DNA from: Agapetus fuscipes
Taxonomy: Eukaryota > Arthropoda > Insecta > Trichoptera > Glossosomatidae
Length of the DNA: 64,000 nucleotides
NCBI GenBank assembly: GCA_951799405.1
Contig: OX637334.1
Location: 5,642,001 to 5,706,000 of the forward strand
Direction: 5' to 3'
This document shows, one piece after another, positions 1-64,000 of this stretch; position 1 is the first letter of the stretch, and each line of letters opens with the position of its first letter. Made by a program: the position numbers and the translations under genes. The notes under the pieces are model-generated. The model worked only from the letters and a program-made list of their open reading frames with translations. It made no database searches and was not told where the DNA came from.

Positions 1-103
1 CCTCTTTCATGTAGCAGTATCGAAGGTGCAAATTGCTATGATTATAGCGAATCTTCACTAAAAATGCACAAGAAAAAGACCCAAGAACACGGTTCTATAA
101 TAT

Positions 104-340
104 TATCTATAACCTAAGTTGCAAAGATATGTTATATTAAAGATTCATATTAAATGGATTCCGTAAACGTTCGCGGTTATACGTGCCGCATGTGGACTAA
201 CAACATAAGAACCCAATCTCAAATGAACATAAGCCCTGCAACTCTTTCCGACCCTCCCTAAAACAGGGGTGACACTGGAAAATTGAACCATTTTGCAGTA
301 TAGGGGGTCAGCCCCATACTACATATAAGCCAAGGAATTT
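104..340 (-). repeat. LINE 3'-end/SINE repeat (TTCCTTGACTT family), full copy
   Basis: Reads in reverse from the head (plus-strand AAGCCAAGGAA) to the tail (CTAAGTTGCAAAG). This family is described under the 30622-30880 copy. Confidence 0.75.
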
Positions 341-343
341 CCG

Positions 344-1480
344 TGACAATATTTTGTATTTTCCTCTTGTATAATTGCACCCACTTGGTATGTTAATGCC
401 GCCACCTAACAGTGGTGTTGCTCTCCTCTAGGCATAACAATGAACTCGGTGAGTGAGGGTGTATGCGCTATACAAGATCCACCTGAAGTGCAATTCTCGA
501 TGTTCGGTTGCACTAAAGATATTAGTTGCCGGTGGAGATTAATAGCCCTTGCGAAAGAGTTCCTTTGCCGTTTTGCGATTCTCGTTCCTACCGACCTTCC
601 GACTATCCTTACAAGGGACAGCAATGGGTTTTGTATGTTTTTTCTCGATTGGCCAGACTGACGGATGATCGATGTGATAATCGTCCGACAGGTGCCAGCC
701 CAAAGGGTAAATTTCCCCATATATTTAAAAAAAATACTAAAACTTCATCAAAAAGTAGTAAAACAATAATAAGTGCAAATAAGTACGAAACAACGGAATG
801 AAAATACATAAAACTACATTAAAATGTAATAAAAAACTCAGTTCTCAACAATACAATGTTTGGTGAAAACTATTGTTTATATTGTACTTTTACTCCTTCA
901 ACTTGTTAAAACTAGCCCAATTTATTTTAATTAAAAAATTTAAGGTGATTTGTTTATTTCAAATATGTTAAAATTAGGAAATGATTATAAATAACATTTT
1001 ATGTGAAATTATTTTTCCTTGGACTTTGGGGGCAATTCTCATAGTTCACAGCTCTCGCATAGCAGGCTGGCAAATCAGGCTAACTTCACGTCTGCTGTCA
1101 ACTGACATTTGACAATTAAATCTATGCTTAAATCTTTGTAAATTGAGCGTTATAATGATTGAAAATCACTTGTAAATAATTATGTGTACAATTTATCACA
1201 AATGAAGATGAAACTGCGAAAAAATAACGCAATTTCTTAGTGCAAATTTATTGTTGTCAAAAGCATAATAATTATCTGCATGACGTACTTAGCGACGCGC
1301 ATATTATGCCGTTCAGAATGCCAATTTTCGTAAGATCGTAATTCCTATTCTACGTCATAATTTCCTATAATAATGTCACGTGGGTCACAAATAAACATAA
1401 GGAATGAGTTTGCGAATACATTTATTTAGGTCATTAAAGAAAATAAGTCATATATTTGTAATAATCTACTGACAATTTCT
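344..1480. other. No supported gene
   Basis: Between 360 and 740 the composition is more balanced and frames are open on both strands, but they overlap each other and none shows a known motif. From 740 the DNA is AT-rich and featureless. Confidence 0.5.
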
Positions 1481-1594
1481 GTCCTTCGCTGTACGGCGGG
1501 GTAAATCGGCCGCGCTATATTTTGACGGTTCCGGGAGATTCCTCACCTTTATAAGAAATAGCCTTCAGCCAAATTTTCAAACGAGAATCACAAT

Positions 1595-1840
1595 TCACCT
1601 TTCATTCGGCAACGAATCGGTATCAGTCGCCTTCGGCCTCGCCTTAGACATCCAGAATAGCCCTTCTGGTGTGTCGCTATTCTGGGCACGTCCCCTGCAC
1701 CAGCGACGGCATTTCTGCGACGGGGATTGCATAATTTGTACCGCGGCCGCGGTAGGAGTGTCGCAGCTTTGCGGGCAATCAAGGGGTGAAAAATCTTCAA
1801 TTATGACCAAGAATCGCTGTGTATCCACTTTTTTTTTCGA
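1595..1840 (-). CDS. Possible coding exon, function unknown
   Basis: This GC- and CpG-rich island stands out from AT-rich surroundings. One minus-strand frame runs about 75 codons to TGA and includes a cysteine/arginine cluster (KCRRWCRGR) followed by a polar tail ending SLPNER. A second minus frame is also open. The island contains the palindrome ACCGCGGCCGCGGT. No initiation codon of its own is convincing; splice acceptors such as CGCAAAG precede the cluster. It could be a host exon or an unrecognised repeat. No family recognised. Confidence 0.25.
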   Translation of the reverse strand, partial: SKKKVDTQRFLVIIEDFSPLDCPQSCDTPTAAAVQIMQSPSQKCRRWCRGRAQNSDTPEGLFWMSKARPKATDTDSLPNER

Positions 1841-1899
1841 AGAGTTTATAACCCTTTACAATCGGCTTCAGATGGTCACCATACCAAATAAGTGGTGAA

Positions 1900-2990
1900 A
1901 CGTTATTCTAATGAGAGAGTCTTGGATTTATTTTTACACTTTGGTTTAAAGTAAACTGATTTATTGACTTTTAAGACTCATGTTTAATGCCCGCGAACAA
2001 GCAAACACGTGTAAATTCCTCATAAAATGCTTTCACACGCTGTATGTGTACTCATGAAATGAAAACCTTAAATTACAAATAACATAAAGCTTGCAACTTG
2101 TGGCGCATCTCCCTGAAGCCGAAGAGTCAGAGTAAAAAAAAAATGCATCGTCATCTCTCTTGTTATTTTGGGTGATAATAGCCTATGATTATGTTTTCTT
2201 CGACTTGGTTATTTTTGTATTTCTTTTCCGAATACAAACAGCCACATTAAAGAAAATCAAAGTAGGTCTTTCTTTCTACATTTTTATTCTACGGAATTGC
2301 GAACAAAAAGGCAATTAAATTGTTTAATACACAAGGCACTAACTACTATAGCGGTAAAATTGTAAAAAACAAAAAAAAAGTATGTGAAGGAAGAAGAAAC
2401 ATCTATCAAATATTTGTACAAAACTTTTGTATGTAACATACACGATATCTTCATCTCCGTTAAAATTATATCCAATGAGTTTTGTGACTTTCCCAAAATC
2501 AAACGCGGATTCTGTTCACACGAAACAAATAAAGGGTTATTTGGAATAACTGTCGTTTGACATTTTGTCAATTATAATAAAACCACAATATATTTTTTAT
2601 TTGTAAATAAGACGAACCGTTATAAGAGAACTGATATTATTTTTGATCTTTATTTAGAAACGTCGAGAATAACGGAAGGTCTCTTATAGTATACGAATAA
2701 AAAATAACTGTACAGTATTATAATTGTAAATATTGTGGTGTTGTCTAATTTATAAGGCATATTTTCCGTGCCTTTATTAATATATCAACTATCACTGCAA
2801 AAACATCCGCATAGACAGGCTTAATAAGTATGCCACTCACCGTACAAAAACTAATCAAGGGATAATCAAATATTTGTACACAGGGGGTGTGCGCGCTATA
2901 GGGATGTACGGGATATGGAATTCCGGATATCCATGCGAATATGAATACAGAAAAAAATCTTTTTTTTCTTCAGTTTTTCAGTTAAAAATC
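1900..2990. other. AT-rich, nothing supported
   Basis: No repeat boundary, coding frame or RNA signal stands out. Confidence 0.5.
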
Positions 2991-3257
2991 GGTAATCTAC
3001 TAGATCTAAGCTTACCTAAGTTGGAAAGATTTATGTTACATTGGAGATTCACATTACAAGCATTTTCACAGCCAGACACGTACAAATTCGCGCTTGCACA
3101 CGCCGCACGTGAACCTACAACACAAACACCAAATCTCAAATGGACATACACCCTGCAACTCTTGCCGTCCTTCCCTGAGACAGGGGTGACATCGGCAAAG
3201 TGAACCATATTGTACAGCATGTGTGGTCAGCCGCATACCAAAATATAGGTTAAGGAA
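2990..3257 (-). repeat. LINE 3'-end/SINE repeat, joined to LINE coding remnant
   Basis: A full copy of the TTCCTTGACTT family in reverse. To its right the LINE-specific 3' spacer and coding end continue (see 3258-3480), so this copy belongs to a longer LINE insertion. Confidence 0.8.
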
Positions 3258-3480
3258 CATACACTAAATAGCATTTTTACAATCAACAAATAATCCATTT
3301 AAAAACACAAAAACAAATTCAAAATACAAAATTCTAACATTATATTTCAAACACTCTAGCCCTCGCCGCCAACATTACAGATCATTTCATCCAGAATCCT
3401 GACCTTCTTTACACAAACTCTCCTTTTATTATGACTCTCGGTATTCTATTCATCCGCTATTTCAGCAGTTTGCAACTTAG
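3258..3480 (-). pseudogene. Decayed 3' end of an RTE-like LINE reverse transcriptase
   Basis: At 3362 onward the plus strand reads GCCGCCAACATTACAGATC, the complement of the codons for the terminal glycines of the LINE protein whose better copies lie at 30330 and 37039. Frameshifts break the frame. Confidence 0.6.
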
Positions 3481-3504
3481 TTTATAGAACAGAAAGAACA
3501 AGCA

Positions 3505-4820
3505 ATGCACGTGGCGCCCATGGCAAGAGTATTTCGGCCTACTGGGCAAAATCATGCTTCATTTAGACTCCGCTCCACCCGAAATCATTCGAATCTTTTA
3601 AATCGGATTTGGTTACAATCACGGATATCCATGTCATCCCTGGCTCCCTACCAGGGGATGGTTCTGTTTGCCTCTGGAGGGCCCACCGCCACTACCGCAG
3701 GCGCTGGCGTGTCTGCCACGTTTATTGCTGGGGCATCATAAACTCACACGCTGCATTGCTGCTGCTGAGAAGGTGGTTTGTAAACTGTGGGGCATGGGGA
3801 GTGAACCTGGAACAAGTTATTCAAAACTTAAACTTCAAAATATGCTTCTAAGTACATAGGGGTCCAACTGAGAAAAAGAAAAAAATATTAAAATGTAAGG
3901 TTATGTTTTTAAGCGGTTTCTACTCGTATTTAATAAAAAGAGCAGTTTATTTATGTGCTCACTTTCGGTTAAAAGTTACATTTGCTAAGTAGAGTTCGAC
4001 AGTTGATTGATTTCTGAAGCTACATGAAATTTTGGTCCTTAATTTATACAACAAATAAAGATCATTCTCAAAGCATGGCTATATACCACCTTGGTAAACC
4101 TCCCCACAATATTCGATTCAACACTTAATTAATCTTGAACAAAAATAAGTTAATATCGAGTTAAAATTAAATTCAAATAACCTATCTAAGCATCTACTTA
4201 TTTTACTAACACAGACTAATCTCATACAATGACAAAACTACACAATATCCTGCATATTTGTTACAGTACAAGTATATTGTTTTAGATCTTTCTTTCTGAA
4301 ATTCACAAATAGACTTAATATTGGCTCGTGGATCCTAGGATGAAGACCTTCAGCTATCTTTCCTCCTTTAAGATATTTTTTCAGATGGGCGTTGCTCTAT
4401 ATTGGCTACTATGTGGATAAATCATTTATGACTTATTCTAGAGATCTCTCCAAAATTGCCTCTAGGATTTGCTCTTTGTGTGTGGTCATTGCGGAGCGGT
4501 TTTTGTAATGTTTTGCCTGTGATCATTCTTAAAACTTTTATATTGAAAATCCTAAGCAGTCCTTTGATTTTTACTTTATTATTTTGTTCGCTCTAGCTTC
4601 TACACCTTACTTAAATCAGAATATTAATTGACATTTTTATTTATTTATTTCACTACTGGTTTCTTCTTTTTGTTTCCGTTTTTCCTTTCCTTTTTACTTT
4701 TTCAATATGCAACTGGCGTTGATTAAACCAGTCATAATTCTGTCATAAAAAAACATATCTTTTTTTTATTGCAGAGGCATTCACTTTGTAATCGTTCATT
4801 TTAAAAGACCAAAATAAAAA
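3505..4820. other. Small GC-rich island (3505-3800), then AT-rich DNA
   Basis: The island has three overlapping plus-strand frames of 60-80 codons, one ending in an alanine/glycine-rich stretch, but no recognisable domain. The remainder to 4820 is AT-rich with nothing supported. Confidence 0.35.
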
Positions 4821-4827
4821 GATTTTT

Positions 4828-5219
4828 TTTTCGATTACGGCGAGTATATCAAAATTCTACGACCGGTTTTGCAAACAATCCATTTACATCTTCCATAATA
4901 ATATAATCTATAATCTAAGTTGCAAGGATATATTAATTTAAAGCTCTCAGATGTATGCCCACAAACCATCAAGTGTAGTTCGCGCTTACAAATGCTGAAT
5001 GTGTACTTACAAATAAAATCCAAACCTCAAATGAACATAAGCCCCACAACTTTTGCCGACCTTCCCTGAAACAGGGGTGACATTGGCAAAGTGAACCATT
5101 TTTTACAGTATGGGTGGTCAGCCTCATACCAACCTATAAGTCAAGGAATCTTCAGGTGGCTAAATAATTATTTAGCGAAACCGGTCGTTGAATTTGAATA
5201 TACTCGCCGTAATCGAAAA
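4828..5219. mobile_element. Palindromic element with a nested LINE 3'-end repeat
   Basis: Arms of about 45 bp at 4828-4872 and 5173-5219 are inverted copies of each other (TCGATTACGGCGAGTATAT on the outside, ACCGGTTT inside). The loop holds a reverse copy of the TTCCTTGACTT repeat (about 4895-5150), and next to the right arm a perfect 9-bp hairpin followed by GAAAC, like the stem II/GAAA part of a Penelope hammerhead motif. Likely a Penelope-derived palindrome broken by a later insertion. Confidence 0.65.
4895..5150 (-). repeat. LINE 3'-end/SINE repeat, full copy nested in palindrome
   Basis: Full-length reverse copy of the TTCCTTGACTT family, ending AAGTCAAGGAA. Confidence 0.85.
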
Positions 5220-5764
5220 CAAAATTGTTTTTAATGTTATCTCTGAAAATATATATTTTTTAATGAAGTAAACGTGCAACATTTGAGAAATCTTGGAGCA
5301 CAGATACACTTTCTTGTGTACTGGATGGCAGCTAACTAGAACACAGAAGCAAGTGCCGCGTTGTCCTATAGATGCCTCTACACCGCATATTCCCTTATAT
5401 TGTTATAACAGAGATGCTCCACAGCACGATGTTAAGTTTATGGGCCAATCCAACTTGTAAATTAATTTGAATACTCATATTATGCTGTCTGTATGTTAGC
5501 ATCACACTTACTGATAGGGTGTGTTATATCATATAACATATAATCCAAATATACAAAAAAAACTTCTCACAGGATTGAATAAGAAGATTAAAGTGTAAAG
5601 CTTACACGGCTGACGGCTGACACTGGAGATGTCCTTGTATTGTGGAGATATCTTAATATTCATGTGTTGCCTTGGTCTTTTGAAGTTGAAGCTGAGGCCT
5701 CCGGTCGTTTTGCCCATTTTGGCATGTTTCATACAAAAAAAAACGTTTAACAACCGTTGTTCCT

Positions 5765-5965
5765 ATAATTATGCCTACAAACAGACACGTGTAATTTGCG
5801 CTTACAAATGCTGCATATAAACATGCAAATTAAAATACAAACCTCAGATGAACATAGACCCTGCAACTTTTGCCGACCTTCCCTGAAGCAGGGGTGACAT
5901 TGGCAAAGTGAAACATTTTTTTCAGTATTATTGTGCAGCCGCATACCAGCCTTAAGTCATAAATC
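5765..5965 (-). repeat. LINE 3'-end/SINE repeat, partial copy
   Basis: Reverse copy lacking the tail; retains the GACATTGGCAAAGTGAA core and most of the head. Confidence 0.75.
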
Positions 5966-5999
5966 GTGAGTATTAAATGTTATTCAATAAGTTTAAATT

Positions 6000-6190
6000 T
6001 GTATCCAGACGCTATTCTACTAGAGGTATCTAGTACCTCGGTAGATGTTTCTCGCTTTTGTTCTGACCTTAGCAGCCACTTTCATTTGCTCGAAATTCAT
6101 CATTCTCTTCATTCCTGCCAATCATTTGCATTTTCATTTATTTAATCCATCAATACATTCCTTTCTGTTTATTGTCCACCCTTACCTTTA
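6000..6190 (-). pseudogene. LINE reverse-transcriptase C-terminal remnant (left part)
   Basis: Complement of the LINE protein end (reading toward TTTGCTCGAAATTCATC and TCTTCATTCCTGCC) with many lesions. The MITE at 6195 separates it from the more upstream LINE part at 6470-6590. Confidence 0.5.
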
Positions 6191-6194
6191 ATAG

Positions 6195-6468
6195 TCTCCT
6201 TAGTGCTTGTTTGGCTTATGCCCTTCAGAGGTAATTTTACATGAGCAATGTGCGTATGATGTATACTGGAGTAATGTGTCTTGTGAATACTGGAAATTTA
6301 TTTAAAAAATATTTATAACAACTCTCACATTATCATGTTTAATGTGTTTTTCTTAGCTCAGATTGTGTATAATGTTGTTATTAAGACAATATTATTAAAA
6401 AGTCGTCTTTGAATCAAATGGTGGTTAAGCCAAACAGGCACTGGGGAGCGTTTTGACATACCATTTGG
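6195..6468 (+). mobile_element. MITE family 1, complete copy with TIRs
   Basis: About 270 bp bounded by inverted ends AGTGCTTGTTTGGCTTA and TAAGCCAAACAGGCACT. The interior (CAGAGGTAATTTTACATGAGCAATG near the left, CTCAGATTGTGTA in the middle) recurs at 15667, 28655, 52010 and 59550. It has no coding capacity and sits inside a LINE remnant. Confidence 0.75.
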
Positions 6469-6469
6469 A

Positions 6470-6595
6470 CCCTATTTTGAACAGTCGTTCATCATCTCTT
6501 CTTTCTAGACACCCAAACAATCTGATTGTACTCCTTGTTCTTTCACTTTCATATTCTGATTTTACCACACTTATTCATAACTAAGCCATTTTGGA
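6470..6595 (-). pseudogene. LINE reverse-transcriptase remnant (right part)
   Basis: Complement encodes a degraded block of the SRKKRDDERL type, matching the VERMNDDRLT block seen at 52345; continues the remnant at 6000-6190 across the MITE. Confidence 0.45.
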
Positions 6596-7139
6596 CCCTA
6601 TAATTCTTGCATATTTCTAATTTAGATTAAAAGTAGATAATATGTAGATAAGTGCACATTCATAACATGTAGGTCTAAACTGTATTTTGAAAATCATAAT
6701 TCAGGATGACTAATAAGGGTGTTTTCTGTGCAACTTTTGCCACAAATTAACAATATCTCCAGGCTTCCCGACCGTTCCGTAGTTTCATCCCTCCTGCGGC
6801 GCTTTGTTCTAGCCCACTGTGCAATTATTTCTAACAAAATACTGCACCCTAACTAAGACAATCGAAAACATACAACAGGACCTCAACAATCGAATTGAAC
6901 GTAATCCGAAACGTTACTCGAACCAGCAAAGCCACTCAAAATAGCTAATTATGACAGCGCTTTTTGAACCATAGCGCTTTTTCATCGGTTGATTTGTTTT
7001 TATTGCTTTTGATTATAAAAATACAGTTTTAAACTTCCCATGTTAAATCATAGTTATCCACTTTTACCTGCTAAAGAAAAAGCGGATTTAAGCTATATAC
7101 ATAAAATGCTACTTTTTCCCGCATTTTCCTCCAAGTAGT

Positions 7140-7365
7140 CGCATGAAGCGAGTGGAACCTATATATTTGCACAGGTAAATAAGCCGGCCCTACCAAATCA
7201 GTTGAAGAGGAAGTTTTCCAACTCCTGAAGCGTCGGGTACTTATTTCTTGTAAAGGATGAGTAAGACTTCTTTTTATTTTGGATTTGAATTATACACCAA
7301 AACGCGAAATCATTTTTGACACCCTTGGTGGGATTCGAACCCGAGCTCTCGGCCATCCCAATCCT
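7140..7365 (-). mobile_element. tRNA-derived SINE C, reverse copy
   Basis: Reverse copy with the B-box complement GGATTCGAACCCGAGCTC at 7330 and the body ending in GCCGGCCCTACC. SINE C is described at 48033. Confidence 0.8.
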
Positions 7366-7499
7366 ACTTAACTCCTCAAACTAATATCGTTCCTATCCTT
7401 TCCACAACTTGAATCCTCCCACATAATCGTTCATTTCTGTCTTATTTAACAAAAAACAGAATAGTTGGTTTCTGGAATCTGTTTCTCTATTAAATCTGG

Positions 7500-7545
7500 A
7501 GCTTCCGGATATTTTGCCTATATCTGCCATAAGCTTCTTCAGCGT
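7500..7545 (-). repeat. Penelope-type hammerhead-like core, decayed
   Basis: On the minus strand CTGAAGAAGC is followed by a degraded stem, GGCAAAATATCCGGAAGCTCC and further matches to the repeats at 50275 and 60205. It lies inside a 105-codon open frame (7393-7710), which is therefore at least partly repeat-derived. Confidence 0.5.
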
Positions 7546-8114
7546 GAAAATGATATCTTTTGTGTTACAGCCACTGGATCTTGTTTGTAGAATTGGTGCA
7601 TCCAGAACATTATCTTTTATCTCTATCCGGAACTCCAAATCAAGGAACAAGCTGTCAGAAAGCATAAGAGATGAGATGAACACAAACACTAGGCCCACTA
7701 AATTAATCATCCTAACATATCTCGAATGTTAAAAGATTTAGGAACAACTTCGACTACGAATACGTACGAACAGCGAGCTATACGAACATCAAAATCTTGC
7801 GAGAAACATTTCTGTACCATGCTAATTGCATAAATATACTAGTATCATATTCCCTTTATAAGATTTTAATAGCGTTCTCGTACAGGGAAGCGCTCTACGG
7901 AAAGCCTGGCGTTTTTAATTGGAGAAAATTAGCAAAGTTTCCGCGCTGAAGTTTATTCTGATGCTCGGAAAATAGACTCCTCGTCTGATGACTCCATCAG
8001 CATTGTTAGGGATAACATAGCTTCTGTCTGTTGATGTCAGAAATGTCGAAACACTACAAGCGAATTGAATAATAATTAAGTATTTCTTCTTCTTTTACAA
8101 AAAAAATTAAATAG

Positions 8115-8365
8115 GCTGATTTATCTGGTGAGCGCTGTTTTTGTGTGTATCACACCTCAAAAGCCTTCTGCGAGCTAGGTCGTCGCTCTAAAAAGCGCCA
8201 ATTCTCAAGCAAGACCGAGTTGCTGTAAGGCTGGATGGACCTTTTGATGACCGGTCTTTGGTAAAGGTGTATGAATTTTTCAACCCAGCGAAGAGCAAAT
8301 TTGAAAATATAAATTCTTCATTTTTTGTACTCCGCCGGGATTCGAACCCACAACTTTCCCATTGG
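8115..8365 (-). mobile_element. tRNA-derived SINE B, reverse copy
   Basis: Complement of the tRNA-like head (CCGCCGGGATTCGAACCCAC, the B box) at 8330, and the body with GGCTGGATGGACCTTTTGATG. The A-box end is replaced by a truncated LINE 3' repeat at 8366. Confidence 0.85.
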
Positions 8366-8428
8366 CAAAGTGAACCATTTTCTACAGCATGGGTGATCAG
8401 GCGCATACCAACCTATAAGTCAAGGAAC
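8366..8428 (-). repeat. LINE 3' repeat fragment, split by the deleted LTR element
   Basis: CATTGGCAAAGTGAACC to AAGTCAAGGAAC is the head of the TTCCTTGACTT family; the LINE spacer resumes after the LTR element at 12607 (GAACATACGC). Confidence 0.8.
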
Positions 8429-8690
8429 TGTGAGGGTTTTTCCTCTGTCCTGCTGATTGACACAATTAATAATGTAACAGCCACTTTAATATGTTTACTT
8501 TATTTCCTTTCACAATGTATACACAATAAACCACAGCACAATAATATTAATTATTCTTAATTACACATGCTTGTGGCTCTCACGCCAGGCAAGCTTCTTC
8601 CCTCTTTCCGCATTCTTTTGTTTTCCTTTTTCCATTCAAATTTAAATACAATGTTCCATTCTACCAAACAAACAAACTCATCTCGTTACA
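8429..8690 (-). repeat. 3' LTR of the deleted gypsy-type element
   Basis: The downstream 262-bp LTR for minus-strand reading; begins TGTGAGGG and ends TCGTTACA on the plus strand. Preceded by GAAC. Confidence 0.93.
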
Positions 8691-8710
8691 ATACACCTCC
8701 TTCCTCTCAT
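8691..8710 (-). promoter_or_regulatory. Polypurine tract of the deleted element
   Basis: The minus strand reads a purine run (GAGAGGAAGGAGG) ending a few bases before the 3' LTR. Confidence 0.75.
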
Positions 8711-8984
8711 AAAAAAAAACATTCCCAATTTTTTTTTTTCTTTTACAATGAGTAAATAATGTATCATAATGCTCAGCCGGCGCCACATATTTTGTTTTAT
8801 TTTAAGGATAAATTTCAAAAATATGAAAATAAAAAAAAAACCTGTTTCTGATACATTATTCAGTCATTAATACCTTTTTTAACAATACCAATTATTTTCA
8901 TACTAAAATTAATATATTTTTTTTTTAACACAAATTTCATATTCAATATTATAAACAAATATTTGTTTTTTTTTTTTTTTTTTT

Positions 8985-9372
8985 AAATACTTAATTCAAC
9001 AATTCAAAATAATCAAATAACAATACATAATAAACATTCACCAGTTTATTAATCAATTCATTAAAATAACTTTTTTTTTTTTAAATACTTAATTCAACAA
9101 TTCAAAATAATCAAATAACAATACATAATAAACATTCACCAGTTAATTAATCAATTCATTAAAATAACTTTTTTTTTTTTAAATACTTAATTCAACAATT
9201 CAAAATAATCAAATAACAATACATAATAAACATTCACCATTTAATTAATCAATTCATTAAAATAACTTTTTTTTTTAAATACTTAATTCAACAATTCAAA
9301 ATAATCAAATAACAATACATAATAAACATTCACCAGTTAATTAATCAATTCATTAAAATAACTTTTTTTTTT
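8985..9372 (-). repeat. Four tandem 96-98-bp repeats in the element's 3' tail
   Basis: Units start at 8985, 9083, 9181 and 9277 with AAATACTTAATTC and each ends in a T-rich run. They lie between integrase and the 3' LTR, a region (8711-9640) that is otherwise AT-rich and non-coding with long T runs. Confidence 0.9.
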
Positions 9373-9640
9373 AAACATGTATCACATCTTTCCCAATATT
9401 TAAATTTATTTCAAATTTATTTTTCATTAATAAATTTATCAGTCCATCAAATTTTTTTTTAAAAAACTTTACCTTCATATGTAATACTTTGTTTAATTTA
9501 TGTTTCATACCTTCATTTATGCAATGTTTCATAATTCATTCTTTCACTGATCACTTTTATATCAACTTTCACCGTATCATGCATCACCTCAAATTTTTCA
9601 TACACATGAAAATATGTTTTTTTTTTTTTTTTTTTTTTTT

Positions 9641-10440
9641 TTAATCTAATTTGATTATGTCCTTGATGTGATATTTATTTACAACATTTGTGTCTATATC
9701 TTTTAATACATAGACTATCTTGCTAACTTTCTTTTCTATTCTGGCTTTGACAAATTTTGGAGCCAACTTTGTACAGAAGTATTTCCCTGCATTTGATTGT
9801 ATGAAATTTTTACGCCATACAATATCCCCTTGATCATAGACACGATTTGATCTACCTTTATTATAATAATTTGCATTTTTATTATATGCATCCCATAAAT
9901 TTTCTGTTACAATTTTGTATAATGTGTTTAATTCCTTCATTTTATCTTTATGCATATCTCTATATTTATCTAATTCTTCCTTTGATTCTATTTCATCATT
10001 TACTATTTCACCATGAATTTCACCATTTAGTACAATCTCCCTACCTCTTGCTAATACATTAGGTGTGTATCCTGTTGCTAAATTGACTGTATTATTTATT
10101 ATGCTTTGTACTGAATCTAAAAAAGTATCCCATTTTCTTTGTTCATTTTCAACAAAAATAGCTAATGTGTATCCTATTGTTCTATTATATGTCTCTAAAT
10201 TATTGCACATGGGAGTATATAAAGTTGTATAAAATATTTTCTGTACTCCATATGAGTACATAAAATCTTTAAATGCATTAGACTTTAAATTCTTTCCATT
10301 ATCTGTTATTATCGTTTGCGGTACTCCTTCTGTTAAAAATATTTTATTTTCTATTAATTTTACTATTTCTTCTGTAGTAGCTCTTCTTAAAGGAAATAAC
10401 CAACAATATTTGGTAAAAACATCTATTATTGATAATATAT
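9641..10440 (-). pseudogene. Integrase, C-terminal two thirds (5' part deleted)
   Basis: The frame is open from about 10440 to the stop at 9641. It starts inside the integrase core, just after where the first catalytic aspartate should be; the second aspartate is present in TDNG, and the glutamate in a NNLETYNRT block. The C-terminal part resembles the GPF/Y-type module of gypsy integrases (GDIVWRKNF onward). The zinc-binding HHCC domain and the first aspartate are absent, so the enzyme cannot work. No ATG is available at the true left edge. Confidence 0.85.
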
Positions 10441-10946
10441 GTATATTAAGGTGGAGCGTGAAATTTTACCTAATTCACTAATATTTTTGCTATTTGAATA
10501 TGTAATTTTACTTATTAAACTCGGTTCTAATTCAAATTTTATCCAAAAATCTATTCCAAAAATTAAGTCTTGTTGTAAACCTTGTAAAACATAAAAATCT
10601 ACATGTTTTATTTGATTGTCACATTTTACCTCTAAATTTATTTTACCAAGTATTTTTATATTTTTACCATTTGCTAACGAGATACTTTCATGGGTTTTTA
10701 TAATTTTGTAATTTCTTTGTAAAAAATAATCAAATTTTTCATTGATTGCAGAAATAGATGCACCTGAATCTAGTAAACCTGTAAAATTTTTGTTCTCAAT
10801 ATTTACTGTTAAAAATGGTCTTTTATCAAATTGTTTAGCAAAAATGAGTGGTGCAATTTGATAATTTTTATTAAAAATTTGAATGAAATTAAGCCAGCTC
10901 TTCATTTCTGATTTTTGTGTTTGTACTGAAGGCCGACTATCTACAA
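10426..10946 (-). CDS. Aspartic protease, read by frameshift from gag
   Basis: The retroelement protease cleaves the Gag-Pol precursor. The active site GLLDSGAS lies about 50 residues into the part starting at the internal Met (10905), and a later hydrophobic motif (DLIFGIDF) matches the second conserved block of retropepsins. The reading frame is entered by the -1 slip at 10947 and runs to a stop at 10426, at the point where the sequence jumps to integrase. It overlaps the start of the integrase frame. No reverse transcriptase follows, so the catalytic core of pol has been lost. Confidence 0.85.
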
Positions 10947-11879
10947 GTTTTTTGAATTACTATTGTATGTCGTATTTGTTCTGTTTTGTATATTTATATT
11001 TCTGTTCATTTTTGTTTTGTCTGTATAATCACTTTTTTTATTTTTAACAAAACAATCTTTTTGTACATGTCCTGTACGCTTACATGAGTAACAGATTACT
11101 GTGTGTTTTTTAAAATTTCCATTTTTTATAAAACAATTTCTTTCCACATGTCCTCTTTTATTACAAAAGTAGCATACTATATTATTTGTGAAACTTCTAC
11201 ATTTATTCTGTATGTAATCTAATTTTCTATTTTTAGTCCAACAATCTATTTCATCATGTCCTAATTTATTACAAAAATTGCATTTTTGCATTACATTTTT
11301 CTCTTCTGTGTCATTCATTACATTTAAATTTTTACATTCATTAAATTTTATAAATGATTCAAACTTGCTACATATTGTAGATAATTCCTCTGTATTTTTA
11401 ATTTTAGATGTTGTCAGTAAAGTTGCATATTTTTCTGACAATCCATGAATTATTATGTCCATAAGTTCATGCATTCTTTTATTTAATAAATTATTTTTTG
11501 ATTTTACCTTTAAAATATAAACAGATGCATTATCATGACCTTGTACCATATTTAAAATTTCTAACTTAAGATTCCTTTGAAAGTCATATTTTTCAAATTG
11601 TTGTAAGAATTTGGTTTTAAAAATTTTCCAATCAAATTCACAGTTAATTGCTCTGTACCAAGTTAACGGAAAATCTGTTAAAAATATAGGCATACACTCT
11701 ACCAAATAATCTAATTTTAATTTGTAGACTTTGGCTAATTCTTCTAACCTTATTATAAATTCATTTGGTTCACTTTCACCATTAAAAGATATTTTTAATT
11801 TGAGAGGATCAAAATTTATGGACTCCATTGTGTTACTTTCTAAATCCTTTTTATTATTTATTTTTTTAGATTTCGTCAT
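10941..11879 (-). CDS. gag: Gag with three CCHC zinc knuckles
   Basis: This 312-residue protein has a basic N-terminus, a capsid-like helical region (residues about 25-185, with PLTWYRAI and FLQQFEKYDF typical of gypsy Gag) and three zinc knuckles at C200-C213, C236-C249 and C263-C276, each C-X2-C-X4-H-X4-C. The ATG at 11879 is the first in frame and is followed by a lysine-rich start. The last codons hold the slippery sequence that leads into protease. Codon use is extremely A/T-rich, unlike the other gypsy element in the window, so the two belong to separate lineages. Confidence 0.9.
   Translation of the reverse strand: MTKSKKINNKKDLESNTMESINFDPLKLKISFNGESEPNEFIIRLEELAKVYKLKLDYLVECMPIFLTDFPLTWYRAINCEFDWKIFKTKFLQQFEKYDFQRNLKLEILNMVQGHDNASVYILKVKSKNNLLNKRMHELMDIIIHGLSEKYATLLTTSKIKNTEELSTICSKFESFIKFNECKNLNVMNDTEEKNVMQKCNFCNKLGHDEIDCWTKNRKLDYIQNKCRSFTNNIVCYFCNKRGHVERNCFIKNGNFKKHTVICYSCKRTGHVQKDCFVKNKKSDYTDKTKMNRNINIQNRTNTTYNSNSKNL
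10947..10953 (-). promoter_or_regulatory. -1 ribosomal frameshift site A AAA AAC
   Basis: Gag codons AAA AAC preceded by A form the classic retroviral heptamer, six bases before the gag TAG. Protease is in exactly the -1 frame, and the -1 frame stays open from the slip onward through the protease ORF. Confidence 0.8.
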
Positions 11880-11978
11880 TTGCTGTATATTTTCAATTTA
11901 TGCAATTAAAAAAAATCATTTCATTGAAAAAATTTTTTTTCATACAAATTAAATATAACACCATCTATATATATTTAT

Positions 11979-12170
11979 CTAAACTGATTTGAAACAAACT
12001 GGTTCATGTCCAATCTTTTTTCTTCTGGGACGTTCGATTTTTAAATCTTCATTTCTTCTGAACGTAGTGTAGGTAATTTGAATTCTCTCACCTTCAATAT
12101 TTTCAAAACCGCCTTTGAAATCTTGCAATTTCTTGTTATAAATTGTATAAGTTGAGTTTTTTAAAACATT
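11979..12170 (-). CDS. Small leader ORF upstream of gag (no ATG)
   Basis: Between the 5' LTR and gag the minus strand has an uninterrupted frame of 63 codons with normal-looking protein composition. It contains an acidic-polar stretch and a basic cluster (ERPRRKKIG) resembling a nuclear localisation signal, then stops at TAG about 100 bp before the gag ATG. It has no ATG, so it could be a remnant of a longer first ORF, a spliced exon, or chance in AT-rich DNA. I do not recognise a family. Confidence 0.3.
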   Translation of the reverse strand, partial: NVLKNSTYTIYNKKLQDFKGGFENIEGERIQITYTTFRRNEDLKIERPRRKKIGHEPVCFKSV

Positions 12171-12323
12171 TTAAACGTGTTGATGCTTTCACAACCATAA
12201 ATCTGTCCAATTTTAATTATTTCATATATTGTATTGTTTTCAATGTCATTTGTTGAAATCGACTGTCATTTGTTTTTGTTTGTGAAAAATTTTCTTCATA
12301 GGAATTTCATTTACAGATTTTTT

Positions 12324-12341
12324 CTTTTACGTTGGGCGCCA
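12324..12341 (-). promoter_or_regulatory. Primer binding site, tRNA-Lys type
   Basis: Three bases inside the 5' LTR the minus strand reads TGGCGCCCAACGT, the well-known primer site for a tRNA-Lys 3' end. Confidence 0.85.
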
Positions 12342-12344
12342 AAA

Positions 12345-12606
12345 TGTGAGGGTTTTTCCTCTGTCCTGCTGATTGACACAATTAATAATGTAACAGCCAC
12401 TTTAATATGTGTACTTTATTTCCTTTCACAATGTATACACAATAAACCACAGCACAATAATATTAATTATTCTTAATTACACATGCTTGTGGCTCTCACG
12501 CCAGGCAAGCTTCTTCCCTCTTTCCGCATTCTTTTGTTTTCCTTTTTCCATTCAAATTTAAATACAATGTTCCATTCTACCAAACAAACAAACTCATCTC
12601 GTTACA
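12345..12606 (-). repeat. 5' LTR of the deleted gypsy-type element
   Basis: Upstream LTR, same length and ends as the copy at 8429; one visible difference (ATGTGTACT here, ATGTTTACT there). Followed by GAAC. Confidence 0.93.
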
Positions 12607-13310
12607 GAACATACGCAACAAATTTAATTTAAAAATCAACAAATTATAATATGTAGGTACGGACATCAAAAACTAACAGAAAACATTTTTTTTTTTTTTT
12701 AAATCAGAGTTAATGTGTAAAATATGACAAAGAAGGTAAGCAAGAAAGCAAAAAGAAATAAAAATATGTTTAAAGGATTAGGAGTTGGAAAAAGCTGCCT
12801 ACCTGAATTAATGTGCGAGCACACATTCCGAAAGGGAATTGAAAAAAAATCTATTGAAAAGTAACACAAATTTTACATTAGCCTTGGCGGGGAGGTGAAA
12901 AAAGGCGCCGACAGCTCTCAATGGGCAGATCGATGGACCCAAGAAGCGACTTTGAATTATTATCATCTCCTTTAAAAGCGCCCCAAGAAAAATACCCCTC
13001 AAAGGCGCCGAATTAGATTTACTCTCGCACTTTCCAAGTGCGCCTCAATCAATAACACTGCCTTTTGTATTCACACGGGAAAAGGGGATATTCAATTAAA
13101 ATTATCAAAGATTTAATGATGGGTAATTATTTCCGTTGAGAAGATTGGAGGATTCGTACGTTTAGGAGTGGACTGAGAAAGGATGAAGAGAAACTAAGAA
13201 CGCGATTTTTTTTTTCGTGAAAAAACATAATATTAGAAACGACATTATTTTTTAATTCAAAATATAAATGGAAGCACCGTATTCGATGTTTTCTATACTT
13301 AGTTTTGCTG
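12607..13310. other. LINE spacer, then unassigned sequence
   Basis: The first 100 bp continue the LINE 3' region interrupted by the LTR element. From about 12720 the DNA includes a GC-richer part with repeated AAGGCGCCGA; no coding frame or repeat family is recognised. Confidence 0.4.
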
Positions 13311-13314
13311 AGGA

Positions 13315-13590
13315 TGGATGATGATGATGGATGATTTCTTTCCTGTTGCGCCATTTAATGGCCCAGGACCATCTCAAGAGCGCCATGGCTTCTGGAGAAA
13401 AGCAGTGTCTTCAGTCCCTTTCTGAAGGTGGTGGTAGGCTGGTTCGCGCGAACACCGACGGGCAAAGTGTTCCAGGCAACCGGCCCGGCCACCGCAAAAC
13501 TCCTGTCTGCAAAATTTGATGTGTTCGCTCTTTTGCGCACTATGACCTTGTTGACAGCGGTGAGAGCAGAGCGTAGTAATATTTTTTTTA
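13315..13590 (-). pseudogene. CR1-like LINE reverse transcriptase, C-terminal end and 3' tail
   Basis: The minus strand is open from about 13590 to 13355 and encodes the terminal block seen in many non-LTR reverse transcriptases: LRSALTA, then NFADRSFAVAGPVAWNTLP and FRKGLKTLLFS. The stop is followed by a short 3' UTR and a CATCAT-type tail at 13315-13335. The insertion is heavily 5' truncated, as is usual for LINEs. A second copy of its 3' UTR is at 56700. Confidence 0.8.
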
Positions 13591-14029
13591 GAAAGCGTCC
13601 AAATTAATGTTCAGATGTATTGTGTAAAGTTTGATTCTGGTTGGATTTCCATTTTTTTTTGGTCCTGTTAATACTACGTAAAGGCAGCCTCTTTTATAGA
13701 TAGAAAATAATTTATTTCACATGCCCAAATGGCGTAGAGAAACACACCGGGTACAGCTACTGTTATAATATTAAACTCATGGACTGCTGTTTTTTTTGTA
13801 CCCTTTTAATTTTGCAGCGAAAACAAAATAATTATGACAAATGCCAAACATCACGAACAGTGGCTGTTCGTAATTTCCTAGTCGTTAAAAAATTATCCCC
13901 CATTCGTTATCGACCAGCAGGCAGTACACAAAATATAAAGCTCTCCGTTTAAACTCAACCATAGCGTTTTAACAACAACAAAAAATCCAGCTGTTATTCT
14001 GATGGGGGTGGGCAATACCTCTACAGGTT

Positions 14030-14285
14030 TGTCTCTAATTTATTCTGCTGAAGCACACCACCTCCTCGACATTCATTACTCTTTTAATGCATATTCATTC
14101 ATTTTCTCATTCTGCAGGTTCCAATCATTTGCAATATGGCTTTTTTGATTGGTTACTTCTTTTCTTGGTCTTTTTCTTGCTTTTGTACACTTTTATCATT
14201 TTTCGTCCATTCTTTCTAGATGCCCAAATCATCTCATTGTCTTTCTCTGAAAATTCATTCTAAATTCTGCGAACTAATTTAAAAC
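14030..14285 (-). pseudogene. Decayed LINE reverse-transcriptase end
   Basis: Complement shows the diagnostic order of the RTE-like LINE end (GCAGGTTCCAATCATTTGCAA on the plus strand; TTTCTAGATGCCCAAATCATC further right), without an intact frame. Confidence 0.5.
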
Positions 14286-14344
14286 CATTTATATCGCAAC
14301 ATATCATAATGAAGGTTTTGAGTTTTTTTTACCTTTGTTTTGGT

Positions 14345-14475
14345 CAACGGAAAGGTTGGCGTAAGGCCAGCCCCCTTAACTGTAAAATAAAAAAATAATC
14401 CACTAGTCAGATGCGACCCCTTTGGGGACAACGCGGCAAAATATTACAATACATGTGAAGCTTACTTGCGTTTAG
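14345..14475 (+). mobile_element. tRNA-derived SINE C, 3' part
   Basis: Contains GGTTGGCGTAAGGCCAGCCC and GACAACGCGGCAAAA, the body of SINE C, without its tRNA head. Confidence 0.75.
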
Positions 14476-14714
14476 CGCTACGGTTAAATGTAAACTTTAC
14501 TTCAAAAGGTGTTATTTATAAAGAATTTGATCTACCTACAGCTGATCCATGCATCATCGTTTTACTTGGAAGGGGAAATTTACGTTAGGCGGCGGTTGAG
14601 CCATGGATTTACTGTGTGTGAATAACGCAATGAAGTTTTATACTTGTGTTACTGAAACGTCATTATATTTGAACGTTAGCGTTTTGCATCAGCATACGCT
14701 ATGAACGCTAGTAT

Positions 14715-14795
14715 TAAAAACGTAAACGTCGATTACGTCATAAAATAAAAACGGAAACGTTGATGACGTCATGAAATAAATTTGTGGAATGAACG
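14715..14795 (+). repeat. Imperfect tandem pair of about 31 bp with TGACGTCA
   Basis: Two adjacent units of AACGxAAACGTxGATxACGTCAT type followed by AAATAAA. The second holds the palindrome TGACGTCA, the CRE core. Function unknown. Confidence 0.5.
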
Positions 14796-14914
14796 CTTCA
14801 CGTGGTGATCTGTATAATGAGCGATGGAATGTTTGATTGTGTAAGCGTGCTTGTTAATGTCTGATTGTGTAACAAATTGTGTAAATGTTTTATGGTTTTG
14901 TTGATGAGGTTTAC

Positions 14915-15148
14915 TTATAATCTACAATCCAAATTGCAAAAATATATGTTGATATTTAAGACACGTCCACTGGAAGGCACGTGTAAGTTCGCACTCACAC
15001 ATGCTGCATGTGTACTCACAACCAAAAATAAACCTCATATGACTTGCGATTCCTGTAGCTCTTCGCTGAAACCGGGGTGGCATTGGCTAAGGTGAAACAA
15101 GTTCTTACAGCATGGGGGCCAGCCTCATACCAACTTATTAGTAAAGCG
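14915..15148 (-). repeat. LINE 3'-end/SINE repeat, diverged copy
   Basis: Reverse copy; beyond its head the LINE spacer and terminal coding complement (ACAAATATTGCAGATCAAC) follow to about 15320. Confidence 0.75.
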
Positions 15149-15320
15149 TCAAAATAATAAAACAAAGAAAAGCAGTTCTGTTGTGAGCTAACAGAACAAA
15201 TAAAAACAAACGAAATTAAATCAATAATATTAAAAAATAAACTGAAAAGCTCAGGCCACAAATATTGCAGATCAACAACCATTGCTTTTCATTCAGAATC
15301 TGACATTTTTCATGCATTGT
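15149..15320 (-). pseudogene. LINE 3' spacer and coding end, decayed
   Basis: Continues the LINE attached to the 14915 repeat; matches the spacers at 3258 and 36790 in layout. Confidence 0.5.
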
Positions 15321-15364
15321 GTCATTTTGTTAAGGCGTATCTTTGTACTTAACGGAATTCAAAT

Positions 15365-15607
15365 TTAAGCATTCTATAATCAAGGATATATTCATTTAAA
15401 GCTCTCAGATGTATGCCCACAAACCAACAAGTGTAGTTCGCGCTTACAAATGCTGAATGTGTACTTACAAATAAAATCCAAACCTCAAATGAACATAAGC
15501 CCCACAACTTTTGCCGACCTTCCCTGAAACAGGGGTGACATTGGCAAAGTGAACCATTTTTTACAGTATGGGTGGTCAGCCTCATACCAACCTTTAAGTC
15601 AAGGAAT
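15365..15607 (-). repeat. LINE 3'-end/SINE repeat, full copy
   Basis: Very close to the copy at 4895, sharing the GCTCTCAGATGTATGCCCAC variant, so the two belong to one subfamily. Confidence 0.85.
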
Positions 15608-15666
15608 AAGAAAAAGCATTAATTGGGAAAAAAACAGAATTCTAAAACACTGTAATCGAATCAAAA

Positions 15667-15935
15667 TATCGTCCCCCGGGTACGTGCTTGGCTTATCGAC
15701 CATTTGATTCAAAGATGACCTCTCAATGCAATTGTCTTAAGAATCACATACTTCACAATCTGAGCTAAGAAAAAACTGTACAGCATGATGATGTGAGGGC
15801 TGTTTTAAATATTCTTGAACTTAATTTCCAGTTTTCATAAGACACACTGGTCCAGTACACATACAAACATTGCTCTTGTGAAATTACCGCTGATGATCAT
15901 AAGACAGACGAGCACTAAGGGGACGATATATTAAG
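15667..15935 (-). mobile_element. MITE family 1, reverse copy
   Basis: Left end GTGCTTGGCTTATCGACC and right end GAGCACTAAGGGGACGAT are inverted; outermost ATATCGTCCCC is also inverted at the two ends. Interior matches the copy at 6195 in reverse. Confidence 0.75.
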
Positions 15936-16484
15936 GAAAATTGTAAGCCTACGCAAAATATATTCAATTCATGCATACTGAAAAATATTTTTGAATCATT
16001 TGATTTCAAAGAAATAATTTTTATATTCTCAAATTGAGTATGTATTTTTCAAAGGCCATGGAATGAAAGTTTTTGAAAAAAAAGATATTAAATTATCTGA
16101 AAGGCGGAATTAAAAAAAAAATGAAAATTATGAAAAGATTTTATCGTGGTTGGAAGAGTCATATATTTTTGAAAGTGAAAAATACATCTATTTTTCTTTT
16201 TATTGAAAATTCGAAAAATTTGAAATGTCAAATCTCAAGGAATAAATTTTTAAAAGGAAGAAATGTAAAGCATTCAGACCCCAATTTATCTGGTTTCTTT
16301 AAGAAAATATTAATTGTTTTCTTTACAACTGCGTTTTGGTTTTTGAATGGGAGGGTACCAGACGTGTTTTTTTTGTATCAAAGTTATCACAACGTTGAAG
16401 TTCTTGATTCGATTAATTTTTCTCAGCCTAAAAAAGATTGCAAAAATCACCAATTTTGGTCTTTTTACCTGAGTAAGTAAATAC
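15936..16484. other. AT-rich; one long frame of doubtful meaning
   Basis: A plus-strand frame of 135 codons (16073-16480) is lysine- and phenylalanine-rich, as expected of chance frames in A-rich DNA. No motif supports it. It ends at the edge of the gypsy insertion. Confidence 0.4.
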
Positions 16485-16957
16485 TGTTACGAAATTAGGG
16501 TTCAATTGTCTTCAAATTAAAAATACACAGGTCTTCTTCAATAGTTATTTATTTTACACTGTTACAAAATTTATTTTCACACTACTTTCTCGATTATTCC
16601 ATTGGTTTCGGTTCACTGATCAGATGGCTTCGATGTGTTTGTTAGTCGCTATGATACTGGCCCGCTCTGCAGGCCATTCGCACCTTTATACTCTTCAGAG
16701 CAGTATGATCCAGAACTAAAGTCGCCAGACGGTTCCAGAGTAATTATTACTTCTCGACGCTTCACGTACTACCTAGAGATACAACCAAAATCCTACCTAC
16801 AAATGTAACACAGTATTCCTATAATTATAACAAATACCTACTTAGCCTAGAGAATTCTACACTTATACATAATTATCGATCTTACCTACCAATACTTTTG
16901 AGGATTCTTATAACTATAACTATCCATACTTATTTCAATATTTATATTTACATAACA
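16485..16957 (-). repeat. 3' LTR of the complete gypsy element
   Basis: This 473-bp repeat is the downstream LTR because the element reads on the minus strand. It begins TGTTACG and ends CATAACA on the plus strand, and reads as the same sequence as 23236-23708. Upstream flank ends in ATAC. Confidence 0.95.
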
Positions 16958-16975
16958 CTACCCCCCACCTAGACT
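16958..16975 (-). promoter_or_regulatory. Polypurine tract, overlapping the pol stop codon
   Basis: On the minus strand an AG-rich run with six consecutive G ends directly at the 3' LTR, as expected for the plus-strand primer. It is also the last codons of pol: the final glycines and the TAG stop lie in this tract, leaving no 3' untranslated space. Confidence 0.8.
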
Positions 16976-19900
16976 GTTTCGTCCCGGAACAGTCTTGACT
17001 CTGTGTAGGTAGGGGCATGCTGATCCACGTCGACACCCTGTGGTCAGGAAGAAGTGGCAGTCCACGGATTTCTCCCCACTGGCTCTCGGCTGCGCTTGCT
17101 CGCAGCACACCATGACGCTGATGCCGACTCCCGAGAACACTGCTTCAATCATACTCCGGATTATCCGCCAGTCTCGATTAGCGCGGCCACCACCCATCTT
17201 CGGTATTGCCAGACGCGCCTGCTGATCCTCCAACATGTAGTCACGCAGCTCAACAAGGCCGTCCCACAATGCCTTGTAGTCCTCTTCCAGGTTGCTGGAA
17301 TCCGGGACAACCAGGCAGTATGCTTGTTGACGCCCCTTCGGTAGTCTCAGAGCTCTTCCTTGCGGGCTGCTCGAGGGTTGCGGTTCTCCGAATTTGTATC
17401 GGAAGACCCGTGCAATTCCTCTAGACATATCTAGATCTTCCGGTACACTGCATGCCAGTGTGTGGTCCCTAGTGACCTCAAATAAGTCCTTGTGGACTTC
17501 TGTGGTCACTCCATGGCGAAACTTCTGCCCTGCCTTCGCGTTCTCCCAAAACGTCTCAAAGGCTGGTGATCTTTCGGATGCGACGCACTGTCGTACTTTT
17601 TGGGCTGGTTGGTCATCATTATCGCCTAGGTATGGTGAGAGGCGATTGTAGTGCACGACCCTTGGTTTTCCGTTTGGTCTCTTTTTTATGCGGTAGACCA
17701 CATCGTTGATGCGCTCCAAGATCTCGTACGGCCCGTCCCAGGAACGCTGAAGTTTCGGACAGTATCCTTGGCGCCTCTTGGGGTCAAAAAGCCACACCCA
17801 GTCACCAGCTTTGTACCCCATGCTGTCAGCTCTGGTGTCATAGCGCTCCTTCATTTGATCGCTGGCTTCCCCGATGTTCAGGTGGACCTGATCATGGATG
17901 TCATCCAGCCTCCTGCGAAGGTCTGTCACATAGTCTTCTCCGGCTAGGTCTTCACCTGGTTTGCAGCCAAATTTGAGATCACAAGGAAGTCGCATTTCTC
18001 GCCCAAACAGTATGCTGCTGGGAGTCTTCTTCGTCGTTTCCTGAACAGCCGACCGGTAAGCCAATAAGAACAAAGGCAGATGTCGGTCCCAGTCCCGCTG
18101 ATGGCTGGACACTACTTTGGCTAAGTACCTCCCCACGGTACGGTTCATCCTTTCCACCATTCCATCAGACTGTGGATGTAGCGCAGTGGTCCTGGTCTTG
18201 TAGATCCCTAGCCGCTCACACATTTGCTGGAAGATAGCAGCTTCAAAGTTCCTTCCCTGATCAGAATGTAATTCCAGGGGTACGCCAAACCTGCTGATAA
18301 ATTCGGTAACTAGAACTTCAGTCACGGTTACGGCCTCTTGGTTAGGGATTGAGTAAGCTTCCACCCACTTGCTGAAGTAATCCATCACCACCATGATGTA
18401 CTTGTTACCCTTCTCAGTTGTAGGAAATGGGCCAGCTATGTCGATGGCAATTCTTTCAAAGGGGCTGCCAACATTGTACTGACGCATTGGTGCTCGCCTT
18501 TTCCTTTGCGGTCCATTGGCCGTTGCACAGGTTACACATTTTCGACACCAATCTTTGACGTCTTCGCTGCAGTTGATCCAGTAAAATCGCTCTTTCACTT
18601 TCTCCAGCGTCTTCTTAACGCCTAGATGTCCTCCAGAAGTTCTTCCATGCAGCAGTCCAAGGATTTCCGGTACTCGGCTCCTCGGAACGAGGGTTTGCTT
18701 TCTTCTAAGTGTGCCGTCTTCCTTCTCGATCTTTCGTTTCAGGAACCCTCCTTCTATCACTATGGATCCCCATTGAGCCCAATAAGCCTTGACAGTTGGT
18801 GATAAGGGGGCGAGTTTTTCCCAGGTTGGCCTTTCTCCTTCTCGCGCCCATTCCATCACATACTTCAAGTCCGGATCATTCAGTTGGTCTTGCGCCAATT
18901 TTTCATCTTGCCAGTCCTCATCTTCGGTGGTCGTCCTTTGGACAATTGCTACTTTGTCCTCCATCTTGCTGCAATGTTTGCAGTCACTGGCGCATGGTCG
19001 TCTGGATAATGCATCCGCATTTCGATGAAGCGTGCCAGGTCTATGTTCGGAGTCATAATCATACTCCTGGAGCCTTTCAATCCATCTAGCCACTTGCCCT
19101 TCTGGGTTTTTGAATTTCAGAAGCCAAACCAGTGCAGCATGATCAGTCCGTAGTGTGAATTTTCTCCCGTACAAGTATTTGCGGAAGTGTTCCACTGATT
19201 TTATCACGGCAAGAAGCTCTCGTCTGGTCACGCAATAATTTCGTTCTGGCTTGGAAAGCACTTTACTGAAGTAACCCAGAACAGTCTCATGCCCATCCTG
19301 TATTTGGGAAAGGACGCCTCCTATCCCCACATTACTAGCGTCGGTATCCAGGATGAACTTTCCATCTTTTCGTGGGTAGCTCAAGATGGGGGCACTTGTT
19401 AATCTTCCCTTAAGCTCTTCAAATGCTTGTGCGCAGGAATCACTCCAATGGAAGCGAGTGTTTTCTTCCGTAAGCTTGGTGAGCGGTTTTGCAATGTCCG
19501 CAAATCTTGGCACAAACCTCCTGTAATAAGTGCACAGCCCCAGGAAACTCCTAGTTTCATGTTTGTCCTTCAGCACGGGCCAGTCTCTTACTGCCTTGAT
19601 TTTGGCAGGGTCAACTTCAACTCCACGTTGAGAAACTATGTGTCCCAGGTAATTTACTTGTTTCTTGAACAGGTTACACTTTTTCGGGTTGAGCTTCAGT
19701 CCAGCGTCTTGTAGTCGCCCGAAAACTTGCTCCAGATTTCTCAACTGATGGTTGAAGTCCTTTCCCAGGATGATTATGTCATCCAAGTATACCAGGCAGG
19801 TTTCCCATGATAGTCCTCGCAGCACATTCTCCATCAGCCTTTCAAACGTGGCGGGGGCATTGCATAAGCCAAATGGCATCACGGTGAACTGCCAAAGTCC

Positions 19901-21220
19901 AGATCCAGTCGAGAATGCAGTTTTCTCCTTATCTTTGGCATCCAATTCAACTTGCCAGTAGCCACTTTTCAGGTCCAATGTGGAAAAAATGGTGCATCCT
20001 GCCAATGTGTCCAAGGTGTCGTCAATCCTTGGCAGAGGGTAACTATCCTTTTTCGTAACATCGTTGAGCAGTCTGTAGTCCACACAAAATCTCGTGGTAC
20101 CATCCTTCTTTTTCACCAGTACCACCGGGGATGTCCAAGGGCTACTTGATGGTTCTATGATGCCATCCTTGCTCATGTCTTTGATGATCTTGTCAGCTTC
20201 TTCCCGCTTTGCAAAGGGTAGTCTTCTTGGAGCCTGTTTTATTGGTCTCGCTTCTCCGGTGTCTATGCTATGTCGCACTACCTTGGTTCTTCCCAGACGG
20301 CCATTAGAGTCCTCGAAAATGTTCTGGTAGCGGCAGATCAAACTCCTCACTCTCCGTTTGTTTTCCTCGGTTAGACCTTGGGAAGCGTCGTGGACCAGGG
20401 CTTCCAATTGTGTTGACAATTTGTTTCCTTCGCATGACATGTTTGTCATCTGTTGCACAATGGAAGTTATCCTCTCACATCTGCCCAAAACAAAACCTTC
20501 ATTCATTTTAACTGGGTAGCTGTTCACATTCATGATCTTGACAGGAATGGTCTCCTTTGCGCGAATCACTGTTCTTGCCACCATGACTCCTTTGTTAACA
20601 TTGTCCATGTTCTCCGGTTCTATCATACAGATTTGGTCATTTGTACTACTGGAATCCAGGCGGGCACTCACTATCATCTCGGATCGCCCCTTCACTTCGG
20701 TATTCTTGGCTAGGATAACACGTGCAGCCAGTTCTTTCCGTCTTTGCAGGATGACTTCTTCATTTCCAATTTTAATGGACCCTTTCTTTAAATTTAAACT
20801 GCACCCAAATCTGTCCAGTATGTCCATTCCCAATATAACGTCTTCTTCAATGTTGGCCACCAACGTCCGATGATCAAAAGTGGTGCTGCCAATTTGGAAG
20901 GTGGCAATCGTCTCCCCATACACCTGTGCTGACTCTCCCGTGGCGGTGTGCAGAGACCACTTTGTTGGTGCAATCTGCTTACCTCGTGCCACTATGTCGC
21001 GTCTCAGAATTGTCCTGGTTGCTCCCGTGTCCACCAGTAGTTCACGAGTTACTCCATCTATTATGCCATTGATAAAAATGCTGCTGGCTTTTCCTCTCAC
21101 GGTTGCGACAGTAGCAGCAGATTTCAGGGCCTCTCCAGCGTGGGTCAACGGTTGCCCCTTCCCATTAACCCTTTCTAGTTTTCCGCAGCCTGTTTTCTGG
21201 GTTTCTGAGGCTTGGGACAC
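16958..21220 (-). CDS. pol: Pol polyprotein: protease, RT, RNase H, integrase, macro-like domain, CCCH finger
   Basis: This open frame of 1420 codons lies in the -1 frame relative to gag and overlaps its end. The first codon given is GTG, and a stop lies just upstream, so expression must be by frameshift from gag rather than its own ATG. Protease: LLVDTGAT at 61-68 and GMDIL at 131-135. Reverse transcriptase: about 345-525 with YLDD at 479-482 region. RNase H: DTDAS at 625-629 with E668 and D693. Integrase: HH around 858-865, CxxC at 895-898, catalytic D927, D987 and E1023, then a GPY-type module ending near 1195. Beyond this the usual family ends, but here about 220 residues follow: a macro-domain-like segment (about 1242-1375) and a CCCH finger (1388-1405). 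No frameshift or stop is seen. The strongest nearest relatives by motif are the 412/mdg1-like gypsy elements; this placement is inference. Confidence 0.95.
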   Translation of the reverse strand: MSQASETQKTGCGKLERVNGKGQPLTHAGEALKSAATVATVRGKASSIFINGIIDGVTRELLVDTGATRTILRRDIVARGKQIAPTKWSLHTATGESAQVYGETIATFQIGSTTFDHRTLVANIEEDVILGMDILDRFGCSLNLKKGSIKIGNEEVILQRRKELAARVILAKNTEVKGRSEMIVSARLDSSSTNDQICMIEPENMDNVNKGVMVARTVIRAKETIPVKIMNVNSYPVKMNEGFVLGRCERITSIVQQMTNMSCEGNKLSTQLEALVHDASQGLTEENKRRVRSLICRYQNIFEDSNGRLGRTKVVRHSIDTGEARPIKQAPRRLPFAKREEADKIIKDMSKDGIIEPSSSPWTSPVVLVKKKDGTTRFCVDYRLLNDVTKKDSYPLPRIDDTLDTLAGCTIFSTLDLKSGYWQVELDAKDKEKTAFSTGSGLWQFTVMPFGLCNAPATFERLMENVLRGLSWETCLVYLDDIIILGKDFNHQLRNLEQVFGRLQDAGLKLNPKKCNLFKKQVNYLGHIVSQRGVEVDPAKIKAVRDWPVLKDKHETRSFLGLCTYYRRFVPRFADIAKPLTKLTEENTRFHWSDSCAQAFEELKGRLTSAPILSYPRKDGKFILDTDASNVGIGGVLSQIQDGHETVLGYFSKVLSKPERNYCVTRRELLAVIKSVEHFRKYLYGRKFTLRTDHAALVWLLKFKNPEGQVARWIERLQEYDYDSEHRPGTLHRNADALSRRPCASDCKHCSKMEDKVAIVQRTTTEDEDWQDEKLAQDQLNDPDLKYVMEWAREGERPTWEKLAPLSPTVKAYWAQWGSIVIEGGFLKRKIEKEDGTLRRKQTLVPRSRVPEILGLLHGRTSGGHLGVKKTLEKVKERFYWINCSEDVKDWCRKCVTCATANGPQRKRRAPMRQYNVGSPFERIAIDIAGPFPTTEKGNKYIMVVMDYFSKWVEAYSIPNQEAVTVTEVLVTEFISRFGVPLELHSDQGRNFEAAIFQQMCERLGIYKTRTTALHPQSDGMVERMNRTVGRYLAKVVSSHQRDWDRHLPLFLLAYRSAVQETTKKTPSSILFGREMRLPCDLKFGCKPGEDLAGEDYVTDLRRRLDDIHDQVHLNIGEASDQMKERYDTRADSMGYKAGDWVWLFDPKRRQGYCPKLQRSWDGPYEILERINDVVYRIKKRPNGKPRVVHYNRLSPYLGDNDDQPAQKVRQCVASERSPAFETFWENAKAGQKFRHGVTTEVHKDLFEVTRDHTLACSVPEDLDMSRGIARVFRYKFGEPQPSSSPQGRALRLPKGRQQAYCLVVPDSSNLEEDYKALWDGLVELRDYMLEDQQARLAIPKMGGGRANRDWRIIRSMIEAVFSGVGISVMVCCEQAQPRASGEKSVDCHFFLTTGCRRGSACPYLHRVKTVPGRNSLGGG
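17006..17062 (-). other. CCCH zinc finger at the Pol C-terminus
   Basis: Pol residues 1388-1406 hold cysteines and a histidine spaced C-X7-C-X5-C-X3-H, with the TGxCRRGxxCPYLH context typical of RNA-binding CCCH fingers. It lies 15 residues before the stop. It is separate from the Gag CCHC knuckle. Confidence 0.8.
17096..17500 (-). other. Macro-domain-like module in the Pol C-terminus
   Basis: Pol residues about 1242-1375 follow the order of motifs of the TARG1/OARD1 macro domain: KDLF (1244), a MSRGIARVFRYKFG segment (1265-1278), a hydrophobic strand near 1300-1305, a helix of about 25 residues, AIPKMGGG (1338-1345), W1351, and a final helix and strand (RSMIEAVFSG, ISVMV). In TARG1 the catalytic residues are K84 and D125. 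Aligned by eye these positions are P1306 and A1347 here, so hydrolysis is unlikely while ADP-ribose binding remains possible. The fold assignment rests on motif order and spacing recognised by eye and should be tested by profile comparison. Confidence 0.7.
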
Positions 21221-22551
21221 TTGGTGCTAAGGTGGCCCAGCTGTCCGCAGTTCCAGCAGCGTGGGTCTCGTCTTCGAGGTCTCAGACGTTCCAGCACTTT
21301 TTCAATTAGCTCCTCGGTTGTAGGTAGCTTGACCTCCTCTGCCTCGACTGCACGAACCCTGGCGTGGCCCCTGATGGACTGTTTGACAGCCTCAAACTCG
21401 AGAGCTTGGCTGAGCGCCTCGTTCAAAGCCTTGGGATGGGCCAGTTTTACGGCTTGTTGCGTCTCCCATTCCCGCAATCCATTTAGGAACTTGTCCACTG
21501 CCAAGCTCTCACAGATGTCGTCGGAGGCTGTCGGGTAAGCGTCTCGTACCAGGCGGGCGATGTCCATTTCAAACTCCTGGAGGCTCTCGTTGGGCTTCTG
21601 CACCCTTGTGTTCAGCTGCGACTTGTACAGCTGCTCCAGGCACTTGTGGCCATAGCGCATATCCAAGCGCTGCTTCAGCTGCCCAAAGTCACCACGGTTG
21701 TCCAGGGGTATGGCCTGCAGAACCCTGAGAGCGTCTCCTCGGAGCGACAGGCTGAGAACCGAAGCCTTCTTCTGCTGGCTCCAGGCTCCCATCATGGCAG
21801 CCGTCTCAAAGAGGGTCAAGTATTCCTCCCACGACGTCTTCCCGTCGAAGGTTGGGAGGTTGTGCTTGGCTAGGGAAGGGTCATCATCCCCTCTTGTGAT
21901 CCTGGTTGGAGTTGAGCATCCCTGGTCGGTCTCGTCGTGAAGGCCTTTGGGGGATATTCTGGTGGACTCCATCTGGCCCTTGTCGGTCAGCTCGGCACGC
22001 AGATGTACCTCCAGATTTGACATCCGAGTCTCCATTTCCCCCTTCAGGGCTGTCATCTTCTCCTCCATTTCTCCCTTCAGGGTTGTGAGATTCTCGCTCA
22101 TCTTCTCTTTCATGTTGGCGAGGTCTTCCTTCATGGTGGAGAGGTCTTCCTGCAGAGCCTTGGCGTTTTCAGCCATCTCCACTTTCAGGTCCGACAGGTT
22201 CTCCTGCAGGGTCTTGGCGTTGTCAGCCATCTTCTCCTCCAGGGTCTTGGCATTGTCAGCCATCTTCTCCTCCAGCCCGGTCAGGTCCTCCTTCACGGTC
22301 TTGGCGTTGTCAGCCATCTCAGTCTTCAGTCCTGTCAGGTTACTGTTGATGCTGATATTTAGCTCGTCCAAGGCGCGGTCCCCTCCAGACGCCATGACAA
22401 AATATGCCGGGTCTTCGCCTGACTGTTCCAAGGCCTCTATGAGGCGTGCTTGTAAGGCTGCCTTTCCTCCTGAGGTCTCCAGGTCCCTCTCCAGAAGCTC
22501 ATTTTTAAGCTCAGTGACTTTGAGGTCCTTGATGTTCACTTTGGTTGCCAT
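21175..22551 (-). CDS. gag: Gag polyprotein with N-terminal SAP-like motif and coiled coil
   Basis: This 458-residue protein is the structural capsid precursor of the retrotransposon. Residues 7-42 match the SAP pattern (leucine-spaced helix, SGGK turn, second helix ending RLIEAL), a DNA and chromatin binding fold. Residues about 62-190 form a long heptad-rich coiled coil with repeated MADNAKT-type units that look internally duplicated. Residues about 228-410 resemble the usual Ty3/gypsy Gag capsid region (LPTFDGKTSW onward). A CCHC zinc knuckle lies at C432-C445 (CWNCGQLGHLSTKC) in a basic tail. The ATG at 22551 is the first in the frame after the leader and begins the SAP motif directly. 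The gene ends at TAG inside the overlap with pol. Gag is known to bind RNA through CCHC; a SAP in Gag is not standard and suggests, by inference, chromatin contact. Confidence 0.93.
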   Translation of the reverse strand: MATKVNIKDLKVTELKNELLERDLETSGGKAALQARLIEALEQSGEDPAYFVMASGGDRALDELNISINSNLTGLKTEMADNAKTVKEDLTGLEEKMADNAKTLEEKMADNAKTLQENLSDLKVEMAENAKALQEDLSTMKEDLANMKEKMSENLTTLKGEMEEKMTALKGEMETRMSNLEVHLRAELTDKGQMESTRISPKGLHDETDQGCSTPTRITRGDDDPSLAKHNLPTFDGKTSWEEYLTLFETAAMMGAWSQQKKASVLSLSLRGDALRVLQAIPLDNRGDFGQLKQRLDMRYGHKCLEQLYKSQLNTRVQKPNESLQEFEMDIARLVRDAYPTASDDICESLAVDKFLNGLREWETQQAVKLAHPKALNEALSQALEFEAVKQSIRGHARVRAVEAEEVKLPTTEELIEKVLERLRPRRRDPRCWNCGQLGHLSTKCPKPQKPRKQAAEN

Positions 22552-22887
22552 TTTTTTTCAAAATTTACTTCAAAACGAAAATATTTTTAAATTTATTTAA
22601 TACAAGTTTTGAGTTTTATATATATAGCTGTTTTGAATACGTACTTTAGCAAAATAATAATTTATCTGATTACACTGATTGGTAGGTACTGTCTTTTAAT
22701 ATTTATTTTTAAATCACCAATATTTTTAACATAATAATGTCTGATAGTACATAATTATTTATTTCGTCTCAAGTCTCTCCAACACACAGGTAGGTACTTA
22801 ATGTACATTCACACACTTGTAAACGAAGCACAGTTATTCAAAAACTTTTTCTCGATGAATCTGGAACGTTCTTTTGTAATATTTTTC

Positions 22888-22929
<42 letters not shown>

Positions 22930-23218
22930 CACACACAATAATAAAAAAAACTATGGTCCAATTTGATGACTTTCTCAATGCGGTAAAATAGTCATTATGT
23001 TATGTCCAGAATTATGTCCAGAATTATGTTCCATATGATGTTCCAGAATTTATAAGCAACTTGCTTTTGCGTCTTTTCTTTTAACAAAAATTTATTTAAA
23101 CACTTGTTTTCACAAAAGTCAGTTCACACAAAGTTCAATTTGAATAAAGTTCATTTTAACACTATTTAATTTATTTTGTTTATTTTTAGACAGAAGATCT
23201 TAATTTTTCTTGACAATT
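22552..23218 (-). other. 5' leader of the complete gypsy element
   Basis: This is the untranslated stretch between the primer binding site and the gag ATG, about 670 bp and very AT-rich. It contains a run of more than 35 A on the sense strand (22892-22926). No protein-coding frame is visible. A leader of this length would be expected to hold the packaging signal, but none can be recognised. Confidence 0.7.
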
Positions 23219-23233
23219 CCGCACCTGACGCCA
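23219..23233 (-). promoter_or_regulatory. Primer binding site of the complete gypsy element
   Basis: Two bases inside the 5' LTR the minus strand reads TGGCGTCAGGTGCGG, which starts with the TGG that pairs with a tRNA CCA end. It resembles the Leu class of primer sites, but I cannot assign the tRNA with certainty. Confidence 0.75.
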
Positions 23234-23235
23234 AT

Positions 23236-23708
23236 TGTTACGAAATTAGGGTTCAATTGTCTTCAAATTAAAAATACACAGGTCTTCTTCAATAGTTATT
23301 TATTTTACACTGTTACAAAATTTATTTTCACACTACTTTCTCGATTATTCCATTGGTTTCGGTTCACTGATCAGATGGCTTCGATGTGTTTGTTAGTCGC
23401 TATGATACTGGCCCGCTCTGCAGGCCATTCGCACCTTTATACTCTTCAGAGCAGTATGATCCAGAACTAAAGTCGCCAGACGGTTCCAGAGTAATTATTA
23501 CTTCTCGACGCTTCACGTACTACCTAGAGATACAACCAAAATCCTACCTACAAATGTAACACAGTATTCCTATAATTATAACAAATACCTACTTAGCCTA
23601 GAGAATTCTACACTTATACATAATTATCGATCTTACCTACCAATACTTTTGAGGATTCTTATAACTATAACTATCCATACTTATTTCAATATTTATATTT
23701 ACATAACA
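23236..23708 (-). repeat. 5' LTR of the complete gypsy element
   Basis: Upstream LTR for minus-strand transcription, 473 bp, identical by eye to the other LTR, followed on the plus strand by the ATAC target duplication. I did not identify its promoter or polyadenylation signals with certainty. Confidence 0.95.
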
Positions 23709-23806
23709 ATACGTTATTTATACGCCAATCAAAAAACTAAAATTAATATTAAGATGATTTAGTTTGTGAGCTCTGTTATGTGTAAATCACTTTGGCTGGA
23801 TGAATT

Positions 23807-24048
23807 TCCTTGACTTATAGGTTAGTATGCGGCTGACCACCCATGCTGTAAAAATGGTTCACTTTGCCAATGTCAATCCTGTTTCAGAGAAGGACGGCAA
23901 GAGTTGCAGGGTGTATTCCATTTGAGATATGGTTTGTATATTGTAGGTTCGCATGTGGCATGTGCAAGCGCGAACTTGTACGTGTCTGCATAATGTGAAT
24001 CTCCAATGTAACATATCTTTGCAACTTAGATTAGATTAGATTAGAATC
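23807..24048 (+). repeat. LINE 3'-end/SINE repeat, full copy
   Basis: Forward copy from TTCCTTGACTTATAGG to CTTAGATTAGATTAGATTAG; the tail is a clear tandem of GATTA units. Confidence 0.88.
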
Positions 24049-24089
24049 CTTAGTGGCTGATCATTGATAATGGCATATCAAGTGCAACT

Positions 24090-24360
24090 TCTTACCGTTT
24101 TATTTCTTGAACATGTAGCATTTCACGAAAGAAACGTATTTATTTTTATAGGTAAAGAGGCCGGCCATTCGCCAAGCACAACACATTCAAGTAAGGACCT
24201 CCTTGTTACCGAAGGAACAGGTTCTCATTTCTCGAAAAGCCGTCTTAGTAAACCTTGCCGGTATTTCAACAGGAAATCGTTTCTAACACGCGTGCTGGGG
24301 GTTAAACTCTATCCCGCTGCTATTTTAAACTAGTGTTCATCCAACTGAGCTATCATTCAG
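24090..24360 (-). mobile_element. tRNA-derived SINE C, decayed reverse copy
   Basis: AAAGAGGCCGGCC and GAAAAGCCGTCTTAGTAAACC correspond to the SINE C body; the tRNA head complement (GTTCATCCAACTGAGCTATC) is at the right end. Confidence 0.6.
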
Positions 24361-24369
24361 ACAATGAAC

Positions 24370-24885
24370 AAGATCAAAATCAAGAAAAAAATAATAAAAA
24401 GTGTCTAAATCTGTAAAATGGGTTTTTCTGAATAGGAGCTTACTTTCCTTCAACTGTCTCTTAGAGTCTCCAGCATGATTTGACCGTTTCTTTTGTATCT
24501 TTGCGCGTCTTTGAAGTAGACCCCCCCCTGCCTAGCCTTTGGAGTGGATAAAAGTGTAGTTTTCCTTTCAAGTGGATGACTTGGCGGCCACGACGAACAC
24601 AATGGAAGGCCGCGAGCAGACGCTTTAACCTCCACCCGAGGATTATCTCCACACAATAACAAAAATAATATCATTATTTTATTATATGGACTCTGTACAG
24701 GAGGAAAAACAACTAAAAATTAGACTAAGTTATTTAAAACCTGTCGTTGTTTTTTTTTTGTAGTTGGTGCTTTCAATTTTAATTCGGAAGAGCATAAAAA
24801 TATATTTTAAAAAATCTTACTTTCACTCTGTTAATAGATCAACAATAAAAATAATTATATATATATTCACGAAGGGGTCACATCT
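24370..24885. other. AT-rich, nothing supported
   Basis: Two overlapping minus-strand frames (24450-24674) have no recognisable motif. Confidence 0.45.
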
Positions 24886-25133
24886 AATCTAATCTAAGCT
24901 GCAAAGATATATATCATTTAAGATTTATATTAAATGCATTCCCACAAGCAGACATGTTTAATTTCGCGCTAACACATGCCGCATGTGGACCTACAATATA
25001 AAAACCCAATCTCAAATGAACATAAGCCCTGCAACTCTTGCCGTCCTTCCCTGAAACAGGGGTGACATTGGCAAAGTGAACCATTTTTTACAGTATGGGT
25101 GGTCAGCCGCATACCAACCTATAAGTCAAGGAG
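24886..25133 (-). repeat. LINE 3'-end/SINE repeat, full copy
   Basis: Reverse copy with the TCTAATCTAATCTAAGC tail and the AAGTCAAGGAG head. Confidence 0.88.
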
Positions 25134-25194
25134 CTCTTAGGAAGTATAAAGTTTAACACAAGATTTTAGGAATTAGGAATTTAGAAATTAGTCG

Positions 25195-25380
25195 GTGTTA
25201 TAGCCGCGTATTATTTTGAACCGGATAACACTGGTTCGAATCCCGCGACGATAACTTCGACCCTGGTTCAACAGATGCCGTTGCATGCACACAAGCTTCT
25301 GCTTTCGCATGAAGACAACTGGCCAGGTAAAATAGGTTGGTGGATTGCATTCCTTTCCACAAATCTATTTTTTTTATAAA
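25195..25380 (+). mobile_element. tRNA-derived SINE D, copy 1
   Basis: A B box (GGTTCGAATCC) is followed by a body GCCGTTGCATGCACACAAGC and TCGCATGAAGACAACTG that recurs at 48540. The family is distinct from SINEs B and C. Confidence 0.65.
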
Positions 25381-25469
25381 AAAAAAATTAAAAATTAAGG
25401 TCACAAGTTTTTCTTTTTTTTGCCTTTGCTTGCATGTAGAACCAAACTGCATAAAGGCAACAACGAAAC

Positions 25470-25780
25470 TGCACATTATGTGTAGCTTTTTACCACGTTT
25501 TCTTCGTATGTGTCACATGCGGAGTATGGAAACTATTTATTTTTGCGGGGAAGGTCGGCCTTACGCCTACCACTTCAATTGAATTAGAAGCTTACTAGCT
25601 TCCGAAGGGGATTGTAATCATTTCTTGTAAAGGCTGAGTAAACCTTGCCGTTTATTATTTTTATTTTGAGTTCAAAATACATTTCAAAATGGGAAATCAT
25701 TTCTGGGAGCCTTGTTGGGGATCGAACCCTGTCGCTCTGGAATTGAACTCGTGAGTTTTTCTTATTGACTGAGCTCCGCA
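25470..25780 (-). mobile_element. tRNA-derived SINE C, reverse copy
   Basis: GGTCGGCCTTACGCC and TTCTTGTAAAGGCTGAGTAAAC in the body, tRNA head complement around GGGATCGAACCCTG; full length but diverged. Confidence 0.75.
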
Positions 25781-25824
25781 TTAAAATGAACCATTAAATT
25801 AGTGCTTACAATTAAAAACTGACC

Positions 25825-26115
25825 GGTCAGCAGTCTAGTGGCAACACTTCGGACTCGTAAATGGAAGGTTGTGTGGACCACACAAATATACCGTTTATAT
25901 TTTCAATGCTCTTCGCTGGGTTGAAAAATTCATACAACCTTCACCAAAGACCGGCCACTAAAGGTCCATCCAGCCTTACAGCTACTGGGGTGTGCTTAAT
26001 TATTGACGCTTTGTAGAGACGACCAAGCTCGTAAATACCTCTGCGGCACTACAACAAGTGTCATCGACCACTTGAGTTTCTGAAATCTAGGTAGTCTCCC
26101 GCACAGGATTTATTA
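25825..26115 (+). mobile_element. tRNA-derived SINE B, long subfamily
   Basis: Forward copy: GACCGGTCAGCAGTCTAGTG (A box) then the body to ACGACCAAGCTCG, followed by an extra module of about 80 bp (CTCTGCGGCACTACAACAAG to TCCCGCACAGGATTT) shared with 47075 and 57610. Confidence 0.75.
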
Positions 26116-26119
26116 ACAA

Positions 26120-26525
26120 AAAAAAACATTTTGTAAACCACAAAGCCGTAAGAAACGAAATGAAATAATAATTTCAATAACTAAAATAAATTGTCTTCCA
26201 TCAAAAATCCATTAGCCAATTGCCGGAAAAATTTAATAAAAATTGTCATTCACTTCTTTCAAATTAAAATATCAGGGTTTCTCAAAAAAAAAGTTTGTAA
26301 TTCACGTTATTTAAGTAATTAAATTGGCTTTTCGTTTGAAATATTCCATCTTGGAGAGAAAACTTAAATGCAAGTCAAGGGGACAGTGTAATATCAACAG
26401 AATCGCCCAAACTTTAAATTGACTTTTTGTAATCACGATTTCAACAGAAGAGTCACGATTTTGAATCAATTATTGTTCCCATTGAGATTTGCAATTACAA
26501 AAAACTGAGACTTGAAAATATTTTA
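26120..26525. other. AT-rich, nothing supported
   Basis: No coding or repeat signal recognised. Confidence 0.5.
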
Positions 26526-26529
26526 TTTA

Positions 26530-26800
26530 GTTAAAGGGATCGAAAAAGTGGCGGTTGATCTATAATGTTAGCGGCTTAGGTCTTAAATTTTTATTTTTGT
26601 AGTATTATTTGTTTTTTTTTTATATTTTTTTAGATTTATGTTTTTATTTTTACGTGGTTAATTGTATGCTATCGTTTTTGTCCCTGGACTTATAGGTTGA
26701 TATCAGGCTGGCCACTCATACTGTAAAAATGATACACTTTGCCAATAGCACCCATGTTTTAGGTATACAAGAGTTGCAGGGCTTATATTTATTTTCCGTA
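26530..26800 (+). repeat. LINE coding end, spacer and truncated 3' repeat
   Basis: GAAAAAGTGGCGGTTGATC encodes the last LINE residues, followed by the spacer and the TTCCTTGACTT family head (CCCTGGACTTATAGG at 26680). Shows the LINE-to-repeat junction in one piece. Confidence 0.7.
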
Positions 26801-26854
26801 AACATTTCGTATTTGTGACAATATTGTTTTCAAACTCAGTTCATCCTCAGTCGT

Positions 26855-26920
26855 CGTACAGAGAGGATGTTCTCCTGAAGACGTTGGCTACGTCGCCGAC
26901 GAAACGTCGAGAATGATGTA
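26855..26920 (+). repeat. Penelope 3' end with hammerhead-like core
   Basis: CTGAAGAC, a stem GTTGGC/GCCGAC with one G-U pair, then GAAACGTCG. It matches the sequence directly after the Penelope coding remnant at 41195, including the TCTCCTGAAGACG lead. The coding region is absent here. Confidence 0.7.
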
Positions 26921-27715
26921 AGTTCTCTCTAAACGGTTCGTGAAATATCCGAGTTAAATTAAGTTTTGAAATTTGTTTAGTTTTAAAATTAATTTAATTT
27001 TCAAAATGTCAAACGACCGTAATTCTAACTTAAACCTAATTATTTTGTATGCGTCAACTTGAAACTACGCTTGTGAGTGTTTATCAAATATAAAGCTTAA
27101 ATTCTAATATATCCTTGCAACTAAAATTATTTATACGTTCTGTAGGATTCAAATCACATAAATGATTACTTTAAATTTATATCTAACGCGCATTCTTTGT
27201 TATTTTAGCGTGGTTTATAGATAGAAACCCGGTATTATCAATACATATGAAATATATCCGGTATTGATATACAAACATACCGTGTACTTGTTATGAAAAT
27301 ATTTGACGGAGATAATAGCTGGCGTTATGGAAGATTTCAATTAATTACGGCAGAGACGTTGTTTGAATAATATCCATTAAGGACAAGGATCGAGATACCG
27401 GTATTCAAGAATACTGGGATATTCCGGTATTAACTTATTAATCTATCCATAGCCTAGTAGTTAACGCTACGGAATCGTAATCGGAAGATCGTAAGTTCTT
27501 GAAAAATTAACCATTTTCTATAAAAATAAGAACCATTCATGGTTCAAAAAGCGGTTCAAAAGTCGCTGGGATGGTCGAGTGAAAAAGGCGTTGGCGCTCG
27601 AATTTGCGTTATTGGCACTAACGCTGCTTTGAACCCCGCCTGCGTCATGTTCAATCGACAATAATTTCGAACCCAGTTCAACATTATGTCAAATACAACG
27701 TGTTTTATATGTTCT
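26921..27715. other. Mostly unassigned; tRNA-like fragments
   Basis: Around 27440-27500 and 27575-27640 short tRNA-like stretches occur (the second resembles a tRNA-Ser start, GGGATGGTCGAGTG), probably decayed SINEs. No folding tRNA gene is present. Confidence 0.35.
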
Positions 27716-27719
27716 CTTG

Positions 27720-27830
27720 AGTGTTTTTATGTTATAAGTCCACATGCGGCATGTGAAGCGCAAACTTATACGTGTCGTTTTATGGGAATGCATTAAATAT
27801 GAATTTGAGATGTAATCTATCTTTTTTTTA
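27720..27830 (+). repeat. LINE 3'-end/SINE repeat, 3' fragment
   Basis: Contains AAGTCCACATGCGGCATGTG and GGGAATGCATTAAATATG, the second half of the family. Confidence 0.7.
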
Positions 27831-27984
27831 TAATAGATTAATTGCAATTTAAATAATAGATTAACGATAAAAACGACCGCACTTTGCCTGTCAGGCTCAT
27901 AGCGTCCGACAAAGGGTTATCTAATCTAACCTATTCTAAATTATCTAATAATTAATTAATTAATAAGTTATCTAACCTATATCT

Positions 27985-28345
27985 AATAATCTACAATAAA
28001 AGTTGCAAAGTTATATTGACAATTAAGGCTCATATTAATGCATACCCGCAAGCAGACAGATGTAAATTTGCGCTTTTTTTATTTATTTATTTATTTTATT
28101 AACGGACATGATAGTCCAATTACATAATTTTATGACAAGGTAATTACAAAGAATAACAAAGAAAACAAAATAATTCAAGGATTAAAATTACAAAATAGCA
28201 CAGTCAAATTAATAGCTATACTTTCCTCAGCAAAACAAGACTCTTATGCTGCATGTATACATAAAATTTAACCAAAACTCACATCAACAACTCCTGCCGC
28301 CTTTTTCTGAAACCGGGGTGGCATTGACAAAAGTGAAAATCCGGT
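27985..28345 (-). repeat. LINE 3'-end/SINE repeat split by a 170-bp insertion
   Basis: Reverse copy interrupted at about 28076-28245 by an unrelated insert with a TTTATTTATTTA end and the block ACGGACATGATAGTCC, which looks like a short retroposon with a TTTA tail. Confidence 0.65.
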
Positions 28346-28609
28346 ATTAAAATTTCTTTACTAATGCTAGCTTCCATCCCTTTTCATCATATCATAAAGG
28401 TACCTACATATCCTGGTAGTATACGGTATACATTATCATCGGTTAATGATAGTTGAGATTGGCAGATCCTGTGTACATACTCTTTGTATATACAAGTATA
28501 TATCAATAATCATATTATAATGTTATGTAATCTAATTTCCTGACACCTAACTTTACCATTACAGTATTGATCTAAAGCCGAGGACCTAAAGGCTTTATGT
28601 TACTTGACT

Positions 28610-28905
28610 GAATCTATCAGTCTAAACTCAACTTTAACATCCATACCATTTTCAGAGTGGTATATACCAATAGTGGTAATTTCACAAGCAATGTTTGTAC
28701 GTCTACTGTACCAATGTGTCTTATAAATACCTACTGGAAATTGTTATAATTTTTTTTTTAAATAACTGTCAATTATCGTGTTTAACGTTTTTTCTTGGCT
28801 CAGATTGTGTAGAATATGATTTTTAAGACACTTTCATTTAAAGGTCATCTTTTAATTGAATGGGCGATAAGCCAAAAAAGCACTGGTGGGACGATATTAT
28901 GTTGA
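28610..28905 (+). mobile_element. MITE family 1, left end diverged
   Basis: Interior and right end (GATAAGCCAAAAAAGCACTGG) match family 1; the left inverted end is not recognisable. Confidence 0.65.
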
Positions 28906-28947
28906 CAATGAATCATTAGATATATTTATTATGCGCTGTTTTGTGAC

Positions 28948-29185
28948 CGGACCGTAGTCTAGCGGTTAGCGCTACGAAAGGTCGTGGGCTCGATTCCTTG
29001 CGGAGCACAAAAACAAATCTATGGGTTGAAAACTTCATATATTTACCAAAGATCTATCCAGCTTTACAGTAATTGAATCTTGCTTGTGTACTTGGAGCTT
29101 CCTAAAGCAACGAACACGCTCTCAGAGGACTCTTGAGGTGTGATGCACAAAAAAACAGCGCTCACCAAAAAAATTATCCTAAAAT
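28948..29185 (+). mobile_element. tRNA-derived SINE B, forward copy
   Basis: Clear A box (GTCTAGCGGTTAGCG) and B box (GGGCTCGATTCC), then the usual body to ACAGCGCTCACC. The head is tRNA-like but the 3' extension and family repetition show a SINE, not a tRNA gene. Confidence 0.85.
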
Positions 29186-29204
29186 TAATTTATTTCATTG
29201 CCTC

Positions 29205-29395
29205 TCCTAGGGCACCCCAAAAAATTCGCTAAGCGAATCGGTCTTGCGACTTTTCCTGAAGTGACTGTTGTCGGCAATCTCTCGAACCACAGGTGATAGT
29301 AGTTTTCCTTGGAGCCACCACTGCAAAAGCACGCTCCCCAAACATTCGTGCAGACTTGTACAAAGACTCATTGCCCAATTGTTCTGGCTCACTAT
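29205..29395 (-). pseudogene. CR1-like LINE reverse-transcriptase C-terminal fragment
   Basis: One minus frame encodes ESLYKSARMFGERAFAVVAP, the analogue of the FADRSFAVAGP block at 13450. A frameshift and stops follow. Confidence 0.6.
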
Positions 29396-29399
29396 CCAC

Positions 29400-29980
29400 A
29401 GGGCGCAAAGTTAAGGTTGTTCTAGATTCCTAAGCAAAATAGCAACTCAATGCTTTGTACTTGGTAAGCAGCGCGGTGGGTTGACATCACAATTTTCATT
29501 CGCCTTTTGTCCAACTGATACAAAAGGTCATGCAAAATATTTCGAAATACTATAAATTTTGCACACACATTTGACGTACAAATATGCATTCCCGAGTTTG
29601 AATGCAGTACTATTCTTATCTAACCAAATTGGCTCGGCTCTGTCTGACACTTTACATATTTCCTTGGAGCAGTCCCATATGATCCCTCGCCAAAAGAAAA
29701 CTGCTTTTCAATACTGCCATATTATGTATTTCATAGATGGAAAAATATCAAAAGAGGAAAATAATAGAATTCACGCATTTTAAGTAGATCGATGAATTAT
29801 TTATATGTTAAAATTTAAAGGTAATTGTGGTCTAAGGGCTTTTTACTGAAATGTATGTACTTGAACTTGTAAAAGTGTGCTTGAAGATACAGGGCAAGAG
29901 AAACAGAACACTATACTATTCTATTTCGCAGGTATATAATTTGATGATCACATTGTGTTAGCCTGTAGCTGTAACCTGTC
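29400..29980. other. Nothing supported
   Basis: A 74-codon frame at 29559-29783 has no motif. Confidence 0.45.
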
Positions 29981-29984
29981 GCCA

Positions 29985-30240
29985 TTCTACTAGGAGTGGC
30001 CAGAGCATCTGCCAATTGCCTCCATTTCTTCCTATCCTTACATCATCTTTCATCACATTCATATCTATCACCTTTTTAATACATTTTCTTCTTTTACACC
30101 TTTCTTGTATATCCCATTCTTTCACAACTTCTTCAATCTGATCACTCTATACTTTTCTCGGTCGTCTCTTACCTCTTTTCTCTTTAACACTTTCTTTGTA
30201 TATATACTTTTCCAGTCTATCATGATTCATTCTTTTCAAA
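29985..30240 (-). pseudogene. RTE-like LINE reverse-transcriptase end, decayed
   Basis: Complement contains degraded versions of the GRPRK..DQI and DRKKWR blocks (TTCTTCCTATCC and CTTTTCTCGGTCGTC on the plus strand). Confidence 0.55.
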
Positions 30241-30329
30241 TCTACAATTCCTTCCAAATCTTAAATCAACAAATTTAATTATCAATAGAATACAACAGTG
30301 TTTTGTTTTCATGTTTTTATTTTTTTATT

Positions 30330-30521
30330 GATGGATGTCGTGGTAGAGGAAGACCGAGAAAGGTATGGATGGACCAAATATCCGAAATTGCGAATGAATG
30401 GAATATCCAGAGTCATAATAAAAGAAGAGCTTGTATGAAGAAGGTTATGACTCTGGAGGATATGAAAGAAGTATGCAAGGATAGAAAGAAATGGCGGTTG
30501 ATCTGTGATGTTGGCGGCTAG
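30330..30521 (+). pseudogene. RTE-like LINE reverse transcriptase, last 60-65 residues
   Basis: The frame carries GRGRPRKVWMDQI, a cluster of charged helices, then KDRKKWRLICDVGG and TAG. This is the C-terminal signature of many insect non-LTR reverse transcriptases. The 5' part of the element is missing. About 100 bp after the stop the TTCCTTGACTT repeat begins, so this locus defines the LINE 3' end. Confidence 0.8.
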
Positions 30522-30621
30522 GGTTTGTTAAAGTGAATTTGGTTTTATGATTTAGTTTTTTATGTCCATGTATATATTGTTATTTTTATTCTCTGATTTT
30601 AAAAAATGTAATTTGTCATGT

Positions 30622-30880
30622 ATGTTCCTTGACTTATAGGTTGTTATGCGGCTGACCACCCATAATATAAAAATTGGTTCACTTTGCCATTGTCACCCCT
30701 GTTTCAGGGAAGGACGGCAAGAGTTGCAAGGCTTATGTTCATTTGAGATTGGGTTTTTATATTGTAGGTCCACATGCGGCATGTGTTAGCGCGAAATTAT
30801 ACATATCTGCTTGTGGGAATGCATTTAGTATAAATCTTAAATGATATATATCTTTGCAGCTTAGATTAGATTAGATTAGA
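30622..30880 (+). repeat. LINE 3'-end/SINE repeat (TTCCTTGACTT family), reference copy
   Basis: About 255 bp: head TTCCTTGACTTATAGG, the block GGTTCACTTTGCC, CCCCTGTTTCAGGGAAGG, CACATGCGGCATGTG, then TTGCAGCTTAGATTAGATTA with a GATTA tail. It follows a LINE coding end here and at 3258, 15149, 26530 and 36790. Elsewhere copies start sharply at the head with no LINE sequence, as SINEs would. No good pol III A box is visible in the head, so whether independent copies are SINEs or LINE truncations is open. Confidence 0.88.
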
Positions 30881-30884
30881 TTAT

Positions 30885-31495
30885 TGACCATATTTCTTAT
30901 ATACCTACTACGAATATCTTTATCTAACTACTCTAACATAAATAATCATAACAGTATATCATGTACGTCTCACAGTATATTGAAACATTGTACGGGATAT
31001 GAAAGAATGAATTATTGGTATCGAGTGCATACAAATTGAGCAGAAATGATGGAAATGGAGTGTGTAATGTGGAAATAAATGTACGGCCAATGTAAAAGTG
31101 TACTTGTAGCTTTTAAAGAGTCAGAAGCTCATGAAATATCGTTGCAGCCCTTCAGCTGGTACGTGAGTCATGTTCTTTGTTTTTTCCCCTCTTCTTTTTT
31201 CAATGACGTCAAAGCCTTGTTCTCCTTTAACTTCAGCCTTCAACTCCACCTATCTTCCTGAGCTACATCCTTCCACCTCAGTTCAGGCTGTCTCACTTTT
31301 ACCTCTTTGGTGGTCAGTTATTATTTTATTTTAATAAAATATTGTATAAAAGAGAACACAATTACTTATAAAGAGATCTGTTTATATGTAGGTTATAGAT
31401 AAGAGGTCTGATTATTTATAGGTTGTGAGTTGAGATTGTAGAATGTGAGCTGAGTAAAGTATGTACGGTTGAAATGGCTAACCTGAGAGCAATGA
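30885..31495. other. Nothing supported
   Basis: AT-rich with short frames lacking motifs. Confidence 0.45.
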
Positions 31496-31499
31496 CTAG

Positions 31500-31865
31500 A
31501 AAGCCACTGAATGTTAGAGCACGCAATGATTGAGTGATGAGCGAGTGTGTTCTAAAAGAGAATTTAAGAATAAATGAAAGGGCTCGGACATCTTAAAAGA
31601 AACGATGATGAATGACTAACGAAGAAAGTGTACAGAGGAGGTGTTGAAAGTGAAAGCTTGTAAAGGGAAGACCGATGAAAGAATGCATGGACAAAATAAG
31701 TGAGATTGCAGAAAAATAAAACGTGCAGAGTGAGAATAAGAGAAGAGTATTTGTGAAGAATGTGATAAATGTTGAAGAGATGAAAGAGGTATGCAAGGAC
31801 AGAAACAAAGTGGGACGCATCTACGTAGGTACCGGCCACCCCTAGTGGAACGGCAGTAGGATACA
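31500..31865 (+). pseudogene. RTE-like LINE reverse-transcriptase end, second subfamily
   Basis: Plus-strand blocks match the LINE end (GGACATCTTAAAAGAAACGATG, then AGATGAAAGAGGTATGCAAGG and a terminal GGCCACCCCTAGTGGAACGG). The end differs from the 30330 subfamily, as at 52245. Confidence 0.55.
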
Positions 31866-32504
31866 GTAACAGTATCAAAATGGAAGTTCTCTCCACAAAT
31901 TAATTTACTTTAAAAAATCACAACATAAAAGTTTATACTTATTCTCAATGTAACGTGACATGTTGGAAAAAAAATTCTGTATGAATCACTTCAGCTAAGC
32001 TGGGATTATGTTGATGACGCAAGAAATGAGGTATTGTTGGCAGCTTATGAAAGTGAAAGAAGAATAAAACATTGTGAAACTTTTACCCGAGGTGACATAA
32101 ACACTTTTGCCACCTTCCCAAAGCTCCTGAGCTGTTTCCACTCTTGTTTGCGAAAAAGCGAAATGCTTTGTAAAGTTTACTCACGATGTTAATTTATCCG
32201 AGTTAAGTGTTTATTTTAAGATTTTGTCTCTCGAAAAACTTGCTAATTAGGTAGACTTTAAAACGTGAATTTAGTGTTTTAATAATCTTTACCCCTAGTA
32301 TAAAATATCACGTATTATTTCCTCTGTCACGTTCAGGTAAAACGTCAAGGCAAATAAAAGTTTGGAAACTAAATCAATTACTAGCGGTGCTATCGTATCT
32401 TCCATATATATATTTTCTATTCGTGTGATAAATACGCCATCTTTAATAAAACTAAGGGTACTTTTTCTTGTTCAAATTGCAAAGACTTGTTAAAAAAAAA
32501 ACAT

Positions 32505-32655
32505 CGGTCGATTGGTTCACTTAGCCAATGTTACCCCTGTTGTAGGGTACGTCGGAAAAAGTTGCAGAACTTACACGTGTTTATTTGTAGGCATATATTT
32601 GGTCTAAGCTTTGAATGCTAATATATCATTGCAACTTAGATTATAGATTGTCTCA
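32505..32655 (+). repeat. LINE 3'-end/SINE repeat, 3' two thirds
   Basis: GGTTCACTTAGCCAATGTTACC to GCAACTTAGATTATAGATTG. Confidence 0.75.
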
Positions 32656-32659
32656 TTGC

Positions 32660-33025
32660 AATTCAAGTCGAATTTCTACGTGGATTTTACTAGTGAGGGC
32701 TGGCACACGGTAATATAATTTATCCCCAAGTCGCTCTAAAAGGATGGGGATTTTACTGCGCGGACGCGCCCTGTCTTTGAGAATACTTCCACCGTCAAAA
32801 TGAATGCAGTTTTACGCTCGGGATTTGCGGGATTTATGGCAGATCTGCTGCAATTGGCATCCCCGCCCAGGGCTGTGAACCCGCCAACCAATAATATATC
32901 ATTCTGCATAGTAAAGACATGTCAATAAGGGGTGGGGATTTTCCTCGGAATGAAGCGATGATGGGGATTACGAAAAAACTGACTTAACAAGAGTTGAGTC
33001 TTTTTGAATTCCGATCATTGATGAA
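32660..33025. other. GC-richer unassigned stretch
   Basis: No frame over 60 codons; repeated GGTGGGGATTTT/GGATGGGGATTTT words. Not matched to any repeat in the window. Confidence 0.35.
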
Positions 33026-33029
33026 CAAG

Positions 33030-33285
33030 TAAAAATTAAATCTTAATCTATGTTGCAAAGTTATGTATCATTTGAGATTAATATTAAATGCATTTCCACA
33101 AGCAGACACGCAAAATTTCGCGCTCACACATGCCGCATGTGTACCTACAATATAAAAATCCAATCTTAAATGAACATAAGCCCTGCAACTCTTGCTGACC
33201 TTTCCTGAAACAGGGGTGACATTGGCAAAGTGAACCATTTTCACAGTATGGGGGGTCAGCCTCATACCAACCCATAAGTCAAGGA
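33030..33285 (-). repeat. LINE 3'-end/SINE repeat, full copy
   Basis: Reverse copy ending ATAAGTCAAGGAA. Confidence 0.87.
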
Positions 33286-33624
33286 ATAAAAACAAAGGTA
33301 ACAAATACCCCGAGTAAAATATTATGGAACCTTCAATTATAAAATAGAGTTTTGGGTAATGCAAGCTTTAGGTAGGTACTCTTTAATATTCTTTAGACTT
33401 TAAATCAATTCGACAAACGGAATGTTGTTTGTAAGTATTCTCTTTAGAATTGTAAGCGCCAATATTTATCCGACATTGGTAGTTTTCAATTTGTACTCAA
33501 TTGCATATCTACCTGCTGTGTACTTTGGTGTAAAATAAATGGTATATAGACTACACAAGAAGACACAATTGTTTCCAGAATAGAAAAAGGGTTTTCTGCT
33601 GACTTTGGACAAACGATGGATTTT

Positions 33625-33690
33625 AATTTAGTAAACAGATTTATTTGGTGAGCGTTGTTTTTGTGTAAATCTTACCTCAGAAGCTTACTA
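33625..33690 (-). mobile_element. SINE B 3'-end fragment
   Basis: TTTATTTGGTGAGCGTTG and the following 40 bp match the SINE B end in reverse. Confidence 0.55.
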
Positions 33691-33694
33691 AAAT

Positions 33695-33895
33695 TCAACC
33701 GCCATTCCGCTAAAGGTGGCCAGTACTTCCACAGATGTGTCCCCAATTAGTTCTGTCCTTCCGTACTTTATTCATCTCTTTGACATTCATACATTCTTCA
33801 TGCATGCTCTTCCATTTTTCTAACTCTGTAGGTTCCAGTTATTTACAATTTCACTTATTTCATCAATCCATCCTTTTGTCGGTTTTTTATCTCCA
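33695..33895 (-). pseudogene. Decayed LINE reverse-transcriptase end
   Basis: CCGCCATTCCGCTAAAGGTGG is the complement of the second LINE subfamily terminus; further blocks are degraded. Confidence 0.5.
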
Positions 33896-33914
33896 TCATG
33901 AATAAGATAAAATA

Positions 33915-34115
33915 AAAAAAAATGGTGCACTTTGCCGAAATCACTTCTGTTTCAAGGTTGGCAATATTTGTAGGGTTTATTTTCATTTGAGGTTTGGATT
34001 TTAATTTGTAAGTACACATGCAGCAGTCGTAATCTCTAACTTTCCCGTGTCTGCGTGTAAGCATACATTCAATTTGAATTTTAAATATCAATATATCTTT
34101 GCAACTTCGATTATA
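33915..34115 (+). repeat. LINE 3'-end/SINE repeat, headless copy
   Basis: Begins at the AATGGTGCACTTTGCC block and runs to CTTTGCAACTTCGATTATAG. Confidence 0.7.
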
Positions 34116-34274
34116 GGATCTTGAATGATTTTTCACAATGTAAATACACCAAATGCTGTATTATTCGCCCATCTAACTAACGAAAATATCTTCACTAGAA
34201 TACTGTTTTCTCCAAGGAGCAGCTGTCTCTAATAAGGTTTGTTCTAGCCGGCACCTCTGAGACTCCTTCACAAC

Positions 34275-34466
34275 TCAGCCCGTCCTTGCTGTGCTTACAC
34301 CGTATCTTGCACACAACCCAGTGGACCAAAGGCCAGCCGAAGTAACCAGCTGGCGAATGCTTCCACACACCTGCATTTGTAGGGTGCCTTTGTGCGGAGA
34401 AAATGCAACAAAAGACGGAGCTTTTAGCGCTGTTAAAAGAAATAACAAACAAATTGCTGTGTACAT
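34275..34466 (-). CDS. Possible first exon of a small secreted protein
   Basis: From ATG at 34466 the minus strand encodes MYTAICLLFLLTALKA, a good signal-peptide-like start, then a cysteine-containing segment. A strong-looking splice donor (GGTGTAAGC) follows at about 34300, before the frame stops. The stretch is less AT-rich than its surroundings and matches no repeat in the window. Other frames over the same bases are also open, so the case is weak. No family recognised. Confidence 0.25.
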   Translation of the reverse strand: MYTAICLLFLLTALKAPSFVAFSPHKGTLQMQVCGSIRQLVTSAGLWSTGLCARYGVSTARTG

Positions 34467-34589
34467 TTTTAAACTTGGTTAATTTGTAGTTTACCCAATG
34501 TGACTTAGTGTGTTAAAAACAAAAAGTTAATTTCTTTATTAATTTAGGCTTGGTTGAAAAATTCCAAGTCCGTGTGTTTGTTTTGCTTG

Positions 34590-34885
34590 TCTGTGTTAGT
34601 GTCTGTGATAAAGTCTGTGAATTCTCTAGATGTCAGGTACTTATATAATTTGTATTTGATATTTGTATTATTCGAGATTTCTCAAGTGTTTAATGTTCTA
34701 GTAAAGTCTCGCATGTTTCAATTCTCAATGATTCGAGAAACATCCTTATAAATAAGGATAATTCTATGCAAACTATAAATAATGACCAAATATCTCTGCA
34801 ACCAGAGTAAAGCTAATTGACCGTTGTATGGATAGGTGTAATGTGACTCTGTATGTGAACCGTATCTGAAACAAATTGAGTAAAA
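34590..34885 (+). repeat. Diverged dispersed repeat, copy 1
   Basis: Shares ordered blocks with 39985-40265: TCTCTAGATGT, TCTCxCATGT, TTCTCAA, and ATCTGAAA near the end. Type unknown; a solo LTR is one possibility since a TATAAA-like motif is central. Confidence 0.4.
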
Positions 34886-34985
34886 AGAAATCACCGAAAT
34901 TTTATATCAATTGATTCCACGAAAGTCCTTACAATAAACTTTCTTAAAAAACATATATTTTTAAGTTTATATTTTTAAGCCTTCA

Positions 34986-35361
34986 TGTGTATATTATTAT
35001 GGTAATACCTTTAAAAAATTTAATATTCCCATATGTCATTCACAATTTTTTTTTTTAAATATGAACTCATAACTGATCATTTGAAACAGCTATACCTAAC
35101 TTTACACACATATTTCAAATATTTGAATATCCCTCTTCAAAACTTTGGTGAATGCTTGCTATTCAACATGTGTAATGTGTATAATATTATTATGGTACTA
35201 CCTGTAAAAAAATGAATATTCCCATATTACATCATCCCCAGTTTTTTTTATAAATATGAACACATAACTGATCATTTGTAACAGCTTTACCTAGCTTTAC
35301 ACACATATTTCAAATATTTGAATATCCCTCTACAGAACATCGGTGGATGCTCAATATTCAA
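34986..35361 (+). repeat. Tandem duplication of about 185 bp
   Basis: Two adjacent units, 34986-35167 and 35173-35361, share TATTATTATGGTA, ACTGATCATTTG and TTCAAATATTTGAATATCCC in the same order, with scattered differences. Confidence 0.85.
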
Positions 35362-35379
35362 CCCTCCATTTTTCATTAG

Positions 35380-36240
35380 GATGGCGTAATAACGAAAATG
35401 TATCGAACACGGTAAAAAAAAGCGATGAGCCATCAGTAAAGTTTCATGGCCCTTGTTAAAAACCAGCCTGTCCTCTAATTATATATGCATAGATTTCTGT
35501 ACCAGCAACATGGCGAGGGGTTTTTTCTCCCTGAAATAATGAAAATTATACGAGACTTTGAAAAAACAGCGTGTTGCCCAATACTGGAAACGGCTTTTGT
35601 ATGCAAATGCGAGCTCTGTACATCGGAGAATGCTCATGAGGGGCTTTGAAGGTATAACACTAAATGCAACATAGGCTGGGGTTGTTTTTTTGCCGGAAAA
35701 GGTGATAGCGGATAAAAAAAATTTCGGTGTGAATGAAATTTTGGTGAATGAAACATGAATCACGCAAGTGGTTAATTTATTCAGCATCTCTAAAAAAACT
35801 TGATTTTTGCATATGAATTATTGAACTTGTATCCATGGTTCTACCAATCATGTATTTGTCGGACTAACAATGCATTTACCATACCATTATAAGTTACATA
35901 CTTTTTGCATTAATAGAGCATGCGGGACAGCTATTGATTGTTGAACAATGGTAACCTCTTGTTCCTTCAATCTTTGACCACGAGAAAAAATAATGTGTGG
36001 TCCGCAAGCGAATATACAAGACGACATCTATCATACGATAAGAAATAAGTTATTCTCTTCAACAATGTTTTTAAATCTGTTTCCTTAATCCTATTCAAAA
36101 TTTGAAATCATGAACCATAAAAATCCTACTGACTGGACCACTTCAACGGTCATATGCCCGGTTCAATGGTCTATAGCCAAAAAGTTGACGCTGTGGACTC
36201 TTAATCAGAAGGATGTCGGTCATTTCAACGGGGAGCAAAA
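35380..36240. other. Unassigned
   Basis: A 102-codon minus frame (35479-35787) has no motif and reads unlike a secreted or catalytic protein. Confidence 0.4.
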
Positions 36241-36250
36241 ATTAGCAATT

Positions 36251-36391
36251 TCCAAATATATTCTTTCCAGATATACTCTTTCCAGATATACTCTTTCCAG
36301 ATATACTCTTTCCAGATATACTCTTTCCAGATATACTCTTCCAGATATACTCTTTCCACATATACTCTTTCCAGATATACTCTTTCCAGAT
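36251..36391 (+). repeat. 15-bp satellite, about nine units
   Basis: Unit ATATACTCTTTCCAG repeated head to tail with one or two short units. It keeps a frame open, producing an artefactual LSRYT repeat peptide. Confidence 0.92.
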
Positions 36392-36404
36392 AAACAACTT
36401 ACAT

Positions 36405-36490
36405 CAACTGGGCTTTGTTGGAGAATAGGCGCTTTTTATGACAAGGACCATGCTTACAGAGGGCTCTTGAGGTGTGCCGAGTGTAATCTA
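36405..36490 (+). mobile_element. SINE B fragment
   Basis: Resembles the body near GAATAGGCGCTTTTTATGAC and GGGCTCTTGAGGTGTG. Confidence 0.55.
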
Positions 36491-36554
36491 TTTATTTTAA
36501 CAGTTAAGGGGGCTGGTCAGGGCTACCCAGCTTCCGAGGGGGCTGTGGTTCACT

Positions 36555-36790
36555 AATCTAATCTAAGCTGCAAAGATATACATATATTAAATGCATTCCC
36601 ACAAGCAGACATGTATAATTTCGCGCTAACACATACCGCATGTGGACCTACAATATAAAAATCCAATCTCAAATGAACATAAGCTCTGCAACTCTTGCCG
36701 TCCTTCCCTGAAACAGGGGTGACATTGGCAAAGTGAACCATTTTTTACAGTATGGGTGGTCAGACGCATACCAACCTATAAGTCAAGGAA
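36555..36790 (-). repeat. LINE 3'-end/SINE repeat, full copy
   Basis: Reverse copy ending AAGTCAAGGAAC, followed by LINE spacer and coding end. Confidence 0.87.
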
Positions 36791-36965
36791 CAAACATCGC
36801 AAATTACATTTTTTAAATCAATAAACAATAATATAAACATGGACACTAAAAAAAACTAAATCATAAAACCAATTTCACTTTAATAAACCCTAGCCACCAA
36901 CATTACAGATCGACCGCCATTTCTTTCTATCCTTACATACTTCTTTCATTTTTTGTTTTTCACAA
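36791..36965 (-). pseudogene. LINE spacer and short coding end
   Basis: Spacer of about 100 bp then CTAGCCACCAACATTACAGA, the complement of the LINE terminus; cut off after the DRKKWR block by a second, partly duplicated LINE spacer. Confidence 0.7.
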
Positions 36966-37038
36966 ATTTTCACAAATTACATTTTATAAATCAGTAAATC
37001 ATAATATCGTCAAAACTAAACAGAAAACCAATTCCAAT

Positions 37039-37295
37039 TTAACTAACGCCGCCAACATTACAGATCAACCGCCATTTCTTTCTGTCCTTACATACTTCTT
37101 TCATTTCCTCCAGAGTCATAACCTTTTTCATACAGGCTCTTTTTTTATTATGACTCTGGATATTCCATTCATTCGCAATTTCGGATATTTGGTCCATCCA
37201 TACCTTTCTCGGTCTTCCTCTACCATGACATCCATCTATTCTTGCAACGAATACTTTCTTCGAGATAAGATATACTCTTTTCTGGTGTAAAAAAA
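37039..37295 (-). pseudogene. RTE-like LINE reverse transcriptase, C-terminal end
   Basis: Best copy on this strand: IDGCHGRGRPRKVWMDQI, helices, then KDRKKWRLICNVGG. Nearly the same as 30330-30521, so both come from one LINE family. 5' truncated near 37300. Confidence 0.8.
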
Positions 37296-37329
37296 TATGG
37301 CGGAGATGAGAGACCTGCATTAAAAAAAT

Positions 37330-37865
37330 AGTTTGTACTTACTCATAGGTATACCAGCATTTTTTCTTTGTCATAATTTGACTACTATTGTGTCTTTTTT
37401 TGATCAACTATTGATTTGCCTTTCCATCAAACTAACTCAAGACAAGCACGAGGAAAGGTTTAGTATACATAGGAACATAATGAAAGTACAATGCCTCTTT
37501 TTTTCGTCGGATTATTCTGACCGCTAAATTACGCAAAACTCTGAGAAATACGAATCGCTTAACCGGCCGTATTAGGGTCACATCATTATTAAAAAGTTCC
37601 CTTGGAAAAAGGGTCGGACTGTACGCGTAGGTAGGCGGTACGGTCGCAGCTGGTCTTGCTTGAATATTTTTGTGCTCCACAGACCGCAAATAACTCTATT
37701 TTCTTTTAAACGGCTTAGGTATAAGCCAGAGATGTAAATGTACCCCTATATGTATAAAAAGGAGTTGACCTAATTTTGAAATTTAGCTAAATTATGCAAA
37801 GTATGGTAGAGTATTTGAAAAGTTCATTTAACTTCGGAAATGAAAACATTACGATATATTGTTCA
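37330..37865. other. Unassigned
   Basis: No supported feature. Confidence 0.45.
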
Positions 37866-37867
37866 TT

Positions 37868-38115
37868 GCTTGACTTATAATTTGGTATGAGGTTGACCAC
37901 CCATACTGTAAAAAATGGTTCACTTTGCCAATGTCACCCCTGTGTCAGGGAAGGTCGGCAAAAGTTGTAGGGCTTATGTTCATTTGAAGTTTGGATTTTA
38001 TTTGTAAGTACACTTTCAGCATTTGTAAGCGCGAACTACACGTGTTTGTTTGTGGGCATGCATTTGAGAGCTTTAAATGTTAATATATCCTTGCAACTTA
38101 GATTATAGATTATAG
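37868..38115 (+). repeat. LINE 3'-end/SINE repeat, full copy
   Basis: Forward copy, head TTGACTTATAATTTGG, tail CTTAGATTATAGATTATAG. Confidence 0.85.
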
Positions 38116-38169
38116 TTATTTGTAATTTGTGTTCTTTCTTTGACGTGAAATTTCTCCCACTAGAACAAT

Positions 38170-38410
38170 ACTAGATCATCATCATCATTGGCACGACAAC
38201 CCGGAGTGGGTCTTGGCCGCCCTCAGCAACCGCTGCCAGCGCTGTCTATCCAACGTCTCCCTCCTCCAGTCCCACATTCCCACTGCACGGCAATCCGCCA
38301 CCACTCCATCCAGCCATCTTGAACGTGGTCTTCCCACTGTCCGGCGTCCCTCCGGGTTCGTCATCACAATCGTCTTCTCCAGGCTCCGATGGTCCATTCG
38401 CTGAATGTGC
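38170..38410 (-). pseudogene. Second LINE family: reverse-transcriptase C-terminus and tail
   Basis: Minus frame: GRRTVGRPRSRWLDGV, then DRQRWQRLLRAAKTHSGL and stop, followed by a short UTR and an ATGATGATGAT tail at 38176-38190. A typical non-LTR end, 5' truncated near the right edge. Confidence 0.8.
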
Positions 38411-38552
38411 CCCGAAACAATACTAAATCGTTAAAAATAATTGTTACTCGTGAGTCGTGACCGAAGATTGTAGGATGTGGAAGTGTTATATTTATATTTT
38501 GTATGGTGTATGTATTAACACTATTACAATTCATATTATTGATTACTAATTC

Positions 38553-38760
38553 ATTTTATAAAACCAAAATTTCTAATGAATCACTTTTATTTTCACTCGA
38601 TTATTAATTTTATTTTAATTAATATGTAAGAACGTAAAATCTTGACTCTACCTGAAGAAAATCGAGAGATCGAAAACTTTCGTACATTTGTATTAAAATA
38701 AAATTAATAATCTAGTGAAAATAAAACAGGGTTTCATTAGAATTTTTGGTTCTATAAAAT
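38553..38760. mobile_element. Palindromic Penelope-type element
   Basis: Arms of about 69 bp (38553-38621 and 38691-38760) are imperfect inverted copies. The loop contains CTGAAGA at 38652, a short ATC/GAT stem and GAAAAC. Confidence 0.75.
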
Positions 38761-38857
38761 TTAGTAGAAATCAATTAGTTTCACATTTTATTTATTTAAG
38801 TAACAGCTTCGCAATGCATTTAATTGTATCAGTACATAATATGAAGCTATGTATAAC

Positions 38858-39310
38858 CTTCATACAACTATATCATTCATCTCACTATATCTTCATACAA
38901 CTATATCATTCATCTCACTATATCTTCATACAACTATATCATTCATCTCACTATATCTTCATACAACTATATCATTCATCTCACTATATCTTCATACAAC
39001 TGTATCATTCATCTCACTATATCTTCATACAACTATATCATTCATCTCACTATATCTTCATACAACTGTATCATTCATCTCACTATATCTTCATACAACT
39101 ATATCATTCATCTCACTATATCTTCATACAACTATATCATTCATCTCACTATATCTTCATACAACTATATCATTCATCTCACTATATCTTCATACAACTG
39201 TATCATTCATCTCACTATATCTTCATACAACTATATCATTCATCTCACTATATCTTCATACAACTATATCATTCATCTCACTATATCTTCATACAACTAT
39301 ATCATTCATC
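38858..39310 (+). repeat. 33-bp minisatellite, 13.7 units
   Basis: Unit CTTCATACAACTATATCATT plus 13 further bases, repeated without length change; a few units have CTGTATC instead of CTATATC. Because 33 is a multiple of three, two frames are open throughout (157 and 207 codons) but they encode only the repeat. Confidence 0.97.
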
Positions 39311-39316
39311 CACCTG

Positions 39317-39980
39317 GTTTAACCTAGTTATCTCCTAGCACTTTTTTTCATACAAAACTCTAGTACACATTTTTTCCCACTCGGCCGTTTCACTACAGAG
39401 CTCCAACCATTAGTTTAATTTTTTCCTGTATGATTTATTTTCCCCGATACGGGTGATTAGTCCGTCGGCTCTAAGCCCCTGATGGATGACGCGCTGCCTG
39501 TGTGTACACTTTTTCCTATGCCCATTTTTCCCGCCGCCAATGGAAGGATTATCCACTCTAGAGTCTTTACTATGGGTTGACATCAGAAAATAAATACCTC
39601 CATTCTTGTTTTAAAGTAAGGAAAAAAACCTTTCATTTTATTTTCCAGACGATTATGTTGAATAAGTATTGTTAACGTTCTTAAGCATTGGAGAAAAAAA
39701 TAGAAATATATTTTTTGATGCGAATGTGAAATTGTGTGTCTGTGTGAGTCAGCGTGTGCATAGGGTATGGGCAAACACATTTCAGAATAAATATTTTCTC
39801 CCATTCCTTTAATAAAGCATTTGAAATTGACTGAACTGCTACCGATGGCTCCAATCCAACTTCAATTTTGAATTTTAAATCTGAATATCAAGCTTAAATG
39901 CGTTTTTACCATATATTCCCTACCTATTAGGCGCATGTGCCTATATGAGATGCACGGCCCTGGTGTGAACTGTGTCTGTG
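39317..39980. other. Unassigned
   Basis: Low-complexity and AT-rich sequence with no supported feature. Confidence 0.4.
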
Positions 39981-39984
39981 TGAG

Positions 39985-40265
39985 TTGGTGTGAGCTGTGT
40001 CTGTGAGTCTGTGAAGTCTCTAGATGTATGTAGGTACCTACTTAAATAATTGTATCTGTATTTTTACTCGAAAATTAAAAGCAGAATGTTTTGGCGAAAT
40101 CTCACATGTGACAGTTCTCAACGTTTTGAGAATAACCCTTCTTCTCACCTATAAATTGAGACCGATATGCTCTGTAGCCAGACGAGTATCAAAGCCATCG
40201 AGCCATACATTAAAAAAACAATTCTGTGTACGAATCAAATGTGATCCACATCTGAAATAAAAGTT
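39985..40265 (+). repeat. Diverged dispersed repeat, copy 2
   Basis: Partner of 34590-34885; see that entry. Confidence 0.4.
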
Positions 40266-40429
40266 CAGCGCCCTTGGAGTGACTACATGACGAAACGGCG
40301 TTATAAAGAAATCATCAACTCATCATCATCAAATAGAATGTGCAAAATAAGTAAACGTAATTTTTATAAAATTAAACCCGGTAAAATCATAACAATTAAC
40401 TTATTTCTAATTTATTTAATGTAGCCGAC

Positions 40430-40685
40430 GCGACGTTCCGATTGGGATGACCAGTACCTCCGCAGATGCAACTCCATTTTTATATGCCCTGGCACACTTC
40501 TATCATCTCGACAGTCATCACTCTCCTCATGCATGCTCTTCTCCTTTCTCACTTTTCAGATTCCAGTCATTAACAACCTCATTATTTTCTCAATCCACTA
40601 TTTTTAATGTTCCCTTATAAACTCTCACTGTCATTTGTTTCTTAAGGCCCAAACCATCTCAATACTATCATCATTGTCTTACAGA
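40430..40685 (-). pseudogene. Decayed LINE reverse-transcriptase end
   Basis: Complement follows the LINE end order (CAGTACCTCCGCAGATGCAAC, then CATGCATGCTCTTCTCC) with many lesions. Confidence 0.5.
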
Positions 40686-40690
40686 TTTTT

Positions 40691-41179
40691 TTCAAAAAAA
40701 CAATCACTCCTTGCGAATTCGGAGCCTTTTATATTGGACAAACCAAACGCAGCATTAACACCCGGTTGAAGGAACATATTGGTGCAGTTAAGAAGAATAA
40801 CCCGAACAAGTCTGCTATTTGTGAACATTCACAGAAAGGGGTGAATCATCTTATCAGATTTGATAAAACAAAGATTCTATCTAAAAACAGTTTCCCCCGA
40901 CTCGTGAAGGAAGCAATCGAAATACACAGGCACCCCAACTTCAACAGAGATGACAGCTTCAAACTTTCCAGTATATGGAGGCCAGTACTAACTTCAATGA
41001 TCCACCCTTTCATTAATCGGACGATTTCACAAGAAGACATAATATCGTCATTCTGTACAACTGGGGCTATAGCGACATCTATGGATGTATCTCCGAAGGT
41101 TAGTAAAAATAAAAATACCTTAAACCTTCGGCCTCGATCAAACAACAATAATTCAACAGTTTGTGGTTCCTCCTTATAG
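40691..41179 (+). pseudogene. Penelope-like element, GIY-YIG endonuclease C-terminal part
   Basis: The frame is open from 40691 and encodes GAFYIGQTKRSINTR and LKEH at its start, the GIY-YIG core, then a tail (FPRLVKEAIEIHRHPNFNRD) characteristic of Penelope endonucleases. The reverse-transcriptase part is missing to the left, where LINE sequence begins. The ATG at 40766 is internal and not a real start. A hammerhead-like core follows the stop by about 15 bp. Confidence 0.85.
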
Positions 41180-41240
41180 AGGACACACGTCTCCTGAAGA
41201 CGTCGGATATGACTCCGACGAAACGTAGATAAAATCGTTC
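41170..41240 (+). ncRNA. Hammerhead-like core downstream of Penelope ORF
   Basis: CTGAAGA, a perfect 6-bp stem GTCGGA/TCCGAC around TATGAC, then GAAACGTA. Penelope elements are known to carry hammerhead ribozymes of this minimal type. The A in CTGAAGA replaces the usual U of CUGAUGA, so activity is uncertain. Confidence 0.6.
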
Positions 41241-41569
41241 TTCTCTTTTGCACAGTCAGTAAAATTCGTTTTTTTCATTCTTTAAAACAATCACTATTCG
41301 CAATACATATATAGATCGCAACCTGCGACAAGACAAAGTCTGTCAGGTCAGCTATTTAAAACGAAAAAAAGCTAAAAATGTAAAATAAAACGCGTTTTTT
41401 TAAATATTTTTTTGTGGTAGTAATTCTTAAGTTATATATTTTGTTTAAGCTTTATAATTAAGATAAAAAATTAATAAACATGCTTGATTTTTTTCATTAC
41501 TGTAACTATTTTGCTAAGACCATAAAGTGTAAGAAACAAAAAAGGCAGATTTACCTTTATAACACGCCT

Positions 41570-41785
41570 TAAGTTGCAAAGATATATTGACATTTAATGC
41601 ATGCTCACAAGCAGGATCATGCAATTTTGCGCCTTCAACTAGTTGCAAAATAAACCAAACATCACATGTACATAAACTTCGAAACTCCTGCCGTGTTTCC
41701 CTGAAACCCAGGTGGCATTGGCAAAAGTAAACCAAGGTTTTACTGCATGAGGGGAAAGCTTCTTTACCAATTTATTATTCAAGAG
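41570..41785 (-). repeat. LINE 3'-end/SINE repeat, old copy
   Basis: Reverse copy with about one difference every five bases. Confidence 0.65.
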
Positions 41786-41789
41786 ACTA

Positions 41790-42445
41790 AGAAGCTAGTT
41801 AAGGATAAATTAATAAATTAAAAACATGCAATTTAGTTTTAAAAATTATATAATTTTGAAATTTTAAATCAAAATGCTTTAAAGTGACGAGTCATTTTCA
41901 TATCCTGAAGACTAATGACTCCAAAAACTTTTCCACTCTTTCAGGCTGAAAATATTGAAAAAAGGGAAAAGCGGCGTTACCACTGGAAAATTCTTTTCCT
42001 TTTGTTTCATTATTAAAAATCTGAAACATTAAAGGCGTCAGAGGGGGAGAGGGGGGAAGGTAAAATATATAAAAAGTAAGACGACGGCCGTCAGCTGGAA
42101 AATTATTAGAAAAGTTATTCTTCGTAGGAGAAAACAGAATCGTATACAGTCAAATTATAATAAACAAGCGCACCTCAGTTATCGAATTTTGCTTGTAGAA
42201 GCAGTCTCAAATTAAGTGCACTTTTTCGTAAGTTTTAAGTGACTTTGTTTTCATGCAAGTAACTACTCTGAAATTTGACAGTTTGGTCCAATAGCTTCAT
42301 ATTTTAAAGGTTAGTAGAGCCTTTAGCAAACAATAACACAATATCAGTCAACATTTTACTAAGCAACCCATTTATGTGACTTTACAGTTTCAATAAGTAT
42401 TTTTATACCGAATTCATTATTCAATGACAGCGCTATGGCCAGAGA
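41790..42445. other. AT-rich, nothing supported
   Basis: No repeat or coding signal. Confidence 0.45.
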
Positions 42446-42449
42446 ATAT

Positions 42450-42665
42450 AGCGAATGATTTAAACGCAACTAAGCTACAAATATAGTGTAACTTCATGCC
42501 TGCGTTATCCCCGAATGTGTCGCATGTGACCGTTCGGGACCTATTTATTTTTACGGGTAAGGGGGCCGGCCTCACACCAACCACTTTCAGTTGAAGTGGG
42601 GGTTTTCCAGCTCCCAAAGGGCCTGGTTCTTATTTCTTTGTGAAGGCTGAGTAAACCTTGAGATT
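42450..42665 (-). mobile_element. SINE C, 3' part in reverse
   Basis: CAACTAAGCTACAAATATAGTG start, GGGGCCGGCCTCACACCAACC, TGTGAAGGCTGAGTAAACC; truncated before the tRNA head and joined to SINE B. Confidence 0.8.
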
Positions 42666-42689
42666 GAATCCTTGCTCTCGGCTCGGAAG

Positions 42690-42805
42690 AGCAAATTTTA
42701 AAATATAAATGGTATATTTTTTGTGCTCCGCTGAGATTCGAGCCCACAGCCTTCCATTCAGACTCCGAAGTGTTACCACTGAACTGCGGACCGGTCTGAT
42801 AAAGG
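42690..42805 (-). mobile_element. SINE B tRNA-head part in reverse
   Basis: GCTCCGCTGAGATTCGAGCCC is the B-box complement and CACTGAACTGCGGACCGG the A-box end. Confidence 0.8.
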
Positions 42806-42954
42806 TACATATTTGATATATAACAATGTTGGTAAGATTTCCATCGTACCCCTTGACAATTTTTTGACTCTGTTTCAACATATTTCATTGTTTAATTGTC
42901 AATTAAAATTCCGCAAAAAACATAAATGATAAATTTTTAATTGTTAATACATAT

Positions 42955-43130
42955 TTTCTGGCAAGGCACAAGCAGGTTGATGAACATGTTTTTGGTCCTT
43001 TTTACGTTTGAATGAATAAGCTGCATGTGTTCATCCAAAATAAACCAAACCTCACATGGACGTATACTTTTCAAATCCTGCCTCTTTTCTCTGAAACTGA
43101 GATGGTATTGGAAAAAGCGAACCAAGTGTT
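42955..43130 (-). repeat. LINE 3'-end/SINE repeat, old copy
   Basis: AAATAAACCAAACCTCACATGG and the following TGAAACTGAGATGGTATTGG are degraded family blocks. Confidence 0.6.
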
Positions 43131-43139
43131 TACAAAACT

Positions 43140-44620
43140 TATTTTTAGCCAAAAAAACATTCATACGAAGCGAGCTTTGACATTCCTACATTCTCATACG
43201 TCAGAATCAAATCACTCGTCTTCCGAAACGTTGAACATTGAGGTTTTTTTTGTAGGGTTGGGATGTACAGGGAGTGTGGGAGAACTTTTTCAATGGAAAC
43301 GATACACCTGCCCGTGCCTCGTAATTCCCCTCGGCCGTAATGTACCTCGCAGGGAGAATAAATGTGCACAGAAAGAAATGACTTGTTATTATTTTCTTAT
43401 TGTCCTGTACCTGCCTACGTCACTGACAGACTCGCCAAGTTGTTTACCACAAACACGATACATGACCATTTTTTATACATTTTTATTAGGAATTTAAATC
43501 AGTATATTCTAAAGTGAACATATTCAATGAAGACATGGCTTTGAGCGTGATCAATGTGGTCCGCACTTGAATTGATATGTAAATAAATTGTACAGTGGAC
43601 TGCACATGACTTAATAGCATAAAATACGGTCATGTTAAGTCATAGTCAATTTTCAAAACAAAAAAAATAGTTGTGTGTAAGTAATGAAGCTAATCTATTT
43701 AAGTAATCGTCTTTTTGCACTATTATCATTGATCCCATTTGTATCAAAACTAACACTTTGTTTGGTGGGTATACTTTTCATTGATATTTTGGAAAGTTAT
43801 GATTGATTATTATATGGGTACTACTTACTAGATTTCAAGACTCGTAGCCTAGTATTTTATATTAGGCGTTTTAGTACCAAGAATATTACAATTATTTTTT
43901 GTATGGAAATTTGTCACTTTGTATGGTGGCTACACTTTATAATGTTTATTTGAAAAAAGTAATGATTAGTGTATGTAGGTATATTTAATAGCTTCTCAAT
44001 TGAAGAACATTATTTTTTAGTTAACCTGTTCTCTACCGAGAAATTTTAAATTATTGTTTTCTCTTGTATCGAAACCCCCAAAACAAAGAGTATTATTAGG
44101 TAATGGTTCTTGTTGTTAGATATCACTTTATTGGGTATTTTGAATGAAAGTTCAAGTAATAGTTAACTAAAATATTACAACAGTTCAATATACCGGGCCT
44201 TAGAGTCGTAATGAAGTTCCAACCCTAGTCCTACGGCTTTGAGAGCTAGCATTCTAACAACTTAATTACAGGACTATGATATAACACATTATACTTTATC
44301 TTCGTAATATTTTCTACAGAATAAATTTTTAAACAATTATTTAGGAATTTTTTTGGAAAGTGCCAAATGTATTATAAAATATTTTCATAGAAAACGCACG
44401 CCACAATAGATGTGCATTTGATAAATTGCTTCGTGTCACTTTCGTTTGTTCTGCGGGGTCACTGGTTGTGATACTGGCTACAACTGGTCACGCATGCATG
44501 CCATTTCTGCATTTAGCTGACAACAGGCCAAAATATATCATTGAAATTGAGTCGGTAAAAATATCTCTCGAATGAAAACAGATTCCATCTACTTATTTAT
44601 GATTAGTAAAATAATATTAG
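43140..44620. other. Mostly AT-rich, unassigned
   Basis: A 161-codon plus frame (43012-43497) overlaps the old repeat and shows no domain. The remainder holds nothing I can support. Confidence 0.4.
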
Positions 44621-44627
44621 GATGATT

Positions 44628-44885
44628 TATTGCAAACATCTGCGAGCTTTATCGTCGCTGTAGAAAACGCCAATTCTCCAGCAAGACCCAGTTGCTGTAA
44701 GGCTGGATGGACCTTTAAATGACGGGTCTTTGGTTAAGGTTTATGAATTTTTCAACCCAGCGAAGAGCAAATTAATTGTAAATATAAATGGTATTTTTTT
44801 TTGTGCTCCACCGGGATTCGAACCCACATCTTTCGATTTACGAGTCAGAAGTGTTAGCCAATAAACTACGGACCGATGAATTTGA
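44628..44885 (-). mobile_element. SINE B, full reverse copy
   Basis: Body GGCTGGATGGACCTTTAAATG, B-box complement GGGATTCGAACCCACATC, A-box end CTACGGACCG. Confidence 0.87.
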
Positions 44886-44917
44886 TTTTTTACAGTAAAC
44901 TTTCAATTTTTTTTTTC

Positions 44918-45235
44918 CGGTCGATAGCTCAGTTGGTAGAGTACTTGCATTTCATGCCGTGAGTTCGGGTTCGAATCCCATCAAGGGTGTCAGAAATGAT
45001 TTCCCGTTTCGGTGTTTATTTCAAACCCCAAAATAAAATATCGGCAAGGCTTACTTAGCCTTCACAAGATTTGAGTACCAGCGCCCTCGGGAGCTGGGAA
45101 ACCCCCACTACAACTGAAGTGGTTGGCGTAAGGCCGGCCCCTTTACCTGTAAAAATGAATAGGTTCAACTCGCCAGATGCGACCCCTTCGGGGATAACGC
45201 GGCAAGAAGTTACACTATATATGTAGCTTAGTTGT
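44918..45235 (+). mobile_element. SINE C, full forward copy
   Basis: A box (TAGCTCAGTTGGTAGAG) and B box (GGTTCGAATCC), body to GCGGCAAGAAGTTACAC and TGTAGCTTAGTTG. Confidence 0.9.
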
Positions 45236-45260
45236 TAGTTGTCATAACACTTTGTGAAAC

Positions 45261-45533
45261 GTGCAAAACTGTCACAAATGTATGGCAGCTGATAGCGGGT
45301 GTAAGGAAACTCACCCTACCCCGGATACCGTCATTTATCACGGATATTCTTATCCGTCGCGCATTGAAAAATGGTGTGTCGCACGGTGCACCGTACAGGC
45401 AACACAACAATGCTCTTTACCAGGATATCCGTGCGCGCAGCCCGACACTCGGTCCGATACCGACCCATCACACACACTTACGCAGACTGAAATATTCACC
45501 AACTATTGTGGGCAAGGCGTGCATCCCAAATAG
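45261..45533 (+). CDS. Possible coding fragment, unknown
   Basis: A CpG-rich stretch with overlapping plus frames; one (90 codons) has seven or more cysteines in a spacing I do not recognise, another (182 codons, 45232-45780) continues beyond it. The longer frame starts inside the SINE C tail. Could be an unannotated transposon. Confidence 0.2.
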   Translation: MQNCHKCMAADSGCKETHPTPDTVIYHGYSYPSRIEKWCVARCTVQATQQCSLPGYPCAQPDTRSDTDPSHTLTQTEIFTNYCGQGVHPK

Positions 45534-46059
45534 GAACATGTGCCTAATAGGAAGGCAATATAGGGTAAAAAACCATTTAAGCTTGATAGTGTTATGTTTT
45601 GACTTGAGGTTCTTTTCATTTGATTGCACAGTAAAGGTAACAATTAACTGTTCACTCTTCAATCTCTGCTTACAGGTCTTTGCGTTACAATGGTCAAAGC
45701 GGCTCTGTTTGTCCCACATAATCTGCGTTCGTTTTTATATGTGCGGCAGATACAATTTTGCATGTTTTCGAACATTGTAGATACTTCCATGTAGATGGTA
45801 CTAGAGCATTGTTCTACACTACACCAGAGACGTCACACACAACAACCAGCGTGCCTAGGCTCACGTAGCCCATACGTTCGTAACGATATTCAAAAATAAA
45901 GTTCGATTCGAGCCATCGGTTACACTTCAGTCGATTTTAAATGAGTCATTGTAAAGGAATGGGAGAATAAAATATTCTAAAATGTATTTTCCTATACCTT
46001 ACGCACGCGTCTGATTGTACGTATGCAAAAACATACAAAATTTTGTTATTTTATTAAAG

Positions 46060-46300
46060 TTCGGTCGATAGCTAAATGAGTGACACATGAATTCCATGCT
46101 AGAAAGTTTGAGTTCTTTCCCCATCGAGTTTGCCAGAAATGATTGTCAGTGTTTATTTCCAAGACTAACAGTGATGTTAACTTAGCCTTCACAAAAAAAG
46201 AACCAGCCCCTAGGGATTTGTAAAACCCTTCCCTTTAAGGGAAACGGTTGATGTTAGACCAGCTTCCTTACCTATATTGCTCTATGTGTGCAGCTTGGTT
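46060..46300 (+). mobile_element. SINE C, decayed forward copy
   Basis: GGTCGATAGCTAAATGAG head and CAGAAATGATTGTCAGTG body remain. Confidence 0.65.
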
Positions 46301-46469
46301 ACATTTTTAACGTAAAGTTTACGTTAAGCATCTTGTAAATAATTAAAAACGGATTCTCGACGTGTCGTCAGAATCGTATCCGACGTCATCAGCGTGCCTC
46401 TTCTATGACAACAGAGATTATTGATTTTTTAGTGTTGATCTGTTAACACAGTGAAAGTCCATTTTTATA

Positions 46470-46627
46470 AATATAAATGGTAAAACATTGTTTTAATTCA
46501 CTTTATTCTTTTTTTTTGCTCGAATATTTTCGCCTTATGAGGCATCTTCAAGAGCAGAATGGTTACTTTGAGCAAAAAAAAAAAAGAATAAAGTGAATTA
46601 AAACAATGTTTTACCATTTATATTTTT
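46470..46627. mobile_element. Palindromic Penelope-type element
   Basis: Arms of about 52-58 bp (46470-46522; 46569-46627) are near-perfect inverted copies, differing in the length of an A/T run. The loop on the minus strand reads CTTGAAGAT, GCCT/AGGC stem, GAAAATATT. Confidence 0.8.
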
Positions 46628-46639
46628 AAATATTTATAG

Positions 46640-47070
46640 AGATTATTCAATTTACTTAACGTTCTCCTCTGTTCCACAGTTCGTACAATTTGTTGTTTAC
46701 GTAAAAACCCTAACCACTAATTGTACATATTTAGGTTTTTGTAAGTGGGTATTTGTGATGGGTCGAAATTTGACTGACAAGCGGAATACGCTAAATATAC
46801 CTATTTAGTGTTTTTTTTAATGTTGCCAACCCTTCCTCCCGGATACCGTGACATTCGGGGTTGAATGTAAGCGCATACGACGCAATACAATGAGACATCC
46901 CCTTGCGTTGAGAAAAGGATAGAAATAATAGTAGAGAAAATGAAGAATAATGGAAAGATGTGATGTTTGAAATCCCATTGTAAGATCGCGGTAAGTGAAA
47001 TGAATGAATGGGTAATTTAAAAATAGCATTAAATACCAAAATAATCAATTCTAAGCGGAGTATGCAGTCT
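46640..47070. other. Unassigned
   Basis: No supported feature. Confidence 0.45.
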
Positions 47071-47074
47071 TTTT

Positions 47075-47265
47075 TTTTAAGAAATCCTGTGCGGGAGATT
47101 CCCTAGATTCTAGAGACTCTAGCGGTCTATGACACTTATTGTAGTGCCGCAGAGGTGTACAAGCTTGGTCGTCGCTACAAAGAGACAATACTCAACAAGA
47201 CTTAGGTGCTGTAAGGATGGACCTGTTCTGTAGTCTGGTTCTAAATAAAAATATTTGCATACGGA
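47075..47265 (-). mobile_element. SINE B, long subfamily, reverse copy
   Basis: Extra module (TCCTGTGCGGGAGATTCC to TTGTAGTGCCGCAGAGGTG) joined to a decayed SINE B body. Confidence 0.65.
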
Positions 47266-47269
47266 AGTC

Positions 47270-48025
47270 CCCTTAATTTTTCTTACGTTTTAAAAACTGA
47301 TTTTAACACCGCGACTTTGCTAGATGGATTTTTGAACCAAAATGTATGACTAAGATAATGTCGTCGTGTAAGCTTCATAAGCAAGTTACAATATTGATAA
47401 TTTCTTAAAAATCTAGTAGTTCTAACATTGTTATACGCGTTATAATTTTTGTACCAGTTTGTCGATCAAGGTTTTAATAAAGCTTTGACGTTTGCCGGAC
47501 GAGAAAAATTCAAATTTACAACAAACGCATAATTCTTTTTTCAAAAACCTTTACTTCGTCACCTTTCCAATCAAGTATAGATTCCGTCAGACGCTCGGTT
47601 TAATATTGTACCCCAAGTTTAAAACTAATACTTTTAAACTCAACTCAAGTTTCACCAAAAGTGTATTGAAAGTGAAACGCTCCCCACAGGCGCTGTGTTA
47701 GTTGTGATACATTTTTTGTTGACTCAATGGTTAGAGTCAGGATGTAAAGTTGGATTAAGGGTTGATTTTATTTGCTAGGTAGGTAGGTACAAGGGGACGC
47801 GCCCACGGAACCGGACAAGCAATTTAAGTTGTTTTGGATTAGCAAACTTCTCTAATTGCATTGTTGGCTTTTACACAACGGGAGACCGGACAAATGAAGA
47901 CACGAAGCACAGACAGCGAGATTATTGTATTAAACAATCGTTTCCAATCTTAAAAATACATTTATCTGTAAACCATAAAGTTTTAAAGCATTTAAGGGTA
48001 CTATTTGTTTGGTGGTACTATTTGT
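47270..48025. other. AT-rich, nothing supported
   Basis: A 69-codon frame (47492-47701) lacks any motif. Confidence 0.45.
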
Positions 48026-48032
48026 ATTGACC

Positions 48033-48360
48033 GGTCGATAGCTCAGTTGGTAGAGTGCTTGCATTCCATGCCGTGAGCTCGGGTTCGAATCCCGCCGAGG
48101 CGAGGGTGTCAGAAATGATTTCCCGTTTCGGTGTTTGTTTCAAACCCCAAAATAAAAATGCCGGCAAGGTTTACTCAGCCTTCACAAGAAATGAGTACCA
48201 GTTCTCTCGGGAGCTGGGAAACCCCCACTTCATCTGAAGTGGTTGGCGTAAGGCCGGCCCCCTTACCTGTAAAAATAAATAGGTTCAACTCGCCACATGC
48301 GACCCCTTCGGGGATAACGCGGCAAGAAGTTACACTATATGTGTAGCTTAGTTGCGTTTT
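48033..48360 (+). mobile_element. tRNA-derived SINE C, reference copy
   Basis: About 325 bp. Head: CGATAGCTCAGTTGGTAGAG (A box), then GGTTCGAATCCCGCC (B box), so it derives from a tRNA and is transcribed by pol III. Body: GTGTCAGAAATGATTTCCCG, CAAGGTTTACTCAGCC, GGTTGGCGTAAGGCCGGCC, GGGGATAACGCGGC, end TGTAGCTTAGTTGCG. The fixed, long body shared by more than ten loci shows a mobile family. Confidence 0.92.
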
Positions 48361-48469
48361 TGCGTTTTTTTTATTTAACGCACACTCATAAGGACAAGCA
48401 CGTAAGTTTACATTTAAACATGCTGTAGGTGTTCTTAATGAATAAATCAATCCTCACATTTATGTGTCG

Positions 48470-48690
48470 GTTTATAGCTGAGGGGTTCCATTCGCTATTT
48501 TTGACTAGCGTATTTGAAACAGAATAACGCTGGTTCGAATCACGCTTGGTCCTTTGACCCTAGTTCCACAGATGCCATTGCATGCACACAAGCTTCTGCT
48601 GTCGCATGAAGACAACTGACCATGCAAAATAGGATGATGAATGAATTGTCTTCAAACAAATTTTATCATTTTCAATAAGATTGTACCAAA
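48470..48690 (+). mobile_element. tRNA-derived SINE D, copy 2
   Basis: B box GGTTCGAATCACG, then TGCCATTGCATGCACACAAG and CGCATGAAGACAACTGACC, matching 25195-25345. Confidence 0.65.
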
Positions 48691-48714
48691 AAACGTTTTC
48701 TTCTTTTAAGGCTT

Positions 48715-48915
48715 TATCCGACCCATAGCTCGGTTAGTAAAACGCGTGTGATCAATACAATGAGTTTTTAAGTTCGATCCCCACTAAATAATGTATAACA
48801 CTTATTTCAAACGATAGAACTGACAAGGTTTAATGTTAAATGGTTGACGTAAGTCTAATCCACTCTGCACGGAAAAAAAAATGTTCCATCTAGCACATGG
48901 AACCTCCAAGGCAAC
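48715..48915 (+). mobile_element. SINE C, decayed forward copy
   Basis: CCCATAGCTCGGTTAGTAAAAC head and GGTTGACGTAAGTCTAATCC body. Confidence 0.5.
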
Positions 48916-48919
48916 CACA

Positions 48920-50080
48920 TAAAAAGATTTTTAAGCGACTTTTAAAAATACATTTTATGATGAAAGAGAAGTTACAGCTAAGCAGTCATTTGTCTCCCTT
49001 TTTGTTTCTGTGGATTGAATGTTTAATGAAAGGTTTTTATGCAAATACCGCCTTTAGAGATTTGCACACTTAATACCATAATCCCTCGATGTTTGCAGAT
49101 TTATTTTATCTCTAACTGAAGCTTTATTGCTTTTGAATAGGTACTTTCAGCGCTATTTGCACACAGCAAATCCATGGCTCATCCATCGCCTTAAATGAAT
49201 TCTCCATACAAAAAGGTGATCCGTGAATGATCTTATTTTTTTTTATTTTAAAATTCCTTTAAGTAAGCATTTTTTCTGCATTTTTTTTTTCATTATTTAC
49301 TTTTTTATATGAAAATAATTATTATTTTCCTGTGAACTTATTTATTTATCCAATTATATTTTTAAACTTCATTGGTATTTCCAATTAATTTTCTGAACTT
49401 TTTTTTTTTGTCAATAAAACAAAATAAAAGAAATTCAATAAAATGGTATTTGAGTTTTTATACACAATATATTTTATATTTTCTTGTAATCCCTGTATTC
49501 ATAAATTCTCATAAAATATCTTTAGAGAAAATTACCTGGTTCATTCTGAAATTCCTTATTTGAAATGACAGTAAAGATGATAACTTCAGTTTTTTTTTTT
49601 TAAAATATAATCTTTTATCTTTTAGATTAATTAAAATTTGATACAAACTCAACACTGATTTTTATACTATATCTTTGCAACTTTGATCATATATAGTAGA
49701 TTAATACTAGAGGTACAGTTAAAAATTTAAATAATATTTTTTTAAGAGTTGAATATATGTAATAGGCATTTTAGGGTTTGTGGATACATATGTAATAGGA
49801 TAAATATTTATTTAATATTTTCAAAAAGAAGAAAATATCTATGTCCCTGCATGAATATTCCATCTTAACTATAAAAAAACAAAAGTAATGACGATAATTC
49901 TTACCTTTTATTTGACCCATTATCCTAAAGCATATTACTGCGAGAATGTGCAAACTCGATTCTTGCTGCGAGGCCGAAAAATGTTTGATAAAGAAAGTTC
50001 AGTAAGCATAAATGAGTTATGATTACACACAGTCCCCGACTGGGCCCAAATGTGCGTAGAAATGTGCCAAACAACAGTGC
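48920..50080. other. AT-rich, nothing supported
   Basis: Only a LINE-repeat tail fragment around 49670 (CTTTGCAACTTTGATCATA). Confidence 0.4.
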
Positions 50081-50219
50081 CTGGACATAGTACAAAGAGG
50101 CGTAAAAAATGCCATGGAAACAAATATATACAAAGAAAAAGAATAAAAGCTTTAGACTTACACGGCTGTCTGATGATGCTGGAGAGAAGTTTTCCGGGAT
50201 ATGCTGCCGTGGTCTGTGG

Positions 50220-50400
50220 GAGTTGTTTTTTTTTTTCATCAAACTTTTCATCAAGATCATCTTCGTCATTGCATTTTCACGTTTAAAAAGCCCATCGTAG
50301 ACATGGGCGAAACGTCAGGAAGCTCCAGCTCCCAAAAAAACGGTAACAAATCCCTGTAAACACTCTCCAGCATCAAATAAACAGAAGACGTTCAGAGTGC
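50220..50400 (+). repeat. Penelope-type 3' end with hammerhead-like stem
   Basis: GCCCAT/ATGGGC stem followed by GAAACGTC and GGAAGCTCCAGCTCCC. The CTGAAGA lead seen in the 60205 copy is mutated here. Same family as 7500 and 60180. Confidence 0.65.
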
Positions 50401-50439
50401 AAAAAAAGATCCCACCAGTAGATTTGATACTTTACTACA

Positions 50440-50700
50440 CATCTAATCTAAATCTAAATCTAAGCTGAAAATATATGTATCATTTGAGATTCATATTAAA
50501 TGCATTCCAACAAGCAGACACGCATAATTTCACGCTCACATGCCGCATGTGGACCTACAATATAAAAAACCCAATCTCAATTGAACATAAGCCCTGCAAC
50601 TCTTGCAGACCTTCCCTGAAACAGGGGTGACATTGGCAAAGGGAACCATTTATTACAGTATGGGGGGTCAACCTCATACCAACCTATCAGTCAAGGAATA
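50440..50700 (-). repeat. LINE 3'-end/SINE repeat, full copy
   Basis: Reverse copy ending ATCAGTCAAGGAA. Confidence 0.87.
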
Positions 50701-50714
50701 AAGCGCATTTTTTT

Positions 50715-50905
50715 GCCTTCGCATGTTAGGGGACCGGCCTTGGTCTGAAATTTCTAGTACTCATTTTTTGTTCTCCGCTGAGTAAACCTTGCGGGGTTGG
50801 AAATAAACATCGAAACGGGAAATCAATTCTGATACCCTCGGTGAGATTTCAACTCAAGCTCTCGGCATGGACAGCAAGCATTCTACCCAATGAGCTATCG
50901 ACCGG
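50715..50905 (-). mobile_element. SINE C, partial reverse copy
   Basis: GGGGACCGGCCTTGG, then CTGAGTAAACCTTGCGG and the head complement CCCAATGAGCTATCGACCGG. Confidence 0.75.
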
Positions 50906-50909
50906 AAGG

Positions 50910-51370
50910 TCATCATTTGATGTGTTGGGGGTGGAGTATGTCAGTTTTTTCTCGTACGTACGTGACTTGGAACGCAAGAATTTGGTTAATGAAAAAAGAG
51001 TCACAGGATAGCGGTTTCAGGGATGACGTATAAAATGGCCACAGACTCTGAGTAACATAATAATAATATTAAGGGTCACCCGGCAAAGGGCTCGGTGTAA
51101 TAATTTCCCTCTAACAATGGCAGAAAAGAATAAGTTTTATTATGGGACCTGCGTAAATTTGCTCGCGAATTCTGCCCTGAAATATTCGCGTCAATTACAC
51201 GAAAAACTTTTTAAATGTGCCCGAAAATAAAAGGCAGGTTTTTTTTTGATACCTAAATTATATCAGAAAAGTGATTGTGTCTCATATTATAATGGTTTCT
51301 ATTAAATTATGAAATGATTTTTTCGGGAATTTACAAAGACAAAATTATGTCGTCAAAAAGCAAACAAATA
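50910..51370. other. AT-rich, nothing supported
   Basis: No repeat or coding signal. Confidence 0.45.
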
Positions 51371-51371
51371 T

Positions 51372-51669
51372 ATTTTAAAAAATTGATTATTTTTCAATAA
51401 AACATTAAAAAATAAAAGAAATTATAAACTTTGTTTTATTCCACTTTTATTGTTTTTGAGTATGTTACAAACGTTTTCGGAATACCTTCCATCATCGGGT
51501 AACAACAATTACCCGATGTTACCCGATGTTACCCGATGTTACCCGATGATGGAAGGTATTCCGAAAACGTTTGTAACATACTCAAAAACAATAAAAGTGG
51601 AATAAAACAAAGTTTATAATTTCTTTTATTTTTTAATGTTTTATTGAAAAATAATCAATTTTTTAAAAT
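51372..51669. mobile_element. Near-perfect palindrome, two 132-bp arms, Penelope-type core
   Basis: 51372-51503 and 51538-51669 are inverted copies with no difference that I can see. The 34-bp loop holds tandem ACCCGATGTT units. Each arm carries CGATGAT, a GGAA/TTCC stem and GAAAACG in opposite orientation. Confidence 0.93.
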
Positions 51670-51834
51670 GAATTTCCACAGTGTTTCACAAAAATCTTTT
51701 CAAAATATATTTTGTTAATAGTTGCTCAAGACGGCAGTCCCAGATTAACATTTGCTCGCCGAAAACAAAGTGTTTGAAATTCATTTTTTTTCAGGATAAA
51801 TTATAATTTTGAAATACTTAACTGAAACACTGTA

Positions 51835-51990
51835 GCCATTTTGCTACGATTGGCCAGAAACTCTTCCTATTCAGTACCATTTCTTCCTATCCTAGTATAA
51901 CTCTTTTGCTTTTTATATCCATCACATTCCTCATAAATTTTCAACAAGTTTTTACAGCATGAGGGGTCAGCGTGATACCAACCCACTACG
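51835..51990 (-). pseudogene. LINE end remnant plus repeat head
   Basis: TTTCTTCCTATCCTAG matches the LINE terminus complement; at 51950 a fragment of the TTCCTTGACTT head (GCATGAGGGGTCAGCGTG) follows. Confidence 0.45.
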
Positions 51991-51994
51991 TTCC

Positions 51995-52245
51995 TTGTGT
52001 TTGTTTGTATAATCTCCATCAGAGGTAATTTTACATGAACAATGTTTGTATGTGTACTGTACCAATGTGTCTTATAAAAAATGAAAATTGTTTTTAAAAA
52101 TATAAGTAAACTCTCACGTTATCGAGTTTAATGTTTTTTTTTCTTAGCTCAGATTGTGTAGAATGTGATTCTTAAGACAATTTCATTGAAAGGTTATCAT
52201 TGAATCAAATGATAGATAAGCCAAAGAACAATTGGATAGGGCGAT
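51995..52245 (+). mobile_element. MITE family 1, forward copy
   Basis: Interior CAGAGGTAATTTTACATGAAC to ATAGATAAGCCAAAGAAC; inverted ends diverged. Confidence 0.7.
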
Positions 52246-52249
52246 AAAA

Positions 52250-52615
52250 CTCTGAAGGATAGAGTGAGTAATGAATGGGTAAAAAAAGAATATAATTTGA
52301 AAGAGGATGTGATAGTTAAGGTACAAAAGAATGTGATGTAATGGTTTGGACATGTAGAAAGAATGAATGATGATAGACTGACAGAAGAGATATACAAAGA
52401 AAGTGTGAAAGGAAAAAGAGGGAAGGAACGACCGTGAAAAATATGGAGTGATCAGATTGCGAATATTGTGAAAGAATAGGATATACAAAGTGAGCGTATA
52501 AGAAGAAAATGTATGAAAGAGGTGATGGATATGAATGAATTGAAAGAGGTATGTAAGGATAGGAAAAAATTGAGGCAGCTCTGCAGAGGCTCTGACCACC
52601 TCTAGCGGAATGGCG
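52250..52615 (+). pseudogene. RTE-like LINE reverse transcriptase, second subfamily
   Basis: Encodes WFGHVERMNDDRLTEEIY, a GKERP..W.DQI block and KEVCKDRKK in one plus frame broken by stops. The terminus (GACCACCTCTAGCGGAATGG) marks the second subfamily. Confidence 0.7.
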
Positions 52616-52619
52616 ACAG

Positions 52620-53005
52620 CGAGTCTACTCAAGCAAAAGTATAAGTGGGAATTTTTGTTTCGCAAAAAAATCTTAAAGTAAAATACATAACTTGTTTTAA
52701 GTGATGTAAAAATTTCCATATTGTACTCGTTCAAGTATCCGCAGAAGGGAAATCAAATAAAACACAAGGCTCTCCATTTTAAATTCGTTCTTGGAAATCC
52801 TCTATTTAATATTGTACGGCGCTTGAGGGATGGCTGGTTGGATCCCATCGCTTCTCCATCGACATCCCCTCTCCATACATAATTTATTCGCTGATAGAGT
52901 TTGAAAGCCACTGCACTCCACTAAGTGATGTATGTACGGATGAACTTTGATTTACTTTTCTTGGTGCAACCTAGGGCAGTTGAAATTGCTCCTTCTTTGT
53001 ATGCT
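52620..53005. other. Nothing supported
   Basis: No coding or repeat signal. Confidence 0.45.
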
Positions 53006-53009
53006 TCGT

Positions 53010-53390
53010 GAAATTCAACTAAGCTACACATATAGTGCATTTTTTTGCCACATACCAAGGCATACAAAGTGCAAAGTAAAGAAAGACATACAAAGGCAAC
53101 GAAGACATACGGAGTGCAAAGAAAATGTCCCAAAGTGGTTTTGATACTAACGCTACTAAACTGCACATACAGAGTAACTTCTTGCCGAGTTTTACCCTTA
53201 AATGTCCTTTTTACCCTAAAGGAGGCCGGCCTTACGTCAATCACTTCAATTGAAGTGGAGGTTTCCCAGCTCGCGAAAGGTAAACCTTGTAGGAGTTAGC
53301 CTTGCCGGTATTTTATTTTGGGGTTGAAATAACACCGAAATGGGAAACCATTTCTGACACTCTCGGTGAGATTCAAAGCCAATGATTTGT
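53010..53390 (-). mobile_element. SINE C, reverse copy with internal insertion
   Basis: CAACTAAGCTACACATATAGTG at 53018 and again AACTGCACATACAGAGTAAC at 53158 flank about 115 bp of unrelated sequence; body GGAGGCCGGCCTTACGTC and head complement follow. Confidence 0.65.
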
Positions 53391-53461
53391 GATTTTTTTT
53401 TTTTCTTCCTGTGCTTCTTCAATGACGATTGGCGATCATCGTAGATATTTTGCACCTTCGA

Positions 53462-53835
53462 TCGATAGACTTATTTGGTGAGCGCTGTTTTTATGTGAAT
53501 CCTACGTCAAGAGCCTACTAAAAATTAAATTAAAATTAAATTAGGCTGATTTATTTGGTGAGCACTGTTTTTGTGTGTATCACACCTCAAGAGCCCTCTG
53601 CGAGCTTGGTCGTCGCTGTAGAAAGCGCCAATTCTCAAGCAAGACCCAGTTGTTGTAAGGCTGGATGGACCTTTTGATGACCGGTCTTTGGTAAAGGTTT
53701 ATGAATTTTTCATCCCAGCGAAGAGAAAATTTGAAAATATAAATGGTATATTTTTTGTGCTCCGCCGGGAATCGAACCCACGACCTTCCAGTTACGAGTC
53801 CGAAGTGTTACTACCTGGACTACGGACCGGTCATA
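53462..53835 (-). mobile_element. SINE B, full reverse copy preceded by a fragment
   Basis: A short end fragment (53470-53515) lies next to a full copy 53540-53835: body, GGGAATCGAACCCACGACC (B box), GGACTACGGACCGGTC. Confidence 0.88.
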
Positions 53836-54109
53836 CACACCTCAAGAGCCGTTGTGTAGTAGCAACCTTTTAAATTATTGCTACTTTTTCAAATTCAAAA
53901 CTTCATACTCACATCCCTACACATTTGTACGCCGAGTTTCAGCGTACTGCATAAATGATTCCATCATTCTGCTGGGACCCGAGTGTACTCAGTATGTGCC
54001 AAGCGAGACTAATGTAAGGTCAGACAGATTCCTGACCCTATCTGACCTTTTAATAACCAAGAAGAAGAAAAAACCTCACGCATACTTTAAAAAAATTGTT
54101 GACTGATCC

Positions 54110-54245
54110 AAAAGTTGCAGGGTTATTTTCGTTTAAGACTTGGTTTTTATGTTGTAAGTCGGCAACTTGTGTTTTGTCTGCTTACGGAAATGCATGTTAC
54201 ATGATTAAAAAATTGTAAAATATCCTTACAACTTAGATTATAAAG
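54110..54245 (+). repeat. LINE 3'-end/SINE repeat, 3' half
   Basis: AAAGTTGCAGGGTTATTTTCG to CCTTACAACTTAGATTATA. Confidence 0.65.
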
Positions 54246-54254
54246 CCCATCAAT

Positions 54255-54460
54255 AAAATGATCAACATATGGTTTGTGGCATCTAGAAAGAATGTTGAAT
54301 GCACGACTGACAAAAGGTGGTTACAAAGATAATGTAGAAAGGAAGGTGGAAGAAAAAGACCAATGAATGAATAGTTTGATTAAATGAGTGAGATTTCAAA
54401 TTAATGGAACATAATATATAGTGAGAAAAAGAGAAGGGCATGCATGAAAATATTGATAAA
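54255..54460 (+). pseudogene. Decayed LINE reverse-transcriptase segment
   Basis: TGTGGCATCTAGAAAGAATG and GAAGGTGGAAGAAAAAGACC parallel the VERM and GRPRK blocks. Confidence 0.45.
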
Positions 54461-54464
54461 TGTA

Positions 54465-54690
54465 TAATCTAAGTTGCAAAGATATATATTCACATTCAAA
54501 ACTCATATCAAACGCATTCCCACGAACAGACACGTGTAAGTTCGCGCTTACATAATACTCTGAATGTGAATCAAGTAGTTGGCGTAAGGCCGGGCACCTT
54601 ACCTGTAAAAAATAAAAATGGGTTTCACTCACCTCACGCGACCCTGTGGGGAGAATGCGGCAAGAAGGTACACTATATGTGTAGTTTAAT
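54465..54690. repeat. LINE 3' repeat fragment fused to SINE C 3' part
   Basis: 54465-54565 is the tail half of the LINE repeat in reverse; 54572-54690 is SINE C in forward (GTTGGCGTAAGGCCGGGC to TATGTGTAG). Confidence 0.65.
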
Positions 54691-54694
54691 AGAA

Positions 54695-55260
54695 GCGTAG
54701 CCGCTACGCTGCGCCGTAGAGTATGAAGAGGTCACAGAACCCTATTTGTGAATAGAATAATGAGGTGTACTATAATTCGTAATTGGATGCATTTATCTTC
54801 AGCGTCAGAACTACAATAATTATGCATGCCATTTGCTCGTCTCCCGGAGAAGACTTCTCATCACATTTCACAGCATCCCAGCGTCTTGTCTGTGATCATC
54901 TTCCCTTGTATAGGCGCCTATAATAAGACGTCCCGGCTCTCAAAGGCCGTCTGTAATTTGCTTCACAGACGCTGGGTGCATACATAATCGGCAACGAGTC
55001 GAAGTGATGGAGAAATGAAGATGTTGTTGCCACGACTTGGGTCGCATTTGAAGTTATTTCAGTCAAGTACGCCTTGTATAAAATAGTGCGTTAACTCTCT
55101 TTGATTGCGTTACACAAATGTATATGGAATGTACAACAGCACCACTGATGAATGATTTAGTTTCCATAGAGGTTTACGTGTTCAAGGGGAGTTTTCGTGA
55201 ATGTGGTCGGAGTTTAGTATTGTAAGCATTAAAAAAAATACTGTGTTGATGATTGTCTAT
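54695..55260. other. Unassigned
   Basis: A short inverted pair (CCCAGCGTC at 54888 and GACGCTGGG at 54968) is the only structure noted. Confidence 0.35.
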
Positions 55261-55264
55261 AATG

Positions 55265-55800
55265 TATCTTTAATCTGAATTGCAAAGATATACTACGTTT
55301 AAAGCACTTAATGCGTGCCCAATAGCAAAACTGCGTTTGTTTTATGTGTAGGTACTCAAAACTCATACCTAAGCTTTGCATGCATCGTGCAACTCTTACC
55401 TGAAACAGGAGTGACATGAAGACTACAAGAGAAAACAAGGATTGGCAGCAAAAATAAGTTCGTAAGAAAAAAAGTAAAATCTAGTGGCATCTGTGCGTAT
55501 CTAAAGATTTGCAAAATTTGTAATGCAACAACAATCGCTATTACAGTTTATGGCTGTATTTCCGGTTCTTTGTGAGAGGCAATAACCATGATTTCAAATT
55601 TATGATTCTGAATTGATGTGATACATCTGAGAGCTTTTAATGAATATAGCCTTGCAACTTAGATTATAGATTATAGATAGATTTACTTATAATTTTCTTC
55701 AACTGACATTCATTGTTCTTCCCCTGAAGTCTTTACATTGGCAAAAGTGATCCAATTAATTTGTGGGTAGTCAGCATCCTGCCAACCCATACTTATTACA
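55265..55800. repeat. Fragments of the LINE 3' repeat
   Basis: 55265-55420 (reverse, old), 55615-55680 (forward tail) and 55725-55800 (reverse head) are short degraded pieces. Confidence 0.5.
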
Positions 55801-55804
55801 ATTG

Positions 55805-56390
55805 TAATGGAATTATCATTTATTCTAATGATGCCTTGTTAGGTATTATCAGTTATTTTATTGAATAAAAGTTACCATCGCCCAATCTGCCTTTTTACCT
55901 AGCCAATCTTCCTTCATCACACGTTCATCTACCGTTTTCACCACCTAATCTCCTATTCCCATCCTCAAATCTTCCTTTTTCCTTACTACTCAACAATTAG
56001 CACAACAAAATTACCCTTTCTGACCATCAAATCTTCCATTTTCACCCTTCAATCTACCCCGTCTCCCTTGTTCACCTCTCTGTCTCCCTTTTTCACCCCC
56101 CAATCACCCTATCTGTCAGTCAAGCTATTTTTTCAGCACCTCCATGCCACCAACTACCAAGGTAGCGAATTGAGATTGATGTCTGGTGATTTTTCAAGTG
56201 AACGAAACTCGCAAAGGGTGGCTACAGATTGTTGGTGATTTTTTACATGTACGCTGTTTTTTTTATGAGATTTCCTGACAGTAAGTTGTTTTTATTTATT
56301 TCAATTTACATGTATCAATAATGGCTTAGGAATAAATGATCCTTGGGTTAAAATACTCGTACCTATGGATGCAAATATGTACACAAATAT
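55805..56390. other. Unassigned, partly pyrimidine-rich
   Basis: A C/T-rich stretch (55880-56110) contains irregular CACCCxxCAATC words; nothing else. Confidence 0.4.
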
Positions 56391-56394
56391 ATTT

Positions 56395-56535
56395 GATTCG
56401 CTGAGCGCTTTTTTGTGCCAATTAAATCTAAAGAGCTCTCTGTGAGTTTGGTTGTCGCTACAACAAGAGACAACCCTCAAGCAAAATGCAGTTTATGTCA
56501 GACTGGGGTAACCTTATTCAAAGCATATGATTTTT
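56395..56535 (-). mobile_element. SINE B, decayed reverse fragment
   Basis: CGCTGAGCGCTTTTTTGTG and CAAGCAAAATGCAGTTTATG are degraded body blocks. Confidence 0.55.
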
Positions 56536-56629
56536 GTAACCCAAATTTGTAAATTGAATGATAGTCCTTTTCTACCCCCGAGAATCGCCTCGGCAATTTT
56601 ATAATATAAAGATAATATATTATATATTA

Positions 56630-56940
56630 TATAATCTAAGTTACAAAGATATATTAATATTTAAGTTTCATTTTAAGTGCATGCCTGCAAGTTGACACAT
56701 GATGATGATGATGATGGATGATTTCTTTCCTGTGGCGCCATTTAATGGTCCAGGACCATCTCAAGGACGCCATAAATGTACTTATTACATGTGAACTTAT
56801 TAAGTAAAATCCAAATCTCAAATGAAAAAAAGCCCTGGAAATTTTGCCGAGCTTCCCTGAAAGAAGGGTGACATTGACAAAGTGAACCATTGTTACAGTA
56901 TGGGTCGACAGCATCACACCAACCTATAAGTCAAGTAATT
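56630..56940 (-). repeat. LINE 3'-end/SINE repeat interrupted by a CR1-like LINE tail
   Basis: Reverse copy split at about 56700-56775 by GATGATGATGATG and CCATTTAATGGTCCAGGACC, the 3' end of the LINE at 13315. Confidence 0.75.
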
Positions 56941-57394
56941 AAACCTATAAGACAAACAGTATAAAATGCAACTAAAATTAATCGTTTCAATGTTTGATAC
57001 AAATGACTCCTTATTGTCACTAAATTTATAAGAGAAATGCATATTCATAGTTTTCCCTTTCAGGGAAAAGTTTCAGAGCAGAACTGCTACTCTCCCAATC
57101 CGTAATAGTGAAATTGCGACTTATAAAGTTGGCTGCATTCATTAGCAAAGTGACTCTTTCCCAGCACTCTCTCATTACTCGGTGCGACAAGTGCATTATT
57201 TATCAGGAGAAAAGAGTAATCCCCGCGAGTTTACTCTATTAATTCTGAGCAACTGTGAGAATATAATTACTCCATGGAGACTGAGAAATAAATATGTTTG
57301 CATAACAGTAACGATAAGTTACGACTTAGGGCAAATAAATCAAAATTATATTGAACAAGATACATTCAATTTATAATGGCAAATTAAAACACAA

Positions 57395-57470
57395 AGTTTT
57401 TCTTCACGAGTTGATTTATTACCTCAAGCGCTTTCGTTGTTATCACACATTATCAAGAGAACAATTTGCA
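57395..57470 (-). repeat. Penelope-type 3' end fragment
   Basis: Minus strand: CTTGATAA, a TGTG-type weak stem, ACGAAAGCGCTTGAGG, typical of Penelope ends. Confidence 0.5.
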
Positions 57471-57604
57471 TACCCAACAATTTACAACCTTGCCCTTTTC
57501 AAATCCAATATCAATCGCCATTACCTCTCATTGTCTCAAAACAAAGCAATGCCACACACACCACAGCACTGCGCAGCTAACGACCCTGCAACCGGACATG
57601 GACA

Positions 57605-57695
57605 ACTGCCACATCACCAACACCTCTGCGGCACTATAACAAGTGTCATAGACCCTTAGAGCCTCTCGAATCTAGGAAATCTCCCGCATAAGCTT
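57605..57695 (+). mobile_element. Extra module of the long SINE B subfamily
   Basis: CACCTCTGCGGCACTATAAC to TCCCGCATAAGC without the rest of the SINE. Confidence 0.6.
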
Positions 57696-57782
57696 TCTTA
57701 AAAAAAAAAAACCCTAATTACGAAAATAAAATTAAAATAAATCAATTTCTGAAGAAAAACTTCTAAATTTATTTTTACATTA

Positions 57783-57970
57783 TTAAGCTGTAAAAGCTAG
57801 ATGGACCTTTGATGACTGATCATTGGTAAAGGTATATGAATTTTTCAACACAGGGAAGAGTATATTTCAAAATATAAATGATATGTGTTTTGTGCTCCGC
57901 CAGGAATCGAACCTACGACTGGCCATTTATGAGTTCGAAGCGTTAACCACTAAACTACGGACCGGTTATT
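57783..57970 (-). mobile_element. SINE B, reverse copy
   Basis: Body, CAGGAATCGAACCTACGAC (B box), ACTAAACTACGGACCGG. Confidence 0.82.
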
Positions 57971-58080
57971 CACACGCAAATCCATGGCTCAACCGCCAAG
58001 AATTAATTGCCCATACATAAAAAAAACATGATTTATCGATCAACTATGGATCAAATGCGTTGTGACTGACTCTGTAATTA

Positions 58081-58319
58081 GGGCCTGTTGCACCAACCTC
58101 CAATCAATATTTGATTGAAACATCAAATTTGATTGCTTAGTTCTGGTAAGGACCTCGGTTAAATATTTCTCGAAAGTTGGTAAAAATGTGATGGAATTTG
58201 AACAGGAAATATGATTCACATCAGATGACTTACCTATATGCAATCAATTGTTTGATTTGAAAGGAGAAATCACACTTAATTTTGATTTTCGTCCGATTGG
58301 AGTTTTGTGCAACAGGCCC
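58081..58319. mobile_element. MITE family 2, complete, TA target duplication
   Basis: 239 bp with inverted ends GGGCCTGTTGCAC and GTGCAACAGGCCC, flanked by TA on both sides, and a further internal inverted pair (CAATCAATATTTGAT / TGCAATCAATTG). No coding. The TA duplication fits a Tc1/mariner-type source. Confidence 0.9.
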
Positions 58320-58597
58320 TATTAGAGTTTGAAAGCAAAATTAAGAATGGATAAGTTTCAAATGCAAATTCTTATAATATTTCATAGTTGTGTTTTATTC
58401 TCAGTCATATAGTTCAACAAATTCAAAGAAAATGTTTACCTATTTATCAACCCTATACAGTAAGGCAACCAATCAATATCATTCAAAAAGTTTTGCAAGC
58501 AAGAAGGGATTATTTCGGTGCACAATACTGCAACAACGAGTAGCGATACAATCAAAACCAAGCAACTGCCACATTTGATTTTTTCTTTCTTTCCGCC

Positions 58598-58870
58598 TGA
58601 TAGCTCAATTGATAGAGTGCTAGCAATCCATGCCATGTACTCGAGTTCAACTCCCACCGAAGGTGTCAGAAATGATTTCCCGTTTGACCAACCCAAAATA
58701 AAATACCGGCAAAGTTTACTCAGATTTCACGAGAAAAGAATACTAGCACTCTTGTGAGCTGCAAAACCTCCACTTCAACTGAAATGAAATGAAAGGGCCA
58801 GTCCTGTTACCTGTAAAATTAATTAGGTTCCACTCACCACATAATTATGACCTTTTAAAGTATAATGCGG
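58598..58870 (+). mobile_element. SINE C, forward copy
   Basis: TGATAGCTCAATTGATAGAG head, CAGAAATGATTTCCCG body; later parts degraded. Confidence 0.8.
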
Positions 58871-59060
58871 CTGCTTTGTCACTCCTGCTTCATGCAAGGT
58901 CGGTAAAAAATGCAGGGTTTATGATCATTTGAGATTTAGATTTTAATTACACATGCAATAAGTACATGTGTCTGCTTGTGGGCATTAATTTAATACGAAA
59001 GGTAAATGTTATATTATCTTCGTATAAATGTGTATCTTCGCAACTATGATTATAGACTAA
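58858..59060 (+). repeat. LINE 3'-end/SINE repeat, headless copy
   Basis: TGTCACTCCTGCTTCATGC to CGCAACTATGATTATAG. Confidence 0.65.
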
Positions 59061-59064
59061 AAAA

Positions 59065-59450
59065 GGTTTCACCAATCATTTCTGATTCAATGCATCATTC
59101 AATATCTATCTGAAAACTAAATTATCTTTCTACAATTACAGTGTTTTTATTGTTCTTTTAAAATTTACAAGATCATCGCTTTAAATTCAATATTCATCAT
59201 TAATTTGTTTTCTTACGAAATAGAATTATGTAGTTTTTGTTACTAGCCTACTCAACTCTCCGTGAAAGCTATTCGCCGTTTATACTAGCGTAAAATGTAT
59301 CGCACTCTCCAAAGTAAAGTTTTAAAGAGAAGAGCAACGTTTTAAAGAGTACGGAGTAACGTTTCCTATAAAACTCCAACGGTTTAAAGAGTTTAGCAGT
59401 GTTTACGTATTAAAAGTACACCGGGAACTGACAGGAAAGATCGATGGACC
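59065..59450. other. AT-rich; short GTTTTAAAGAG word repeated
   Basis: The word occurs several times at 59320-59400; no other feature. Confidence 0.35.
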
Positions 59451-59454
59451 TTTT

Positions 59455-59775
59455 CAGAAGCATCTGTACCCCAAGAGCACATTCTTAAATACTTTAAGAC
59501 CCAGTTGCTGTGAGGTTAGATGGAACTTTGGTGACCGGTCTTGATGTCCATCAGAGGTAATTTCACGTGAGCAATGTTTGCAGGTGTACTGGATCAATGT
59601 GTCTTATGAAAACTGGAAATTGATTGTACAAATATAAAACAACGGTCATATTATCGTGTTAGATGCTTTTTTCTCAGCTCAGATTGTAAAGAACGTGATT
59701 TTTAAGACCATTTCATTGAAAGGTCATCATTGAAACAAATGGTAGATAAGCCAATCAAGCACTGGGGTGCGATGT
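59455..59775. mobile_element. SINE B fragment joined to MITE family 1
   Basis: 59455-59545 is a SINE B body fragment (reverse); 59548-59775 is a MITE family 1 copy (CAGAGGTAATTTCACGTGAG to GATAAGCCAATCAAGCACTG). Confidence 0.65.
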
Positions 59776-60179
59776 GTTCCGGTTTTTTTTTTCAGTGACT
59801 TATGTGGAATACAATTTTTAACTTCTTGGTTTGGATTCAGGTCTCGCAGGCACAATTGCTTTGTAGAGGATAGTTTTTCAACTCTATGGCAGAAGTCATA
59901 CTTCAAACTGTCTTATGAAGTATGCACGATAACTTGACAACACTCTCCGTTGTTGTTGAATTTCAAAACTGTAAGACAAACAAAGCTGTTCACGGCATCA
60001 AACCTTATATTTTTAACTGACAAACACACCTGGAGAAGCAAGATAGGTGAGGAAATACCCCACAGTTTTACAAACAAATTAAACAGAGGCCGCTTCTCTA
60101 CAACATAACACACATGTAGAGTATCATAATTTCCTATACTTTAATCCCGAGTGTAATAACACTTTAATCACAGCTTCAT

Positions 60180-60320
60180 CAAGACATCTTCATCATTTCA
60201 CTTTCATGCTGAAGAAGTCTAACGTAAGCATGGAGAAAACGTCCGGAAGCTCCAGCTTCAAAAGTTCACGGCAACAGATTCCAGAAAGCAACTCACAGGC
60301 ACCAAACTTCTAGTCTCCTA
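60180..60320 (+). repeat. Penelope-type 3' end, hammerhead-like lead
   Basis: GCTGAAGAAGTC at 60208, degraded stem, GAGAAAACGTCCGG and GAAGCTCCAGCTTC. Partner of 7500 and 50220. Confidence 0.6.
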
Positions 60321-60324
60321 CCTG

Positions 60325-60700
60325 AAGTTGCGCTTTTGGAGAAACGCTGTGGTCGCGTAAAAACGTCATATTTTATACTTGGGGTACTGGTATTCGTGAC
60401 GTCACGAATGTTTGGACGACGTTCGTGCACTCTTCGTCAATGTCACCGTCGAGAAAATTTTCAAACAATTGACGATAAAATCCAGTGCACTTAGGGTTAA
60501 AATTTTGATGGAAGCTTGGTAGGTATCGGGTTTCGCAATTTGAAGTGTGTTATGTGGAATTTTACAGGAAAAATTCGATATAAATATTTTTAAAGGTTTT
60601 ATTTACAAATTCAATGAGAAGAATAAAAATAGTCCTAAGTATCTTTTTGAAATCAACCATCCATTTAGATATATGATATAAACCAAAAAGAACACGTTAT
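60325..60700. other. Nothing supported
   Basis: No coding or repeat signal. Confidence 0.45.
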
Positions 60701-60704
60701 AACT

Positions 60705-60930
60705 TCAAATGTCCGGTACATATCTCAGTTGGTAGAACGCTTGCATTTCATGATAGAGTGCTAAGGTTTCCACAAGTTGTGTCACACAAAATTTTAATAG
60801 TGGTAAGCTTTACTCAACGTTCAAAATAGATTAGAACCAGCTCTTTTAAGTTGTAAAACTTCCACATCAAGTGAAAAGTTTGACGCGAGGCTAATCCCTG
60901 TACGTGTAAAATAAATAGGTTCCACACGCT
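60705..60930 (+). mobile_element. SINE C, decayed forward copy
   Basis: ATCTCAGTTGGTAGAACGC head and traces of the body. Confidence 0.6.
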
Positions 60931-61149
60931 ACAAAAGAAGTTGAAATCAAAACATGGGAAGGATATAAATAGATAATTGAGATTAAGAGTAATGTCAATT
61001 TGACTTGTCCGCATCTAATGATTCGACTGATAATCGGAAGATCCTAAGTTATTTTTTTCTGTGAGAAGAAAAAAACATTTGATTTTCAAATATGCTTTTC
61101 TCTAAGTTCAATTATTCATAAACCTTTAAGAAAGTCCCATAACATAAGG

Positions 61150-61285
61150 TACATACAATATTAGAGCAACTAGGTCTTGTTGAAGAACTGGCCCTTTTCA
61201 TAGCGGTGACCAAGCTTGCAAAGGGCTTTTTAAGCGGGATTCATTCTAAAAACGGCTCCCACCAAATAAATCATCTTTGTATTCA
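61150..61285 (+). mobile_element. SINE B, forward 3' part
   Basis: AACTAGGTCTTGTTGAAGAAC to CTCCCACCAAATAAATCATC. Confidence 0.65.
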
Positions 61286-61289
61286 TCCA

Positions 61290-62795
61290 TTTATCTCGGT
61301 TTTATGAAGAGCGACATTTTAGAGAAGGTGCCTTCAGAGAGACTTAGCATAATCGTGCCTCAGTCGGGTGACTTGGTCTTTATTAAAATTTGCGTTATTT
61401 TTTAAGTGATTCCATTAGAACAGAGTGAATGCTGATGAGGACACTGGAAGGATAAGTATGGCGGCCAGCGCAACAAAGTAAGTAAGCAAGTGAAAGTGAT
61501 TTAGGACGCCTGTAAGTAGTAAATAAGATGTGTTTTAATTTGAAATTGGAACCAACACAACACACCTCATTACTTCGAATAAAATAAAACACTCTCACAT
61601 ATTCAAGAGTTATTTTAAGAAATACACAAATTCCGATACAATTTATTACTTATATTTTGTTTATTCTTGCATATTACTTACTTACTTTGTTATGTTCTTA
61701 TAAAAATTACATGAATAATAATTAAAAATCCATTGCCGTGGGTTTTGTGTGTGATGGTTAAAGGGTTGTTAGCCGAAGGACTGTGGAAGCAGTCGTGTTC
61801 TTTCGGCGCAACCCGAAGTCTCTTGATGTTGAATGCCGCCTGAGCTCGGACACACTAGTTTAAAGCGAGATGTGACTGAAAATGGATGTCCGACACCGCG
61901 CTGCGAGATGCATCCCGGCAAGATGACGCGCTGTAAACGTGGTACGTGGCTTTGTTTGGTAGGTGGAATAACAATGGAGCTTCCACCCCTTCCCTGTGGA
62001 TTTCACGCCATCAAAGGTACCCGCCTTATAAATCTGAGTCTGGTGCACAGGAGCTTCTACCCTGGGACTCTATCTGTGGAGGAGTTAGCCTCGTGGACTG
62101 CCGCTTGTTGTGTTCCGAGGTTTTTCTAAGCTTATCTCGACGCCATCATTATGATGAGACACTAGTCAACGAAACAATCATTTGTGGAAAGCCATTTTAT
62201 TCTTTCCCATTTCCATTTCCTATGTTAAGTTAGTAAACCTTTTTTTGTTCAAATCAAATCATGTTTTGATTTATTTAACCTTTCCAAGAATATAATAAAC
62301 CATACGAATAGAAAAGAATTCCCTCACCTTGAGTAATGATGATGGCTAGCCGGGAGTAAGTATCCTAGGTACATCCTGGAGGTACCTCTCAATTCACAAC
62401 ATAACAATATTTTGTATCGCATATTACGTTTTGTAAATGTGCTGTTTACTTGAACAGTTTGAATCTTCTCTACGTCATCTTTGAGAAAGGTCTTATTAAA
62501 ATACACTCCTTTCCTTCAGCCTCATTAACTGGCACTATCACCTACATCTACTGTGTGAACAGACTCAAATGGACTGCCGTATCTTACAATAAACTCTTTG
62601 AGAGTGTACTAAACAGTAAAGTGTACTTATTGTAAAACTTATATATCTCATGGTTTTGATTCCTTGTTTTTTTATAAAACATTCTTTCATTTGTTTGAAA
62701 TTTTAATGCTATTCACTTAATTTTTTTTCCTGGCCAGAAAGACAATTAGCATGATCAATACGTCGTTTTTTTATTTATTGAATTATTATTTAATC
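61290..62795. other. Unassigned; GC-rich island at about 61780-62140
   Basis: The island has open frames of 95-98 codons on the plus strand and one on the minus, overlapping each other, with no recognised motif. The flanks are AT-rich. Confidence 0.35.
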
Positions 62796-62801
62796 ATTAT
62801 T

Positions 62802-63033
62802 TTCCTTGACTACTCACTTAGCTTAAAAGTTGACTCTGACCACCCAAACCGTAAGAAATGGTTCGCTTTGCCAATGTCACCCGGGTTTCAAGTAAGGTCA
62901 GCAAAAGTTGCAGGCTTGATGCTCGTTTGAGGTTTAAATTTGCATTGATAAGTACCCATGCAGCATCATTTTTGTAAGCTTTAACTTACACGTGCCTGTT
63001 TGTGGGCATACATTTAATATGAATTTTATATGT
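62802..63033 (+). repeat. LINE 3'-end/SINE repeat, forward copy
   Basis: TTCCTTGACTACTCAC head; the tail is replaced by SINE C at 63035. Confidence 0.8.
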
Positions 63034-63034
63034 A

Positions 63035-63290
63035 CGCAACTAAGCTACACATATAGTGTAACTTCTTGCCTGCGTTATCCCAGAAGGGGTCGCATGTGGC
63101 GCTTCGGGACCTATTTATTTTTACAGGTAAGGGGGCCGGCCTCACACCAACAATTTCAGCTGAAGTGGGGGTTTCCCAGCTCCCGGGGGGGCTGGTTCTC
63201 ATTTTATTGTGAAGGCTGAGTAAACCTTTGAGATCGAACCCTTGCTCTCGGCATAGAATGCAAGCATTCTACCGATTGAGCTATCGACCT
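63035..63290 (-). mobile_element. SINE C, full reverse copy
   Basis: ACGCAACTAAGCTACACATA start, GGGGCCGGCCTCACACC body, head complement GATTGAGCTATCGACC. Confidence 0.87.
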
Positions 63291-63299
63291 TTTTACGAT

Positions 63300-63530
63300 C
63301 TTAATCGTCGTCGCTACAGACCGCGAATTCTCAAGCAAGACCCAGTTGCTGTAAAGCTGGATGGACCTTTGGTGACCGGTCATTGGTAAAGGTTTTATGA
63401 ATTTTTCAATCCAGCGAAGAGCAAATTTGAAAATATAAATGGTATATTTTTTGTGCTCCGCCGGGAATCGAACCCACAACCTTCCCAATCAGAGTCCGCA
63501 GTGTTACCACTGAGCTACGGACCGGTCTTA
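63300..63530 (-). mobile_element. SINE B, full reverse copy
   Basis: Body, GGGAATCGAACCCACAACC (B box), GAGCTACGGACCGGTC; followed by a LINE repeat tail fragment. Confidence 0.87.
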
Positions 63531-63579
63531 TAATATGTTGATGTATCTTTTCAATTTAGATTATAGATTATTATACCAG

Positions 63580-64000
63580 TAATGCTCATTAGTTACCTAT
63601 ACATACATATCTTTCCGAGTTAAAATAGGATAGTGAAATGCAATATTTATAAATTGATTAAAAAAACGCAGTTTATCGTGAATCTACAGTCTTCAAAGAA
63701 AACAAATGAAATTATTTTATCATCACTTTGCGAGTACAATGCACGGAAAGCCAACTTTAATAATAAAACCAAAAGCGCGAGCAAGAAATTCGATTATTTG
63801 AAAAGTTGTGAGTTTTTCGCGGCGACTTTTTCCCACAGCTCCAACGGAAAGTGCAATAATTCAATCAAATGCATTACATTAGTTCTGTTCGTTTCTAATG
63901 CCATGTAATTCAGAGAATTCTCCATCTGAAAAGTGCAAGAAAAACCTGCAAACTACCGAGTAAAAGCTTTGCCTTCTGCAATTCAATAAGACAAACTTGC
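63580..64000. other. Nothing supported
   Basis: A 91-codon plus frame (63633-63908) is lysine/asparagine-rich and shows no domain. Confidence 0.4.

Follow-up and report, generated by a model that had tools for sequence, protein, structure and literature searches.

In the stretch of Agapetus fuscipes DNA analysed here (64 000 nucleotides of contig OX637334.1; hereafter the window), a minus-strand Ty3/gypsy LTR retrotransposon, delimited by LTR comparison, open reading frames and Pfam, has an intact Pol that contains a TARG1-type macro domain, as a sequence-only reading had proposed; the PDB sequence search, the profile search and the predicted fold agree on this. It is one of a Ty3/gypsy family, detected both here and in several insects, whose Pol has a macro domain of this type at its C-terminus, usually together with a CCCH zinc finger. 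The element is Ty3/gypsy by architecture, with a putatively TARG1-derived domain that lacks the catalytic residues in the window and has them in the family.

The order of parts (LTRs with a short target site duplication, gag, then protease, reverse transcriptase, RNase H and integrase; Table 1) places the element in Ty3/gypsy, and Ty3 itself (7q5b) likewise has LTRs, gag and this order; the integrase of relative P0131 is also similar to Ty3 integrase (4e-7). The element is bounded by a 4-bp duplication (ATAC, 16481-16484 and 23709-23712) which, together with the identical LTR pair, suggests a young insertion. The gag and pol frames differ and overlap by 46 nucleotides. The pol stop directly abuts the 3′ LTR and tract GGTGGGGGGTAG doubles as coding sequence for the final Pol codons and the stop, so there is no space for an env ORF after pol, the mark of an errantivirus. 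Pol domains were assigned by Pfam on separate pieces of the ORF rather than on its full length at once; the first part of the reverse transcriptase had no Pfam match in the piece where it must lie (20000..21220), while the integrase was matched on 17681-18601, with the start of its zinc-binding part in 18602-18907 and an upper bound (18685) estimated from the H2C2 profile. Whereas Pol ends with the integrase in ordinary Ty3/gypsy members, here it has some 180 extra residues carrying the macro domain and the finger.

Table 1. Features of the retrotransposon, in window coordinates.
Feature	Position	Strand	Evidence
5′ LTR, 473 bp	23236..23708	-	LTR comparison
3′ LTR, 473 bp	16485..16957	-	0 mismatches to the other LTR
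Presumed primer-binding site, TGGCGTCAGGTGCGG	23219..23233	-	Direct reading beside 5′ LTR
Presumed polypurine tract, GGTGGGGGGTAG	16958..16969	-	Adjoins 3′ LTR; label inferred
gag ORF, 458 aa: Retrotrans_gag, CCHC knuckle	21175..22551	-	ORF list, Pfam
SAP domain, Gag N-terminus, residues 7-42	22426..22533	-	PF02037, 33.6 bits (cut-off 23.9)
pol ORF, 1420 aa: protease, RT, RNase H, integrase, macro domain, CCCH finger	16958..21220	-	
Piece with aspartic protease	20000..21220	-	Pfam
Piece with C-terminal RT part and RNase H	18908..19999	-	Pfam
Integrase and linker: zinc-binding part, rve core, Tf2-1-like SH3, p58 C-terminal part	17510..18685	-	Pfam
TARG1/OARD1-type macro domain, tail residues 58-194 (Pol 1238-1374)	17099..17509	-	PDB sequence search, profile search, predicted fold
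CCCH zinc finger CX7CX5CX3H, tail residues 208-226	17003..17059	-	PF00642, 21.4 bits (cut-off 20.5)
TARG1 K84 equivalent, Pro, Pol 1306	17303..17305	-	Alignment
TARG1 D125 equivalent, Ala, Pol 1347	17180..17182	-	Alignment

Sequence homology to TARG1 was found for the window domain in both the PDB sequence search and the profile search, and likewise for relative P0131. The predicted structure is a macro fold with TARG1 as its top structural match, and is well predicted, though the model leans on the alignment. Pfam Macro (PF01661) gave no match to the window tail at E ≤ 1. Among eight relatives, six matched this profile at E ≤ 0.01 and only P0162 exceeded the curated cut-off; Pfam Macro is insensitive as a test for these tails. 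The macrodomain of bacterial DarG (the DarTG antitoxin) matched the window domain more poorly than TARG1 did. Alphavirus and rubella virus macrodomains likewise have a macro fold inside a viral polyprotein, but these are RNA viruses and identity in the fold comparisons was 11-18%. The four ligands of the CCCH finger that follows were invariant in all 12 aligned sequences.

Residues K84 and D125, which we take to be the catalytic dyad of TARG1, are both lost in the window domain, the alignment placing P1306 and A1347 at these positions exactly as the sequence-only reading had by eye. Compared with the human ADP-ribose glycohydrolase TARG1/OARD1 (C6orf130), with which it shares macro fold and sequence homology, the window domain differs in these two substitutions (K84 to P, D125 to A), in further pocket losses, in its fusion to Pol and in the CCCH finger after it; it thus appears to be derived from TARG1 but without the catalytic residues of the enzyme. 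PMC5725667 describes TARG1 as stripping ADP-ribose from phosphorylated DNA ends, which the D125A mutant fails to do, and PMC8501950 describes reversal of thymidine ADP-ribosylation and rescue of DarT toxicity, with no rescue by K84A.

Out of 122 matching database proteins, the 118 whose tail matched over 200 amino acids or more were aligned with the window (119 rows); the K84 column held K in 116, P in two and a gap in one, and the D125 column D in 116, A in two and G in one, most of these tails being from the beetle Aromia moschata and hence non-independent. After clustering at 80%, K was present in 27 of 28 non-window representatives and D in 27 of 27, while P0167, outside this list of 28, has N at the D125 position. 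A wider set of 232 rows comprised 212 with both K and D, seven with both columns missing, six with K only, two with P/A and five single oddities, the P/A rows being those of the window and of P0003, a protein with 99% identity from an ENA contig of 996 bases. Because K and D are kept elsewhere in the family, the macro domain is at family level a putative eraser, and the window lineage alone is a candidate non-hydrolytic reader. The earlier proposal of a reader rather than a hydrolase therefore survives for the window lineage, where the dyad is lost, but does not extend to the wider family, which retains K/D and so looks like an eraser.

The family searches covered the best 120 of 149 matches and, with stand-alone macro proteins included, the best 120 of 189. 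Tail-bearing proteins among the database matches listed came from Aromia, Molorchus, Exocentrus, Callosobruchus, Leptinotarsa, Gonioctena, Brassicogethes, Pyrocoelia, Holotrichia, Acanthoscelides and the leafhopper Macrosteles, all but the last of which we take to be beetles. Protein P0131 holds integrase parts, the macro domain and the four finger ligands within a single frame, and the integrase-macro junction of the window recurs in beetle proteins. By eye, no CCCH finger was visible in Macrosteles P0164 and P0166 or in P0162, gene models that are possibly truncated; a separate gain or loss, or shortened gene models, may account for this, and these cases indicate that the finger is not a fixed component of the layout. 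A scan of viral contigs with alignment A2 found no relative.

An unrooted tree of 56 macro domains comprised 30 retroelement rows and 26 stand-alone rows, the latter being 25 proteins of 136-246 amino acids (a rotifer, bacteria and one Macrosteles protein among them) and the human TARG1 segment. The two sets were separated by a 100/99 branch, present in 99% of 200 bootstrap trees; the integrase domain is known for 19 of the 30 retroelement rows (window included) and the other 11 are pieces without integrase that were labelled after the first tree, so this split is partly circular. With 11 of 30 labels derived from the tree, one single capture would be its simplest reading.

The tail was also sought in the genome itself, where the element is present in many copies. 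All 150 scored places (from 1415 first-look candidates) were 100% identical to the tail query over 240 residues, and by hand count the open frame was exactly 1422 in 106 of them. With the integrase as query, 129 places were scored (from 2291 candidates), all at 99-100%. In a sample of 30 of these 129, window included, the tail was open in 27, carried a stop in two and a frameshift in one. The 29 copies without a frameshift showed 10 distinct synonymous and 24 distinct nonsynonymous tail changes relative to the window (stops included); one synonymous change was common to 28 copies and one nonsynonymous change to two, all others being private. This pattern is that of a star-like recent burst and speaks neither way on selection of the tail. 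Over 500 codons upstream, seven of eight copies were comparable (L003 was dropped, its upstream part being unalignable) and had nine synonymous and 12 nonsynonymous distinct changes. Eighteen copies (8 + 10) with synonymous changes only were set aside as evidence of purifying selection on the tail, that sample having been preselected for 100% tail identity.

Ten copies with both ends (from L011-L030) had LTR pairs 99.6-100% identical within the copy (one over only 143 bp), and their LTRs differ from those of the window by about 1-7%. The 720-nt tails of these ten, copies selected for tail identity, differ by 1-2 nucleotides, and in five of the ten the 3′ LTR is preceded by 44 additional bases. 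Exchange of LTRs between subfamilies is possible, to judge from these sequences. By hand count, open frames of 1834-1861 codons occur in five of the 150 copies, a length that would suit gag and pol joined in one frame.

The window lineage has changed more than its relatives. Its branch is the longest in the macro tree (1.66), and among 34 macro columns with at least 90% invariance across the family it has lost 10 (H77, C78, L100, P105, Y122, T125, K126, C164, D167 and L169), compared with zero to six lost by the 28 other representatives in a leave-one-out count. Five of these (H77, C78, T125, K126 and D167) are nearly universal among the 26 stand-alone rows, 25 or 26 of which have them. The loss of such TARG1-universal positions, and of L100, P105 and Y122, means that ADP-ribose binding or stability may also be gone from the window domain. 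Retained are 24 of the 34 columns, DLF, GIA, P160, G165 and W171 among them, and all six invariant finger columns; the domain most likely still folds as a macro domain. Identity of the window to four relatives was 0.72-0.75 in the integrase and 0.37-0.44 in the macro domain, against 0.75-0.85 and 0.50-0.61, respectively, among the relatives themselves. The linker preceding the macro domain was also somewhat less conserved (0.39-0.52 with the window; 0.48-0.62 among the relatives), so the divergence is not restricted to the macro domain. The alignments thus depict a lineage with an altered pocket, most invariant columns retained and a tail that as a unit evolved faster; divergence of the macro domain, and less so of the linker, beyond that of the integrase would fit relaxed constraint too.

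We regard it as fairly probable that a cellular TARG1-like gene was captured once into Pol, that the domain was initially an eraser and that in the window lineage it is now a binder or scaffold. Following the integrase, the CCCH finger would bind nucleic acid of the element, and the macro domain would strip ADP-ribose, a tag with roles in DNA repair and in defence against viruses, that host transferases attach to the ends of DNA or RNA or to proteins of the element while it is reverse-transcribed and integrated; element cDNA with exposed ends could profit from such a Pol-borne eraser. In the window lineage the likeliest present role would be to bind ADP-ribose without hydrolysing it, or simply to serve Pol as a scaffold, because catalytic and nearby pocket residues are lost while most invariant columns, the frame and the zinc ligands are kept. 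For this lineage we would rank a binder or scaffold first and a passenger second, and treat tethered integration as a bold reading; the rival readings overlap with this account and with one another.

The second-ranked reading, which we hold to be plausible though tentative, is that once catalysis was lost the macro domain became a decaying passenger, a tolerated linker between integrase and finger, and that the element spreads without its help. The long branch, the contrast between macro and integrase identity to the four relatives, the loss of universal pocket residues and the neutral look of the tail changes among copies all point this way. The 24 retained columns and the well-predicted fold (with a model that leans on the alignment) argue against it, as does the open tail in 27 of the 30 integrase-selected copies. 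When the macro stretch was left to drift to 60% identity in simulations, moreover, at least one stop arose in 951 of 1000 runs (none in 49; mean 2.9 stops), which suggests that the open frame was probably kept by selection, though retention of the finger could be the sole reason.

By analogy with viral macrodomains, the domain might instead blunt an ADP-ribose-based host defence, its hydrolase activity having become dispensable in this host; the predicted fold also matches protein stretches of Kadipiro virus and of insect-associated virga-like and negev-like viruses, and we consider such a counter-defence unlikely but worth weighing. Less likely still, an ADP-ribose reader, an idea of the sequence-only reading, would steer integration to PARP-marked chromatin, with the SAP domain of Gag as a second DNA contact. 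Retention of the DLF and loop-1 GIA motifs despite the lost catalytic residues would suit such a reader, as would the SAP domain itself, and PMC12632316 notes that viral macrodomains can lose catalytic function and that catalysis-dead chikungunya N24 mutants can retain binding. Pocket residues beyond the dyad are lost as well, however, and since the family taken together looks catalytic, reading probably came later than another, original role. The broader version, in which an insect family took an eraser of nucleic-acid ADP-ribose into Pol and one very successful lineage converted it to a reader, perhaps tethering the integration complex to PARP-marked DNA, is speculative and rather improbable; if true, it would be a natural eraser-to-reader switch within a mobile element. 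A chance resemblance or a misassembled chimera of pol and a host TARG1 gene, for which the blank Pfam Macro result might speak, was rejected as exceedingly improbable, given identical tails at all 150 scored genome places, the same junction in beetle proteins, the profile search match and the agreement of sequence and fold.

The earlier reading had known of no described lineage with this layout, and among the literature matches listed, which were open-licence papers only, none describes a Ty3/gypsy Pol with a macro domain. In general terms there is a precedent: PMC4977317, citing Basta et al. 2009, reports additional macro-domain ORFs in fish epsilon-like ERVs, which, compared by description only, share a macro domain in a retroelement but carry it as an additional ORF and are vertebrate retroviruses. 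The Ty3/gypsy Pol C-terminus is thereby a site of an accessory domain, likely of cellular origin, that Pfam Macro mostly misses. Should the family domain prove to be an active eraser, then insect hosts probably do exert a pressure on retroelements by ADP-ribosylating their nucleic acid or proteins, and these elements make that testable. Versions with and without K/D occur naturally side by side in the family, so that eraser and reader can be compared without design.

In Gag, a DNA-binding module (SAP) coexists with the ADP-ribose module in Pol of the same element, and SAP (PF02037) is also annotated in many Aromia proteins among the database matches listed. Internal direct repeats occur in gag at 22094-22319, with weak coiled-coil-like Pfam matches (e.g. 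Apolipoprotein), all below cut-off. Elsewhere in the window, a second, AT-rich retroelement stretch (9641-11879, minus strand) contains three ORFs: one is gag-like and bears CCHC knuckles, one encodes an aspartic protease, and the third (9641-10261) had no Pfam match. Finally, a 135-nt direct repeat (93%) lies on each side of the element, at 15471-15605 and 24998-25132, so that the element may sit inside another repeat.
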